Source: Alphaproteobacteria bacterium
Lineage (GTDB): Bacteria > Pseudomonadota > Alphaproteobacteria > UBA2136 > UBA6156
NCBI GenBank assembly: GCA_027483385.1
Contig: JAIXUT010000105.1
Coordinates: 1 to 44,825, forward strand
Direction of reading: 5' to 3'
DNA length: 44,825 nucleotides
Shown: positions 1 to 44,825 of the stretch, in pieces
How positions within the stretch are numbered: position 1 is the first letter of the stretch
Layout: each line of letters begins with the position of its first letter
The notes under the pieces: generated by a model
What the model saw: only the letters and a program-made list of their open reading frames with translations
What the model was told of the DNA's origin: nothing
The model's database searches: none
Position numbers and translations under genes: made by a program

Positions 1-159
<159 letters not shown>

Positions 160-287
160 TTTATTTTAAACACACCAGGCTGCTAAAAAAAGAGGCAGTT
201 CATCACACAAATTCAAAGTATTAACGGAAGCAGCTATACTTAGCAGACCTTGCAGTCAAGTGCCAAACCTTACAGATTTAAATTAGC

Positions 288-378
288 ACGCCGGTGGTGA
301 AACCGGTAAACACAGCGAACTGTTAATTCGCCATGGCTGACTAGGCCTTTGCGGGTTCAAATCCCGTCCGGCGCGCCA
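288..378 (+). tRNA. Class II tRNA with long variable arm and GTT (Asn) anticodon; acceptor pair 1:72 mismatched
   Basis: A 91-nt cloverleaf with encoded CCA (376-378) can be folded by eye. Acceptor 288-294 pairs with 368-374 except for an A1-C72 mismatch; D arm GTG/CAC (297-299/311-313) with GG in the loop; anticodon stem 315-319/327-331 with loop CTGTTAA, so the anticodon is GTT; T arm 351-355/363-367 with TTCAAAT loop. The variable region (332-350) is 19 nt with a possible GGC/GCC stem, as in tRNA-Leu or tRNA-Ser, whereas normal tRNA-Asn has a short one. The D arm looks Leu-like and the discriminator is G375. Upstream (160-287) and downstream (379-575) are AT-rich, without genes. It may be a specialised tRNA, a Leu/Ser-body tRNA with a changed anticodon, or a decayed one. 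Confidence 0.75.
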
Positions 379-575
379 CTCTGATTTTTCAGAGCCGACA
401 TTTTGTCGTTAAATGCAATTTATGATTTTAAGAAAATTCGTCAATTAGTTTTTTTACTTTTAAAATCATAGAGAGTTATTTTTAAGAAAATGATTTTATT
501 GAATTTGTATATAAATGAACATAATTCATTATGCATATAATTTTTGCATTTGCTAAATTTGGGGTGTGACTTTTA

Positions 576-649
576 TGGAGCGGGATACGGGAATCGAACC
601 CGTGTCTAAAGCTTGGGAAGCTTTCGTGCTACCATTGAACCAATCCCGC
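576..649 (-). tRNA. tRNA-Gly (anticodon CCC)
   Basis: Read on the minus strand: acceptor GCGGGAT (649-643) pairs perfectly with ATCCCGC (586-580), discriminator T, and CCA is encoded (578-576). The anticodon stem AAAGC/GCTTT encloses the loop TTCCCAA, giving CCC, which decodes GGG. The T arm CGGGTTCGAATCCCG is canonical. All arms are intact and the variable loop is short, so this is a functional-looking tRNA-Gly. Confidence 0.95.
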
Positions 650-782
650 TCATGGTCTTCTTCTAGCAAGGGTTCACGGGCTGGGCAAGAGGGAATCGAA
701 GCGCAGCGTAGAACGGCGCCCACAGGGTGCCAATTGAACACGGTCTGAAGCTTGGGACCCGCACGGCGGCCGCAGGCCAACC

Positions 783-847
783 GCGCAGCGGTCATCCTTA
801 GCCTCTTGTTGGTACCGAAGTTCAAAAGCTTGGACGCGAAGGACCCA
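783..847 (-). repeat. Small dispersed repeat, copy B (inverted relative to copy A)
   Basis: On the minus strand this stretch begins with TCCTTCGCG and ends with GGCTAAGGATGACCGCTGCG, with ACTTCGG in the middle. The same ordered blocks occur on the plus strand at 897-961. The two copies are diverged but share both ends, so they look like relatives of the widespread short interspersed repeats whose translation reads DPSLRSG...LRMT. Seen directly: block order and identity. Inferred: common origin. Confidence 0.5.
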
Positions 848-896
848 AGCGGGGTGTGGCCGATGGCAGCAAATGGCTTCGGTTAATTTGCGCACT

Positions 897-961
897 GGAT
901 CCTTCGCCGAGGCCCGCACCGACTTCGGCCCCATGGGTGCGCTCAGGATGACCGCTTGCGG
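897..961 (+). repeat. Small dispersed repeat, copy A
   Basis: Begins GGATCCTTCGCC, contains GACTTCGG, and ends GCTCAGGATGACCGCTTGCGG; these blocks match copy B at 783-847 on the opposite strand. It lies about 20 bp past the aspS stop codon. Such elements are usually non-coding and often sit at gene ends. Confidence 0.5.
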
Positions 962-979
962 CGGCAGTGCGCGGTACCC

Positions 980-2824
980 CTATTTCAGCTTCACCGCAAT
1001 GCTGAGTTCGCGCAGTTGCTTGTCATCCACCACGCTGGGGGCGCCCATCAGCAGGTCTTCGCCGCGTTGGGTCATCGGGAAGGCCACCACCTCGCGCACC
1101 ATAGTGCTTTCGGCCAGCAGCATCACCACGCGTTCCAGCCCCGCCGCGCAGCCGCCGTGGGGTGGGGCGCCCAAGTGAAACGCCTTCCACATGCCGCGGA
1201 ATTTATCCTTCACCATGTCGGCAGGCAGGCCCGCAATTTCGAACGCCTTCAGCATCGCTTCGGGCAGGTGGTTGCGTATGCCGCCGCTAATCAGCTCGTA
1301 GCCGTTACAGACCAAATCGTACTGCGTGGCTTTAATGGTGAGGGGGTCTTGGGTATTCAGCGCTTCCAACCCTCCCTGCGGCATGGAAAACGGGTTGTGC
1401 GAAAAATCGTAACCCTTGCCATCGTCGCGGGGCTCGAACATCGGGAAATCCACAATCCAGGCGAACTTGTAAATATTCTGTTCGTTCAGGCCGCAGTCGG
1501 CACCCAAGCGCACGCGCAGGGGGTTGAGAATTTTGTGAATCGCGGGTTCTTTGCCTGCCACCATAAACACCACGTCGCCTTCAGCACATCCACAACGTCC
1601 GAATAATTCAAATGGTTGAGCGCCATCTAAAAATTTATATAGCGGGCCTATAAATTTGCCATCTTTACGTGTGATGTAGCCAGGAGCTGCAGGCGCACCA
1701 AGTGATTCCTGGGCCCATTTTCCTATCGTATCAAACCAGCTGCGAGGCATGTTTCCTGCCCCCTTCACCCCAATCGCCCGCACTACACCGCCGCTGGCGA
1801 CAATATTTTTGAACACCTGAAACTCGGTATTGGCCCAGATGTCGCTCACATCCACAATCTCCAGCGGGCAGCGCAGGTCGGGTTTGTCGGAAGAATACTT
1901 CAGCAGCGCGTCATCGTAGGCAATGCGCACCCACGGCGCAGGGGTAATGGCCTGCGGCGCGGCCTTGCGCCCGTTGCCGTTCCAGTTGGCAAACTCCTCA
2001 AACACGCCGCCCAGTACGCTTTCGGCGACACGGAAAACATCATCCTGCTCGACAAAGCTCATTTCTAAGTCCAGCTGGTAAAAGTCGGTCGGGCAGCGGT
2101 CGGCGCGGGCGTCTTCATCGCGGAAACAGGGGGCGATTTGGAAGTATTTATCGAACCCGCTGACCATGAACAGCTGCTTGAACTGTTGCGGTGCCTGCGG
2201 CAGCGCGTAAAACTTGCCCGGGTGCAGGCGGCTGGGCACCAAAAAGTCGCGCGCGCCTTCGGGGCTGCTGGCCGTGAGAATGGGCGTTTGGTATTCCCGG
2301 AACCCTAACCCCCACATGCGCTTACGGATGCTGGCAATCACGTCGCTGCGGAGCTGAATGGTGCTGGCCACATCGTCGCGGCGCAAATCCAGAAAGCGGT
2401 AGGCCAGCCGCAGGTCTTCGGGCACGCTGTCGTCTTCCAGCGCGTAGGGCAGGGGTTGCGCCAACCCCAAAACTTCAAAGCGCTGCACTTCAATTTCAAT
2501 CGCGCCCGTGGCCAGTTTGGGGTTGGTCAGGCCTTCGCCGCGGGCCAGCACGGTGCCTTTTACCTGAATCACGCTTTCAAGCCCCGTATGCGTAATGGCA
2601 TCGATGCCCGCAGTGCCAAGCAAGGTGGGCTTGAACACAATCTGCACCAGCCCGCTGGCGTCGCGGAGGTCGATAAACACCACCCCGCCGTGGTCGCGCC
2701 GCCGAAACACCCAGCCCGCCAGCTTGACGGGCTGGCCCACGTCGGCCACGCGTAAATCGGCGCAGCGGTGGCTGCGGTAGCGCGGGTTCAGCGTTGTGGA
2801 GGTGGGCAGGGGGGCCACAGACAT
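980..2824 (-). CDS. aspS: Aspartyl-tRNA synthetase (class II aaRS)
   Basis: Charges tRNA-Asp (in many alphaproteobacteria also tRNA-Asn, the non-discriminating type) with aspartate in the cytoplasm. The 614-residue length fits bacterial AspRS. Visible in order: N-terminal OB-fold anticodon-binding domain (RYRSHRCADLRVADVG, then WVFRRRDHGGVVFIDLRD), class II motif 2 with FRDEDARADR near residue 231, a central GAD insertion domain (about 300-420), and motif 3 with GLERVVMLLAES near residue 560 followed by REVVAFP and MGAPS. I chose the ATG at 2824 because the family starts just before RYRSH; an upstream in-frame ATG at 2908 would add 28 unrelated residues. Stop TAG at 982-980. A stretch around 1595-1770 uses more AT-rich codons than the rest of the gene. 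Transcribed divergently from the ankyrin gene. Confidence 0.95.
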   Translation of the reverse strand: MSVAPLPTSTTLNPRYRSHRCADLRVADVGQPVKLAGWVFRRRDHGGVVFIDLRDASGLVQIVFKPTLLGTAGIDAITHTGLESVIQVKGTVLARGEGLTNPKLATGAIEIEVQRFEVLGLAQPLPYALEDDSVPEDLRLAYRFLDLRRDDVASTIQLRSDVIASIRKRMWGLGFREYQTPILTASSPEGARDFLVPSRLHPGKFYALPQAPQQFKQLFMVSGFDKYFQIAPCFRDEDARADRCPTDFYQLDLEMSFVEQDDVFRVAESVLGGVFEEFANWNGNGRKAAPQAITPAPWVRIAYDDALLKYSSDKPDLRCPLEIVDVSDIWANTEFQVFKNIVASGGVVRAIGVKGAGNMPRSWFDTIGKWAQESLGAPAAPGYITRKDGKFIGPLYKFLDGAQPFELFGRCGCAEGDVVFMVAGKEPAIHKILNPLRVRLGADCGLNEQNIYKFAWIVDFPMFEPRDDGKGYDFSHNPFSMPQGGLEALNTQDPLTIKATQYDLVCNGYELISGGIRNHLPEAMLKAFEIAGLPADMVKDKFRGMWKAFHLGAPPHGGCAAGLERVVMLLAESTMVREVVAFPMTQRGEDLLMGAPSVVDDKQLRELSIAVKLK

Positions 2825-2906
2825 CGGGTAATTCCTTATGTTTACCGCAGCTTTTTGCGGGAAGGGGCTTGACCTGTCAAGGCAAAGGCGGCTTTTTACC
2901 TGTATC

Positions 2907-4022
2907 ATGGCACTCTTTGCACGGAATCAAAACATGGCAACCCGCGTGGGGATGGCGCTGGTGGTGCTGGCGCTGGCACTTGGGGTGTATGCCGCAACCA
3001 AGTATTTTGGCGCGTTGGGGCAAACGCCTTACGGCACCATCACGCCCCAGATGACCCTGGCCGACCTGCCCTTTACCCCCGCCCCAAGTATTAGCCCCAC
3101 CGGCCCCAAAAACCACCGCACCCAGTTGGCACCGCCACCGCCCTTGCCGATTGAAGGCCGCCCGGATGGCATTGCGCCCAACACCTTTAATCCGTTATCG
3201 GAAGCCGAAATTGCCGAACTTGGCAGAACTGGCAGCCCCACCGTGGCCGACCCAACCGGCGTGCGCCAACGCCAATTTTTAGCCCAAATTGGCTTTAGCT
3301 TTACCACCGAAGGCTTCTTTGCCGCCGCCCGGCAGGGCAATATGCGGGCCATCAATGCTTTTTTAAACACTGGGATGCCTGTCGGTACCCGCAACAGCTT
3401 TGGCAGTACGGCCTTGCATGCGGCGGTGGAAAGCGGGCAGCTGGCAGCCGCGCAATTGTTGCTGCGGCGTGGTGCCGAGCTTGACGCCACCGCCAGCACC
3501 TTGCAAACGCCATTGCACCGCGCCGCCGCCGCCAACAATTTGCCCATGGTGCAGATGCTGCTGCAAGCTGGCGCCCAAGCCAATGCGGCCACGCTGGAAG
3601 GCTGGACGCCCCTGTTTGCTGCCGCTGAAAACAATAACCGCGCGATGACCGAAACACTGCTGAACAATGGCGCCTTGGTGAATGTGCAAGACCGGTTTGG
3701 CAACAGCGCACTTACTATGGCGGTACGGAGCAATTTCCTACCGCTGGCGCGGCTGCTGCTGCAAAACAATGCCAATCCGAATTTGCGCGATATTGCTGGC
3801 CGCACCGTAATGCATAGTGCGGCTTCTGGCAGTTTTTACGACATGACCAAGTTGCTGCTGGAAAACGGCGGCCAGGCCGATGTGCGCGACCGCCAGGGGC
3901 TGCTGCCGATGGATATTGCCTTGGCGAAAAACGACCTGGCCATCGCCAACCTGTTGCTGGCCTACGGCGCCAAACGTAAGCCCCTGATGGGTACGGGCGA
4001 GCGCGGTATCGGCCCGCGCTAA
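2907..4022 (+). CDS. Ankyrin-repeat protein with N-terminal membrane anchor
   Basis: From ATG 2907 the product is 371 residues. A hydrophobic segment (ALVVLALALGVYAA) within the first 30 residues looks like a signal anchor, followed by a Pro-rich spacer and then about six to seven ankyrin repeats over the C-terminal 200 residues (repeats of the type GSTALHAAVESGQLAAAQLL and TPLHRAAAANN). Ankyrin repeats bind other proteins; the exposed part is probably periplasmic. The start is uncertain: ATG 2934 would also keep the hydrophobic segment, and neither has a strong Shine-Dalgarno. TTGACC at 2869-2874 in the 82-bp divergent spacer to aspS could be a -35 element. It lies 80 bp upstream of flbD on the same strand. 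Target unknown. Confidence 0.75.
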   Translation: MALFARNQNMATRVGMALVVLALALGVYAATKYFGALGQTPYGTITPQMTLADLPFTPAPSISPTGPKNHRTQLAPPPPLPIEGRPDGIAPNTFNPLSEAEIAELGRTGSPTVADPTGVRQRQFLAQIGFSFTTEGFFAAARQGNMRAINAFLNTGMPVGTRNSFGSTALHAAVESGQLAAAQLLLRRGAELDATASTLQTPLHRAAAANNLPMVQMLLQAGAQANAATLEGWTPLFAAAENNNRAMTETLLNNGALVNVQDRFGNSALTMAVRSNFLPLARLLLQNNANPNLRDIAGRTVMHSAASGSFYDMTKLLLENGGQADVRDRQGLLPMDIALAKNDLAIANLLLAYGAKRKPLMGTGERGIGPR

Positions 4023-4100
4023 CCAAGCTGAATGGTTTAACCGCCTCTCGTGCAGGCGCTGGCGTTGCCGTTGGCCCGTTTATTTGCGATAGTGCCAAGT

Positions 4101-5447
4101 ATGTTGCTTGCTGTTGGTCTTGTCACCCCGCCACCCAAGGTAAACGCCGCTGTGCCAACCGTGGCAGCAGCAGTGGCCACCCTGAATGCCCAGCCCTATG
4201 GCCTGCTTCTTACCACGCCCGACCTGTTGCCCGAGCTTTTAAGTGCGATGAAAGCCAATCGGCACAGCGTGGCGGTGGCCGTGGTGGGGCCTGCAGAGCC
4301 AGCCGTGGGGGCCAAATGCATTCGGCTCGGCGCGGTGGAATATTTAACTGAACCTGCCGCCCCACGCCTGATTGAGGCCCTCACCAAAAAATTCGTACCC
4401 CAAGTAGCCAAGCAGGGCCCAATTGTCGGCGACCCCCTGATGCTTACATTGCTAAATGAAGCCCATACCTACGCACAAAGTAACGCCACTGTATTGCTGC
4501 GGGGCGAAAGCGGCGCGGGCAAGGAAGTGCTGGCTCGGTTTATTCATGAACACTCCCCCCGCAAAAGCGGCCCATTTGTGGCGGTAAATTGCGCGGCGAT
4601 TCCGGAAAATTTGCTCGAAAGCGAACTGTTTGGCCATGCCAAAGGTGCCTTTACGGGTGCGTTAAGCGAACGCAAGGGCAAGTTTGCCCAGGCCGATGGC
4701 GGCACGTTGCTGCTCGATGAAATTTCGGAAATGGATTTGGCCCTGCAGGCAAAATTGCTGCGGGCCATTCAGGAACGCGTGATTGACCCTGTGGGTGCCG
4801 ATAAGCCCGTGCATGTGGATATCCGCCTCATCGCCACCACCAACCGCGCGCTGGAAGATTACGTGGCGCAGGGCAAGTTTCGGGAAGACCTGTATTTCAG
4901 GTTAAGCGTGGTGATGCTGCCACTGCCGCCGTTGCGCGAACGCACGGGCGATATTGCGCCATTGGCGGCGCATTTTCTGGCACAGCATGCGGCCAGCAAC
5001 GGTTTTAAAACCACGCCCAGCCTGCACCCTGAAGCCTTAGAAAAACTGCAAGGCTGTTACTGGAAGGGCAACGTGCGCGAACTGGAAAACACCCTGCACC
5101 GCGCGTTGCTGCTGGCGGGGCCCAAAGCTACCGAAATTACCGAAGGCCAATTAATTCTCTCGCCCATGAGCCTGGCGCACATGAGCCCCGCCGACAACAA
5201 CGCCAATGCCCAGGCCAGCATTGCCCCAGCTGCCTCGCCCTACGCGGCGGTGGCGGCCGCCTACGGCAGCGCAGGCGCAATTGCCAGTAGCAACCCGTTC
5301 ATTCCCAAGCGGCTGGCTGAACTAGAAAAAGAAGCCTTGCTGCAAACGCTGGCCTACACGGGCGGCAACCAGCAGTATGCGGCCGATGTGCTGGGGATTT
5401 CAGTGACGATTTTAACGGAAAAACTGCACGCCGCCGGCCTGGCTTAA
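4101..5447 (+). CDS. flbD: FlbD-type sigma-54-dependent transcriptional activator (flagellar)
   Basis: A bacterial enhancer-binding protein that drives class III flagellar promoters with RNA polymerase-sigma-54. From ATG 4101 (448 residues) it shows a degenerate receiver domain (1-110, no clear phospho-acceptor Asp), then an AAA+ domain with Walker A GESGAGKE (about 135), the sigma-54 contact loop GAFTGA (about 184), Walker B GGTLLLDE (about 200), and arginine-finger region FREDLYFRL. The C-terminal Fis-like helix-turn-helix (NQQYAADVLGISVTILTEKL) is recognisable, but its recognition helix departs from the usual ISIRTLRNKL pattern. I prefer ATG 4101 over GTG 4050 because MLLAVG matches the usual FlbD start. 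A sigma-54-like promoter at 32356 before flgE is a likely target. Confidence 0.85.
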   Translation: MLLAVGLVTPPPKVNAAVPTVAAAVATLNAQPYGLLLTTPDLLPELLSAMKANRHSVAVAVVGPAEPAVGAKCIRLGAVEYLTEPAAPRLIEALTKKFVPQVAKQGPIVGDPLMLTLLNEAHTYAQSNATVLLRGESGAGKEVLARFIHEHSPRKSGPFVAVNCAAIPENLLESELFGHAKGAFTGALSERKGKFAQADGGTLLLDEISEMDLALQAKLLRAIQERVIDPVGADKPVHVDIRLIATTNRALEDYVAQGKFREDLYFRLSVVMLPLPPLRERTGDIAPLAAHFLAQHAASNGFKTTPSLHPEALEKLQGCYWKGNVRELENTLHRALLLAGPKATEITEGQLILSPMSLAHMSPADNNANAQASIAPAASPYAAVAAAYGSAGAIASSNPFIPKRLAELEKEALLQTLAYTGGNQQYAADVLGISVTILTEKLHAAGLA

Positions 5448-5451
5448 GGCC

Positions 5452-5484
5452 AAAAAAAGCCCCCAGTGTTGGGGGGCTTTTTTT
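5452..5484. terminator. Bidirectional Rho-independent terminator between flbD and the chemoreceptor gene
   Basis: A7-GCCCCC, a 7-nt loop, then GGGGGC-T7. The six G-C pairs flanked by A and T runs on both sides can stop transcription from both converging genes. Confidence 0.9.
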
Positions 5485-5494
5485 AGTGTAAGCG

Positions 5495-7591
5495 TTACTG
5501 CTTAACGCCCATTTCACTTAACACACCTTGTACCTGCCCCTTCATTTCACTGAAGGCGGTTTGCACTTCGGTTGCCGCGCCATTCACTTGGTCGGCGGCC
5601 ACGCCGGTATCGTTGGCGGCTTGCTCGATACCGTTCATGTTCTCATCCACCATCTGCACCCGGTTGGCGGCGTCACGCACGTTGTTGGCAATAGTTTTGG
5701 CCACACCGCTTTGTTCTTCCACCGCCGCACTCACGGTGGTGGCGTTATCGCGGATGCGGTGAATCGCTTCCACCACCGCCTGCAGAGCCACCACGCTTTG
5801 CTCACTCACGTCCTGAATGCCGCGAATCTGCTCCCGAATTTCAACCGTCGCGTTGCTGGTGTTGCTGGCCAACTTCTTCACTTCATCGGCCACCACCGCA
5901 AAACCGCGGCCTGCATCACCGGCCCGCGCTGCTTCAATTGCCGCATTCAGGGCCAACAGGTTGGTTTGCTCGGCCAGGTCGTTAATCAGGCCTACCACTT
6001 CGGTAATCTTCTTGCTGGCAGCGCCCAAGCCTCGCACCACATCGTCGGTACGCTGGGCCTTGGCCACGGCGTCATCAATCAGAATATTCGTTTCGCCAAT
6101 GCTGCGCGAAATATCGTTGATACTCACGTTTAGTTCATCAATTGCACTGGAAACGCTGGTCACGTAACCACTGGCTTCGGCGCTGTTTTTACGCACCACC
6201 ACACTTTGCGCGCTGGTTTCTTCGCTGGCGGCAATCATCCCGCTGACGGCTTCCCCAACCTGCCCCGTGCTACGGGCAACTTTTTCGGCACTTACATTAA
6301 AGTTTTGCGCCAAAGTTTGGACCGGCTTGGTGAGAACATTTGCCAACCACCACCCAATTGTTGTGGTGGCAAAAGCCGTGAATGCTAATAAAGCTAAGCC
6401 AATATAAATTTGGTGTAAAATTTCCTGCAAAAACTCAGCACGCTCGATGCGAACATTAATCACCCATGGCAATGTTTCAGCGGCGTTTAGCTTGCCGAGG
6501 TCTTGCCCATGTGTACTTTCACGCGCCACCAAAACCTGTTTTAATGAACCAAATGTAACTCCACCTGATGAGCCAACATATTCCACAATTTTTGATTCAC
6601 GATTTTTAATAACCTCGCCAATCATCGGAATTAATTCAGCAGCGACTGGCTCACCAATATTTTTATTAATCACAAATGGTTTGGTCAGGAATACGCCTTG
6701 GTCATTGGTCAGATACGCGTCGGCGGTATCACTGAATTCGGTGATGCTGGTCATGAGATTGGAAATCTTATTGAGCGGGATTTGAAATGCCAGGGCACCA
6801 ATGGTTTGCCCACCTACCACAATTGGCGCAGCCACAAAGGCCGCAGGGTCGTTATAGCTTGGCAAATAATTATTAAAATCCGACATATAAGAAACTTCAG
6901 GATTATTCGTAGCCAAAGCCTTGCGCACGATTTCACTAAAGTTGGTGTTGGCCAATGGGCCCGTTTTTACGTTACTGGCAAAATCAATTTCCTTGAAGTT
7001 GGTGTAAACAACGTCGCCAGTGGCGGCATCAATAATAAAGACATCGTAAAAGCCAAATTCATCCACGAAATCCCGAAAAAAGGGCTGAAATTCGGCATGT
7101 ACCCGACTGTAGGCTGAGCCGTCAGTCGCGGCATCCAGCAGCTGCTTGCTGCCCACCGGGTTGGGGTTGGTGGCAATATAAAGGCTTTGCAATGCTAAAG
7201 CTTTGGCATTGGTCGGCATCCAACTACTTTCCTGACCTGCCGAAGTTCCAGCTGTTTTTTCTTGCTGCAATTTATAACGAGCATTCATGGCAGTGGTATC
7301 GATACTGACTGTGCTTGGGTCAAAATCGTTGTAGGCAATAATAAATTTTTGCGCAGCTTGAATCACTGTCGGGTTAATCGCCATCGTGCGGGTTTGGCGG
7401 TGCACGATTTGGAAATATTCTTGCACGCTATCAACCATTGAAGACTTTATGCTCGTCATTGAATTTTCAATTTGAGCTTGGGAAGCTAAATACGTTTTGT
7501 AGTAACTGATACCTGCGGTGATGACTGATGGAATCATCCCCATAAACACCAGGCTAAAAATAATTTTTTGGCGAAAGTTAAGAGTCAGCAT
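5495..7591 (-). CDS. Methyl-accepting chemotaxis protein (transmembrane, periplasmic sensor)
   Basis: From ATG 7591 the product is 698 residues. TM1 lies near residues 8-28 ([19 protein letters not shown]), then a large periplasmic ligand-binding region to about 385 that resembles a double-Cache sensor, TM2 near 388-412 ([17 protein letters not shown]), and a cytoplasmic coiled-coil signalling domain. The highly conserved hairpin tip is present ([15 protein letters not shown] and [15 protein letters not shown], near 545-565) and would bind CheA/CheW. An upstream in-frame ATG at 7627 exists, but ATG 7591 has AAAGG eight bases ahead. The sensor part is more AT-rich than the signalling part. It presumably feeds the CheA encoded at 21129. 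Ligand unknown. Confidence 0.9.
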
Positions 7592-7758
7592 AATTAAGGC
7601 CTTTTGGCTGTTATTTTGTCGAATCATAGCAAGTTTATGGTTGCTGCCAAGCCATACGCTTATTGCCTGTGCAGAGATATGTAAAGCAACTTGGCTGGGT
7701 GTGCTATAGGCGCCACAAAGGCCAGAGATTTAGTCCCAACAACTTGGGAAAAAAAGTT

Positions 7759-8622
7759 TTAACGCCGACCGCCACGCTGGCGGGCTTTTTTGGCCTGTTC
7801 GGGGCTGTAGTCGCGTGGAATCGTAAGTTCCATCGCGGGCTTCAGGCGGTTGGGGTTTTTGCCAATGGTGCTGCGGTTGGCGCTGTAAATCAGCGGCCAG
7901 AGAGCGGCTTCGTTGTAAATCTCGGGCTTGGCGGCAATCCCGCCCAGGGTATCGCCGCGTTGTACATTATAACGGGTGGACTGGTTACTGTCGGTCGGCA
8001 AGTTTGGGCTGCCTTCAGGGCTCACCACCACGGGGACGCTGAATTTGGGCGTGGTTTCAACCAGTGTTTCCCCGCCAGCGGCCAGCGGTTCGGCACGGTC
8101 GCGCGGGGCTTCGTAGTTGTAGTCGCCGGGGCGGCTGGTCAGGCGTGGTTGGCCAGTTCCGCGCCAGTCGTTGGTGGGTTCTCCCACTTGGGTGCTGCGG
8201 CCAAGGTTGCCGTTGTCGGTCATGAACTCGCCCGGTTCGCCAATCAAAATATTGCTGTCGCGCGCGTCCCGAATATTTTCCAGCGCCCGATTGCCCATCA
8301 TCCCGGCGTCGGCCATCATGCCGCTGCCCGCAGGCCGCATCACTTTGCTGGCGCTGCCAATCATGTAATCCTGGGCCGCCAGGTTGGGGTTGCTGTAAAA
8401 ATTGCTCCATTGCGCATGGTCGGCTTCACCGTAAGCGGGTTGCACCACATAGGCGGGGCGGCTGGCACGGGCGCCACCACTGGGGTTAGGCCGCTGGTCT
8501 TCGCGAAAGGTAAAGATACGGTCCATCCAGCCAATGGTTTGCGCCTGGGGAACTTGCGGCGCAGCCACCAGCGCTGCCAACAGCAGCACTGAAGGGGCAA
8601 GAAGGGCTTGGCGCAGCAACAT
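7759..8622 (-). CDS. Secreted protein with C-terminal LysM domain
   Basis: 287 residues. An N-terminal signal peptide (LLLAALVAAPQVPQAQ) is followed by a long low-complexity region without a recognisable domain, and then a LysM domain near 215-268 (YNVQRGDTLGGIAAK, then LWPLIYSANR and PNRLKPAMELTIP), which binds peptidoglycan N-acetylglucosamine. This points to a periplasmic or envelope protein. Its start codon is only 24 bp from the start of the divergent solute-binding protein gene. No catalytic domain is visible, so enzymatic activity is not claimed. Confidence 0.8.
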   Translation of the reverse strand: MLLRQALLAPSVLLLAALVAAPQVPQAQTIGWMDRIFTFREDQRPNPSGGARASRPAYVVQPAYGEADHAQWSNFYSNPNLAAQDYMIGSASKVMRPAGSGMMADAGMMGNRALENIRDARDSNILIGEPGEFMTDNGNLGRSTQVGEPTNDWRGTGQPRLTSRPGDYNYEAPRDRAEPLAAGGETLVETTPKFSVPVVVSPEGSPNLPTDSNQSTRYNVQRGDTLGGIAAKPEIYNEAALWPLIYSANRSTIGKNPNRLKPAMELTIPRDYSPEQAKKARQRGGRR

Positions 8623-8646
8623 CGTGGGCCTAAGCTAACGGCCAGA

Positions 8647-10179
8647 ATGACTTTCCGCCACTGCCGCGCCCGTTTCTTCAGCATTTGCCTTGGGGGGGCC
8701 GTGGCACTTTGCGCACAACTGGCCCCCGTGTTTGCCGAAACCAACACAATGCGTAACGTTCTCCTCATTGGCATCAACAGTGCCCCCAAAACTCTAAACC
8801 CCCTGCTGGTGGCCGATGCAGGCGGCGCCCGCCTGTTGCAGCTTACCCATCCCGCACTGTTACAGTGGGATGCCAATTTTGCCCCCGTCGGGCTGGTGGC
8901 AATAGGCTGCACTGAGCAAACCCCCACGGTATACCAGTGCACTCTGCCAGCGGCTCAGCGCTTTACCAGTGGTGCAGCGCTTACAGCCCAAGCTGTAACT
9001 ACCTGGCTGCAAACCCTTCAGGCCACTCCGCGCAGCCCATTGGCAGGGAGTTGGCGGGATATCAGTATGACTGCTGTAAGCCCGACCGCGCTTAAATTTA
9101 CCCTCCCAGCCCCCAGCAACCGTTTTTTGAGTACGTTGGTGGAAACCCCGCTGGCCGACCCTGCCGCCCCCAACCATGGCATGGGCCCGTATGTGGCCAG
9201 CCAAGATGCAGCCACAGGTGTGGTGCAGCTCATCCCTTCGCCCAGTACCGCGCTGCCCAGCCTGCAATTCATCCCGTTGGCCGATGCCACGACGCGCATT
9301 TTAAAATTGCAAAAATCTGAACTGGATGTAGTGCTGCACGACTTACCCCCCAGTGTGCTGAACTACGTGCAGCAAGAGGCGCCAACCCGCGGCTGGCAAT
9401 TGCTGGCGGTACCGAGCAGCAGCTACAGTTATTTGGCGCTGAATTTCCGTAATCCGCTGCTGGCCACAAGCAGTGTGCGGGAAGCGCTTTCGCTGGCACT
9501 GAATCGGCCACTGCTGCGCAAGGCACTGCTGCAAAACCTCGCCACCCCTGCCACCAGCCTGCTGCCGCCAGGCCACCCCGCGCACTGGCCCGCACCCGAA
9601 GACGTGCACGACCCCTTCACCGCCGAAGGGTTGCTGGAAGAGACCACGCTGCCCGATGGCCGCACCCTGCTGCTGGGCCCCGAAAACACCCGCTTCAGCC
9701 TGAATTTGCTGACCAGCACTGAAGCCTTTTCCCAGCGCTTGGGCCAGGCGTTACAGGCCGAATGGGCCAAAATTGGCGTTACAGTGAACCTAGAAAGCGC
9801 CGAGTGGGCCAGCTTTCATAGCCGGGTGCAGAAGGGGCAATTCGATATGGCGCTCCTCACTTGGACAGGCCTGCAGCAGCCGGAATTTTACCACAAGCTT
9901 TTTCACAGCAGCCAAACCCCGCCCAACGGCTTTAACCGTGGTGCGGTGAATGATCGGCAGCTGGATGACTTAACCCAGCAAATGGTAACAGCAGCTACCC
10001 CGAGCGATACCCTTAAATTGGCCCAAGCCGTGCAGCAACGGGTGGCCGAGGTACGCCCCTATTTGCCGCTGTGGCGCCGCCACCATGTGCTGGTGATGGG
10101 GCAGGGCGTGCGCGGCTGTACGCTGGGACTTGCAGGGGATTATAAAGGATTGACACAGTGCCGAAAAATAACGCATTAG
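8647..10179 (+). CDS. ABC transporter solute-binding protein, oligopeptide/dipeptide type (family 5)
   Basis: From ATG 8647 the product is 510 residues with a signal peptide (FFSICLGGAVALCAQLAPVFA). The mature part has family-5 features: SAPKTLNPLL near the N terminus, a mid-region typical of DppA/OppA proteins (ALSLALNRPLLRKALL, corresponding to the REAL..AIDR motif) and a C-terminal lobe with LQAEWAKIGVTVNLE and LPLWRRHHVLVM. Such proteins deliver peptides or similar solutes from the periplasm to an ABC importer; no permease or ATPase gene is adjacent, so its partner lies elsewhere or it acts alone. The longer frame from 8608 is rejected because it would overlap the divergent LysM start and spoil the signal peptide. 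It ends 6 bp before dnaQ. Confidence 0.8.
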   Translation: MTFRHCRARFFSICLGGAVALCAQLAPVFAETNTMRNVLLIGINSAPKTLNPLLVADAGGARLLQLTHPALLQWDANFAPVGLVAIGCTEQTPTVYQCTLPAAQRFTSGAALTAQAVTTWLQTLQATPRSPLAGSWRDISMTAVSPTALKFTLPAPSNRFLSTLVETPLADPAAPNHGMGPYVASQDAATGVVQLIPSPSTALPSLQFIPLADATTRILKLQKSELDVVLHDLPPSVLNYVQQEAPTRGWQLLAVPSSSYSYLALNFRNPLLATSSVREALSLALNRPLLRKALLQNLATPATSLLPPGHPAHWPAPEDVHDPFTAEGLLEETTLPDGRTLLLGPENTRFSLNLLTSTEAFSQRLGQALQAEWAKIGVTVNLESAEWASFHSRVQKGQFDMALLTWTGLQQPEFYHKLFHSSQTPPNGFNRGAVNDRQLDDLTQQMVTAATPSDTLKLAQAVQQRVAEVRPYLPLWRRHHVLVMGQGVRGCTLGLAGDYKGLTQCRKITH

Positions 10180-10185
10180 TTGTTT

Positions 10186-10875
10186 ATGCGTGAGGTCATC
10201 TTCGATACCGAAACCACCGGCTTCGGCGCCGAAGACCACCGCGTGATCGAGCTCGGCGCCGTCGAGCTGATAAACCGCCTGCCCACCGGCAAAACCTTTC
10301 ATGCCTACTTAAACCCCGAACGGCCCATCGACCCAGGTGCGATGCGGGTGCATGGCATCACTGATGAACAGGTGAAGGACGCCCCCAAGTTTAAAGATGT
10401 TGCCCATGCCTGGCTGGAATTTGTGGGCGATGCCACCCTGGTAGCCCACAACGCAGAATTTGACATGACTTTCATGGCCAAGGAACTGGCCCGCATCGGC
10501 CTGCCGCCCCATGATAACCCGGTGATTGATACTCTGGCCCTGGCCAAGCAAAAGTTACCGGGGCAACGCCATAAGCTGGATGCGCTGTGCAGCCATTTTG
10601 GCGTGGATAACAGTGCCCGGGTGTTTCATGGTGCTTTGCTCGATGCCCAGCTTCTGGCCGAAGTATACGTGGAATTAACGGGCGGCCTGCAGGCCAGTTT
10701 TGGCCTGGAAACAGTGGGGCCAAGCGCTACCCCCGCCGCGCAAAGCACTGTGGTGCTGGCGGCTGTAAGTTCTGCATCGGCGGTGGTGGTTCAGGCCAGT
10801 GCCGCCGAGCAGGCTGCACATGCCGAATGGCTGGCGAAATGTATTCCTAACGCTTTGTGGAATAAAGATATATAA
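10186..10875 (+). CDS. dnaQ: DNA polymerase III epsilon subunit (3'-5' proofreading exonuclease)
   Basis: 229 residues from ATG 10186. DEDDh exonuclease motifs are all visible: Exo I FDTETTG (D7, E9), Exo II HNAEFD (near 89-94), Exo III with H and D in VFHGALLDA (near 148-154). After the catalytic domain comes QASFGL, which resembles a beta-clamp binding motif, then an Ala/Val-rich tail of about 50 residues that would contact the polymerase alpha subunit. A TTG at 10180 would add two residues but ATG is preferred. The stop codon overlaps the perfect -10 hexamer that precedes hrcA. Confidence 0.92.
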   Translation: MREVIFDTETTGFGAEDHRVIELGAVELINRLPTGKTFHAYLNPERPIDPGAMRVHGITDEQVKDAPKFKDVAHAWLEFVGDATLVAHNAEFDMTFMAKELARIGLPPHDNPVIDTLALAKQKLPGQRHKLDALCSHFGVDNSARVFHGALLDAQLLAEVYVELTGGLQASFGLETVGPSATPAAQSTVVLAAVSSASAVVVQASAAEQAAHAEWLAKCIPNALWNKDI

Positions 10876-10908
10876 TTTTTATTATCACTTGCTTGACTTG
10901 AGTGATAA
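10871..10908 (+). promoter_or_regulatory. CIRCE operator with overlapping hrcA-operon promoter
   Basis: TTATCACTT (10882-10890), 9 bp, GAGTGATAA (10900-10908): a 9-N9-9 inverted repeat with 8 of 9 pairs, matching the CIRCE plan (consensus TTAGCACTC-N9-GAGTGCTAA) with G-to-T and C-to-A changes placed symmetrically. A perfect TATAAT (10871-10876) lies just upstream, so transcription would start about at the operator, as in typical CIRCE promoters. The downstream gene encodes HrcA, the CIRCE repressor, so the loop is autoregulatory. The -35 region is weak. Confidence 0.85.
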
Positions 10909-10927
10909 CAGGCGTTAGGGTTGCGCC

Positions 10928-12028
10928 ATGTCCGATAAATCCACCAACCAAAAACCCACGCCAGCCGCGCTGCCCGAGCTTTCCACCCGTGCCGCCCAGG
11001 TGCTGAACGATGTGGTAGAAAACTATGCCCATACCGGTGAAGCGGTGGGCAGCAAGGCGTTGGTGGAAAGTGGGAACTACCAGCTTTCGGGTGCCAGCAT
11101 TCGCAACGTGATGCAAGACTTGGAAGCCGCAGGCCTACTCATGCACCCGCACACCAGCGCGGGGCGCATCCCCACTGCCCAAGGTTACCGCTTTTACACC
11201 CAGCGGCTGGTCCAGGCGGCCACCCCCGAAGTTGCGGTGCAAGAGGCGCTGGCGGCACAAATTAGTCCCACCAAAAGCCTCCGCCAGATTACCCAAGATA
11301 TCAGCAGTGTGCTCAGTCAGGTGACCAATTGCGCAGCGATTGTTACGGCACCGCAAGCCGCGCACGACCCACTGCAAACGATGGAATTTATCCGCCTGAG
11401 TGCCGAGCGAGTGTTGGTGGTGATGGTGACCAAGAATGGTGAAATTGAAAACCGTGTGATTGAAGTCCCTGCCTTCATTGGCGTGGAGGATTTGGAAGCC
11501 GCCGCCCGCACCTTAAAGCCCATGATTGTGGGCCAGACGCTCGAGCAAGCCCGCACTGCGCTCATCGCCACGCTGGCCGAGCAAAAAGGCCAAGTGAATG
11601 CGATGATCGATAACATGATGGCCGCCGCCCACCAGTGGGGCCAGCCGATTACCGCCGATGGCGCGATGGTGGTGGCGGGCAGCACCAATCTGTTTCAATA
11701 CCCCGAACTGGTGCGCGACCGCCTGCAAAGCCTCATCAAACTCTTCGAGGAAAAACGCCTGCTGATGGCGTTGGTGGAAGAAGTAAAAAGCAGCAGTGGC
11801 GTGAAAATTTTCGTCGGCGCTGATGTACCCGTGCATGGCGCCGAAGACCTGACCCACGACGTGGCGGTGGTGGGCAGCAGCTTTAGTGATACCAGCCGCA
11901 AACTGATTGGCAGTCTGGGCGTCATCGGCCCCCTGCGAATGGATTACAAGCGCACTTTGGGCGTGGTGGATTACACCGCCAAATTGCTCAATCAGGCCAT
12001 GCAAGAACGGACGGAAGAAAGGATTTAA
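10928..12028 (+). CDS. hrcA: Heat-inducible transcription repressor HrcA
   Basis: 366 residues. An N-terminal winged helix (LSTRAAQVLNDVVENYAHTG, then GSKALVESGNYQLSGASIRN and the signature SAGRIPTAQGYRFYT) binds CIRCE; the rest is the GAF-like regulatory and dimerisation part ending in GPLRMDYKRTLGVVDYTAKLL, the conserved HrcA C-terminal motif. HrcA is kept active by GroE; under heat stress unfolded proteins titrate the chaperonin and repression is lost. The CIRCE operator at 10882-10908 lies directly upstream. First gene of a probable six-gene operon. Confidence 0.95.
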   Translation: MSDKSTNQKPTPAALPELSTRAAQVLNDVVENYAHTGEAVGSKALVESGNYQLSGASIRNVMQDLEAAGLLMHPHTSAGRIPTAQGYRFYTQRLVQAATPEVAVQEALAAQISPTKSLRQITQDISSVLSQVTNCAAIVTAPQAAHDPLQTMEFIRLSAERVLVVMVTKNGEIENRVIEVPAFIGVEDLEAAARTLKPMIVGQTLEQARTALIATLAEQKGQVNAMIDNMMAAAHQWGQPITADGAMVVAGSTNLFQYPELVRDRLQSLIKLFEEKRLLMALVEEVKSSSGVKIFVGADVPVHGAEDLTHDVAVVGSSFSDTSRKLIGSLGVIGPLRMDYKRTLGVVDYTAKLLNQAMQERTEERI

Positions 12029-12031
12029 TCC

Positions 12032-12559
12032 ATGAGCGAGACTGAAAAAGTTTTAGAACCAATGGCCGCCGAAACGCCACTGCCAGCCGCTGATGGTGCT
12101 GGTGAAGATGCCGTCACCGAAGCCCTGCAGGCCGCAGTTTACAGCTGGCAAGAAAAGGCCTACCGCGCCGCCGCCGAGCTGGAAAACTACCGCAAGCGCA
12201 CCCAGGCCGAGGTGGCCGAGGCACGGCTCTATGCCGCGCAAAGTTTTGCCAAGGATGTGTTGGCTGTGGCCGATAATTTAAGCCGTGCACTCACAGCACC
12301 TGAAGCAGATTCAGCCGCCCTGCGTAAGGGTGTGGAGCTGACCGCCAGCCAGTTCACCACCATTCTGGCCCGCCACGGCATTACCAAAACCGAGGTAAAG
12401 GCAGGCGAGCCAATGAACCCCGAATTGCATCAGGCCATGACCGAAGTTGCAAGCCCGCACTCCAGCGGCTGTGTGGTGGCCGAACTGCAAGCGGGCTACA
12501 CCCTGCACGGACGCTTACTGCGCCCAGCTTTGGTGAGTGTAAGTAAGGGGGGTGCCTAA
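12032..12559 (+). CDS. grpE: GrpE, nucleotide exchange factor for DnaK
   Basis: 175 residues. Long N-terminal coiled coil with the family motif AAELENYRKRTQAEV, then the beta-sheet head with NPELHQAMTEV and the C-terminal GYTLHGRLLRPALVSVSKG (usual form GY.L.DRVLRPA.V.V). It releases ADP from DnaK in the cytoplasm. It starts 3 bp after hrcA and its stop overlaps the next ATG (TAATG), indicating translational coupling. Confidence 0.93.
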   Translation: MSETEKVLEPMAAETPLPAADGAGEDAVTEALQAAVYSWQEKAYRAAAELENYRKRTQAEVAEARLYAAQSFAKDVLAVADNLSRALTAPEADSAALRKGVELTASQFTTILARHGITKTEVKAGEPMNPELHQAMTEVASPHSSGCVVAELQAGYTLHGRLLRPALVSVSKGGA

Positions 12560-13179
12560 TGCCACTCGAAATTGAAGCAAAATTTTTGGTCGCAGATTTC
12601 GGCACGGTCCGCACGACTTTGCAGCAGCAAGATTTTATCTGCAGTAAACCCCGCACGCTAATGCAACGACGCACTTTTACACTCAAGGAAAAAGTTGGTT
12701 CAACGATACATGAATGGGCTCGCGTTCGTGATGAGGGTAACAAAATAACGATGACCTATAAGCACACCTACAACACACAAAGCGCAATGGGAACAGAAGA
12801 GATTGATTTAACTGTAAGTAATTTTAACGATGCGGTTTCTTTTATGAATTCTCTTGGGTTTGAAGATATGCTGACCCAAGAAAATTACCGCGAAGCATGG
12901 GAAAAATCGGGTGTTCAAGTAACATTAGATGAATGGCCAGTGATTGGTAAAATTGTTGAAATTGAGGGGTCAACTGAAGTAGAGATTCAAGCAACAAGTC
13001 GTGCTTTAGGGTTTGATTATGCCCAAGCAGTTTTTGGTGGCGTTGGCAGCCTTTATTTCGCGAAGTATCGCAAGGATATGGGTTTGGTAAAAGAGTTGAC
13101 CTTTGCCAATGAAGCTGTAGTTCAAAAGTTTTTAAATCAAACCAACGAGATCCCTGCCTACGCAGGGATGACAAAATAA
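12559..13179 (+). CDS. CYTH-domain protein (class IV adenylate cyclase / triphosphatase family)
   Basis: 206 residues. Starts [11 protein letters not shown], the EXEXK signature of the CYTH tunnel fold, followed by the [14 protein letters not shown] strand pair, EIDLTV, and the acidic strands [17 protein letters not shown] enzymes act on triphosphates (ATP to cAMP, thiamine triphosphate or inorganic triphosphate) with a divalent metal. The gene is clearly more AT-rich than grpE and dnaK on either side, which suggests acquisition. Its last eleven or so codons ([11 protein letters not shown]) come from a dispersed palindromic repeat at 13146-13174. Start overlaps the grpE stop; the dnaK Shine-Dalgarno follows its stop. 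Substrate cannot be told from sequence. Confidence 0.82.
13146..13174 (+). repeat. Dispersed palindromic repeat forming the C terminus of the CYTH gene
   Basis: ATCCCTG (13150-13156), 6 nt, CAGGGAT (13163-13169) form a perfect 7-bp hairpin stem, flanked by GAG and GACA. Translated in this frame it reads EIPAYAGMT, the familiar product of a short repeat family found widely in bacterial genomes. It ends just before the stop codon and the dnaK ribosome binding site, so the hairpin could also affect processing or translation between the two genes. Confidence 0.75.
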
Positions 13180-13192
13180 AGGAGAAAAAACC

Positions 13193-15124
13193 ATGAGCAA
13201 AGTAATCGGCATTGACCTCGGCACCACCAACAGCTGCGTGGCTGTAATGGACGGCAAGGAAACCCGCGTGATTGAAAACAACGAAGGCGCGCGCACCACC
13301 CCCAGCATCGTGGCGTTTGCGAAAGGTGACGCCAACGGCGAACGCCTGGTCGGCCAGACCGCCAAACGCCAAGGGATTACCAACCCCGAAGGCACGCTGT
13401 TTGCCTTTAAGCGCCTGATTGGCCGCCGCTTCGATGATAAAATGGTGGCAAAAGCCAAAGAACATTCGCCCTTTAAAATTGTGAAGGGCCCCAACGGCGA
13501 CGCTTGGATGGAAGTGGGAGGCAAGCCGCTTTCTCCCGCCGAAATTTCGGCCATGGTGCTGCAGAAAATGAAGGATACCGCCGAAGCGTTTTTGGGTGAA
13601 AAAGTTAGCCAGGCCGTCATTACCGTACCTGCGTACTTCAATGATGCCCAACGCCAGGCCACCAAAGATGCCGGAAAAATTGCCGGATTAGAAGTTCTGC
13701 GCTTGGTGAATGAACCCACCGCCGCCGCGCTGGCCTATGGCTTGGGTGAAGACATTAAAGGCCATAAAACGGTGGCGGTGTACGATTTGGGCGGCGGCAC
13801 CTTTGACGTCAGCATTCTTGAAATCGGTGACGGTGTGGTGGAAGTGAAGGCCACCAATGGCGATACCTTCTTGGGCGGCGAAGACTTTGACAGCCGCGTG
13901 CTGCAGTGGTTGGCCGATGAATTTAAAAAATCCGACGGCATCGACCTCACCAAGGATAAACTGGCGCTGCAACGCCTGAAAGATGAAGCTGAAAAGGCCA
14001 AGAAAGAACTTTCTTCCGCCACCAGCATCGATATTAATCTGCCCTTCATTACGGCCGATAGTTCGGGGCCCAAGCACCTGCAAATTACCCTGACCCGCGC
14101 CAAGCTGGAAGCTCTGGTGGAAGACTTGGTGGCCAAGACGCTGGAACCCTGTAAGGCAGCCTTGAAGGATGCAGGCCTGAAGGCGAATCAGATTGACGAA
14201 GTGGTGCTGGTGGGTGGGATGACCCGCATGCCCAAAGTGCAGGAACTGGTAAAAAACTTTTTTGGCAAAGAACCCCACAAGGGCGTGAACCCCGATGAAG
14301 TGGTCGCCATTGGCGCGGCCATTCAGGGCGGGATTCTGCGCGGGGACGTCAAGGACGTGCTGCTGCTCGATGTGACCCCACTTTCCTTGGGCATCGAAAC
14401 TCTGGGCGGCGTGTTTACGGCTCTGATTGACCGCAACACCACCATCCCGACCAAAAAGAGCCAAGTATTCAGCACCGCTGCCGACAACCAACCCGCCGTC
14501 ACCATCAGCGTGTTTCAAGGCGAAAGACCGATGGCGAGCGATAACAAACTGCTGGGCCAGTTTAACCTGGAAGGCATCCCGCCTGCCCCGCGTGGCGTGC
14601 CGCAAATCGAAGTGACGTTCGATATCGACGCCAACGGGATTGTGAACGTGAGCGCCAAGGATAAGGGCACGGGCAAGGCCAGCAACGTGGTAATAAAATC
14701 CGATGGCGGCCTTTCCGATGAGCAAATCCAGCAAATGGTGAAGGATGCCGAAGCCAACGCCAGCGCCGACAAGGAACGCAAGGAGGCTGTGGAAGCCCGC
14801 AACGCGGCGGAATCGCTGGTGCACAGCACTGAAAAGAGCCTGAAAGAGCACGGCGATAAGGTGAGCACGGAGGTACAGGAAAAAATCGAGGCAGAAGTAA
14901 AAACCGTGAAGGATTTACTGGCCCGTGCCGATGTCAGCACGGAAGCGTTGGTTCAGCACACCGAAAAACTCGGCGACGCCGCCATGGAACTGGGCAAAGC
15001 CATTTACGAAGCCCAGAACAAGGCCGAAGCCGCACCCGCCGATGCTTCAACCCATGAAGATGGCACCATGGATGCCGACTACGAAGCCGAAGGCGGCAAA
15101 AAGAACCGAGAAGATGCGGCCTAA
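13193..15124 (+). CDS. dnaK: Molecular chaperone DnaK (Hsp70)
   Basis: 643 residues, normal length. N-terminal ATPase with [52 protein letters not shown] and [13 protein letters not shown]; linker [18 protein letters not shown]; substrate-binding domain; helical lid; and the C-terminal acidic tail with MDADYEAE before KKNREDAA. It binds unfolded segments under control of DnaJ and GrpE, all encoded here. A strong AGGAG at 13180-13184 lies 8 bp before the ATG. Placement behind CIRCE makes it a likely HrcA target. Confidence 0.97.
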
Positions 15125-15163
15125 GCGCTTGCCGAAAGACCGAAAAGCGCCTAATGGCCCCTT

Positions 15164-15637
15164 ATGAAGCAATTGTTTGCCCTGCTCGTCGCGCTCGTGC
15201 CTTTGATGGCGGGTGTAGCGGTGGGGCAAAACAATTTGCTCAGTAACTACGGCGGCGGGTCGGGCAATCGCATCCTTTCGGCCTACGGCGGCAGCGGCGG
15301 CGGTGGCGACTACCGCAACGCCCTACGCAACTACGGCGGCGGTGGCAGTTCCTACCCCGATGTGGGCAATGGCTACACCGGCGCCTACGCGGCCAAACGC
15401 AGCCACACCCAAGGTGGCGGCGGCAACGCCCACAGTGGCTTTAGCGGGCGCTTTACCGGTAGTTTTAACGCCCAGTGGCTTGGGCTTGGCTGGAACAATG
15501 CCCTTGGCAGTGGTGGCAGCCGCTGGCAGCAGGCCAGCAGCACGCCGCCCTGTGGCAATTTCCAGCGCGCCGGAGCCCGTTGCCGCGCTACCACCACGGC
15601 GTGGGACCCAACCTTCTCTTCTCAGCGGGGTTGGTAA
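15164..15637 (+). CDS. Small Gly-rich secreted protein, unknown function
   Basis: 157 residues, not recognised. A clear signal peptide (KQLFALLVALVPLMAGVAVG) precedes a mature part rich in Gly, Tyr, Asn and Ser, with repeated NYGGG/AYGGS units (near 28-62), then a region with two late Cys residues. The stop overlaps the dnaJ ATG (TAATG at 15635-15639), so it is probably translated and coupled to dnaJ; this argues that the frame is real rather than a shadow. There is no evident Shine-Dalgarno. GCGCTT/AAGCGC at 15124-15150 could form a weak hairpin between dnaK and this gene. Its presence in a cytoplasmic chaperone operon is odd. Confidence 0.65.
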   Translation: MKQLFALLVALVPLMAGVAVGQNNLLSNYGGGSGNRILSAYGGSGGGGDYRNALRNYGGGGSSYPDVGNGYTGAYAAKRSHTQGGGGNAHSGFSGRFTGSFNAQWLGLGWNNALGSGGSRWQQASSTPPCGNFQRAGARCRATTTAWDPTFSSQRGW

Positions 15638-16809
15638 TGGCCAAAGATTTTTATAAAACATTGGGGGTGGATAAAGGCGCCGATGACGCCGCCCTCAAGG
15701 CCGCCTATCGCAAACAGGCGATGGCCTACCATCCCGACCGTAACCCCGGCAATGCCACTGCCGAAGCCAAGTTTAAAGAAATTAATGAAGCCTACGACGT
15801 GCTGCGCGACCCCCAAAAACGCGCCGCCTACGACCGCTTCGGCCCCACCGCCTTCGAAAATGGTGGCCGTGGCCCCACGCCAGGCGCCAACCCGTTTGCG
15901 GGCGGCTTTGGGCAAAATCAGGGCCAACAGCAGGGCTTTGAAGGCAATTTTGAGGAACTGTTCGAAGACCTGATGGGCGGCCTGTTTGGTCAAGGCTTTA
16001 GTGGCCAAGGCCCCCAAACCAAACGCAGCCGCGCCGCGCGCGGGGCCGACCTCCGCTACAACCTGGAAGTAACCTTGGCGCAGGTCATGGGTGGTACCAA
16101 GGCCAAAATTACCTACCCCAGTACCCAAAGCTGCGGCACGTGTAATGGCAGTGGTGCCAAAAAAGGGACCAAGCCCGTCACGTGCGGCACCTGCAACGGG
16201 CAGGGGACGGTGTTCATGCGCCAAGGCTTTTTCCAGATGAGCCGCAGCTGCCCCGACTGCCAAGGCACGGGCCAAATAATTAAAGAAAAATGCCCCGATT
16301 GCGCCGGTGCAGGCCGCACCCGCACCACCCGAAACCTCGATGTCACCATTCCCGTCGGCGTAGATGATGGCACCCGCCTGCGGTTGGCGGGCGAAGGAGA
16401 GGCGGGCACGGGCGGTGCCCCCAATGGCGACCTGTTTGTGTTCATTACCGTGGCCACGCACCCACTGTTCAAGCGCGACGGCCTGAACTTGGAAGTGACG
16501 GTGCCAGTCAGCATGCTCGATGCCGCGCTGGGTACCGAAGTAGAATTGCCGCTGCCGAACGGCGAAAAAACCACCCTTAAAATTCCTGCTGGTACTCAAC
16601 CCAGCGAAGCCGTGAAGCTGCACGGCCTGGGCCTGCCAGCCTTGGGCCGGCCGCGTGACTGCGGCGACCTGGTGGCCCGCGTGCAGGTGGAAATCCCAAC
16701 TGGCCTGAGTAAGGCGCAAAAAGAGCAACTGCAGGCCCTGAAGGCCGATTTCAAGCCAGGCCGGGCCCAGGAAGGTTTTGCCAGCCGCCTGCGCAAGCTG
16801 TTTGGCTAG
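15637..16809 (+). CDS. dnaJ: Co-chaperone DnaJ (Hsp40)
   Basis: 390 residues. J domain at 1-70 with YHPDRNP (the HPD motif that stimulates DnaK ATPase), a Gly/Phe-rich linker, then four zinc-binding CxxCxGxG repeats (CGTCNGSG, CGTCNGQG, CPDCQGTG, CPDCAGAG) and the C-terminal substrate-binding and dimerisation domains. An open frame runs further upstream to 15475, but MAKDFYKTLGV at 15637 is the standard start and overlaps the preceding stop. It ends TAG at 16807-16809; the same frame stays open for 16 more hydrophobic codons to TAA at 16858-16860. Confidence 0.96.
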   Translation: MAKDFYKTLGVDKGADDAALKAAYRKQAMAYHPDRNPGNATAEAKFKEINEAYDVLRDPQKRAAYDRFGPTAFENGGRGPTPGANPFAGGFGQNQGQQQGFEGNFEELFEDLMGGLFGQGFSGQGPQTKRSRAARGADLRYNLEVTLAQVMGGTKAKITYPSTQSCGTCNGSGAKKGTKPVTCGTCNGQGTVFMRQGFFQMSRSCPDCQGTGQIIKEKCPDCAGAGRTRTTRNLDVTIPVGVDDGTRLRLAGEGEAGTGGAPNGDLFVFITVATHPLFKRDGLNLEVTVPVSMLDAALGTEVELPLPNGEKTTLKIPAGTQPSEAVKLHGLGLPALGRPRDCGDLVARVQVEIPTGLSKAQKEQLQALKADFKPGRAQEGFASRLRKLFG

Positions 16810-16869
16810 CAGCTGAAAATCTTTGCCGTGGCCCTGTTGTGGCTGTACATTTTCGCCTAACCTTGAGTC

Positions 16870-17562
16870 ATGATTCCCCTCACCGATAACCACCCGACCC
16901 ACCATCGGCCCTACCTTACCTATGCGTTCATGGCTGCCTGTATCGGGTTTTTTGGCTTACAGGTCATCAGCCCCCTGGGTTTTGAGACCATTGTAGAAAT
17001 GTACGGCCTGATTCCAGGCTACACCGTAGGCGATGCCGTTGACCCCGATGCGCTTAATGCGGGCTGGTGGGGGGTGCTTAGCAGTATGTTTCTGCACGGC
17101 AGTGTGACGCACTTGGCAGGAAACATGCTGTTTTTATTTGTCTTTGGCGATAACATTGAAAACGCGCTGGTACGCAGTGCCGAACCGTTGGGTGGCCGCC
17201 TGCGTTACTTGCTATTTTACGGGCTGGGTGGTGCGGTGGCGGCATTGGGGCATGCATGGCTGGAACCTGCCAGCCTCATCCCGATGATTGGCGCCAGTGG
17301 GGCGATTTCCGCCGTACTGGGGGGCTACTTGGTGCTCTATCCACGCCAGCCCATTACGGTGGCGTTGCCCTATGTGGGGATTACCGAATTGCCTGCATAC
17401 GTGGTGCTGGGCAGCTGGTTTGGTTATCAGTTGCTGTATGGCATCGCCACCGATCCTGCCGACGCAGGCGTGGCCTTTTGGGCGCATATTTTTGGCTTTG
17501 TGGCCGGGGTAATACTAATTCTACCGCTGGGTGGCCGCAAGCGGCCAGCTTTATGGCGTTAA
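16870..17562 (+). CDS. Rhomboid-family intramembrane serine protease
   Basis: 230 residues with about six membrane segments. Family hallmarks: oxyanion-side HLAGNMLFLFVFG, catalytic Ser in GASGAISAVLGGYLVLYP, and catalytic His in AFWAHIFGFVAGVIL near the C terminus. It cleaves transmembrane helices in the inner membrane; the substrate is not evident. It starts 60 bp after dnaJ on the same strand and converges, with only 4 bp between stops, on the minus-strand gene at 17567. Confidence 0.92.
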   Translation: MIPLTDNHPTHHRPYLTYAFMAACIGFFGLQVISPLGFETIVEMYGLIPGYTVGDAVDPDALNAGWWGVLSSMFLHGSVTHLAGNMLFLFVFGDNIENALVRSAEPLGGRLRYLLFYGLGGAVAALGHAWLEPASLIPMIGASGAISAVLGGYLVLYPRQPITVALPYVGITELPAYVVLGSWFGYQLLYGIATDPADAGVAFWAHIFGFVAGVILILPLGGRKRPALWR

Positions 17563-17566
17563 TGAG

Positions 17567-18196
17567 TTAACGCGGACGAGCGATTGCCGAAGTGGGGGCT
17601 GATGAGGCTGGCCCCGCGCAAAAACTTTCAACGTAGCCAAGGGCTTGGCGTAGTTCAGCGCGGTTGGCGGTAAACAGTGGTAGGCCTTCCGCGCGCAGCG
17701 GGGCCAGATTGGGCCACACCCCTTGCGCGGCCTGCACCTGCGCCAATGCCGCCGCCAGCGTGAGCGGCACCAGGTTTTGCGTATTCCGCTGCGCCATACT
17801 TACTGCGGCAATATCGTTCACCATGCTCAGGGCCCGCACACAAATGGCCGCCTGAGTGGCGGGCATGCCGTTGCCTGGTGGATTGGCTGGTGGCACTTGG
17901 GCTGGCGGCGAGGGTGGAGCGCTTGGGCTTGGCACCGCCGCGGGTAGGGTAATTTGCAGTGGAAAGCTGCTATCGCTCACGGCAGTGAGGAGTGGCGGCA
18001 TGGCAGCCCGGGTGGGGGAAACCGATAGAATGGTGGGGGAAGTTAGCGCCACTGCGGGTATCCCCCGCGGCCCGGCGGGGGCTTGACTAGGAGTCAGGAT
18101 AATTTCACTGCTCCCTTGCTGAAAGCGCACGGGTGCGAGCAACAATGGGGCTACCAGCAAGGCCCAAAGCCAGTGACGCGTCGGGCAGTGGCGCAT
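17567..18196 (-). CDS. Hypothetical secreted Pro/Ala-rich protein
   Basis: About 209 residues from ATG 18196 (ATG 18205 is an alternative). A signal peptide (HWLWALLVAPLLLAP) is followed by a Pro/Ser/Ala-rich spacer (near 80-110) and a C-terminal part with two Cys residues (ICVRALSMV and SFCAG). I do not recognise a family. It lies just downstream of ihfB on the same strand and is probably cotranscribed. Base composition matches its neighbours. Confidence 0.6.
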   Translation of the reverse strand: MRHCPTRHWLWALLVAPLLLAPVRFQQGSSEIILTPSQAPAGPRGIPAVALTSPTILSVSPTRAAMPPLLTAVSDSSFPLQITLPAAVPSPSAPPSPPAQVPPANPPGNGMPATQAAICVRALSMVNDIAAVSMAQRNTQNLVPLTLAAALAQVQAAQGVWPNLAPLRAEGLPLFTANRAELRQALGYVESFCAGPASSAPTSAIARPR

Positions 18197-18208
18197 CGGG
18201 GCCACGAA

Positions 18209-18487
18209 CTACTTATTAACGCGAACGCGCAGTTCCTTGCCCGATTTAAAAAACGGCACCCGCTTGCTAGGCACATTGACTGCTGCACCAGTGCGGGGGT
18301 TGCGGCCCTTACGGGCGGCGCGGGCGCGTACACTAAAGGCGCCAAAACCGCGCAGTTCAATCCGCCCACCTTCTACCAGGGTGGTCGTAATCTCTTCAAA
18401 TACAGTATTCACCAACTTTTCCAGGTCGTCGGCGCGCAGGTCGGGGTGCTGATTGGCAAGTTTGGCCACGAGTTCCGATTTGGTCAT
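18209..18487 (-). CDS. ihfB: Integration host factor beta subunit (HU/IHF family)
   Basis: 92 residues. Starts [11 protein letters not shown], contains the beta-arm motif [20 protein letters not shown] and ends [13 protein letters not shown], all typical of IHF-beta. It bends DNA as a heterodimer with IHF-alpha and often assists sigma-54 promoters, which is relevant beside FlbD and the flgE promoter. A GGGGGA sequence lies about 8 bp before its ATG. Confidence 0.88.
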
Positions 18488-18799
18488 GATTATTCCCCCG
18501 TTATCTCTGTTCTTATAGCTGCCAAGTGCCCGAAATGCAAGGCCTTGGCAAGCCCTCCCGCGGTTTTTTGTTTAACCTTTAGTATTTATCGGGGCAAATT
18601 ATCTTCCTTGGCTTCACGTCCGATCAAGGTTGGCCAAAAAACCGCACCCCTCGGGTCAAGATGCAGCTTAAGTGTCGGGAATCGGCGCGAAGTGCTTGGC
18701 GACGGGCCAAGGCTGGGTTAGGTTTGGGCAACCTGTCAGGCGGGATTTGCGGCTATGCCCACAAGAAGCCATGACTAACAACAAGGCAAAGAACACGCG
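18488..18799. other. Gene-free spacer between ihfB and cheY
   Basis: This 312-bp divergent spacer must hold the promoters for ihfB (minus) and the cheYZBA operon (plus). I see no ORF with coding character and no RNA gene. A weak GG-N10-GC match (TTGGCC...CCGCA, near 18630-18645) is the nearest to a sigma-54 site but departs from consensus at several positions, so no promoter is called. Confidence 0.5.
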
Positions 18800-19183
18800 A
18801 TGGTTGACAAAAATATGCGAATCCTGGTGGTCGACGACGCCCTCACCATGCGGCGAATCGTCATCAACCTCTTGCGCCAGCTGGGCTTTACCAACATGAA
18901 TGAGGCCGATGACGGCACCACAGCTTGGGAAAAGTTACAAAGTGAAACCTTCGATTTAATCATTTCCGATTGGAATATGCCCAAAATGACCGGCATCGAT
19001 TTGCTGCGCAAAGTGCGGGCCGATGCCAAATATGGCCGCACACCTTTCATTATGGTCACGGCCGAGGGCAAGCGCGAGAACGTAATTACCGCAGTGCAGG
19101 CCGGGGTAAGCAATTATATTGTCAAGCCCTTTAACGCCGCGACCTTGAAGGAAAAGCTGGTGAAGGTTGTTGGTGATTTTTAG
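18800..19183 (+). CDS. cheY: Chemotaxis response regulator CheY
   Basis: 127 residues, a single receiver domain: acidic pair in VVDDALTMRRIV, phospho-acceptor Asp in IISDWNMPKMTG, switch Thr in IMVTAEGK, and Lys in YIVKPFN. Phospho-CheY binds FliM at the motor. First gene of cheY-cheZ-cheB-cheA. ATG 18815 (MRILVVDD) is an alternative start five residues later. Confidence 0.93.
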   Translation: MVDKNMRILVVDDALTMRRIVINLLRQLGFTNMNEADDGTTAWEKLQSETFDLIISDWNMPKMTGIDLLRKVRADAKYGRTPFIMVTAEGKRENVITAVQAGVSNYIVKPFNAATLKEKLVKVVGDF

Positions 19184-19222
19184 TTTTCGAAAAATTAAGG
19201 CGAACAGCAGAAAGCGCGCGGC

Positions 19223-19927
19223 ATGACAAATAAAATCAGTTTAATGGAGCGCATCGCGCTGTTGGAACAAACCCAGCAAGGCCAGATGATTCCCGCCGAG
19301 GAAGTCTGGAAGCTTCTTGATAGCGTCAAGGAAATGTTCGGCGAAAAGACCGACGGCGTGCATGGCCACAGCAGCGAGCTATACCGCGAATTGGGTGAGT
19401 TGGCCAAATTTATCAACAGCGCCAAAAAAGAATTGCAGGAAGTCAAGGCCAGCAATATTGCCGACGAGCACTTGCCCAACGCGACCAATCACCTGGACGC
19501 AATTGTTCAGATGACCGAGCAGGCTACGGGCCGAATTATGGATGAATGCGACCAAATCGGTAATTTTCATAACGACGTAAAAGAGCGGTTGTTATCGGCC
19601 GATCCCGCCATCGATCCGAATATTCTCATGGGGGTAGATGATGCGTTAAACCAAGCGCAAACCAGCGTGACCCATATTTTTGAGGCCTGTAACTTTCAAG
19701 ATATTACCGTGCAGCGCGTGCAAAAGGTGGTGAAGGCCTTGCAGGAAATTGAACGCCAGGTGCTGCGGATGGTGGTGGTGTTTGGGCTGGTGGAAAACCA
19801 GAGCAAGCTCGATGAAGCCACCCGCCAGGAACTGACCGAAGATGTGGCCTTGTTGCAAGGCCCGCAGCTGGCAGGTCAAGGCCTCGAGCAGGACGATATC
19901 GACGCTATTCTGGCCAAATTGTTATAG
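19223..19927 (+). CDS. cheZ: CheZ-family phosphatase of phospho-CheY
   Basis: 234 residues, largely helical. The CheZ core motif is visible: helix with TGRIMDECD, then EACNFQDITVQRVQKVVKAL, whose Gln is the catalytic residue that orients water for CheY dephosphorylation. The last residues (QDDIDAILAKLL) form the amphipathic CheY-binding tail seen in CheZ proteins. It lies 40 bp after cheY and 9 bp before cheB. Confidence 0.88.
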   Translation: MTNKISLMERIALLEQTQQGQMIPAEEVWKLLDSVKEMFGEKTDGVHGHSSELYRELGELAKFINSAKKELQEVKASNIADEHLPNATNHLDAIVQMTEQATGRIMDECDQIGNFHNDVKERLLSADPAIDPNILMGVDDALNQAQTSVTHIFEACNFQDITVQRVQKVVKALQEIERQVLRMVVVFGLVENQSKLDEATRQELTEDVALLQGPQLAGQGLEQDDIDAILAKLL

Positions 19928-19936
19928 TTAAAAAAT

Positions 19937-20980
19937 ATGGCGAACCCAATCCGCGTTCTGGTGGTTGATGACAGCACCTTCATGCGCGGTGCGCTGGTGC
20001 GGATGATTGAAAAAGATTCTCGCTTTAAAGTGGTTGATATTGCCGTGAACGGTGAAGAAGGCGTGAAAAAGGCCGCCGAATTAAAGCCTGACGTGATTAC
20101 CATGGATATCGAAATGCCTGTCATGAACGGTATCGATGCCTTGCAGGCCATCATGCGCACCAACAAAACACCGGTGGTGATGGTCAGCACATTAACCGAA
20201 GCAGGCGCCGCAATAACCTTAAAGGCGCTGGAACTTGGCGCGGTGGATTTTATTCCCAAATCGCTCAGCGACAAAGACAAAAACATTTTTAAGGGTGCCG
20301 AGGAAATTCATGCCAAGCTGGCCGCCGCCGCAGGGGTGACCAACGGGCGGGCCGATAAAGTGGCAGCGTTGCCCAAAACTTCTGTACCAAGCATTGCGCC
20401 CAGCACCATCAGCCGCGTGAATGCCCGGGTGGTACTGATTGGATCCTCTACGGGCGGGCCTAAAGCGCTGCAAGTGCTGCTTTCTCAGCTGCCCAACAAT
20501 CTGCCCGTGCCGGTGGTGATTGCTCAGCACATGCCGCCCGATTTTACTCTGGCACTGGCCAAACGGCTGGATGAATCTACGCCCCCTGCGGTGGTGGAAG
20601 CCAAAGCTGGTGACGTGTTGTTGCCAGGGAAAATCTACATTGCCCCCGGCGGTAAGCATTTGCGCCTGACCCCTACCGGAATCACAATTGACGATGACAA
20701 GGGCGAAAGCCCCTACAAGCCGAGCGTGGACGTGTTGGCCGAAAGCGCACGGCTGCTGTTTAACAAGCAAGTGCTGGCCGTAATGCTGACGGGCATGGGC
20801 GCCGATGGCGCCAAGGAATATAAAAAGTTGAAGGATTTAGGCGCCTATATCATCGCCCAAGACCAAACCAGCAGCGTGGTGTACGGCATGCCCAAAGCGG
20901 TGGCGGAACTTGGCGGTGTGAACGAAGTTCTGGCGCTCGATAAAATTGGCCCACGGGTGCGCAGCTTGTTGGGTGTTTAG
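19937..20980 (+). CDS. cheB: Chemotaxis protein-glutamate methylesterase CheB
   Basis: 347 residues. Receiver domain (1-120) with VVDDSTFMRG, phosphosite Asp in ITMDIEMPVMNG and PKSLSDKD, a short linker, then the methylesterase domain with catalytic Ser in IGSSTGGPKAL, His in VIAQHMPPDF and Asp in MLTGMGADGAKE. It removes methyl groups from chemoreceptors for adaptation. No cheR methyltransferase gene is in the window. It ends 148 bp before cheA. Confidence 0.95.
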   Translation: MANPIRVLVVDDSTFMRGALVRMIEKDSRFKVVDIAVNGEEGVKKAAELKPDVITMDIEMPVMNGIDALQAIMRTNKTPVVMVSTLTEAGAAITLKALELGAVDFIPKSLSDKDKNIFKGAEEIHAKLAAAAGVTNGRADKVAALPKTSVPSIAPSTISRVNARVVLIGSSTGGPKALQVLLSQLPNNLPVPVVIAQHMPPDFTLALAKRLDESTPPAVVEAKAGDVLLPGKIYIAPGGKHLRLTPTGITIDDDKGESPYKPSVDVLAESARLLFNKQVLAVMLTGMGADGAKEYKKLKDLGAYIIAQDQTSSVVYGMPKAVAELGGVNEVLALDKIGPRVRSLLGV

Positions 20981-21065
20981 CCCAAAAACCCAGCCCATTG
21001 GTGCGATGAATGTGGCCAAGGCGGCCCAAGGCTGCGATTATTTTGCAGCCGCGAGAGGCATCGGG

Positions 21066-21095
21066 CTGACAAATTACTCATATTCACGCTAGAGT
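21066..21095 (+). promoter_or_regulatory. Possible promoter upstream of cheA
   Basis: CTGACA (21066-21071), an 18-bp spacer and TAGAGT (21090-21095) in the 148-bp gap between cheB and cheA. Each hexamer differs from consensus, so support is moderate at best. The gap also holds a 6-bp hairpin (GGCTGC/GCAGCC, 21030-21050). Confidence 0.3.
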
Positions 21096-21128
21096 TTAAC
21101 AAAACAAACCCACCAAGGGGTAAGCCTG

Positions 21129-23345
21129 ATGAGCGATATGGATATGGCTGGCGATGAAATGCAGGAAATCCTGCAGGAATTCTTTACCGAGGCCGATGAA
21201 AACCTCGATACGCTGGAGCAAGATTTAATTAAGCTGGAAGCCCTGAGCGCCGAAGGCGTGGGTGGTACTGATAAGGAAACTGTCGACCGCATTTTCCGCA
21301 TGCTGCACACGCTAAAGGGCGGTGCGGGGTTTTTGGGGCTGGAAAAAATTGCCAAGCTGGCCCATGCGGGTGAAAATCTGCTCGATGAAGTGCGCAACGG
21401 CAAGGTGCAAATCGATAAACCCGTGATGGACGCCCTGCTGCTGACCATCGATGGCCTCAAGCAGCTGCTGAATTGCCAGAAAAACGGCGAAGACGACAGT
21501 GAGGTCGATTTTACCGAACTGCGCGCGAGCCTGGAAGCCTTGGCCAAAGGCGAGGCGCCTGCCACAGCCCCTGCGGCCGCACCTGCGCCCATCGCCACAG
21601 TGGCGCCAGCTGCCGCCAAGCCAACGGCTGTGGCTGGCCCAATGGTGAATGAAGAACTGCTGGCCAGCGTGCTGAGTGATACCACCCTCGACCCTTCCCG
21701 CGATAAAGAAGCTACCCCGCCAGCAGGGCCCCCAGCAGAGATAATGATTAACGAGGATTTGTTGGCGAGTGTTCTGAATGATGAGACGCTCGACCCCAGC
21801 AAGGATAAAGAAGCTTTACCCGCAGGCCCAATGGTGAATGCCGAGTTGCTGGCCAGTGTGCTGAACGATACTACGCTCGACCCCTCCCGCGATAAAGGCG
21901 AGGAAGGTGCAATTCCAGCCCAAGCGCCAACAATACCTGCACCAACGCTGAAGCAGCCGCCCGCCACCGACCAACGCAAGGCTGGCGAGGATCGCCGGCA
22001 AGCCCCCCGCCGTAACGAGGAAGGCGGTACAGAAACCATTCGGGTGGAAACGGCCCGGCTGGATAAGGTGATGAACCTGGTCGGCGAATTGGTGTTGGCC
22101 CGCAATACCCTGATGCGGCAGCTTAACTTGCCCGAAGCCAAAAAGGCGCTGGAAAAACTTGAAAATGCGCCGATGATTTACGGCACGATCGAGCAATTCA
22201 GCCGCGTGACCCAAGATATCCAGATGAGCGTGTTAAGCACCCGCATGCAGCCCATTAAAAAAGTCTTTGATAAAATTCCCCGCCAAGTGCGCGAGCTGAA
22301 AACCCAGCTGGCCAAGGAAGTGAACCTGATGGTTGAGGGTGAGATGACGGAAGTCGATAAGACGTTAGTCGAAGAACTGGCCGACCCGATGGTGCACATG
22401 ATTCGCAATGCGCTCGACCACGGTTTGGAAGGCCCCGCCGAGCGCGAAGCGGCTGGCAAACACCCGGAAGGTACCCTGATGGTGCGCGCCTTTTACGAAG
22501 GCAATAACGTGGTCATTCAGGTGCAAGAAGATGGCCGTGGTATCGACCCTGAAAAAATCAAAAAAATTGCCCTTAAAAAAGGCGTAATCACCGAAACCGC
22601 CGCCGCCGCGATGACCGATGCCGAAGCAATTCGGCTGATTATGGCGCCGGGCTTTTCCACCGCCGAAACCATTACCGATGTGAGTGGCCGTGGGGTGGGG
22701 ATGGACGTGGTGAACACGAAAATTAACAACCTGCAGGGCAGCATTGAAATCCGTAGCGAGCTGGGCCTTGGTACCTGTTTTAGCATCTATATGCCGCTGA
22801 CCTTGGCGATTGTGAATGCATTAATTGTGGGGAGTAATGCGGAAGGGTTTGCCATCCCGATTGGGGATATTGCCGAAGTGATTAAATACCGCGGTGAGGG
22901 GCTGCACAAGGTAAACGAACAGGATATTATTGAACTGCGCGGCGAGCCGCTGCCGCTTTACTACTTGGCCAAATTAACCCGCGATGGTTACCTCCCCATG
23001 GCGCGGCAACTAAAGACGACCGACCAAAACTTTGCCTTAGCACCTTCAGAAAATCTGTCGCTCGACGACCTCGACCGCGTGACCCGGGTTCACGCACCCG
23101 AAGGGTTAGGCAAGGCCAACCCCGACAGCGCCTTTGTGGTGGTGGTGCGCGACGGCAGCAACGCGTTGGGGTTGGTTGTCGATGAACTGCTCGGTCAGGA
23201 AGAGGTGGTGGTGAAGCCTGTCACCCAGATGTTCGAATTCCATAAGGCCATCAGTGGTGCCACCATCACGGGCGACGGCAAGGTGCACATGATTTTGGAC
23301 GTGCCAACGATGCTGAAAGATTTATCGGGCAGCATCGCCCGCTAG
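21129..23345 (+). CDS. cheA: Chemotaxis histidine kinase CheA with a repeat-containing linker in place of P2
   Basis: 738 residues. P1 Hpt domain with phospho-accepting His60 in MLHTLKGGAGFLGL; then an Ala/Pro-rich linker (150-300) with three tandem copies of a 23-residue unit (172-194, 206-228, 235-257) instead of a recognisable P2 CheY-binding domain; P3 dimerisation (RVETARLDKVMNLVGELVLARN region is the start, near 300); P4 kinase with MIRNALDHGLE, DGRGID and SGRGVGMDVV; P5 CheW-like domain from about 560 with an insertion of roughly 45 residues before VVVVRDGSNALGLVVDEL. It phosphorylates CheY and CheB in receptor arrays. AAGGGG lies 8 bp before the ATG. Confidence 0.95.
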   Translation: MSDMDMAGDEMQEILQEFFTEADENLDTLEQDLIKLEALSAEGVGGTDKETVDRIFRMLHTLKGGAGFLGLEKIAKLAHAGENLLDEVRNGKVQIDKPVMDALLLTIDGLKQLLNCQKNGEDDSEVDFTELRASLEALAKGEAPATAPAAAPAPIATVAPAAAKPTAVAGPMVNEELLASVLSDTTLDPSRDKEATPPAGPPAEIMINEDLLASVLNDETLDPSKDKEALPAGPMVNAELLASVLNDTTLDPSRDKGEEGAIPAQAPTIPAPTLKQPPATDQRKAGEDRRQAPRRNEEGGTETIRVETARLDKVMNLVGELVLARNTLMRQLNLPEAKKALEKLENAPMIYGTIEQFSRVTQDIQMSVLSTRMQPIKKVFDKIPRQVRELKTQLAKEVNLMVEGEMTEVDKTLVEELADPMVHMIRNALDHGLEGPAEREAAGKHPEGTLMVRAFYEGNNVVIQVQEDGRGIDPEKIKKIALKKGVITETAAAAMTDAEAIRLIMAPGFSTAETITDVSGRGVGMDVVNTKINNLQGSIEIRSELGLGTCFSIYMPLTLAIVNALIVGSNAEGFAIPIGDIAEVIKYRGEGLHKVNEQDIIELRGEPLPLYYLAKLTRDGYLPMARQLKTTDQNFALAPSENLSLDDLDRVTRVHAPEGLGKANPDSAFVVVVRDGSNALGLVVDELLGQEEVVVKPVTQMFEFHKAISGATITGDGKVHMILDVPTMLKDLSGSIAR
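21636..21899 (+). repeat. Three tandem coding repeats in the CheA linker
   Basis: Units at 21642-21710, 21744-21812 and 21831-21899 encode MVNEELLASVLSDTTLDP..., MINEDLLASVLNDETLDP... and MVNAELLASVLNDTTLDP..., each followed by S(R/K)DK. Units 1 and 3 also share the preceding GP. The DNA has diverged by synonymous changes (for example unit 2 uses ttg gcg agt gtt against ctg gcc agc gtg), so the protein repeat looks maintained rather than newly duplicated. Spacing between units is 34 and 29 residues. Confidence 0.9.
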
Positions 23346-23354
23346 GTAAAGGCG

Positions 23355-24008
23355 ATGACCACCACCATGAACCTGCTGTCGGCGCGCTCTCCTGCCCGCG
23401 CCGATGGCCTGCCGATGTTGCTGGTGGCGGTGAACTTGCTGCTGCTCAGTTTTTTTGTGCTGCTGAATGCGATGTCGGCCCAACCAACCAGCAAGGAAGA
23501 AAAGCACGCCGATGACGTGCTGGCCCGCGTGCGCGAGGGCTACGACCAACAGGCCCCAAAACATACCAACCAAGGCAATGCCTTGCCGCAAGCGCCTGTC
23601 ACCAGCTGGGCCGAAGCCATGACCAGCAAAGTACAGGGCGTGATGACCAACCGCGTGCAACTGCAAACCGAAGTTTTGGAAGCCGATGCCTCCAGGGTGG
23701 TGGTGCGGCTGCCCATGGAAGCCTTGTTTGCAGGCCCCGAACTGATTGGCGCTGAGCTGGTGAAATCCCTCATGCTGGCCACGCAAGGCGCAAGGCTGGA
23801 ATGGCAACTGGCGGGGAACACAGTGGCGGCTGTCTCTCAAGGAGCGGCGCTGGGGGCAATCACGGGTGGTATTGCACTGATGGCAGGCCCACCTGAAATG
23901 CGCATCATTCTAACACCTGCACCCACCAGTGCGCCAAGCCTGGGCGGCAGCTTAAGCCCGCTGACGAATGCCCCGGGCGTGCAGGTGCAAGGCCAGTCGC
24001 GCCCATGA
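23355..24008 (+). CDS. MotB-like membrane protein lacking the ion-binding Asp (first of a pair)
   Basis: 217 residues. A single N-terminal membrane helix (21-43, with LLLLSFFVLLNAM) aligns with the MotB helix of the next gene through the shared L-L-x-FFVL block, but the position of the ion-binding Asp is Ala25 here, with Asn27 two residues on. The rest is predicted periplasmic, has no recognisable OmpA peptidoglycan-binding motif and ends in a Pro/Ser-rich tail. It starts 9 bp after cheA and overlaps the next gene by 4 bp (ATGA). Probably a stator or stator-associated protein; a role cannot be fixed from sequence. Confidence 0.65.
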   Translation: MTTTMNLLSARSPARADGLPMLLVAVNLLLLSFFVLLNAMSAQPTSKEEKHADDVLARVREGYDQQAPKHTNQGNALPQAPVTSWAEAMTSKVQGVMTNRVQLQTEVLEADASRVVVRLPMEALFAGPELIGAELVKSLMLATQGARLEWQLAGNTVAAVSQGAALGAITGGIALMAGPPEMRIILTPAPTSAPSLGGSLSPLTNAPGVQVQGQSRP

Positions 24009-24649
24009 CCCGCGTCCGTTTGCGCACCAGCGCCATGCAGGCCTTGCAGGCCCCACGGCAAAAAATCCCTGAACAAGCCTGGATGCTGACCTTTGCCGAC
24101 CTCACCAGCCTGTTGTTGTGCTTTTTTGTGCTGTTCTATGCCACCCAAACGATTGATAAACCCCGTTGGCAAACCCTGGTGGGCAGCTTTGCCGCCAGCT
24201 TCGCGCCGCGGACCTTGGCAGTAAGTTTAACCCCCAGCGGCCAGGGCAACGCAATGCCAGTGGTCGCCACCCGCCGCAGTGTGGCGTATCTCGATAACAT
24301 TCTGCGCCAGCGCCTGCAAAACGATACCGCCTGGAATGGGCTGGTGGGTTTTGAAGTGCCAGAAGTGCAGGAATACCAGTATGTCTTGCCAAGCAGCCTC
24401 ACCAACCCGGCCGACCCTACCACCCGTGCGGCCTGGCAGCGCTTGGGTGCAGTGGTGTTTAACTGGCGCACCCCCGTGGCCGTGCGGGTGGTGGTGCCAG
24501 TTGGTGGCAATTGGGGCGCCGCCAGCAGCCGTGCGTGGGCGCTTGCCGAATTGGCACGCAAGGGCGGTGGCCGCGTGACAGCCGAAGTGGTGCGTGGCAA
24601 CGTAGGCCAAACAGAACAAACCTTATGGATTATGTACGGCGCCAATTAA
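24005..24649 (+). CDS. MotB-like flagellar stator protein with degenerate OmpA domain (second of a pair)
   Basis: 214 residues. The helix 26-46 carries the MotB/PomB signature WMLTFADLTSLLLCFFVL with the ion-binding Asp at residue 32. The C-terminal part looks like a decayed OmpA-like peptidoglycan-binding fold: a strand (VAVRVVVPVGG) followed by the SSRAWALAELARKGG helix, in which the usual Asp of the HTD motif is missing while the SxxRA motif remains. MotB normally couples ion flow through MotA/MotB to rotor torque and anchors the stator to the wall. No motA is present in the window. It overlaps the TPR gene by 25 bp. Confidence 0.75.
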   Translation: MTRVRLRTSAMQALQAPRQKIPEQAWMLTFADLTSLLLCFFVLFYATQTIDKPRWQTLVGSFAASFAPRTLAVSLTPSGQGNAMPVVATRRSVAYLDNILRQRLQNDTAWNGLVGFEVPEVQEYQYVLPSSLTNPADPTTRAAWQRLGAVVFNWRTPVAVRVVVPVGGNWGAASSRAWALAELARKGGGRVTAEVVRGNVGQTEQTLWIMYGAN

Positions 24650-27351
24650 CTCTGCTGCTGGCCACTTGGCTGGTGGGCACAGGTGCGCTTGGGTGGGCCG
24701 AAGATTTTGCGGTCACGTTCCCAGCAGGGCCCTTGGCAGTATGGTCGGCAGGTAGCAATCGCACGGTGGCGGTAGGCACCAGTCAACCCGAAATTCAGGC
24801 TGCTGCAGGCTGGAAAATCATCCCTTTGACCACAGGCGCGTTGCATGGTGTTGAAATTTTCGGCAAACAACCCGTTCAAGCTACCAAGCAGGGCCAGGGC
24901 TGGCGTATCAGCAACGGCAGCCAACGTGTGCCCCAAGGCCATGCGCTGTTGCTGAACGACGGCTGGCAGCTGGGGGGGCAGCCGCTTCGCCGCGTCAGCC
25001 TCGAGGCCGCGGGAAGCCGTTGGCAAGTCGGGTTAAGTCAGCAGCCGCTACGCCAAGGGCAGGCGTTGGTGGGGGCCGTGCAGCGGCTTGGTCGGGCCAC
25101 CACAGCAATTGCCGAGGTAAGCCAACGGAGCCCAGAACCCGTAAATTTTGCGGCACTGGAACCAGCGGCAGGGTTAAGCCCAACTGCCACGCCACAGGTC
25201 AGCATCGAAAGCTTGCTGGGGAGTATGTTTGCTCCCATTGGTTTGGTGCCCCTCAGTGGCCCCATTGCCAACGCTTACCAACCTGGCACCCGTGTGGCGC
25301 TACCTGCCCTGAAGCTGGAAGCCTTAAGCAATTCCTCTGAAATTCGTCCCTCAGATGATTTAAGCCTAACCACAGTTTCAGCCACCGTGCCTTCCATCGT
25401 AACTCTCACCACTGTGGTCACGGGCACCACTGAACCAGCCACCGCAGCCGTTGCCGTAAGCCCCACTGAACTGGAAGAGGTAGCTGAAGTTTCGCCCACC
25501 TTGCCGCCGCTGACGCGGGAAGCAAACGCCACGATGCGTAGCGAAGAACTGGTGAATGAGGAAGTCGGCGTGCTGATTCCCCCCCGCGGCCGCGATTATG
25601 TGACCGATACCAGCGAAGCCCTGCAAGCCGTGGCCGATGCGCCGGTTGGCAGCAGTGCCGCGCGGGAAGCGCGGCTGGCACTGACAGGGGTGTATCTGGC
25701 GTGGCAACGGCCCGAGGAAGCTTTGGCCGTGCTCGCAACATTTCCCGCCCGAACCGATGGCCTGCCCGCCCAAGCCGTGCCTCGCCTCTTGTTCGGCGTT
25801 GCCCAATTGGCGCGCGGGCAATTGCCCCAGGAAGGGGTGTTCGACCAACGCGGCACCCTGCTAGGCCATGCCCAGCTGTGGGCCGCTGTGGCTGCCAACG
25901 CCCGTGGCGCGCATAGTACCGCTGCGACCGAATGGCCCACGGCCCGCGGCATTATGCCCGAATACCCCGAGTACTTACGCGCACTGGCCCAAGCGGCGCA
26001 AATCAATGCACTGGTGATGACCGGGCAATTTGCGGCAGCGCTTCAAGGGATTGAAACCCTTGCGGCAGGTTACGGCAACGCGGGCTTGCCGCCAGCCCTC
26101 AAGCGGTTGCAAGGCTTGGCCAAGCTGGGGTTAAACCAGAATGTGGAGGGGCTTGAAGATTTAGCCGCCGCTGCTGAAAATACCACCGATGCCACCACCG
26201 CCGCCCAAGCGAAACTAGAATTTATCCGGATTCTGCACCGCCGCAAGGAAATTTCCGACGCCCAACTGCGCGGCTACCTGCGCGATTTGCAGCAAGAATG
26301 GCGCGGCAACGATACCGAACGCCAAACGCTGGCGGCGCTGGCCGAACTTTACGCCCAGGCCCGTGAACCCAGCAATGCCCTGCAAACTTGGCAAACCCTC
26401 ATTCAGGCGTTCCCCAACACCCCCGATATGCCCAACCTCACCAACCGGATGGCGGAGGCGTTTGTCGAGGTCTTCGACCCCGAAGCCGAACGCACCTACG
26501 ACCCTTTAACCTACCTTGGCTTGTACTACGATTTCCGCGAGCTGCTGCCCAACGATGAACGTGGCGACCTGGTACAGGAACGCATGGCCGAAGCGCTGGT
26601 ACGCGCCAACCTGTTTGCGCGTGCGGTGCCAATTTTGGAACAACAGCTGCAATACCGCGCGCTGGAAGCGGTGCCGCAGGGGCGCCTGACCTTATTGCTG
26701 GCGCAAAGCAAACGGAATTTGGGCCAACCCGAAGAGGCGTTAAAACTGCTCGATAATGGCCGTGCCTTGGCCAGTACCCAAACCTTGCGGCGCGGCTGGG
26801 CGCTGGAAGAAGCCCGTACACTCATGTTGCTCAATCGGCCTCAACAGGCGCTGGCGGTCTTGCAGCCCTTGGTGGCCGCCGACCGTCTGGAAGATATTGA
26901 AGCCCAGGCCCTTTACGCCCACGCCGCCTGGCAGGGCCAGGATTGGCCCACCGCCACTGCGGGCTTCAACCGCCTGTTGGCCAAGGTACCCGCCAGTGGG
27001 TTGGTTAGCAGTACGGCGGCCCAGTTGCACGCGTTCCATCTGGCCTACGCGCTGGCGCAGCAAAAGGATGCCAAAGCCCTGGCCGAACTGAAAGCCCGCT
27101 ACCAAGAAGCCTGGCCGCAATTGCCCGAACTGGCCGATGATATCAACGCCGTGGCGGCAAGCGCGGGCGTGACGGGCGTCCCCCCCGATGGCGGCCCGCT
27201 GCAGCAGCTCACCACCGCCCTCAGTGGCATCAACAGCCTCGATGACCAAATTGCCAACCTTAGGCGCGAGCTACGCCGCACCCGCAACGAGCGCGACGAT
27301 TACAACCGCCGCATGCAGTATATGGAACTTTTGCCACCGCCGGCTTTGTGA
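24625..27351 (+). CDS. Large periplasmic TPR protein of the motility cluster
   Basis: 908 residues from ATG 24625, which lies inside the end of the preceding MotB-like gene. Signal peptide (LTLLLATWLVGTGALGWA), then a beta-rich N-terminal region, a Thr/Val/Pro-rich spacer (about 280-350), a long array of TPR-like helix pairs (about 360-840; for example ARLALTGVYLAWQRPEEALAV and LAELYAQAREPSNALQTWQTL) and a C-terminal coiled coil (DDQIANLRRELRRTRNERDD). TPR arrays scaffold protein assemblies. Tight overlap with the two MotB-like genes suggests a joint envelope complex. It converges on fliP with a 5-bp gap. No enzymatic domain seen. Confidence 0.75.
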   Translation: MDYVRRQLTLLLATWLVGTGALGWAEDFAVTFPAGPLAVWSAGSNRTVAVGTSQPEIQAAAGWKIIPLTTGALHGVEIFGKQPVQATKQGQGWRISNGSQRVPQGHALLLNDGWQLGGQPLRRVSLEAAGSRWQVGLSQQPLRQGQALVGAVQRLGRATTAIAEVSQRSPEPVNFAALEPAAGLSPTATPQVSIESLLGSMFAPIGLVPLSGPIANAYQPGTRVALPALKLEALSNSSEIRPSDDLSLTTVSATVPSIVTLTTVVTGTTEPATAAVAVSPTELEEVAEVSPTLPPLTREANATMRSEELVNEEVGVLIPPRGRDYVTDTSEALQAVADAPVGSSAAREARLALTGVYLAWQRPEEALAVLATFPARTDGLPAQAVPRLLFGVAQLARGQLPQEGVFDQRGTLLGHAQLWAAVAANARGAHSTAATEWPTARGIMPEYPEYLRALAQAAQINALVMTGQFAAALQGIETLAAGYGNAGLPPALKRLQGLAKLGLNQNVEGLEDLAAAAENTTDATTAAQAKLEFIRILHRRKEISDAQLRGYLRDLQQEWRGNDTERQTLAALAELYAQAREPSNALQTWQTLIQAFPNTPDMPNLTNRMAEAFVEVFDPEAERTYDPLTYLGLYYDFRELLPNDERGDLVQERMAEALVRANLFARAVPILEQQLQYRALEAVPQGRLTLLLAQSKRNLGQPEEALKLLDNGRALASTQTLRRGWALEEARTLMLLNRPQQALAVLQPLVAADRLEDIEAQALYAHAAWQGQDWPTATAGFNRLLAKVPASGLVSSTAAQLHAFHLAYALAQQKDAKALAELKARYQEAWPQLPELADDINAVAASAGVTGVPPDGGPLQQLTTALSGINSLDDQIANLRRELRRTRNERDDYNRRMQYMELLPPPAL

Positions 27352-27356
27352 CAAAT

Positions 27357-28124
27357 CTATAAAGGCGGGTTAAAGCTCTGTACCAGTGTCCCCACCAGCA
27401 GGTGCCAGCCATCAATTAGTACAAAGAAAATGAGTTTAAACGGCAGAGCAATCGTGGCGGGCGGTAGGGTAATCATCCCCATACTGGTTAAAATACTGGC
27501 AATCGCAAGGTCGATCACCAGAAACGGCAGGAACAGCAAAAAGCCAATTTCAAACGCACGCCGCAGTTCGCTAATCATGAACGCAGGCACCAGTGCTTGT
27601 AACGGCACGCGGATATTTTCGGGCTGCACCTCGGGCCCTGGCAGCACCACGTTGGCGCGGTTGGCAGTGGGCATCAGGCCCAAAAATAATTCCAAGTCTT
27701 CGCTGCGCACATTGGCCAGCATGAAGCGCGCAAAGGGCTGGGTGGTACGCTGATACGCCACCGTTTCGTCAATCTGGTTATTCAGGTACGGCTGCAAGCC
27801 CTGGTTGTAGGCCGCCTGAAACGTCGGCGCCATGATAAAAGCCGTGAGAAACAACGCCAAGCCCACCATCACGCCGTTGGGCGGGCTGCTCTGCAGGCCA
27901 ATCGCGTTGCGCAGAAAACTGAACACCACCACGATGCGCGTGAAGCTCGTCACCATCATCAGAATGGAAGGCGCCAGCGAAAGCACGGTAATCAGTGCCA
28001 CCAGCTGGAACACGCGCTGGCTGCTGAGCACATCGCTACCAATATTCACATTCAGGGGCAAATCCTGCGTCCACCCCAAGCTGGGAGAGAGCAACAAAGC
28101 AAAGAGAGCCAGCAGGCGAAGCAT
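27357..28124 (-). CDS. fliP: Flagellar export gate protein FliP
   Basis: 255 residues with a cleavable-looking N-terminal signal (LLALFALLLSPSLGWTQ), then the family blocks: LAPSILMMVTSFTRIVVVFSFLRNAIG, GLALFLTAFIMAP, PFARFMLAN and the C-terminal PALMISEL-like AFMISELRRAFEIGFLLFLPFLVIDL and SMGMITLPPATIALPFKLIFFVL. It forms the export channel of the flagellar type III apparatus with FliQ and FliR. It is separated from fliO by a Nudix-like gene that has its own terminator, so fliP must use a promoter within 28125-28172 or read-through. Confidence 0.96.
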   Translation of the reverse strand: MLRLLALFALLLSPSLGWTQDLPLNVNIGSDVLSSQRVFQLVALITVLSLAPSILMMVTSFTRIVVVFSFLRNAIGLQSSPPNGVMVGLALFLTAFIMAPTFQAAYNQGLQPYLNNQIDETVAYQRTTQPFARFMLANVRSEDLELFLGLMPTANRANVVLPGPEVQPENIRVPLQALVPAFMISELRRAFEIGFLLFLPFLVIDLAIASILTSMGMITLPPATIALPFKLIFFVLIDGWHLLVGTLVQSFNPPL

Positions 28125-28172
28125 GGGCTATTAGCGCAAGAATACCTTGGCTGCGCAAGCCCTACTGGCCAC

Positions 28173-28206
28173 ACAAAAGGCGGCGGAGAAAATTCTCCAC
28201 CGCCTT
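28173..28206 (-). terminator. Rho-independent terminator after the Nudix-like gene
   Basis: AAGGCGG-C-GGAGA / TCTCC-A-CCGCCTT stem (28177-28206) with an AAAT loop and one internal mismatch; on the minus strand it is followed by TTTT (complement of 28175-28178). It lies 20 bp past the stop of the minus-strand gene at 28226 and before fliP. Confidence 0.8.
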
Positions 28207-28225
28207 CTGGCCGTTCGTAATTCGC

Positions 28226-28879
28226 TCAGCTCTGCGGTTGAATACCGTGAAGCGTCAGCAGTTTATAAACCCCTGCTGCCAAATCAATATCTGGCCAGCC
28301 GTAGGTGTCGGGGTCGGTCAGTGCGGGATGGCCTACATTGAAGGCGTGCAGGTTGCCGATTTCATCATCATCCACCTGCACCTTGGCCCTCATGGCTGCG
28401 GTGAAAGGAATAGCGAAATAGGCTTGCATCTGTCCCTCCGCTTCGTATGTCTGGTTCTTCACTTGCGGGAAGAACTGGACTGTAAACGCCTCGGGAATCT
28501 GTTCGCCGAGTTCAGTGAAGAGGCTGAGGCCTATCTCTTCTTGCCACTGGCGGTCGAGAATCCCATAGATACTCGTATCGGTCTCGTTGGGGTTGCCACC
28601 CACGCCTTTGTACTTGCGAAGCTTCTTGTCCCGCGCAAGCCAGATGGTCTTCAAATTTCCAGCTTCGTCAAACTCCACGAGGTAGCTGGTGACGACCACC
28701 CGGTAGGCCGGGAACTTGTAGAGGCTGGTCACTTTCTGCCCCAGAATTGTACCAGCCGCTTCGCAGGCCAACTGGTAGCGGGGGTCGCGGCGGTCGAACA
28801 GGGCATAAGGTGCAGGCAGCGCCTTCACAATCTGCGGCAGGAATCCACGCAGCATCGCGGCAAGAGATTCGATTGTCAT
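28226..28879 (-). CDS. Putative Nudix-like protein wedged between fliO and fliP
   Basis: 217 residues from ATG 28879, with GGGGGA eight bases upstream; a longer frame from 28963 is unlikely because it would run through the -10 region. The central part resembles a Nudix fold: a strand pair (VVVTSYLVEFDEAG, then IWLARDKKL), a glycine loop (KGVGGNPNE) and RQWQEEIGLSL, which fits the R-x-x-x-EE-x-G part of the Nudix helix. The spacing does not match the strict 23-residue box and the first Glu of REUXEE is Gln, so hydrolase activity is uncertain. It has its own promoter (28942-28970) and terminator (28173-28206). It could instead be an unrelated cargo protein. Confidence 0.5.
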   Translation of the reverse strand: MTIESLAAMLRGFLPQIVKALPAPYALFDRRDPRYQLACEAAGTILGQKVTSLYKFPAYRVVVTSYLVEFDEAGNLKTIWLARDKKLRKYKGVGGNPNETDTSIYGILDRQWQEEIGLSLFTELGEQIPEAFTVQFFPQVKNQTYEAEGQMQAYFAIPFTAAMRAKVQVDDDEIGNLHAFNVGHPALTDPDTYGWPDIDLAAGVYKLLTLHGIQPQS

Positions 28880-28937
28880 TGGTAAGTCCCCCAGCGCACA
28901 CCGCGCCATTGAATGAGAAAAAAGAAGGTGGGTCTGA

Positions 28938-28970
28938 GGCCGTTCTAACGGCCCAATTCGCAAAAGTCAA
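28938..28970 (-). promoter_or_regulatory. Promoter with palindromic operator-like site for the Nudix-like gene
   Basis: On the minus strand: -35 TTGACT (28970-28965), 17-bp spacer, -10 TAGAAC (28947-28942). The -10 is embedded in a 16-bp perfect palindrome, GGCCGTT-CT-AACGGCC (28938-28953), a classic place for a repressor to bind. The start codon follows at 28879, leaving a 5' UTR of about 55 nt. Confidence 0.6.
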
Positions 28971-29006
28971 CTTAAAGTATACAAATAGCAGTAAGAATGA
29001 AAAAAA

Positions 29007-29297
29007 CTACTTTGGCCTTGTTTTTTTTGGCCGTTTCAGCACCTCCCGTGCCACCACCACGCTCTGGCCGGGGCCGAGCAGCAGCAGGGTGCGGTGGGTC
29101 GGCTCGGTCACTTCCACCAGCGTGTGCTGGGCATTTAAGGGCAGGCGCTGCGTCACTTTCAAGGTAGGTTCTGCCCGCGTGGCCCCCAACCCCCAGCGGG
29201 TGCCGTAGGTGCGCATCAGCCAGCCAAGGCCGAGGATTAACCCCAATACCAGGGCCAACATGGCAAGGGCGTACAGGCCAGTCCCTAGCGTTAACAT
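29007..29297 (-). CDS. fliO: Flagellar biosynthesis protein FliO
   Basis: 96 residues from ATG 29297, preceded by GGGGGAAAG. One N-terminal membrane helix (YALAMLALVLGLILGLGWLM), a basic juxtamembrane stretch, then the small cytoplasmic domain with LKVTQRLPLNAQHTLVEVTEP and LLLLGPGQSVVV, the standard FliO pattern. FliO helps assemble the FliP ring of the flagellar export gate. It starts one base after the preceding stop, so it belongs to the minus-strand operon. A T-rich run follows its stop, with only a weak hairpin. Confidence 0.85.
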   Translation of the reverse strand: MLTLGTGLYALAMLALVLGLILGLGWLMRTYGTRWGLGATRAEPTLKVTQRLPLNAQHTLVEVTEPTHRTLLLLGPGQSVVVAREVLKRPKKTRPK

Positions 29298-29298
29298 G

Positions 29299-29544
29299 CT
29301 ACTTTCCCCCACCATAAGCCAGTTTGGCCTGCAATTTTCCGCGCAAATCGGCCAGTTCGCGGCTGGTCGTGGCCTGTTGCTGCTGCAGGGCAACGGTGGC
29401 GCTATCCAACGCCGCCAGCAGGCTGGTCAGTTCGGCGGTGCTCAGGCCCTCCGGTGCAACGTGGGCAAGCTGCGCCAGCGCAGAGGCAAAGCTGGGGTCA
29501 TCAGGCCTTTTTATAACTTCTAGCAGGGTCAGCAACGGGGTCAT
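29299..29544 (-). CDS. Small helical protein between FlhB-like and fliO, unknown
   Basis: 81 residues, not recognised. Its C-terminal half (LAALDSATVALQQQQATTSRELADLRGKLQAKL region, 43-76) is predicted coiled coil. Start overlaps the previous stop (ATGA at 29544-29541) and its stop lies one base from fliO, so it is translationally coupled within the flagellar export operon. Size, charge pattern and position would suit a flagellar chaperone or export accessory factor, but that is inference. Confidence 0.65.
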   Translation of the reverse strand: MTPLLTLLEVIKRPDDPSFASALAQLAHVAPEGLSTAELTSLLAALDSATVALQQQQATTSRELADLRGKLQAKLAYGGGK

Positions 29545-29840
29545 CGGGCGGCCTTGGCCTGGTTGGTTCGGTAAAGGTAGGCAAAAATTTCCGCCACCAC
29601 GGCGTAAACTTCCAGCGGGATTTCGGTATCGATTTCCACCTTTTCCAGCACTTCCAGCAGATCGGCATCCTTGTGCAACGGAATCCCGTGCGCCTTGGCC
29701 ACTTCCATAATGCGCTCGGCCACCGCGCCCGTACCCTTGGCCGTGAGCTTAGGGGCGGCGCCTTTTTCCTTATCGTACTGCAACGCCGCCGCCTTGGCGG
29801 GTTTGGGGGGGAGTGGGGTCGGTCGGGTTGGCACGCTCAT
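29541..29840 (-). CDS. FlhB C-terminal-domain-like protein (FlhX/FhlB type)
   Basis: 99 residues from ATG 29840. After a Pro-rich N terminus it matches the cytoplasmic domain of FlhB: AAALQYDKEKGAAPKLTAKG, VAERIMEVAKAHGIPLHKD, LLEVLEKVEIDTEIPLEVY and AEIFAYLYR. The NPTH autocleavage site and all membrane helices of full FlhB are absent, as in stand-alone FlhB-like proteins that can replace the cleaved FlhB C-terminal piece during substrate switching. First gene of the minus-strand operon; divergent from fliK, whose product triggers that switch. Confidence 0.8.
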   Translation of the reverse strand: MSVPTRPTPLPPKPAKAAALQYDKEKGAAPKLTAKGTGAVAERIMEVAKAHGIPLHKDADLLEVLEKVEIDTEIPLEVYAVVAEIFAYLYRTNQAKAAR

Positions 29841-29859
29841 TGCATTATACTTTCCAACG

Positions 29860-29909
29860 GTGCAGGGCTTGGCTGGCTCTCTCTCCTCACTCTCAGGCCG
29901 GCCCTGCAC
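29860..29909. promoter_or_regulatory. Long inverted repeat in the divergent FlhB-like/fliK spacer
   Basis: GTGCAGGGC (29860-29868) and GCCCTGCAC (29901-29909) are a perfect 9-bp inverted repeat; pairing continues inward with a few mismatches (to CTG/CAG), leaving a pyrimidine-rich loop. It could be an operator for the two divergent genes or a strong RNA hairpin in either 5' UTR. It is not followed by a T run that would suggest a simple terminator. Confidence 0.5.
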
Positions 29910-29949
29910 TGTTATAAATTTATTTTAACGCAACAGAGCATGCTTGCCT

Positions 29950-31656
29950 ATGGCTGAATCCTTTTCTCTTGGTGCACTGCTGGGCAGCTTGGGCCTTGCG
30001 GCCCCAATGGCCGATACATCGGCGCCAGCGCCCGAAGCCGCCACCGCTGGCCCATTGCGCAACCTGTTTGGTAACCTGTTGGCCGAAGGTGCCGCGCCCG
30101 CAGAGGTAGCTAATACAATCAATCCTGTTACAATGAATGCAAATTTAGAAGCATTTCTTGCCAACCCGCTCGCGTCGTTCGGGGTGCAAGTGCAACCCGA
30201 GCTTGCGGGCTTGCCCCTGCAAGTCACGGGCGAAGCCAGTGCGGTACAAATTTTGGCCCAACAGGTCACGATTTTATACCAGCAAATCACGGTGCAGGGT
30301 GGTTTTACTTTTGGTGAAGAAGGCCCGGCGGGAGACCTGGCGGAGGCACTGATAAAGCTTGGCTTGCCAGCCGATGAAGCCCAGGCCCTCGCTGCCAAAG
30401 TTGAGACCATGCTGGAGCTGGTGCGCCAGCAAGCCATGCTGGAAAAGGAAAAGCTCGCCGCCGAAGCAGGTGGAAGTTTGGTGGCGGTGCTGCTGGCAAG
30501 CTTGCTGAACCCCGCGCAGGCCCAAGCCTTGCAGCTGCCGGCCAACCAAACCACCACCATCACCAGCGTGCAGCTACAGGTGGTGCAAACCCAAGTTACC
30601 ATTAGTGCAGGAAGCTGGCAGGCGGTGCAGGCGCGGGCGCAAAATCTGCCAGCCGCGGCCAGCCTGTTGCAAGCCGAAGCGCCGATACAGGCTCCATTCA
30701 CGCCTGCTCCGCAGGCTGCACCCGTTACGCCGCAGGTGGTGGCGCAAATTGTACCCGTGGCCTTGCCCACGGCGGGTACTGCTGAACAAGCAGCAATTGC
30801 GGCGCCTGCCCCTGTTAACGTCTTGGCAATCCCATTGCCGACCGAGGCCTTGGATAAAGCTACGCCACAACCACAGACCCCGCTCCCCACCGTGCAGGCG
30901 GTGGCTGCCCCCAAACCGCTGCAGGGTACGGTGATGTATAAACTGACCGAAGCCCAGGCTGGTGCGCCCGTGTTGCAAGCGCTGGCCGTGATGCCTACCG
31001 CTCCGTCGACCGAAGCCATGCTTACGAGCAGCACCGATGCATTGCCCGAGCCCACCGCCGAAGTTACAAGCGCGCCGCAAATTGCCCCCAGCCTCATTGC
31101 AACGGCTATGGCGCCTAACGCGCCGCAACCAACCCCAACGTCTACCCCCACGCCGCACCAGGCTGCCGCCACGCTGGAGCGCCTGCATTTGGCCCAAGCC
31201 GCACAAGCGGGCCAGCAGCTGCAATTGGCGATTCAGCCCCTGGTGCAGGGCGGTAAGGGCGGTGCGGTGCAACTGATTCTGAACCCCCCCGAACTGGGGC
31301 GGATTGAGGTGCATCTGAAGGTCGAAAACGGGCAAATCAGTGGCGTGATTGCCGCCCAAGAGCCTGCTTTGGTGGAACACCTGGTGCGCGAATTGCCAAG
31401 CCTGCGCCAAAGCTTTTTGGATGCAGGCCTGAAGATTGCCGACCAAGGCCTAAGTTTGATGCTGAGCAACCAGCAACAGAACCCCGACCAGCAAGCACAA
31501 AACCCGTTTGCGGCCATGAACGACGAGCGCCAAGGTCGTACGGGGCCACAATCAGCGGCTTCTGGCACGGTTGGTGCAGATGACTTAACGCAGGCTAACG
31601 CCACCACCACCAGCCGTTGGGTTTCCCCCACCCAGCTGGTTGATGTGGCCGCCTAA
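29950..31656 (+). CDS. fliK: Flagellar hook-length control protein FliK
   Basis: 568 residues from ATG 29950. A long Ala/Pro/Gln-rich N-terminal ruler region is followed by the conserved Flg_hook domain (about 420-510): LQLAIQPLVQGGKGGAVQLI, LNPPELGRIEVHLKVENGQI, then LVREL and LRQSFLDAGLKI. FliK is secreted during hook growth and its C-terminal domain contacts FlhB to switch export to filament substrates. A patch near 30105-30160 is AT-rich compared with the rest. It is followed by flgD after 18 bp. Confidence 0.85.
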   Translation: MAESFSLGALLGSLGLAAPMADTSAPAPEAATAGPLRNLFGNLLAEGAAPAEVANTINPVTMNANLEAFLANPLASFGVQVQPELAGLPLQVTGEASAVQILAQQVTILYQQITVQGGFTFGEEGPAGDLAEALIKLGLPADEAQALAAKVETMLELVRQQAMLEKEKLAAEAGGSLVAVLLASLLNPAQAQALQLPANQTTTITSVQLQVVQTQVTISAGSWQAVQARAQNLPAAASLLQAEAPIQAPFTPAPQAAPVTPQVVAQIVPVALPTAGTAEQAAIAAPAPVNVLAIPLPTEALDKATPQPQTPLPTVQAVAAPKPLQGTVMYKLTEAQAGAPVLQALAVMPTAPSTEAMLTSSTDALPEPTAEVTSAPQIAPSLIATAMAPNAPQPTPTSTPTPHQAAATLERLHLAQAAQAGQQLQLAIQPLVQGGKGGAVQLILNPPELGRIEVHLKVENGQISGVIAAQEPALVEHLVRELPSLRQSFLDAGLKIADQGLSLMLSNQQQNPDQQAQNPFAAMNDERQGRTGPQSAASGTVGADDLTQANATTTSRWVSPTQLVDVAA

Positions 31657-31674
31657 ACAGAAAGCCCAAATACC

Positions 31675-32355
31675 ATGACTACCATCAATGCAACCAACAG
31701 TGCCACCAACGCTTCGGGTGCGTTGACGGGCGTTGCCTCGGGCCAGAACGCAGCGCTCAATAGCGTCAACTTCGATACCTTTTTAAAACTGCTGGTGGCG
31801 CAACTGAAAAATCAAGACCCCTTAAACCCCATGGAGGGCACAGAATTTACCGCCCAGCTGGCGCAGTACAGCAGTGTGGAGCAACAGATTAACAGTAACA
31901 ATTACCTGAAACAAATTGTCGCGCAGCGCGATTTTGGCGAGCAAAACCTGGCCACCAGTTACCTGGGTAAAGATGTATTGGGGCCGGGGAACCTGTTTGC
32001 CAAAACTGGCGCCACCACCCAGCTTGGCTATGAAGTCGGCGCTGGCGCCTCCAAAGTGACGTTGGAAGTGATTGACAACCAGAACGGTAGCGTGATTCGC
32101 ACCATGAACGGCGACCCCAAAGAAGGTATCCGGACCCTGGTATGGGACGGCAAAAACGACGCGGGGCAAGTGGTGGCCGACAATGCCTTTACCCTGCGCG
32201 TACGCGCCACCGATGGCGAAGGCAAAGTAAAGCCCAGCCAAGGCTATGTCTATGGCCGCGTGAATAGCGTTTTAAATGATGGCAACAACGTGAATTTACA
32301 AATGGCTGATGGCCGTAATATCGCCGCCAACAGCGTGATAGGCGTGCGCAATTAA
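31675..32355 (+). CDS. flgD: Flagellar hook cap protein FlgD
   Basis: 226 residues. The N-terminal signature FDTFLKLLVAQLKNQDPLNP followed by MEGTEFTAQLAQYSSVEQ is diagnostic. The C-terminal part has the FlgD Tudor/Ig-like region (VIRTMNGDPKEGIRTLVWDG and GQVVADNAFTLRVRATD). FlgD is exported and caps the growing hook to allow FlgE polymerisation; flgE follows directly. Confidence 0.95.
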   Translation: MTTINATNSATNASGALTGVASGQNAALNSVNFDTFLKLLVAQLKNQDPLNPMEGTEFTAQLAQYSSVEQQINSNNYLKQIVAQRDFGEQNLATSYLGKDVLGPGNLFAKTGATTQLGYEVGAGASKVTLEVIDNQNGSVIRTMNGDPKEGIRTLVWDGKNDAGQVVADNAFTLRVRATDGEGKVKPSQGYVYGRVNSVLNDGNNVNLQMADGRNIAANSVIGVRN

Positions 32356-32372
32356 TTGGCACGGCTTATGCA
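32356..32372 (+). promoter_or_regulatory. Sigma-54-type promoter upstream of flgE
   Basis: TTGGCACG (-24 element, 32356-32363), four bases, ATGCA (-12 element, 32368-32372). The GG-N10-GC spacing is exact and the match to TGGCACG-N4-TTGCA is broken only at one T. The flgE ATG is 69 bp downstream. FlbD (4101) is the likely activator and IHF the likely bending factor. Confidence 0.8.
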
Positions 32373-32440
32373 TTTATTGGTTTAAGATTGTTTGAAGCAA
32401 ATTAACACCTAACAAAGCCACGAAATAAAGGATACGTACC

Positions 32441-34105
32441 ATGGGTTTATTCAGCGCAATGACAGCCAGCGTCAGCGGCCTCGGCGCCCAAGGGCAGGCG
32501 ATTTCGGTTATTTCCGATAACCTGGCCAACACCAACACGGTGGGGTATAAATCCTCGCGCAGCCTGTTTAGCCAGCTTGTGACCACCGGCGCTCAGGGCA
32601 CCACCTATAACAGTGGTGGCGTGAACACCAACGTGCTGCGCGACCAAACCGCTCAGGGCAGCTTTATCACCAGCAGCAGCCGCACCGATTTGGCCATTTC
32701 TGGCAACGGCTTCTTCCGTGTGGCTGATAACAAAACCAACACAACCAGTACCGAGTTCTTCTTCACCCGTGCCGGCAGCTTCAGTGAAGACCGCGAAGGA
32801 TTTTTGGTGAACCCAGATGGCTTTTATCTGCAAGGCTGGCGCACCGATTCGGATGGCGATATTCTCAATATTCAAGAGCCTCAGGCCGTGGAATTGCAAA
32901 GTGTGGGCGTCAGTGCCCAGGCGACCAGCCGTCTGTCGCTCGATGCCAACTTAACCAGCACCCGCCAACTTAACACCAACTATACCACCGCAGGCCTTTT
33001 AACCCGCCTGGATACTTTGAACGGCATGGTGGCCGACCCAACCCGCTTCGATTACCTTACCGATATTCGGGTCTATGATGCCCAAGGCGGTGCGCGGGAT
33101 ATGACGGTTGGTTTCAGCAAACGCGCCGCCAATGCCTGGGATTACACCATTTTTACCGATGGCGCGAACCTGCAGGGCGGGGCGGCTGGCACCAACACCA
33201 TGGTGGCCAACGGCGAGCTAAGCTTTACGCAAAATGGCTCGCTTAAGTTTGTGACCCCGAATAACTTTACTGCCACGTGGTCGGGGGGCGTGAGTGTCAG
33301 CACGATTGACTTGGATTTTGGCCAATACGTCGGCGGGATGATCGCCAGCCCCCAACCTGCGGCACCAGATTTTTTTGGCAGTGAAGTCTTGAATGTCTCG
33401 TTGGAAAATAACGCCCTGACCCCTGGGAACGACTACACCCTGGTTAAGGTTGCCGGTACGGGGACTTACGAACTGCGCAACGGGATTGGCGTCGGTGGTG
33501 CCTTGGTCGCCGGTGGGACGGCGGGCGCGCTCACCGCAGCGGGGCGCCAGGAAATTTATTTCCCCACACTCGGTACCCGCATTACGGTATCACCGAACTT
33601 CGATATCACCGTGCCGCTGGCCAACACCGCGATGACCTCGTTCCGTGCTTCCGCGCAGCCCCAGTTGCTCGATGGCCTTGGTAACGACGGCATCACCCAG
33701 CTGGCCGCCAGTTTTAACACCAGCGCGGTGAATCAGAACGGCTTTGGGGCAGGGACACTGAGCGCCATTCAGGTCGATGACAACGGTTTCGTCAACGGCA
33801 CCTTTACCAACGGCGAAACCAAGCGGCTGTACAAAATCGCGATCGCGGTCTTCCAGAACCCCCGTGGCCTGGAAGCCGTCAGTGGCAGTCTGCTGCGCAC
33901 CACCGACGCCAGCGGCCAACCGCTGCTGAAGGAAGCGGGTGTGGGTGGTACAGGCCGAATTGTGAGTGGCGCCTTGGAAGGCTCGACCACCGACATTGCC
34001 GGCGAGTTCAGTAACATGATTGTGGCCCAACGCGCCTTCCAAGCGAGTTCCAAAGTCATCACCACAGTTGACCAAATGCTGAATGAGCTGCTCCAGCTAC
34101 GGTAG
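32441..34105 (+). CDS. flgE: Flagellar hook protein FlgE
   Basis: 554 residues. Begins MGLFSAMTASVSGLGAQGQA with ISDNLANTNTVGYKSSRS, the rod/hook/HAP family N-terminal motif, and ends with EFSNMIVAQRAFQASSKVIT and DQMLNELLQLR, the matching C-terminal helix. The central part is the variable hook domain, giving a size larger than enteric FlgE, as is common in alphaproteobacteria. AAAGGA lies 8 bp before the ATG. It is driven by the sigma-54-type promoter at 32356 and ends in a terminator at 34118. Confidence 0.96.
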   Translation: MGLFSAMTASVSGLGAQGQAISVISDNLANTNTVGYKSSRSLFSQLVTTGAQGTTYNSGGVNTNVLRDQTAQGSFITSSSRTDLAISGNGFFRVADNKTNTTSTEFFFTRAGSFSEDREGFLVNPDGFYLQGWRTDSDGDILNIQEPQAVELQSVGVSAQATSRLSLDANLTSTRQLNTNYTTAGLLTRLDTLNGMVADPTRFDYLTDIRVYDAQGGARDMTVGFSKRAANAWDYTIFTDGANLQGGAAGTNTMVANGELSFTQNGSLKFVTPNNFTATWSGGVSVSTIDLDFGQYVGGMIASPQPAAPDFFGSEVLNVSLENNALTPGNDYTLVKVAGTGTYELRNGIGVGGALVAGGTAGALTAAGRQEIYFPTLGTRITVSPNFDITVPLANTAMTSFRASAQPQLLDGLGNDGITQLAASFNTSAVNQNGFGAGTLSAIQVDDNGFVNGTFTNGETKRLYKIAIAVFQNPRGLEAVSGSLLRTTDASGQPLLKEAGVGGTGRIVSGALEGSTTDIAGEFSNMIVAQRAFQASSKVITTVDQMLNELLQLR

Positions 34106-34117
34106 GCGCTAGGTATG

Positions 34118-34143
34118 AAAATGGCCCCTCGCGGGGCCATTTT
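34118..34143. terminator. Bidirectional terminator between flgE and the ABC exporter gene
   Basis: AAAATGGCCCC, TCGC loop, GGGGCCATTTT: a perfect 11-bp stem with A and T runs on both sides, lying between converging genes. Confidence 0.9.
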
Positions 34144-34160
34144 CGTTACGTATGATGGGT

Positions 34161-36002
34161 TTAATCGTGGCCGATAAAGCCCCCGCTCTGGCGGTTCCAG
34201 AGGTCGGCATAGATGCCGCCTCGTGCCAGCAGTTCAGCGTGGGTGCCGTCCTCCACAATCTGCCCTTTGTCCATCACCACCAGTCTATCCATTTGCGCGA
34301 TGGTGGAAAGGCGGTGGGCAATCGCGATGGTGGTTTTACCCGCCATCAAGGCCGTCATTTCTTCCTGAATCGCCGCCTCAACTTCGCTATCTAAGGCACT
34401 GGTGGCCTCATCAAGCAGCAGGATTGGTGCGTTTTCCAGAATCATGCGGGCAATGGCCACCCGTTGCCGTTGACCGCCCGAAAGCTTCACCCCACGCTCA
34501 CCCACCAATGCGGCATAGCCTTGGTTGCCGTACTTATCCTCGCACTTAAGGATAAAGTCGTGCGCATGGGCGCGTTTGGCTGCCGTAATAACTTCTTCAT
34601 CCGTGGCATCGGGTTTGCCAAGACGAATGTTATCAGCCACCGAGCGGTGCATCATATGGGCTTCCTGCGTCACCATGCCGATATGCTGGCGCAGGGAAGC
34701 TTGCGTGACGTGGCTGATATCCTGCACATCGATGGTGATAGAGCCGCTTTCCAAGTCGTAGAAGCGCAGCAGCAGATTCACCAGCGTGCTTTTGCCCGCC
34801 CCGCTCCGCCCCACCAGGCCGACTTTCTGGCCTGCTGGGATGGTGAGATTGAGGTTATGTAGTACACTTTTGCCGTGGGTGGCCTTTTTACCGTAGTGAA
34901 ACGAGACATTACGGAAAGCCACATCCCCGCCACCGGGCTTCACCACCAAGGCTTGGGCGTTAGGGGTGTCGATGACGGTGTAGGGTTTGGCCAAGGCTTC
35001 AATGGCATCTTCGACAGTGGCGATATTTTCCAGAAGGCGCACCGAGGTTTCGGCCACCCACCAGCTGAACGCAATGACTTGTGGCAGCACCGTCATTGCC
35101 ATCAGGGCTTCAGCCTTGCCGAACCATTCCTGCTGCCACCCATAGAACGTGAGCGCCATGATTGGCACGACTAGCAGAAACGTCAGCCCTGCCATCCCCA
35201 CCCACATGAGTTGAAAGTTGTGGTGGTTGCGCTGGCTGGCATCGGCAGCCTCTTGGGCTTTTTCCAGCAGGTAGTCGTCTTCATCCTTATCCCGTCCAAA
35301 GAGCTTGAGCAGCATGATGTTGGCGAAGCTATCCACCACCAACCCCGAGTTGCGGCTGTGCAGGTCGGTGGCGATTTTGCTGGTTGCCCGCTGAATTGGT
35401 ATCATCCACTTCAGAAAGCTGACATAGCCAATAAACCACACCACAAACACCACCAGTAGCACGGGGGCTACGCTGAATAGCAGCACCCCCGCGACCACCA
35501 ACGCCACCGCAAAGCCCCAAAAATGAATAATGGTGGCTTCGCAGATTTCGGTGACGGCATTACCGGTATCCTTCACCTTGCTGGCCAGTCGCCCAGCAAG
35601 GTCATCGGTGAAGAAACTAAGGCTTTGGGCCCGTGTGGCAGTGGCCATCTGGAAGCGAACGCGGTCGCGGAAGTGGACAAAGAACATTGGCCACGCCAGG
35701 TACCGCGCGCTTCTATCCAGCAAAGGTTGGGCGACGTAGAGCGTGAGCACCATTAGGCATAACAGAGTAAAGAGCTGTTCGGTGGTGACAGTTCCCGTTT
35801 GGTTGAAAACCCCCACTGCTTGGGCATAAAACCAAGGGGCAAGTTGCCCAAAGACGACACCTAGGCCGGCCAAGAACATGACAACGGCCATGGGTTTCCA
35901 AGCCTGCCTTGCAAAGTGCCACAGAAATGGCACCAGCTTATTGGGCAGTGGCACCAACCCTTGTGGGTGAGGCGCGACCGAAGTGAGTTTATAGTGCTTC
36001 AT
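34161..36002 (-). CDS. ABC exporter, fused membrane and ATPase domains (MsbA/multidrug type)
   Basis: About 613 residues. Six membrane helices in the first 330 residues, then the ATPase: Walker A VGLVGRSGAGKST (near 400), Q loop MVTQEA, signature KLSGGQRQRVA (near 507), Walker B PILLLDEATSALD, and H-loop IAIAHRL. Works as a dimer to export lipids, peptides or drugs across the inner membrane. Start is uncertain: ATG 36002 has GGAG seven bases upstream; ATG 36005 is adjacent, and ATG 36056 would add 18 residues. The leader (36003-36211) contains a small peptide frame and alternative hairpins, suggesting translation-coupled regulation. Substrate unknown. Confidence 0.88.
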   Translation of the reverse strand: MKHYKLTSVAPHPQGLVPLPNKLVPFLWHFARQAWKPMAVVMFLAGLGVVFGQLAPWFYAQAVGVFNQTGTVTTEQLFTLLCLMVLTLYVAQPLLDRSARYLAWPMFFVHFRDRVRFQMATATRAQSLSFFTDDLAGRLASKVKDTGNAVTEICEATIIHFWGFAVALVVAGVLLFSVAPVLLVVFVVWFIGYVSFLKWMIPIQRATSKIATDLHSRNSGLVVDSFANIMLLKLFGRDKDEDDYLLEKAQEAADASQRNHHNFQLMWVGMAGLTFLLVVPIMALTFYGWQQEWFGKAEALMAMTVLPQVIAFSWWVAETSVRLLENIATVEDAIEALAKPYTVIDTPNAQALVVKPGGGDVAFRNVSFHYGKKATHGKSVLHNLNLTIPAGQKVGLVGRSGAGKSTLVNLLLRFYDLESGSITIDVQDISHVTQASLRQHIGMVTQEAHMMHRSVADNIRLGKPDATDEEVITAAKRAHAHDFILKCEDKYGNQGYAALVGERGVKLSGGQRQRVAIARMILENAPILLLDEATSALDSEVEAAIQEEMTALMAGKTTIAIAHRLSTIAQMDRLVVMDKGQIVEDGTHAELLARGGIYADLWNRQSGGFIGHD

Positions 36003-36075
36003 CATAGGTCTCCAATGTATCAGCCCAGCAGCAGCGGGGCCAGAGTAAGGGTTCATGGGTAAGGAGAAATCTCCA

Positions 36076-36133
36076 ACCGAGTGAAACGGGAGCCCAGCGG
36101 GCCCGTTTGCTAATTTAGATTAGCGGGCTCGGT
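36076..36133 (-). promoter_or_regulatory. Candidate attenuator-like leader RNA with mutually exclusive stems (ABC exporter)
   Basis: Three stems can form a closed three-way junction: P1 ACCGAG/CTCGGT (36076-36081 with 36128-36133), P2 AAACGGG/CCCGTTT (36084-36090 with 36102-36108) and P3 GCTAAT/ATTAGC (36109-36114 with 36119-36124). A competing stem GAGCCC/GGGCTC (36090-36095 with 36125-36130) excludes P1 and P2. The stop codon of the leader peptide lies inside P3, so ribosome position would decide which fold forms. A further GGAG/CTCC hairpin lies at 36063-36074. Confidence 0.55.
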
Positions 36134-36211
36134 GGGAATGGAACGGCACACGCCAAACAGGCCAACCCATGTGGGGTGGCTGGTGGGTGTGATGGCGATA
36201 TAGTTGCTCAT
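36110..36211 (-). CDS. Putative 33-residue leader peptide upstream of the ABC exporter
   Basis: ATG at 36211-36209, TAG at 36112-36110 on the minus strand, 33 residues. It begins MSNYIAITPTSH, has WVGLFGV in the middle and ends EPANLN. A promoter match (TTGCAA-N17-TACACT) puts the transcription start about at this ATG, so it would be translated as a leaderless mRNA. Its stop codon lies in a stem of the attenuator-like RNA. Thr and Pro codons are frequent (four Thr, four Pro), which could make ribosomes pause. Not an identified family. Confidence 0.5.
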   Translation of the reverse strand: MSNYIAITPTSHPTWVGLFGVCRSIPTEPANLN

Positions 36212-36218
36212 GAAAACA

Positions 36219-36247
36219 AGTGTAGAATAGTTTTGTATGCATTGCAA
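36219..36247 (-). promoter_or_regulatory. Promoter for the ABC exporter leader transcript
   Basis: Minus strand: -35 TTGCAA (36247-36242), 17-bp spacer, -10 TACACT (36224-36219). Seven bases separate the -10 from the ATG of the leader peptide (36211), so the transcript would start at or next to that ATG. TTGCAA is palindromic and may also serve rightward transcription of fumC, though no good plus-strand -10 follows. Confidence 0.5.
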
Positions 36248-36309
36248 GAGGCGGCGTAAAAAATATGCGTGGTGGTGGTTGAGAGGGATTTTTCTGTTAG
36301 GCTAGGTCC

Positions 36310-37758
36310 ATGAAAAAATCTTCCACACCTGCTCCGAAAGCCAACCCTCAAACTAAAACGCTAACACGTCAAGAGACCGACAGTATGGGTGCGGTGGCCG
36401 TGCCTGCCGACCGCTACTGGGCCGCGCAAACCCAGCGTAGCAAGGAAAATTTTCTGATTGGTGGCGAAGTCAGATTTAGTTTTACGCCCATGTTTATTGC
36501 GGGCTACGCGGCGCTCAAGCAGGCCTGTGCGTTGGCCAATGCCGATTTAAAATTGCTCGATGCCAAGTTGGCCAAGGCCATTTCTGCGGCGGCCGATGAG
36601 GTGCAGGCGGGTAAACTACAGGGCAACTTCCCGCTCGTGGTTTGGCAAACGGGCAGCGGCACGCAAACGAATATGAACCTGAACGAAGTGCTGGCGGGGC
36701 GCGCCAACGAAATGCTGACGGGCCAGCGCGGTGGCAAAGCCCCCGTGCACCCCAACGACCATGTGAACCGCGGCCAAAGCAGCAACGATACCTTCCCCAC
36801 CGCCATGCATCTGGGTGCGGCATTGGCGCTGCAGACCCAGGTGTTGCCTGCGCTTAAAGTTAGCCGTAAGGCGCTGGAAGCCAAGGCCACCAAGTGGCAG
36901 AAGATTCTGAAAATTGGCCGCACCCATTTGCAAGATGCCACCCCGATTACCTTGGGGCAGGAATTCGGTGCCTTCGCCGCCCAACTGGCCTACGCAGAAG
37001 CCGAAGTTAAGAAGGCTTTAGAAGCCCTGCTGCCCCTGCCACTGGGCGGCACGGCGGTGGGTACGGGCCTTAATACCCACACCAAAATGCCAGCCCTGGC
37101 GGCGAAGTATTTAAGCAAGCGCTTGGGTCTGAAATTCACCATTATGGAGAACAAGTTTTTTGGTTTAAGCGCGCATGAGCCGTTGTTGAATGCGAGCGCG
37201 GCGCTGCGGACAGCGGCGGTGGCAAGCTTGAAAATCGCCAACGATATTCGCCTGCTCGGCAGTGGCCCACGCTGTGGCCTGAATGAATTGAACCTTCCCG
37301 CCAACGAGCCCGGCAGCAGCATCATGCCGGGCAAAGTGAACCCTACGCAATGCGAGGCGCTTTCCATGGTCTGCTGCCAAATTATTGGCAACGATGCCGC
37401 CGTGTGCGCAGGCGCCATGCAGGGGCATTTACAGCTGAATGTGTTCAAGCCGCTCATCATTCATAACGTGCTGCAAAGCGCGCAGCTGTTGGCCGATGCG
37501 TTGGTTAGTTTTACCGAAAACTGCGTAGCCGGCCTGGAACCCAACCTGCCGCAGCTAGAGCGCCACTTGGCCAATTCCCTGATGCTGGTGACGGCATTGA
37601 ACCCGGTGATTGGCTACGACAAAGCCGCCGCCGTGGCCAAAAAAGCCTTGAAGGAAAACCTCACGTTGGAAGAAGCGTGTGTGAAGCTGGGGTACTTGGA
37701 TGCCAAGACTTTCCGCGCCAAGGTGCGGGCGGAAAATATGCTGCATCCTGATAAATAG
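36310..37758 (+). CDS. fumC: Class II fumarate hydratase
   Basis: 482 residues. Catalyses fumarate plus water to L-malate in the TCA cycle, as a cytoplasmic tetramer. Visible: WQTGSGTQTNMNLNEV, NRGQSSNDTFPTAMH, GRTHLQDATPITLGQEF (catalytic His near 204) and the signature GSSIMPGKVNPTQCEA with catalytic Ser (near 336). The first 20 residues are a Lys/Pro/Thr-rich extension before the usual RQETDSMG start, so a later start is possible but none fits as well. Iron is not needed by this class. It is followed by an AT-rich acetyltransferase gene. Confidence 0.95.
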   Translation: MKKSSTPAPKANPQTKTLTRQETDSMGAVAVPADRYWAAQTQRSKENFLIGGEVRFSFTPMFIAGYAALKQACALANADLKLLDAKLAKAISAAADEVQAGKLQGNFPLVVWQTGSGTQTNMNLNEVLAGRANEMLTGQRGGKAPVHPNDHVNRGQSSNDTFPTAMHLGAALALQTQVLPALKVSRKALEAKATKWQKILKIGRTHLQDATPITLGQEFGAFAAQLAYAEAEVKKALEALLPLPLGGTAVGTGLNTHTKMPALAAKYLSKRLGLKFTIMENKFFGLSAHEPLLNASAALRTAAVASLKIANDIRLLGSGPRCGLNELNLPANEPGSSIMPGKVNPTQCEALSMVCCQIIGNDAAVCAGAMQGHLQLNVFKPLIIHNVLQSAQLLADALVSFTENCVAGLEPNLPQLERHLANSLMLVTALNPVIGYDKAAAVAKKALKENLTLEEACVKLGYLDAKTFRAKVRAENMLHPDK

Positions 37759-37768
37759 AGTATTCGCC

Positions 37769-38203
37769 ATGGAAGCCTCTTTGTTTGTTATAAGAAGATT
37801 TAATGTTGTAGATTACTTTGCAATTACTAACCTTTATAAAAATGGTAGTTTATATGGTGGTGAATTTGATGAAGCACGCGATAGTCTTGAGATGATTCAA
37901 AAGAGTTTAGAGAGTGATCCTGATTCATTACTAGTGTGTGAGAAAGATGGTATCATTATAGGAACTTGTTCTTTGGTTGATAATGGCCGAGTCGCTTGGT
38001 TATTTAGATTTGCCGTATTAGAGGAATATTTAGATGCTGCAAAAGAATTATATCAATACGCAATTAATATTCTCTCTAAGCGTGGACATAAACAGGTCTT
38101 GGTTTACTCCGATCCAGAGAACCTAGAACTTTCGAAGAGGTATAATTTTTTAGGTATGACGCAAGGAGGCCTATATCGGTGTTTTTGGGTACAACTTAGT
38201 TAA
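37769..38203 (+). CDS. GNAT-family acetyltransferase, AT-rich
   Basis: 144 residues. GNAT-like layout: N-terminal RRFNVVDYFAITNLY, beta strands with LLVCEKDGIIIGTCSLV, WLFRFAVLEEY in the acetyl-CoA binding region, and the C-terminal QVLVYSDPENLELSKRYNF with GGLYRCFW. The classical Q/RxxGxG/A loop is poorly conserved. Base composition is much more AT-rich than fumC before it and the amidase after it, pointing to recent acquisition. The stop directly abuts the next ATG. Substrate unknown. Confidence 0.65.
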   Translation: MEASLFVIRRFNVVDYFAITNLYKNGSLYGGEFDEARDSLEMIQKSLESDPDSLLVCEKDGIIIGTCSLVDNGRVAWLFRFAVLEEYLDAAKELYQYAINILSKRGHKQVLVYSDPENLELSKRYNFLGMTQGGLYRCFWVQLS

Positions 38204-38752
38204 ATGAAAACTAATCACCGCTCCAGCCCCAACCGTCGCCCGCGCACAGAGGGCGAGACCATTCGCCTGATTGTGCTGCACGCTACCTATATGGCCGAAG
38301 ATGAAGATGCGTTGCAACGATTGTGTGACCCCGCAACGCAGGTAAGCTGCCACTATTACCTGGCCCGCGATGGCGCCGTGACCCAGTTGGTGCCAGATGC
38401 CGAAGTGGCGTGGCATGCGGGCGTCAGCCGCTGGACTTTCCCTAACGGCGAGACGCTCGAGAACCTAAACCCTTATAGCCTCGGGATTGAAATTGGCAAC
38501 GCAGGGCCGTTTGGCAAACTCTATCCCAAAGGCCCGCCGAAAGAGTTAGAACAGGCCCCCGATTGGACGCAAGCCGAACCGTTTACCGAAGTGCAGTATT
38601 CCGCCTTAGCCACTTTGCTGCAGGGCTTAATGGCGCGCCATAATCTCAAACTGGAAGCCATTGTGGCCCACAGCGCCATCGCTCCTGGCCGCAAGACCGA
38701 CCCCGGCCCGCATTTTGATTGGGTTAAGCTTCACGCTTTGCTTTTGGCTTAG
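38204..38752 (+). CDS. N-acetylmuramoyl-L-alanine amidase, Amidase_2 (AmpD/AmiD-like)
   Basis: 182 residues without signal peptide, so cytoplasmic as in AmpD. Zinc-site residues are visible in LIVLHATY, AEVAWHAGVSRW and the C-terminal VAHSAIAPGRKTDPGPHFDW, along with VSCHYYLARDGAVTQLV and NPYSLGIEIGN. It cleaves the lactyl-L-Ala bond of muropeptides, usually recycled anhydro-muropeptides. It starts at the base after the acetyltransferase stop and its 3' end overlaps the convergent membrane-protein gene by 29 bp. Confidence 0.88.
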   Translation: MKTNHRSSPNRRPRTEGETIRLIVLHATYMAEDEDALQRLCDPATQVSCHYYLARDGAVTQLVPDAEVAWHAGVSRWTFPNGETLENLNPYSLGIEIGNAGPFGKLYPKGPPKELEQAPDWTQAEPFTEVQYSALATLLQGLMARHNLKLEAIVAHSAIAPGRKTDPGPHFDWVKLHALLLA

Positions 38753-39281
38753 GTAGTTTTTTAGCTTTTTTTGCGACAGGTTTTTTTGTCATCTTCGGCG
38801 TCAGCACCAACGCCTGCGGCCACCAGGGTTGGTCATCCAGCCAATCATAGAAGGTAATCAGGAATTTACTCGTTGTCAGCCACGGTGCAATTTTTAAAAC
38901 AAGCGGCCCCAAGGTGGTATAAAACGGCATCAATAACGTGCCCAGCCAGGTGGTGGCCAACCAACCCAGCAAGCTGTAAATCGCCCCGACCACAACAGCC
39001 GCCAAGGGGGTAAAAATCCCGCCCACCACGAAGGCGAGCAGCAGTGCAATAGCCCCGATAAACGCGCCAATCACGCCGGTTACCAAAGCCACCATCGGCA
39101 GCACCAGCGTGGCCATGAGAAAGCCCATAATTGCCAGAACCAGGCCCCCCAGCAGCGCCAGCCCCACCGCCATACCTTGATGCAAACCAAAGACATCCTT
39201 GCCCAGTAAAAACAGCGCAAGGTTGGTCAGTACCCCGCCGCACAACAGCCATTCCCAATGGGCTTTAAAAAATTTCAACAT
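38724..39281 (-). CDS. Integral membrane protein, unknown
   Basis: 185 residues with about four hydrophobic segments between residues 15 and 135 (for example MAVGLALLGGLVLAIMGFLM and GAFIGAIALLLAFVVGGIF), then a soluble region and a strongly basic Lys/Pro-rich C terminus. No family recognised. It is 3 bp downstream of the MazG/HisE-like gene and probably cotranscribed with it. Confidence 0.65.
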   Translation of the reverse strand: MLKFFKAHWEWLLCGGVLTNLALFLLGKDVFGLHQGMAVGLALLGGLVLAIMGFLMATLVLPMVALVTGVIGAFIGAIALLLAFVVGGIFTPLAAVVVGAIYSLLGWLATTWLGTLLMPFYTTLGPLVLKIAPWLTTSKFLITFYDWLDDQPWWPQALVLTPKMTKKPVAKKAKKLPKPKAKREA

Positions 39282-39284
39282 GGC

Positions 39285-39695
39285 TTATTCCACCTCGCCC
39301 AACGGCAAATATTTATGCGGCTGACCGTTTAAATTCTCAAGGTCGGGGTGGCCTTCTGGCACATCAAACGTACTTAAGTAATCGCCCGCAGCAAAACCCC
39401 CACGGGCAGCCCGCTTGGTGGCCTGCTCCGCCATTAAAGCGTCGGGGCTGATCCCATTCTGTGCCGCCAGCGCCTGCACCACTTCCAACACATCGGCCAG
39501 TTCCTTCACCAGTTCAGCGGGGTTTGCCAAAGCCTCACGGACTTCGTCAACTTCTTCCACCAGCTTATGAAAAGTGGCTTGGTAAAGCGCATGGTCTTGT
39601 AACTTCTTGGCTTCGCAGCGAAAGCCTTTTGCGTGGGCCTGCGGAATCACCAAATCCCGCACCAATTTATGGCAGGCAAAGCGTGAATATTTCAT
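39285..39695 (-). CDS. MazG/HisE-like nucleotide pyrophosphohydrolase
   Basis: 136 residues from ATG 39695 (a longer frame from 39722 is less likely). KLVRDLVIP near the N terminus, then HKLVEEVDEVREAL and ELADVLEVVQALA carry the EExxE...ExxD metal-binding pattern of all-alpha NTP pyrophosphatases. Such enzymes hydrolyse non-canonical or damaged NTPs, or phosphoribosyl-ATP; it is not clearly HisE because no his genes are near. Confidence 0.75.
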   Translation of the reverse strand: MKYSRFACHKLVRDLVIPQAHAKGFRCEAKKLQDHALYQATFHKLVEEVDEVREALANPAELVKELADVLEVVQALAAQNGISPDALMAEQATKRAARGGFAAGDYLSTFDVPEGHPDLENLNGQPHKYLPLGEVE

Positions 39696-39724
39696 AGGCT
39701 GCAAGCTAGCACAGGATAACAATC

Positions 39725-39749
39725 AAAAAAAGCGGGGGCCGAAGCCCCC
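39725..39749 (-). terminator. Rho-independent terminator of rnpB
   Basis: Minus strand: GGGGGC-TTCG-GCCCCC followed by GC and T7. A stable 6-bp G-C stem with a UUCG tetraloop right after the RNase P RNA 3' end. Confidence 0.92.
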
Positions 39750-39761
39750 ATAGTCCCCTTG

Positions 39762-40152
39762 CAACGCATCCTGTAAGCCGGGTTCTGTGCTGCCTTACGG
39801 CAGTGATCATCATTCCTCTGGAACACAGGTTGCCCCGTGCCCTCAAGCTGCCGACCCGAACCTGTGCTGGACGCACGCCGCGCCACGAGCAGGTTCCTAT
39901 TTGGCATTGCACCCCTTGGCAGGTCGCCGTACCGCGCGTTGTTGCCAACGGCGTGGTGGGCTCTTACCCCACCGTTTCGCCCTTACCCCGGCCTTCTTGC
40001 GAAGGCTGAGGCGGTTTGTTTTCTGTTGCCCTGATGGTCGGCCCGCAAGGGAAGGGGCCGCCCCGCTGTTCACGGGCCAAGTGGCGTGTGGGTGCCCGGA
40101 CTTTCCTCGATCAATTTTTTCAAATTGACCGCGATGACCCGGATGCCGCCTC
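39762..40152 (-). ncRNA. rnpB: RNase P RNA (bacterial type A)
   Basis: On the minus strand the conserved GAGGAAAGTCCGGGC lies near the 5' end (about 40110-40096) and CAGAACCCGGCTTACAGG near the 3' end (about 39787-39770). GGCATCC (5' side) can pair with GGATGC (3' side) as P1, fixing the ends to within a few bases. This ribozyme trims the 5' leader of pre-tRNAs. Open frames on either strand here are not genes. Position next to mraZ is common in alphaproteobacteria. Confidence 0.95.
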
Positions 40153-40254
40153 GTATTAATGCACAATCATAAATAGCGCAATCAAAGCTTAAAATGCATT
40201 GCCCACCTTCCACGGGCTTACCGTGTCTCACCGCGTAAGCATCTTTCCCCAGAG

Positions 40255-40263
40255 TTATCCACA
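40255..40263 (+). promoter_or_regulatory. Perfect DnaA box
   Basis: TTATCCACA, identical to the strong DnaA-box consensus, about 50 bp upstream of the mraZ promoter. A single box does not make an origin; it may link division-gene expression to DnaA or be chance. Confidence 0.5.
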
Positions 40264-40303
40264 GATAAATATCAGGCAGGGATTAAAAAAAACCAAAATG
40301 GGG

Positions 40304-40346
40304 TTGCATTGTCCCATTGGTTCCCATAGTATCCCAATGTTGCCCA
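40304..40346 (+). promoter_or_regulatory. mraZ promoter overlapped by four phased MraZ boxes
   Basis: -35 TTGCAT (40304-40309), 17 bp, -10 TAGTAT (40327-40332). CCCA (TGGG on the other strand) recurs at 40313, 40323, 40333 and 40343, always with 6 bp between, giving exact 10-bp phasing through the spacer and past the -10. MraZ is known to bind directly repeated TGGG motifs at its own promoter and repress the dcw cluster, so this is a likely autoregulatory operator. Confidence 0.8.
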
Positions 40347-40491
40347 AATCCATGCAAGCTGTGGGTTCGTTATGCAACACTGAAATCTTTCAGGGGCTTG
40401 TTGTGCATGAGGCATGGCAAGGAGAGGGGTTCCAGTTCGGGCGCCACGGGCAACGGCGTCTTGTTCAACAGGGGAGCACACACCGGTACCG

Positions 40492-40959
40492 ATGACTGTT
40501 TTCTTGGCCAGCTACCTGAATGGGGTTGACCGCAAGGGGCGGGTTTCGGTGCCGGCGTCGTTTCGCGCCGAGATGGCAGGCCATAGCCGCCAGACAGTCG
40601 TGGTTTACCCAGCACCAACCAACAATAATGAGAGAAAGTATCTCCATGCGTGGGCTTATGATGATTTTGTTAAACTGGCGGAACGGATTAACCGGCTCCC
40701 CGCGCTCTCGCCCGTCCGCCAGCGGCTGGCACGCACGCTTCTTGCCACTGCTCGGCCTCTAAACTTCGACGACACGGGGCGGATTCAAATTCCGGAAGCC
40801 ATGCTACAAACCGCCGGCATTACCGAGCACATGCTGTTTGCCGGTGAAGGGGAATATTTTACGATTTGGGAACCAAGCGCCTTCGATGCCCAAACCGCCG
40901 CCGACGGTGCCTTCACCGAAGCCGACTTGGCCGAGTTGCATAGTTTGTGGCAAAGCTAG
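40492..40959 (+). CDS. mraZ: MraZ, transcriptional regulator of the dcw cluster
   Basis: 155 residues from ATG 40492. Two AbrB-like half-domains: FLASYLNGVDRKGRVSVPASFR and the second DDTGRIQIPEAMLQTAGI. MraZ forms a ring that binds TGGG repeats at its own promoter; four such boxes lie at 40313-40346. Upstream in-frame ATG 40414 is rejected because the family starts right before FLSTY-like sequence. The 5' UTR would be about 150 nt. Confidence 0.93.
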   Translation: MTVFLASYLNGVDRKGRVSVPASFRAEMAGHSRQTVVVYPAPTNNNERKYLHAWAYDDFVKLAERINRLPALSPVRQRLARTLLATARPLNFDDTGRIQIPEAMLQTAGITEHMLFAGEGEYFTIWEPSAFDAQTAADGAFTEADLAELHSLWQS

Positions 40960-40991
40960 GCAGTTTAGTAAAACTTCGCTAAAGAGTGGTC

Positions 40992-41897
40992 ATGTCTGCC
41001 GCTCACATCCCCGTACTGCTGCACGAAGCCATTGCGGCATTGGGCGAGATACATGGTCAGCTCGTGGCCGATGGCACCTTGGGCGGCGGCGGGCACACAC
41101 GGGCGTTGTTGGCGGCGGGGGCGCAGGTGGTGGCCACCGATTGGGACGCGGCAGCCATTGCGGCGGCGCAGGCTTGGGCGCCTACATACGGGGCCCAGCT
41201 TGAACTGTATCACGCGCCCTACAGTGATTTGCCCACAATTTTAGGGGTGCGGCGGCCAATGGGCGTGCTGCTGGATTTAGGCTTTTCATCGGACCAGTTG
41301 GATGACCCCGCCCGTGGCCTGAGTTACCAGTTGGCGGGGCCCTTGGATATGCGTCTCAATAGTACGCAGCGCACGACTGCGGCGGAAATTTTAAATTCAT
41401 GGCGCGAGGAAGCCTTGGCCGACCTGTTTTACTATGGTGCCGAAGAACTCAAAGCCCGCCCGCTGGCCCGGTTGATTGTACAAACCCGCAAAGCCAAGCC
41501 CTACACCCTGACTACTGATTTTCTGGCCACGATTGAAGCCATCTATCCGCCGCGTTTGGGCCTGAAGCGGGCGCACCCGGCGGCCCGGTTATTTCAGGCC
41601 TTGCGGGTGGCAGTGAACGACGAGCTGACGATACTGGAAGCCGCGCTACGCGGCTGCGCGGCCCAGCTGGCGGTGGGCGGCATTTTGGCGGTCATCACCT
41701 TTCAGCCCAACGAAGAACGCTTGGTGAAGAAGGTCTTTCGGGAACTATGCGTGGATACCCTGGACCCAGTGGGGCGCGTGGCGGCTGTGGCCAATTTCAA
41801 GCAGGGCAAAAAGTTAATGGCGGGCAAGGCCGAACTGGCCTTGAACCCGCGCGCGCGCTCGGCCATTCTGCGCACATTACAGCGGACCCATGAATGA
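40992..41897 (+). CDS. rsmH: 16S rRNA (cytosine-1402-N4)-methyltransferase
   Basis: 301 residues from ATG 40992 (GTG 40986 possible). Motifs: HIPVLLHEAI, SAM-binding DGTLGGGGHT, LLDLGFSSDQLDDPARGLSY, GPLDMRLN, HPAARLFQALRVAVNDEL and the C-terminal NPRARSAILR. Methylates N4 of C1402 in the ribosomal P site. It overlaps ftsL by 4 bp (ATGA). Confidence 0.95.
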   Translation: MSAAHIPVLLHEAIAALGEIHGQLVADGTLGGGGHTRALLAAGAQVVATDWDAAAIAAAQAWAPTYGAQLELYHAPYSDLPTILGVRRPMGVLLDLGFSSDQLDDPARGLSYQLAGPLDMRLNSTQRTTAAEILNSWREEALADLFYYGAEELKARPLARLIVQTRKAKPYTLTTDFLATIEAIYPPRLGLKRAHPAARLFQALRVAVNDELTILEAALRGCAAQLAVGGILAVITFQPNEERLVKKVFRELCVDTLDPVGRVAAVANFKQGKKLMAGKAELALNPRARSAILRTLQRTHE

Positions 41898-42244
41898 AAA
41901 ACGGCCTGATTTTAATTGCTCTGGTTTTAAGCCTGCTGGCCTTTATGGGCATGATGCGGATTAAGACCGAGGTGCAAACCATGGACCGCGAGCGTCTGCG
42001 GCTGGTGAATGTGCGCGCCGAACTGCGCGAAACCAAGCGGGTGCTGGAAGCTGAATGGGCGCTGCTGGCCAGCCCCGAACGGTTGCAGCAAATTGCCGAC
42101 AAGGCCGGCAAGGTGTATTTTAACGGCAGCGCCATGAGCCAGATAAGCTTTGTGCCGCCGCCTGTAAGCCCAACCAATGTAAGCCCCAGCCAGCTGGTCA
42201 GCCCAGCGCCCCGGCAAACCACCAGTCCGACAGGGATTTTCTAG
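41894..42244 (+). CDS. ftsL: Cell division protein FtsL
   Basis: 116 residues: short cytoplasmic start, one membrane helix (LILIALVLSLLAFMGMM), a coiled coil (RIKTEVQTMDRERLRLV on to RVLEAEWALLASPERLQQIA) and a Pro/Ser-rich tail. Sequence conservation is low in this family, but topology, size and ATGA overlap with rsmH fit FtsL. It scaffolds FtsB, FtsQ and the FtsW-FtsI synthase at the divisome. The next gene expected, ftsI, is absent; atpH follows instead. Confidence 0.82.
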   Translation: MKNGLILIALVLSLLAFMGMMRIKTEVQTMDRERLRLVNVRAELRETKRVLEAEWALLASPERLQQIADKAGKVYFNGSAMSQISFVPPPVSPTNVSPSQLVSPAPRQTTSPTGIF

Positions 42245-42253
42245 CCCAATCCG

Positions 42254-42283
42254 TTGACAGTGCGGCCAGTTATCAGGCATAAG
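42254..42283 (+). promoter_or_regulatory. Candidate promoter of the atp operon
   Basis: Perfect -35 TTGACA (42254-42259), 18-bp spacer, -10 CATAAG (42278-42283, four of six). The start would fall about at the atpH ATG (42290), implying a leaderless transcript or very short UTR. Confidence 0.45.
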
Positions 42284-42289
42284 CCCGCC

Positions 42290-42829
42290 ATGAGTGTTGC
42301 CACCCGCTATGCCAAAGCTGCTCTGGCAGTTGCCCAGCAGGATAAAGCCAGTTTCCCGCAGTTTGCCAATGCCGTAGCCACTTTGGCCGAGGCTGTAAAG
42401 GCGCCTGATGTGCTGGCGGGCCTGCAAAACCCCCGCCTGACGGCCGCCCAGCGGCAGCAATTGGCCAGCCAAATGCACCAAGCGGTAAAAGCCCCCAAAG
42501 CCTTGGCCAATTTGCTGGGCGTGCTGGCGGGTGCGCGGCGTTTGAACATTTTGCCAGCGGTACTGGCGGCGTTGCAGCAGGAAATGGCCGCGCAAGCGGG
42601 CATTGTAATGGCCACGGTGCAAACCGCTCAGCCCCTGACCGACACGCAAAAGATTACTTTAAAAGTGCAAATTAAAACCCACCAGCAAGCCCGCGATGTA
42701 CAGCTGCTGGAAGTGGTGCGGCCCGATCTGGTGGGTGGCTTTCGGGCATTTTTTGGTGGTCTGGTTTGGGATACCAGCATTTTGGGTGGCTTAAACCGCC
42801 TTAAAGCCAGTTTGAAACAAATCAGTTAA
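42290..42829 (+). CDS. atpH: ATP synthase F1 delta subunit
   Basis: 179 residues from ATG 42290. Starts SVATRYAKAALAVAQQ (usual RYA.ALF..A), with LANLLGVLAGARRLNILPAV and the C-terminal VRPDLVGGFRAFFGGLVWD, TSILGGLNRLKASL, which is the standard delta/OSCP ending. Connects F1 to the peripheral stalk. A longer frame from TTG 42254 is in fact the promoter -35. Confidence 0.93.
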   Translation: MSVATRYAKAALAVAQQDKASFPQFANAVATLAEAVKAPDVLAGLQNPRLTAAQRQQLASQMHQAVKAPKALANLLGVLAGARRLNILPAVLAALQQEMAAQAGIVMATVQTAQPLTDTQKITLKVQIKTHQQARDVQLLEVVRPDLVGGFRAFFGGLVWDTSILGGLNRLKASLKQIS

Positions 42830-42847
42830 GCAAAAAGGGAATTCATC

Positions 42848-44530
42848 ATGGCCGAAATCCGCGCGAGTGAAGTAACGAAAATTCTGACCCAGCAAATTGC
42901 CGACTTCGGCGCGGGTGCGACCATGGAAGAAGCTGGCACCGTATTGGCGGTCGGCGATGGCGTGGCCCGGGTGCATGGCCTGAGCGGCGTGCAGGCCGGC
43001 GAGCTGGTAACCTTTGCCAGCGCCAGCGGCGAAGCCTTAAGCGGCATGGCGCTGAACCTTGATGATGACCACGTAGGTTGCGTGATTTTCGGCGATGACC
43101 GTGGCGTGAAGGAAGGCGATGTTGTCAGCCGCACCAAGCAAATTGTAAGCGTGCCAGTGGGCATGGAAATGCTGGGCCGGGTAGTGGATGGCCTCGGGCG
43201 CCCGATTGATGGCTTGGGCCCAATCAAGGCCAAGCAGACCAGCAAAGTTGATGTAATCGCGCCCGGGATTGTGGCGCGCAAAAGCGTGCACGAGCCTTTG
43301 CAAACGGGCCTGAAAGCGATTGACGCCTTGGTGCCAATTGGCCGTGGCCAGCGCGAATTAATTATTGGGGACCGCCAAACGGGTAAAACAGCGGTGGCGA
43401 TTGACGCGATCATCAACCAAGCCAGCACCCACGATGGTAGCAAGAATGCCGTGTACTGCGTGTACGTGGCGATTGGCCAAAAGCGCAGCACGGTGGCGCA
43501 AGTGGTGGAGCGTCTGCGCAATACGGGTGCCTTGAAGTACACGATTGTGGTGAGTGCGACGGCGAGCGACCCCGCCCCGATGCAGTTTGTGGCACCCTAC
43601 AGCGGCTGCGCCATGGCCGAATATTTCCGCGACAACGGCATGCATGCGCTGATTGTTTACGATGACCTGAGCAAGCAAGCCGTGGCCTACCGCCAAATGA
43701 GCCTGCTGCTGCGCCGCCCGCCAGGCCGCGAAGCCTACCCGGGCGACGTCTTTTACCTGCACAGCCGCCTGCTGGAACGCGCCGCCAAACTTAGCGATGA
43801 GATGGGCGCGGGTAGCCTCACGGCCTTGCCGATTATCGAAACCCAGGCTGGTGACGTCAGTGCCTATATTCCAACGAACGTGATTTCAATTACCGATGGC
43901 CAGATTTTCCTGGAATCCGACCTGTTTTACGCGGGCATTCGGCCCGCAATTAACGTGGGGCTTTCGGTTTCGCGCGTTGGTGGCGCCGCGCAAACCAAAG
44001 CGATGAAAAAGCTGGCCGGTACTATGCGTCTCGATTTGGCCCAATACCGCGAAATGGCGGCCTTTAGCCAGTTTGCGGCCGACTTGGATGTAAGCACGCG
44101 TAAACTACTCAGCCGTGGTGAACGCCTGACCGAACTGCTGAAGCAAAAGCAGTACCAGCCCCTGCGCGTTAGCGAACAGTTGGTGGGCGTGTATGCGGGC
44201 ACCAAGGGGTACTTGGATGACCTGGCCCCCAAGCACGTGACGCTGTTTGAAGCACACTTGCTGGAGCTGGCCCGCAGCAGCTACGCCAAGCTGCTCACCG
44301 CCATGGATAAGGGCGTGATAACCGATGAGCTGGAAGCCGAGTTAAAAACCCTGATCGAGCGCGCCAAGGCCACCTTTAATGCCGCCGACCGCACCCTGGC
44401 CGCCGCGCAGCGTGGTAACGAAACCAAGCAGGCGGCCAACACCATGGCAGGCGCTATGGGCGTGGCCAAGGGCGCAACGAAAAAAGATGCCGCAAAGGCC
44501 GCACCTGCCAAAAAGCCCGTGAAGAAATAG
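42848..44530 (+). CDS. atpA: ATP synthase F1 alpha subunit with basic C-terminal extension
   Basis: 560 residues. Non-catalytic nucleotide-binding subunit: [26 protein letters not shown], Walker [41 protein letters not shown] in two conserved blocks, and [17 protein letters not shown]. The usual family length is about 510; the last 48 or so residues, rich in Ala and Lys (ending [10 protein letters not shown]), are extra. AAGGG lies upstream of the ATG; the gene is 18 bp after atpH. Confidence 0.97.
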
Positions 44531-44547
44531 TAAGAGGGTAAGCCCCG

Positions 44548-44825
44548 ATGCCCACCCTTAAAACCCTGCGTCTGCGCATTAAAAGCGTCAAGAACACGCG
44601 CCAGATTACCAAAACCATGAAGATGGTGGCGGCGGCGAAAGTGCGCCGAGCGCGGGCGGCCGTGGAAAGCGCACGGCCCTATGCGGCAAAGTTGGGTGAA
44701 ATTTTAGGGAATATCGCTGGCAACGCCAGTGGCGATGCGCCGCTGCTGCTGCAGGGCCGCGACCGCGTGCAGACGGTGCGCTTGATTGTGTGTGGCAGCG
44801 ACCGTGGCCTGTGCGGTGGCCTGAA
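44548..44825 (+). CDS. atpG: ATP synthase F1 gamma subunit, 5' part (cut by window end)
   Basis: ATG 44548 opens a frame with MPTLKTLRLRIKSVKNTRQI, TKTMKMVAAAKVRRAR and IVCGSDRGLCGGL, the conserved N terminus of the gamma subunit, which rotates within the alpha3beta3 ring. AGAGGG is 9 bp upstream. The first 92 codons are in the window. Confidence 0.95.
   Translation, partial: MPTLKTLRLRIKSVKNTRQITKTMKMVAAAKVRRARAAVESARPYAAKLGEILGNIAGNASGDAPLLLQGRDRVQTVRLIVCGSDRGLCGGL

Follow-up and report, generated by a model that had tools for sequence, protein, structure and literature searches.

How does a CheA kinase that lacks the P2 domain find CheY efficiently? P2 is missing in more than half of CheAs (PMC10782961). 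The locus described here lies in a 44,825-nucleotide stretch of alphaproteobacterial DNA (the window), whose cheA encodes three copies of a 23-residue unit in an Ala/Pro-rich linker between P1 and P3. The original prediction read these units as possible docking peptides for CheY and CheB that would replace a folded P2; a conserved linker array of this kind would offer a concrete and testable answer.

Domain organization of the window CheA

Besides the domains listed in Table 1, Pfam assigned HATPase_c to aa 419–558 of the protein and CheW with its best stretch at aa 660–731. The domain order Hpt, H-kinase_dim, HATPase_c and CheW, together with PDB and Foldseek matches to CheA, identifies the protein as a CheA kinase; a Foldseek search of its predicted structure against the PDB returned CheA and other kinases. 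Another Hpt-bearing protein of the genome (C139) was considered as a CheA and rejected, since phmmer gave it a match to CheY only, and a weak one.

Table 1. Chemotaxis genes of the window and the features of its CheA.
Feature	Position	Strand	Basis
cheY, likeliest partner	18800..19183	+	PF00072 E 4.9e-30; conserved gene order; close to E. coli CheY
cheZ	19223..19927	+	Pfam; C-terminal tail
CheZ C-terminal tail GLEQDDIDAILAKLL, FliM-like CheY-binding peptide by sequence	19880..19924	+	Sequence comparison
cheB, receiver and methylesterase, second candidate partner	19937..20980	+	Pfam
cheA, 738 aa, P1–repeat linker–P3–P4–P5, without P2	21129..23345	+	ORF, Pfam, PDB and Foldseek matches
P1 (Hpt), aa 13–112, phospho-acceptor motif LHTLKGGAGF	21165..21464	+	PF01627 E 8.3e-19; motif read in the sequence
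Unit 1 MVNEELLASVLSDTTLDPSRDKE, aa 172–194	21642..21710	+	Repeat comparison, unit profile; AlphaFold helix 175–182
Unit 2 MINEDLLASVLNDETLDPSKDKE, aa 206–228	21744..21812	+	Repeat comparison, unit profile; AlphaFold helix 209–216
Unit 3 MVNAELLASVLNDTTLDPSRDKG, aa 235–257, best conserved	21831..21899	+	Repeat comparison, unit profile, alignment; AlphaFold helix 238–245
Arginine-rich patch, DRRQAPRR region, aa 284–296, directly N-terminal of P3	21978..22016	+	R289, R290, R294 and R295 nearly invariant
P3 dimerisation domain (H-kinase_dim), aa 302–370	22032..22238	+	Pfam PF02895

Pfam detected no P2 or CheY-binding domain in the window CheA, which thus departs from the five-domain CheA layout, and no P2 in any of 21 aligned array-bearing CheAs. 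AlphaFold2, supplied with an alignment of 20 relatives, modelled P1, P3, P4 and P5 as folded domains with moderate confidence; in the full-length model, aa 143–311 were mostly below pLDDT 50, i.e., a disordered linker. Within it, one short helix was predicted per unit, exactly at the units and with a small bump in confidence (unit pLDDT about 50–59 for CheA alone). The original prediction of a missing P2 is therefore upheld: the Pfam results on the window CheA and the 21 CheAs, together with a linker that AlphaFold renders disordered apart from the unit helices, rule out a hidden folded P2.

The absence of P2 is common and has already been described (PMC10782961). The window protein has the same P1, P3, P4 and P5 domains without a P2/CheY-binding domain as the CheAs of that survey, and is a variant of the P2-less CheA, no new kind of system. 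The survey sorts CheAs by domain, and its main text contains, by word search, none of the words “motif”, “repeat” and “peptide”, so that linker motif arrays appear to lie outside its coverage. No paper on repeat motifs or motif arrays in CheA linkers was found in the open-access literature searched. Compared with CheAs of the E. coli/T. maritima type, the unit array takes the same chain position as P2 and presumably does the same job; however, P2 is a single folded domain, whereas the window CheA has several separate helices in a linker that AlphaFold predicts to be disordered.

Conservation and evolution of the repeat units

The best self-alignment of the linker scored 124, whereas 500 shuffles averaged 33 (sd 5.7) and never exceeded 66, which establishes the three 23-residue units that had been read from the sequence. 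The synonymous divergence noted between their DNA copies was also borne out: pS was 0.48–0.72 and pN 0.08–0.23 at an identity of 48–57 out of 69 nt, the changes being mainly silent. A pS far above pN between the copies indicates that the protein sequence is being kept, and because of this silent divergence Tandem Repeats Finder reported no repeat at the DNA level. In each unit, an amphipathic helix with an N-cap, (V/I)N-x-(D/E)-LL-x-x-V, leads into a D-x-x-L turn. Among solved structures, the only hit to the unit was a designed protein, matched by chance (E 0.61), and in the window's genome, at E-values up to 10, the matches were the three CheA copies, with none outside CheA.

A profile of the unit (A1) matched 18 out of 18 genomes sampled from the window's order, in 10 out of 10 genera, with 2–4 copies; in the lone genome with a single match, CheA is truncated by a contig edge, and units are present in each CheA linker of the order that is assembled far enough. 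Elsewhere in the class, of which 385 genomes were sampled, three more (G196, G075 and G290) have 3–4 copies, all in CheA linkers. As the profile was made from these same sequences, the E-values it gives them are not independent, and the weight of the result lies in the spread across genera and the specificity within the window's genome. The core common to the entire group is (V/I)(N/D)x(D/E)LLxx(V/I)xxDxxL, in short LLxxVxxDxxL; the extension DPSRDK after the core is found in the family members closest to the window.

Unit 3 keeps its LL and L unchanged in all 21 aligned CheAs, down to 53% identity. The mean majority-residue fraction was 0.59–0.63 in the units versus 0.37–0.46 in the spacers, and LL, D and L of the units hardly vary. 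These data bear on the simplest alternative, that the repeats are functionless low-complexity filler of the linker. The Ala/Pro-rich composition and the varying copy number fit such an explanation, but the silent-site divergence with a conserved protein sequence, the occurrence in 18 out of 18 genomes and 10 out of 10 genera, and the invariant LL and L speak against it, so that filler, already disfavoured, is barely credible.

In 13 out of 15 proteins, the copies were more alike to each other than to the copies in any other genome, a pattern which indicates that copies within one CheA change in concert. Spacers were duplicated along with the units in L045, L080 and L134, which indicates that copies come from recent tandem duplication and become homogenised. 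The CheA linker of L045 has three units with an exact 49-residue period including the spacers, a recent tandem duplication. The CheA of L033, the public record of which is titled Pseudomonadaceae, is 73% identical to that of the window, and its linker is the same as in a genome of the window's genus (G002); the name of the record is probably wrong.

Comparison of the units with FliM and CheZ peptides

The original prediction likened the units to the CheY-binding peptides at the FliM N terminus and the CheZ C terminus. Both kinds of peptide are, as the units are, short acidic N-capped amphipathic helices, and scans of the window's ORFs gave a weak generic signal. With the unit profile, the CheZ tail and the FliM N terminus scored as high as the scanning windows ranked 37 and 93 out of 30,399, their best scanning windows sharing the N-cap register; with a FliM profile, the three units ranked 59–280 (p 0.002–0.009 per scanning window). 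The units of deeper order members (VNAELLAEIE) were unranked by the FliM profile scan.

Against shuffles, this signal vanished. With a joint FliM and CheZ profile (LSQDEIDALL-like), 17 out of 17 array-bearing linkers scored no better than their own shuffles (p 0.13–0.87), and the comparison of FliM with the window-type unit by hhalign was not significant (E = 0.17). Taking profile scans, shuffles and hhalign together, the window-type unit was not significantly similar to FliM, to CheZ or to the second unit described below. The FliM and CheZ peptides also have no counterpart to the LDPSRDK half of the unit. The specific resemblance that had been proposed was therefore not supported; by these comparisons, the likeness is that of a generic acidic amphipathic helix and is not evidence of shared function.

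AlphaFold was also applied to an artificial chain joining CheY, CheB and the P1-linker part of CheA, in which the units reached a pLDDT of about 44–53, compared with about 50–59 in CheA alone (shallow alignment). The chain was a read-through translation from cheY to cheA of the relative L043, with stops read as Ser and cheZ out of frame, and it was judged by pLDDT alone. The units gained no confidence beside CheY and CheB, an outcome that neither supports nor refutes docking.

FliM-like arrays in other CheA proteins

A second large group of CheAs carries 2–4 copies of a different unit, with the consensus ITDDEFEALLDQLHGKG, between P1 and P3. Its profile (A5) matched 39 out of 299 sampled Pseudomonadota genomes, with 2–4 copies each, mostly in CheA-sized ORFs; the CheAs of L102, L103, L108, L120, L127, L159–L170, L172 and L173 carry 3–4 of these units in tandem. 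A unique layout, as suggested by the remark that no described CheA was known to have it, is not supported in view of this finding, and the proposed search of other CheA linkers had a divided outcome: the window unit recurred in all 18 genomes of the order and in the three class genomes, but many other CheAs bear the ITDDEFEALLDQLHGKG unit instead. No folded P2 was seen on inspection of the ITDDEFEALLDQLHGKG-bearing linkers (as opposed to a Pfam scan). The two groups therefore share 2–4 short helix-like units in a P1–P3 linker with no folded P2 seen; they differ in the sequence of the unit, which in the ITDDEFEALLDQLHGKG group is FliM-like by profile and in the window type is not.

The resemblance of the ITDDEFEALLDQLHGKG unit to the FliM sequence SQDEIDALL reached an hhalign E-value of 1.1e-4 over TDDEFExLL/DQxEIDsLL, and with the FliM/CheZ profile all 19 linkers of this type beat their shuffles (p 0.0005–0.02). 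In the genomes with ITDDEFEALLDQLHGKG CheAs, FliM starts with LLSQDEIDALLHGV, and four CheZ tails recovered from genomes of this group read QD(D/E)VDDLLSSLGF. The same FliM/CheZ profile also selected the DDIxAVLCF helix inside P2 of P2-bearing CheAs (p 0.0005–0.014 in four out of five); in E. coli, the DDIxAVL helix of P2 belongs to the CheY-binding face. Judged from sequence, the repeat-linker layout is not unique to the window's order, and the docking idea has real support in the ITDDEFEALLDQLHGKG group.

No paper naming the ITDDEFEALLDQLHGKG motif was found in the literature searched, although linker arrays, especially those of the ITDDEFEALLDQLHGKG group, may have been described before. 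A parallel array with a FliM-like unit suggests a common solution missed by domain databases because its parts are too short. Further alphaproteobacterial CheA linkers without a visible P2 (L023, L024, L029, L111, L114 and L027) have one or two other candidate helices, PGEVSxxELExAF or FPVATELLEEFEAAT.

Proposed receiver docking and alternative functions of the array

The best explanation of the array, in our view, is that the units are docking sites for CheY and CheB working in place of P2; we predict binding at even odds, on the basis of analogy and position. The units would be short linear docking motifs, set in a disordered linker at the site which the folded P2 occupies in other CheAs. 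Each unit would capture a receiver domain beside P1, that of CheY first and that of CheB second, and several copies per chain, doubled by the dimerisation of CheA, would concentrate response regulators locally and so offset the missing P2. We infer binding itself, the identity of the partner as CheY or CheB and a role for multivalency from the following observations.

The array sits between P1 and P3, with no P2 found in 21 array-bearing CheAs; the units are conserved beyond the spacers, present across the order and restricted to CheA in the window's genome; and each forms one helix in a disordered linker. The copies are kept alike, as expected if all of them face one partner surface, although recent duplication would equally give alike copies within one CheA. 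The CheAs with FliM-like ITDDEFEALLDQLHGKG arrays, also P2-less as far as seen, add a parallel by analogy. Three points count against docking: none of FliM, CheZ and the ITDDEFEALLDQLHGKG unit resembles the window unit significantly; a FliM-like helix leaves the conserved second half, DxxLDPSRDK, unexplained; and since CheAs without P2 are the majority (PMC10782961), a replacement is not strictly needed.

The main rival is a tether: the units would fasten CheA, or the receptor array as a whole, to a protein that serves as localisation factor or scaffold, as in Vibrio, where a CheA linker region (LID) between P2 and P3 binds ParP (PMC5706961, PMC7534058). The LID, compared here by description, is likewise a functional interaction region within a CheA linker, but it needs ParP. 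The AIF domain of ParP, which binds CheA and the array, is CheW-like; in the window's genome (89% complete), no more than two proteins have the CheW domain (PF01584), CheA itself and a short ORF of CheW size, and this search found no ParP. ParP itself is an unlikely partner and a scaffold other than ParP is possible; overall, we consider tethering unlikely.

The gene order cheY-cheZ-cheB-cheA is largely kept among relatives, and nearly all of the array-bearing genomes examined have cheZ in the operon with cheA. The units might accordingly bind CheZ and so bring the phosphatase to the array, or their partner might be a different non-receiver chemotaxis protein. In favour of this alternative, one form of E. 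coli CheA recruits CheZ; an order member (L044) with the array and with cheZ not adjacent to cheA counts against it, and it seems distinctly unlikely. Very unlikely is action within CheA, by docking on P1, P4 or a neighbouring subunit: amphipathic helices between P1 and the kinase core could restrain the mobile P1, but unit pLDDT values of about 50–59 in a disordered linker imply no confident contact in the full-length model, and an intramolecular clamp has no obvious need for several copies kept alike.

Receiver docking may extend beyond the window's order. At somewhat less than an even chance, we suggest that in several Pseudomonadota lineages the folded P2 has been replaced by arrays of bare docking helices in a disordered linker, which arose with differing sequences (FliM-like in one group, LLxxVxxDxxL in the window's order) and would give a multivalent and tunable capture of CheY and CheB in which copy number, in place of a domain, would set the rate and branching of phosphotransfer.

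Additional conserved elements of CheA and FliM

The arginine-rich patch before P3 is common to array-bearing CheAs and stands at the same place in L035–L049; contact with a membrane, a nucleic acid or an acidic partner is possible. The FliM proteins of the order (L055–L068, L070 and L071) have an extra conserved N-terminal element, (S/T)EEELLxEWQNMA, before the usual LDQxEIDSLLG. This element matches the CheA unit in the same register (hhalign E 0.03, per-window fractions in the scan 0.0002–0.01), a weak likeness that is suggestive at most. FliM of another alphaproteobacterium (L054) carries two copies of a related element, DDxVAAEWEAMAG.

Follow-up and report, generated by a model that had tools for sequence, protein, structure and literature searches.

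A conserved, putatively leaderless leader ORF upstream of an ABC-exporter gene in a freshwater alphaproteobacterium is probably a ribosome-dependent transcription attenuator

The nearest working model for the leader analyzed here, and its experimental precedent, is the bmrB-bmrCD locus of Bacillus subtilis, with which (PMC4191407) it shares a leader ORF preceding ABC-exporter genes, an antiterminator and a terminator that exclude each other, and the ribosome as the sensor. Drugs that slow the ribosome favor the antiterminator in that system, and removal of the bmrB start codon lowers expression and abolishes induction (PMC4191407). The bmrB leader, however, is preceded by a 5' UTR and runs from a GTG start through 53 codons, its terminator lying within the reading frame (PMC4191407), whereas ours, in an alphaproteobacterium, has 33 codons specifying an unrelated peptide, appears to be leaderless, and carries its hairpin after the stop codon. 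In the streptococcal mef(E)/mel system (PMC4335068), a leader peptide and a Rho-independent terminator likewise precede an efflux operon and exert transcriptional attenuation; but that leader, MTASMRLR, possesses a consensus ribosome-binding site and is an 8-codon macrolide-stall peptide, unlike the one in the window. Sinorhizobium meliloti, also an alphaproteobacterium, has in trpL an attenuator ORF that is leaderless, transcription starting right at its ATG, although its 14-aa peptide has Trp codons and controls trpE(G), in contrast to our leader (PMC7298713). Among leaderless leader peptides associated with attenuation or exporters, only this trpL (PMC7298713) came close by title or abstract in the open-access literature, a coverage that does not prove absence; and, within that same literature, one Bacillus precedent is known to us for a multidrug ABC exporter under leader-peptide attenuation (PMC4191407). 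Within the Gram-negative bacteria, the PA5471.1 leader of Pseudomonas aeruginosa couples an efflux pump to ribosome stress by way of a peptide, as we propose for ours. That leader acts via an anti-repressor of an RND pump, unlike the leader in the window.

The window—the entire stretch of 44,825 nucleotides analyzed—is contig C29 of a draft genome, G000 (1.94 Mb, 89% complete), whose host is a freshwater alphaproteobacterium. We propose that the leader, whose features are collected in Table 1, is probably a ribosome-dependent transcription attenuator of the efflux gene, with ribosomes loading directly on the 5' AUG. The leader ORF lies about 107 nt upstream of the ABC exporter; the divergent fumC-type gene, whose score of 653.7 bits fell below the 664.75 cut-off, is adjoined by a GNAT-acetyltransferase ORF (37700–38203) that is AT-rich by eye. 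At or above the gathering score, Rfam returned for the whole window RNase P and two tRNAs only, the leader having no match; the class A RNase P RNA occupies the minus strand at 39759–40150 and is followed by a strong hairpin and seven T (39750–39733).

Table 1. Positions of the leader elements and neighboring genes in the window (nt, counted along the leader from its ATG).
Feature	Positions	Strand	Basis or occurrence
Promoter TTGCAA-N17-TACACT	36219..36247	-	Sequence; TTGCAA 36247–36242, 17 nt, TACACT 36224–36219, 7 nt, ATG 36211; same positions in 4/4 leaders
33-codon leader ORF, putatively leaderless, MSNYIAITPTSHPTWVGLFGVCRSIPTEPANLN	36110..36211	-	ATG at 36211, stop codon at 36112–36110; related ORFs in G001, G003, G008
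Conserved motif GVCRSIP, codons 20–26	36134..36154	-	GV[C/M]R[S/T/Y][I/L]P in 4/4 leaders
Hairpin inside the ORF, nt 21–65	36147..36191	-	Fold prediction
Antiterminator, nt 76–119, 5' end formed by the motif's CCC (proline) codon	36093..36136	-	Fold prediction
Small hairpin GCTAAT-CTAA-ATTAGC, stop codon inside	36109..36124	-	Fold prediction; G003: GCTAAC-CTAC-GTTAGC
Terminator-like hairpin, nt 104–128, short U tail	36084..36108	-	Fold prediction
Three-way junction, outer stem nt 75–84 with 131–140	36072..36137	-	Predicted in G000, G001, G003
Shine-Dalgarno GGAG of the exporter	36010..36013	-	Sequence
ABC exporter, 613 aa, membrane domain + ATPase	34161..36002	-	Domain match
Divergently oriented fumC-type gene (class II fumarate hydratase)	36310..37758	+	Profile match

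An earlier note on this DNA had placed the promoter seven bases from the ATG of the 33-codon frame, and there we found it. Its hexamers are weak, agreeing with the consensus at 8 of 12 positions by hand count, and a consensus-promoter scan of the window listed no promoter at the leader; but since the TTG, the 17-nt spacer, and the 7-nt gap to the ATG are kept in all four leaders that we identified, the hexamers rise above chance. No Shine-Dalgarno-like tetramer occurred in the 22 nt before the leader ATG in any of the four, unlike the exporters behind them, which have GGAG or AAGGA. The pattern TTG-N20-TA-N11-ATG occurred 92 times in G000 and 79 times in G007, versus 32 and 22 for a reversed-pattern control, an approximately threefold excess in two genomes of the family suggesting that leaderless starts are common in the lineage. 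On these sequence grounds the leader ORF would be leaderless, with transcription starting near the AUG.

Over the −35 box there is also a near-dyad, TTGCA-ATGCA-TACAA (36247–36233, minus strand), with one mismatch in G000, a possible operator. Were a DNA-binding protein at that dyad the main control, the leader would be a passive 5' region; the corresponding sequences of G001 (TTGTA-ATGCA-TACAA) and G003 (TTGCAT-TGT-ATGCAA) are indeed perfect inverted repeats, that of G000 lacking perfection by its single mismatch. We nevertheless judge this explanation unlikely: the same dyad spacing is absent in G008, six other one-mismatch sites in G000 share no common context, and the conserved ORF, the motif, and the two-state RNA would be left unexplained.

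The leader is present in 4 of the 18 genomes of the order, those of G001 and G003 having been found by a DNA search and that of G008 via an exporter search; G001 and G003 are of the same genus and G008 of another genus in the family, and four related sequences are too few for formal covariation. A short ORF stands immediately 5' of a transporter gene in all four, that gene encoding an ABC exporter in G000, G001, and G008 and an MFS transporter in G003. The leader lies opposite fumC in G000, G001, and G003; in G008 a different ORF is upstream on the leader contig, with fumC on a separate contig. A pattern joining the promoter to a loose form of the motif matched five times in the 18 genomes of the order (the four leaders and one chance occurrence) and, in 385 genomes of the class without G001, G003, and G008, at the window's own leader only; such pattern searches would miss more divergent leaders. 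A six-frame motif search through 520 kb of loci yielded the four leaders plus one chance ORF; the motif lay upstream in 3 of 30 loci of ABC homologs, two of the loci being searchable over just 104 and 71 bases; and a pattern scan of genome contigs gave 12 stretches, namely the leaders of G003, G008, and G001 and nine chance matches. The motif pattern alone returned 113 matches in the 385 class genomes besides that of the window, none of which, by eye, combined a start codon, a short ORF, and a hairpin in the manner of these leaders; in 23 of them a stop codon follows within 16 codons.

DNA matches across the class to positions 70–101 of the query were rejected as chance, their translated text marking them as antisense of ccmC. 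A second pattern match in G008 was rejected because it sits inside a longer open frame, presumably that of a release-factor-type protein, to judge by its GGQ motif.

The 520-kb motif search, with its four leaders and one chance ORF, and the 18-genome pattern search already make it unlikely that the ORF and stems arose by chance in GC-rich intergenic DNA. That explanation would accord with the weak hexamers and with a modest gain in overall fold stability (the whole 209-nt leader against shuffles: z = −2.06, 5/200), but set against four related leaders of fixed geometry we find it scarcely credible.

The leader peptides are MSNYIAITPTSHPTWVGLFGVCRSIPTEPANLN in G000, MSTFYVHITQPLPSWASGVAVGVMRSIPDQPKQ in G001, MSNYAACKHTPALWAGVFGVCRYLPIGPANLR in G003, and MDTKSTIGRHPLPAKGSNYGVCRTIPHRL in G008. 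Common to the four is GV[C/M]RxxP, followed by the stop codon and a GC-rich hairpin; inside the motif, third codon positions vary at V (G, T, A, T) and at R (T, C, C, A), the residues being constant. Between G000 and G003, 33 aligned codons comprise 11 that are identical, 8 with silent differences, and 14 with residue changes, and between G000 and G001 the corresponding counts over 32 codons are 6, 6, and 20; coding conservation beyond the motif is thus modest, which counts against the attenuator.

As to the RNA, the placement of the stop codon within a stem of a three-way junction, which the earlier note had proposed, was borne out in the folds predicted for G000 and G003 from the leader extended by 45 nt; the predicted fold of G001 contains the outer stem and the terminator hairpin, and in G008 the hairpin is accompanied by an outer stem that is weak, at 4 bp. 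The 3' strand of the junction's outer stem lies beyond the hairpin, so that this stem can form only after read-through. The same note's fourth, exclusive stem is real as a competitor, but its pairing is not GAGCCC/GGGCTC: the folding gives instead a longer antiterminator that starts from the CCC codon, encloses the small hairpin of the stop codon with the pairings CCCA/TGGG, CG/CG, and GCCC/GGGC, and is mutually exclusive with the terminator-like hairpin. In the other leaders, hairpins of different sequence are predicted at a place similar to that of nt 21–65. The GC hairpin, at which transcription would terminate under this folding model, is predicted in all four leaders. Two observations count against the attenuator: the U tail is short (UUUC) in G000 and G003—in contrast to the seven T behind the RNase P-adjacent hairpin—and a consensus-terminator scan of the window did not list the leader hairpin.

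The P site of a modeled ribosome was moved from codon to codon, and for codon k the RNA was left free to fold from nt 3k+13. In G000, G001, and G008 the fold changed from antiterminator to terminator as the P site passed from the V of the motif to its C (M in G001), because in each of the four leaders the pairing of the antiterminator starts with the CCC proline codon (in G008 at the second C of that codon); G003 stayed near the terminator at all ribosome positions, so that the switch, by folding only, is clear in three leaders and marginal in the fourth. The antiterminator/terminator energies were −19.8/−16.5 (G000), −15.2/−11.0 (G001), −16.1/−12.9 (G008), and −21.1/−22.7 kcal/mol (G003), and the full-length preference of G003 for the terminator counts against the attenuator. 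Without a ribosome the terminator probability was 0.02 in G000, 0.00 in G001, 0.01 in G008, and 0.82 in G003; and when the RNA was free from the codon after the proline rather than from the proline codon itself, the terminator-hairpin probability went from 0.01 to 0.82 (G000), 0.00 to 0.82 (G001), 0.01 to 0.92 (G008), and 0.75 to 0.93 (G003). With the RNA free from the proline codon, the antiterminator was the minimum-energy fold of the RNA, as its 3' end was extended stepwise, until the hairpin was nearly complete in all four leaders and beyond that point in three, and varying the 3' end by 2 nt left the switch position unchanged.

The jump in probability was reached, per 1000 dinucleotide shuffles between the proline codon and the hairpin, by 7 (G000), 34 (G001), 4 (G008), and 54 (G003), and per 1000 synonymous recodings by 1, 167, 42, and 165, respectively, its frequent survival of recoding in G001 and G003 counting against the attenuator; the full pattern (no ribosome, before the motif, after the motif) was given by 5, 21, and 16 of 300 upstream shuffles and by 34, 41, and 39 of 300 synonymous recodings in G000, G001, and G008, the G003 leader itself failing that test; and as the statistics were picked after the folds had been seen, and the leaders are related, none of these figures is a clean probability. 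At codons well before the motif the terminator probability varied, peaking at 0.54 (G000) and 0.90 (G001), so that some early stalls would lack a clear on state. A ribosome at the stop codon, moreover, would cover the hairpin, so that for termination to occur it would have to leave rapidly or pause ahead of that codon.

Sequence and folding together display a conserved leaderless geometry, a GV[C/M]RxxP peptide, and two exclusive structures balanced by the exposure of CCC. Under free translation, the ribosome would enter the motif and hide the CCC at the start of the antiterminator, upon which the GC hairpin would form and transcription stop, leaving the exporter off; were the ribosome absent or stalled before the motif, the antiterminator would form first and the polymerase would reach the exporter. 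The likeliest signal would be generally impaired translation, as by a ribosome-targeting drug. The four conserved loci, the putatively leaderless peptide, the exclusive stems, and the exchange of an ABC for an MFS transporter all fit a ribosome-mediated efflux attenuator, and to that extent the attenuator suggested in the earlier note holds up; its proposed threonine or proline sensing does not, since there is no conserved run of a single codon and the peptides differ outside GV[C/M]RxxP.

The ribosome footprint is uncertain by about one codon, which puts the decisive stall at the C or at the R. With that latitude an arginine codon stands at the decision point of all four motifs, as attenuation by limitation of Arg, Cys, Trp, Thr, or Pro might require; but G001 has Met in place of the Cys, G008 has no Trp, runs of a single codon are absent, and the downstream genes are for transporters and not for biosynthesis, all of which makes amino-acid attenuation very unlikely in our estimation. 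More specific, and in our view a tentative possibility, is a peptide-directed arrest, a special form of the attenuator in which GV[C/M]RxxP itself would halt the ribosome, constitutively or upon binding of a ligand; a stall with the P site at the V would keep the exporter on, and one at RSI-P would keep it off. No part of the peptide other than the motif is well conserved, the motif lies no more than a codon away from the structural switch point in three of the four leaders, and its R-x-x-P is reminiscent of SecM; yet the CCC codon also serves the RNA pairing, a need that explains part of the motif's conservation without recourse to the peptide.

For the general attenuator, the bmrB comparison carries one discrepancy: blocked translation lowers expression there (PMC4191407), versus the on state that the folding predicts here for an absent ribosome, which counts against our proposal; if that start-codon result were valid for our leader, the on state, too, would require translation, contrary to the folding. 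If the attenuator is true, a leaderless version of this logic, reused before ABC and MFS pumps in uncultured alphaproteobacteria, would show that it arose or spread separately. It becomes testable, too, that leaderless leaders may let a cell tell initiation-blocking from elongation-blocking drugs; kasugamycin is reported to spare leaderless mRNAs. More speculatively, GV[C/M]RxxP might define a new family of leaderless sensor peptides in which the motif-end codon is also the first antiterminator codon, so that a single ribosome step would decide, the cassette standing before unrelated exporters and reporting the failure of leaderless (70S) translation.

The exporter of the window passed no NCBIfam cut-off among those shown, and the solved structures nearest to it in sequence belong to ABCB-type transporters, Sav1866 ranking lower; it is, on these grounds, a putative drug exporter. 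A partial exporter at C198:1–579 of G000, cut by the contig end, is 69% identical to that of the window and is, by sequence, likely its paralog.
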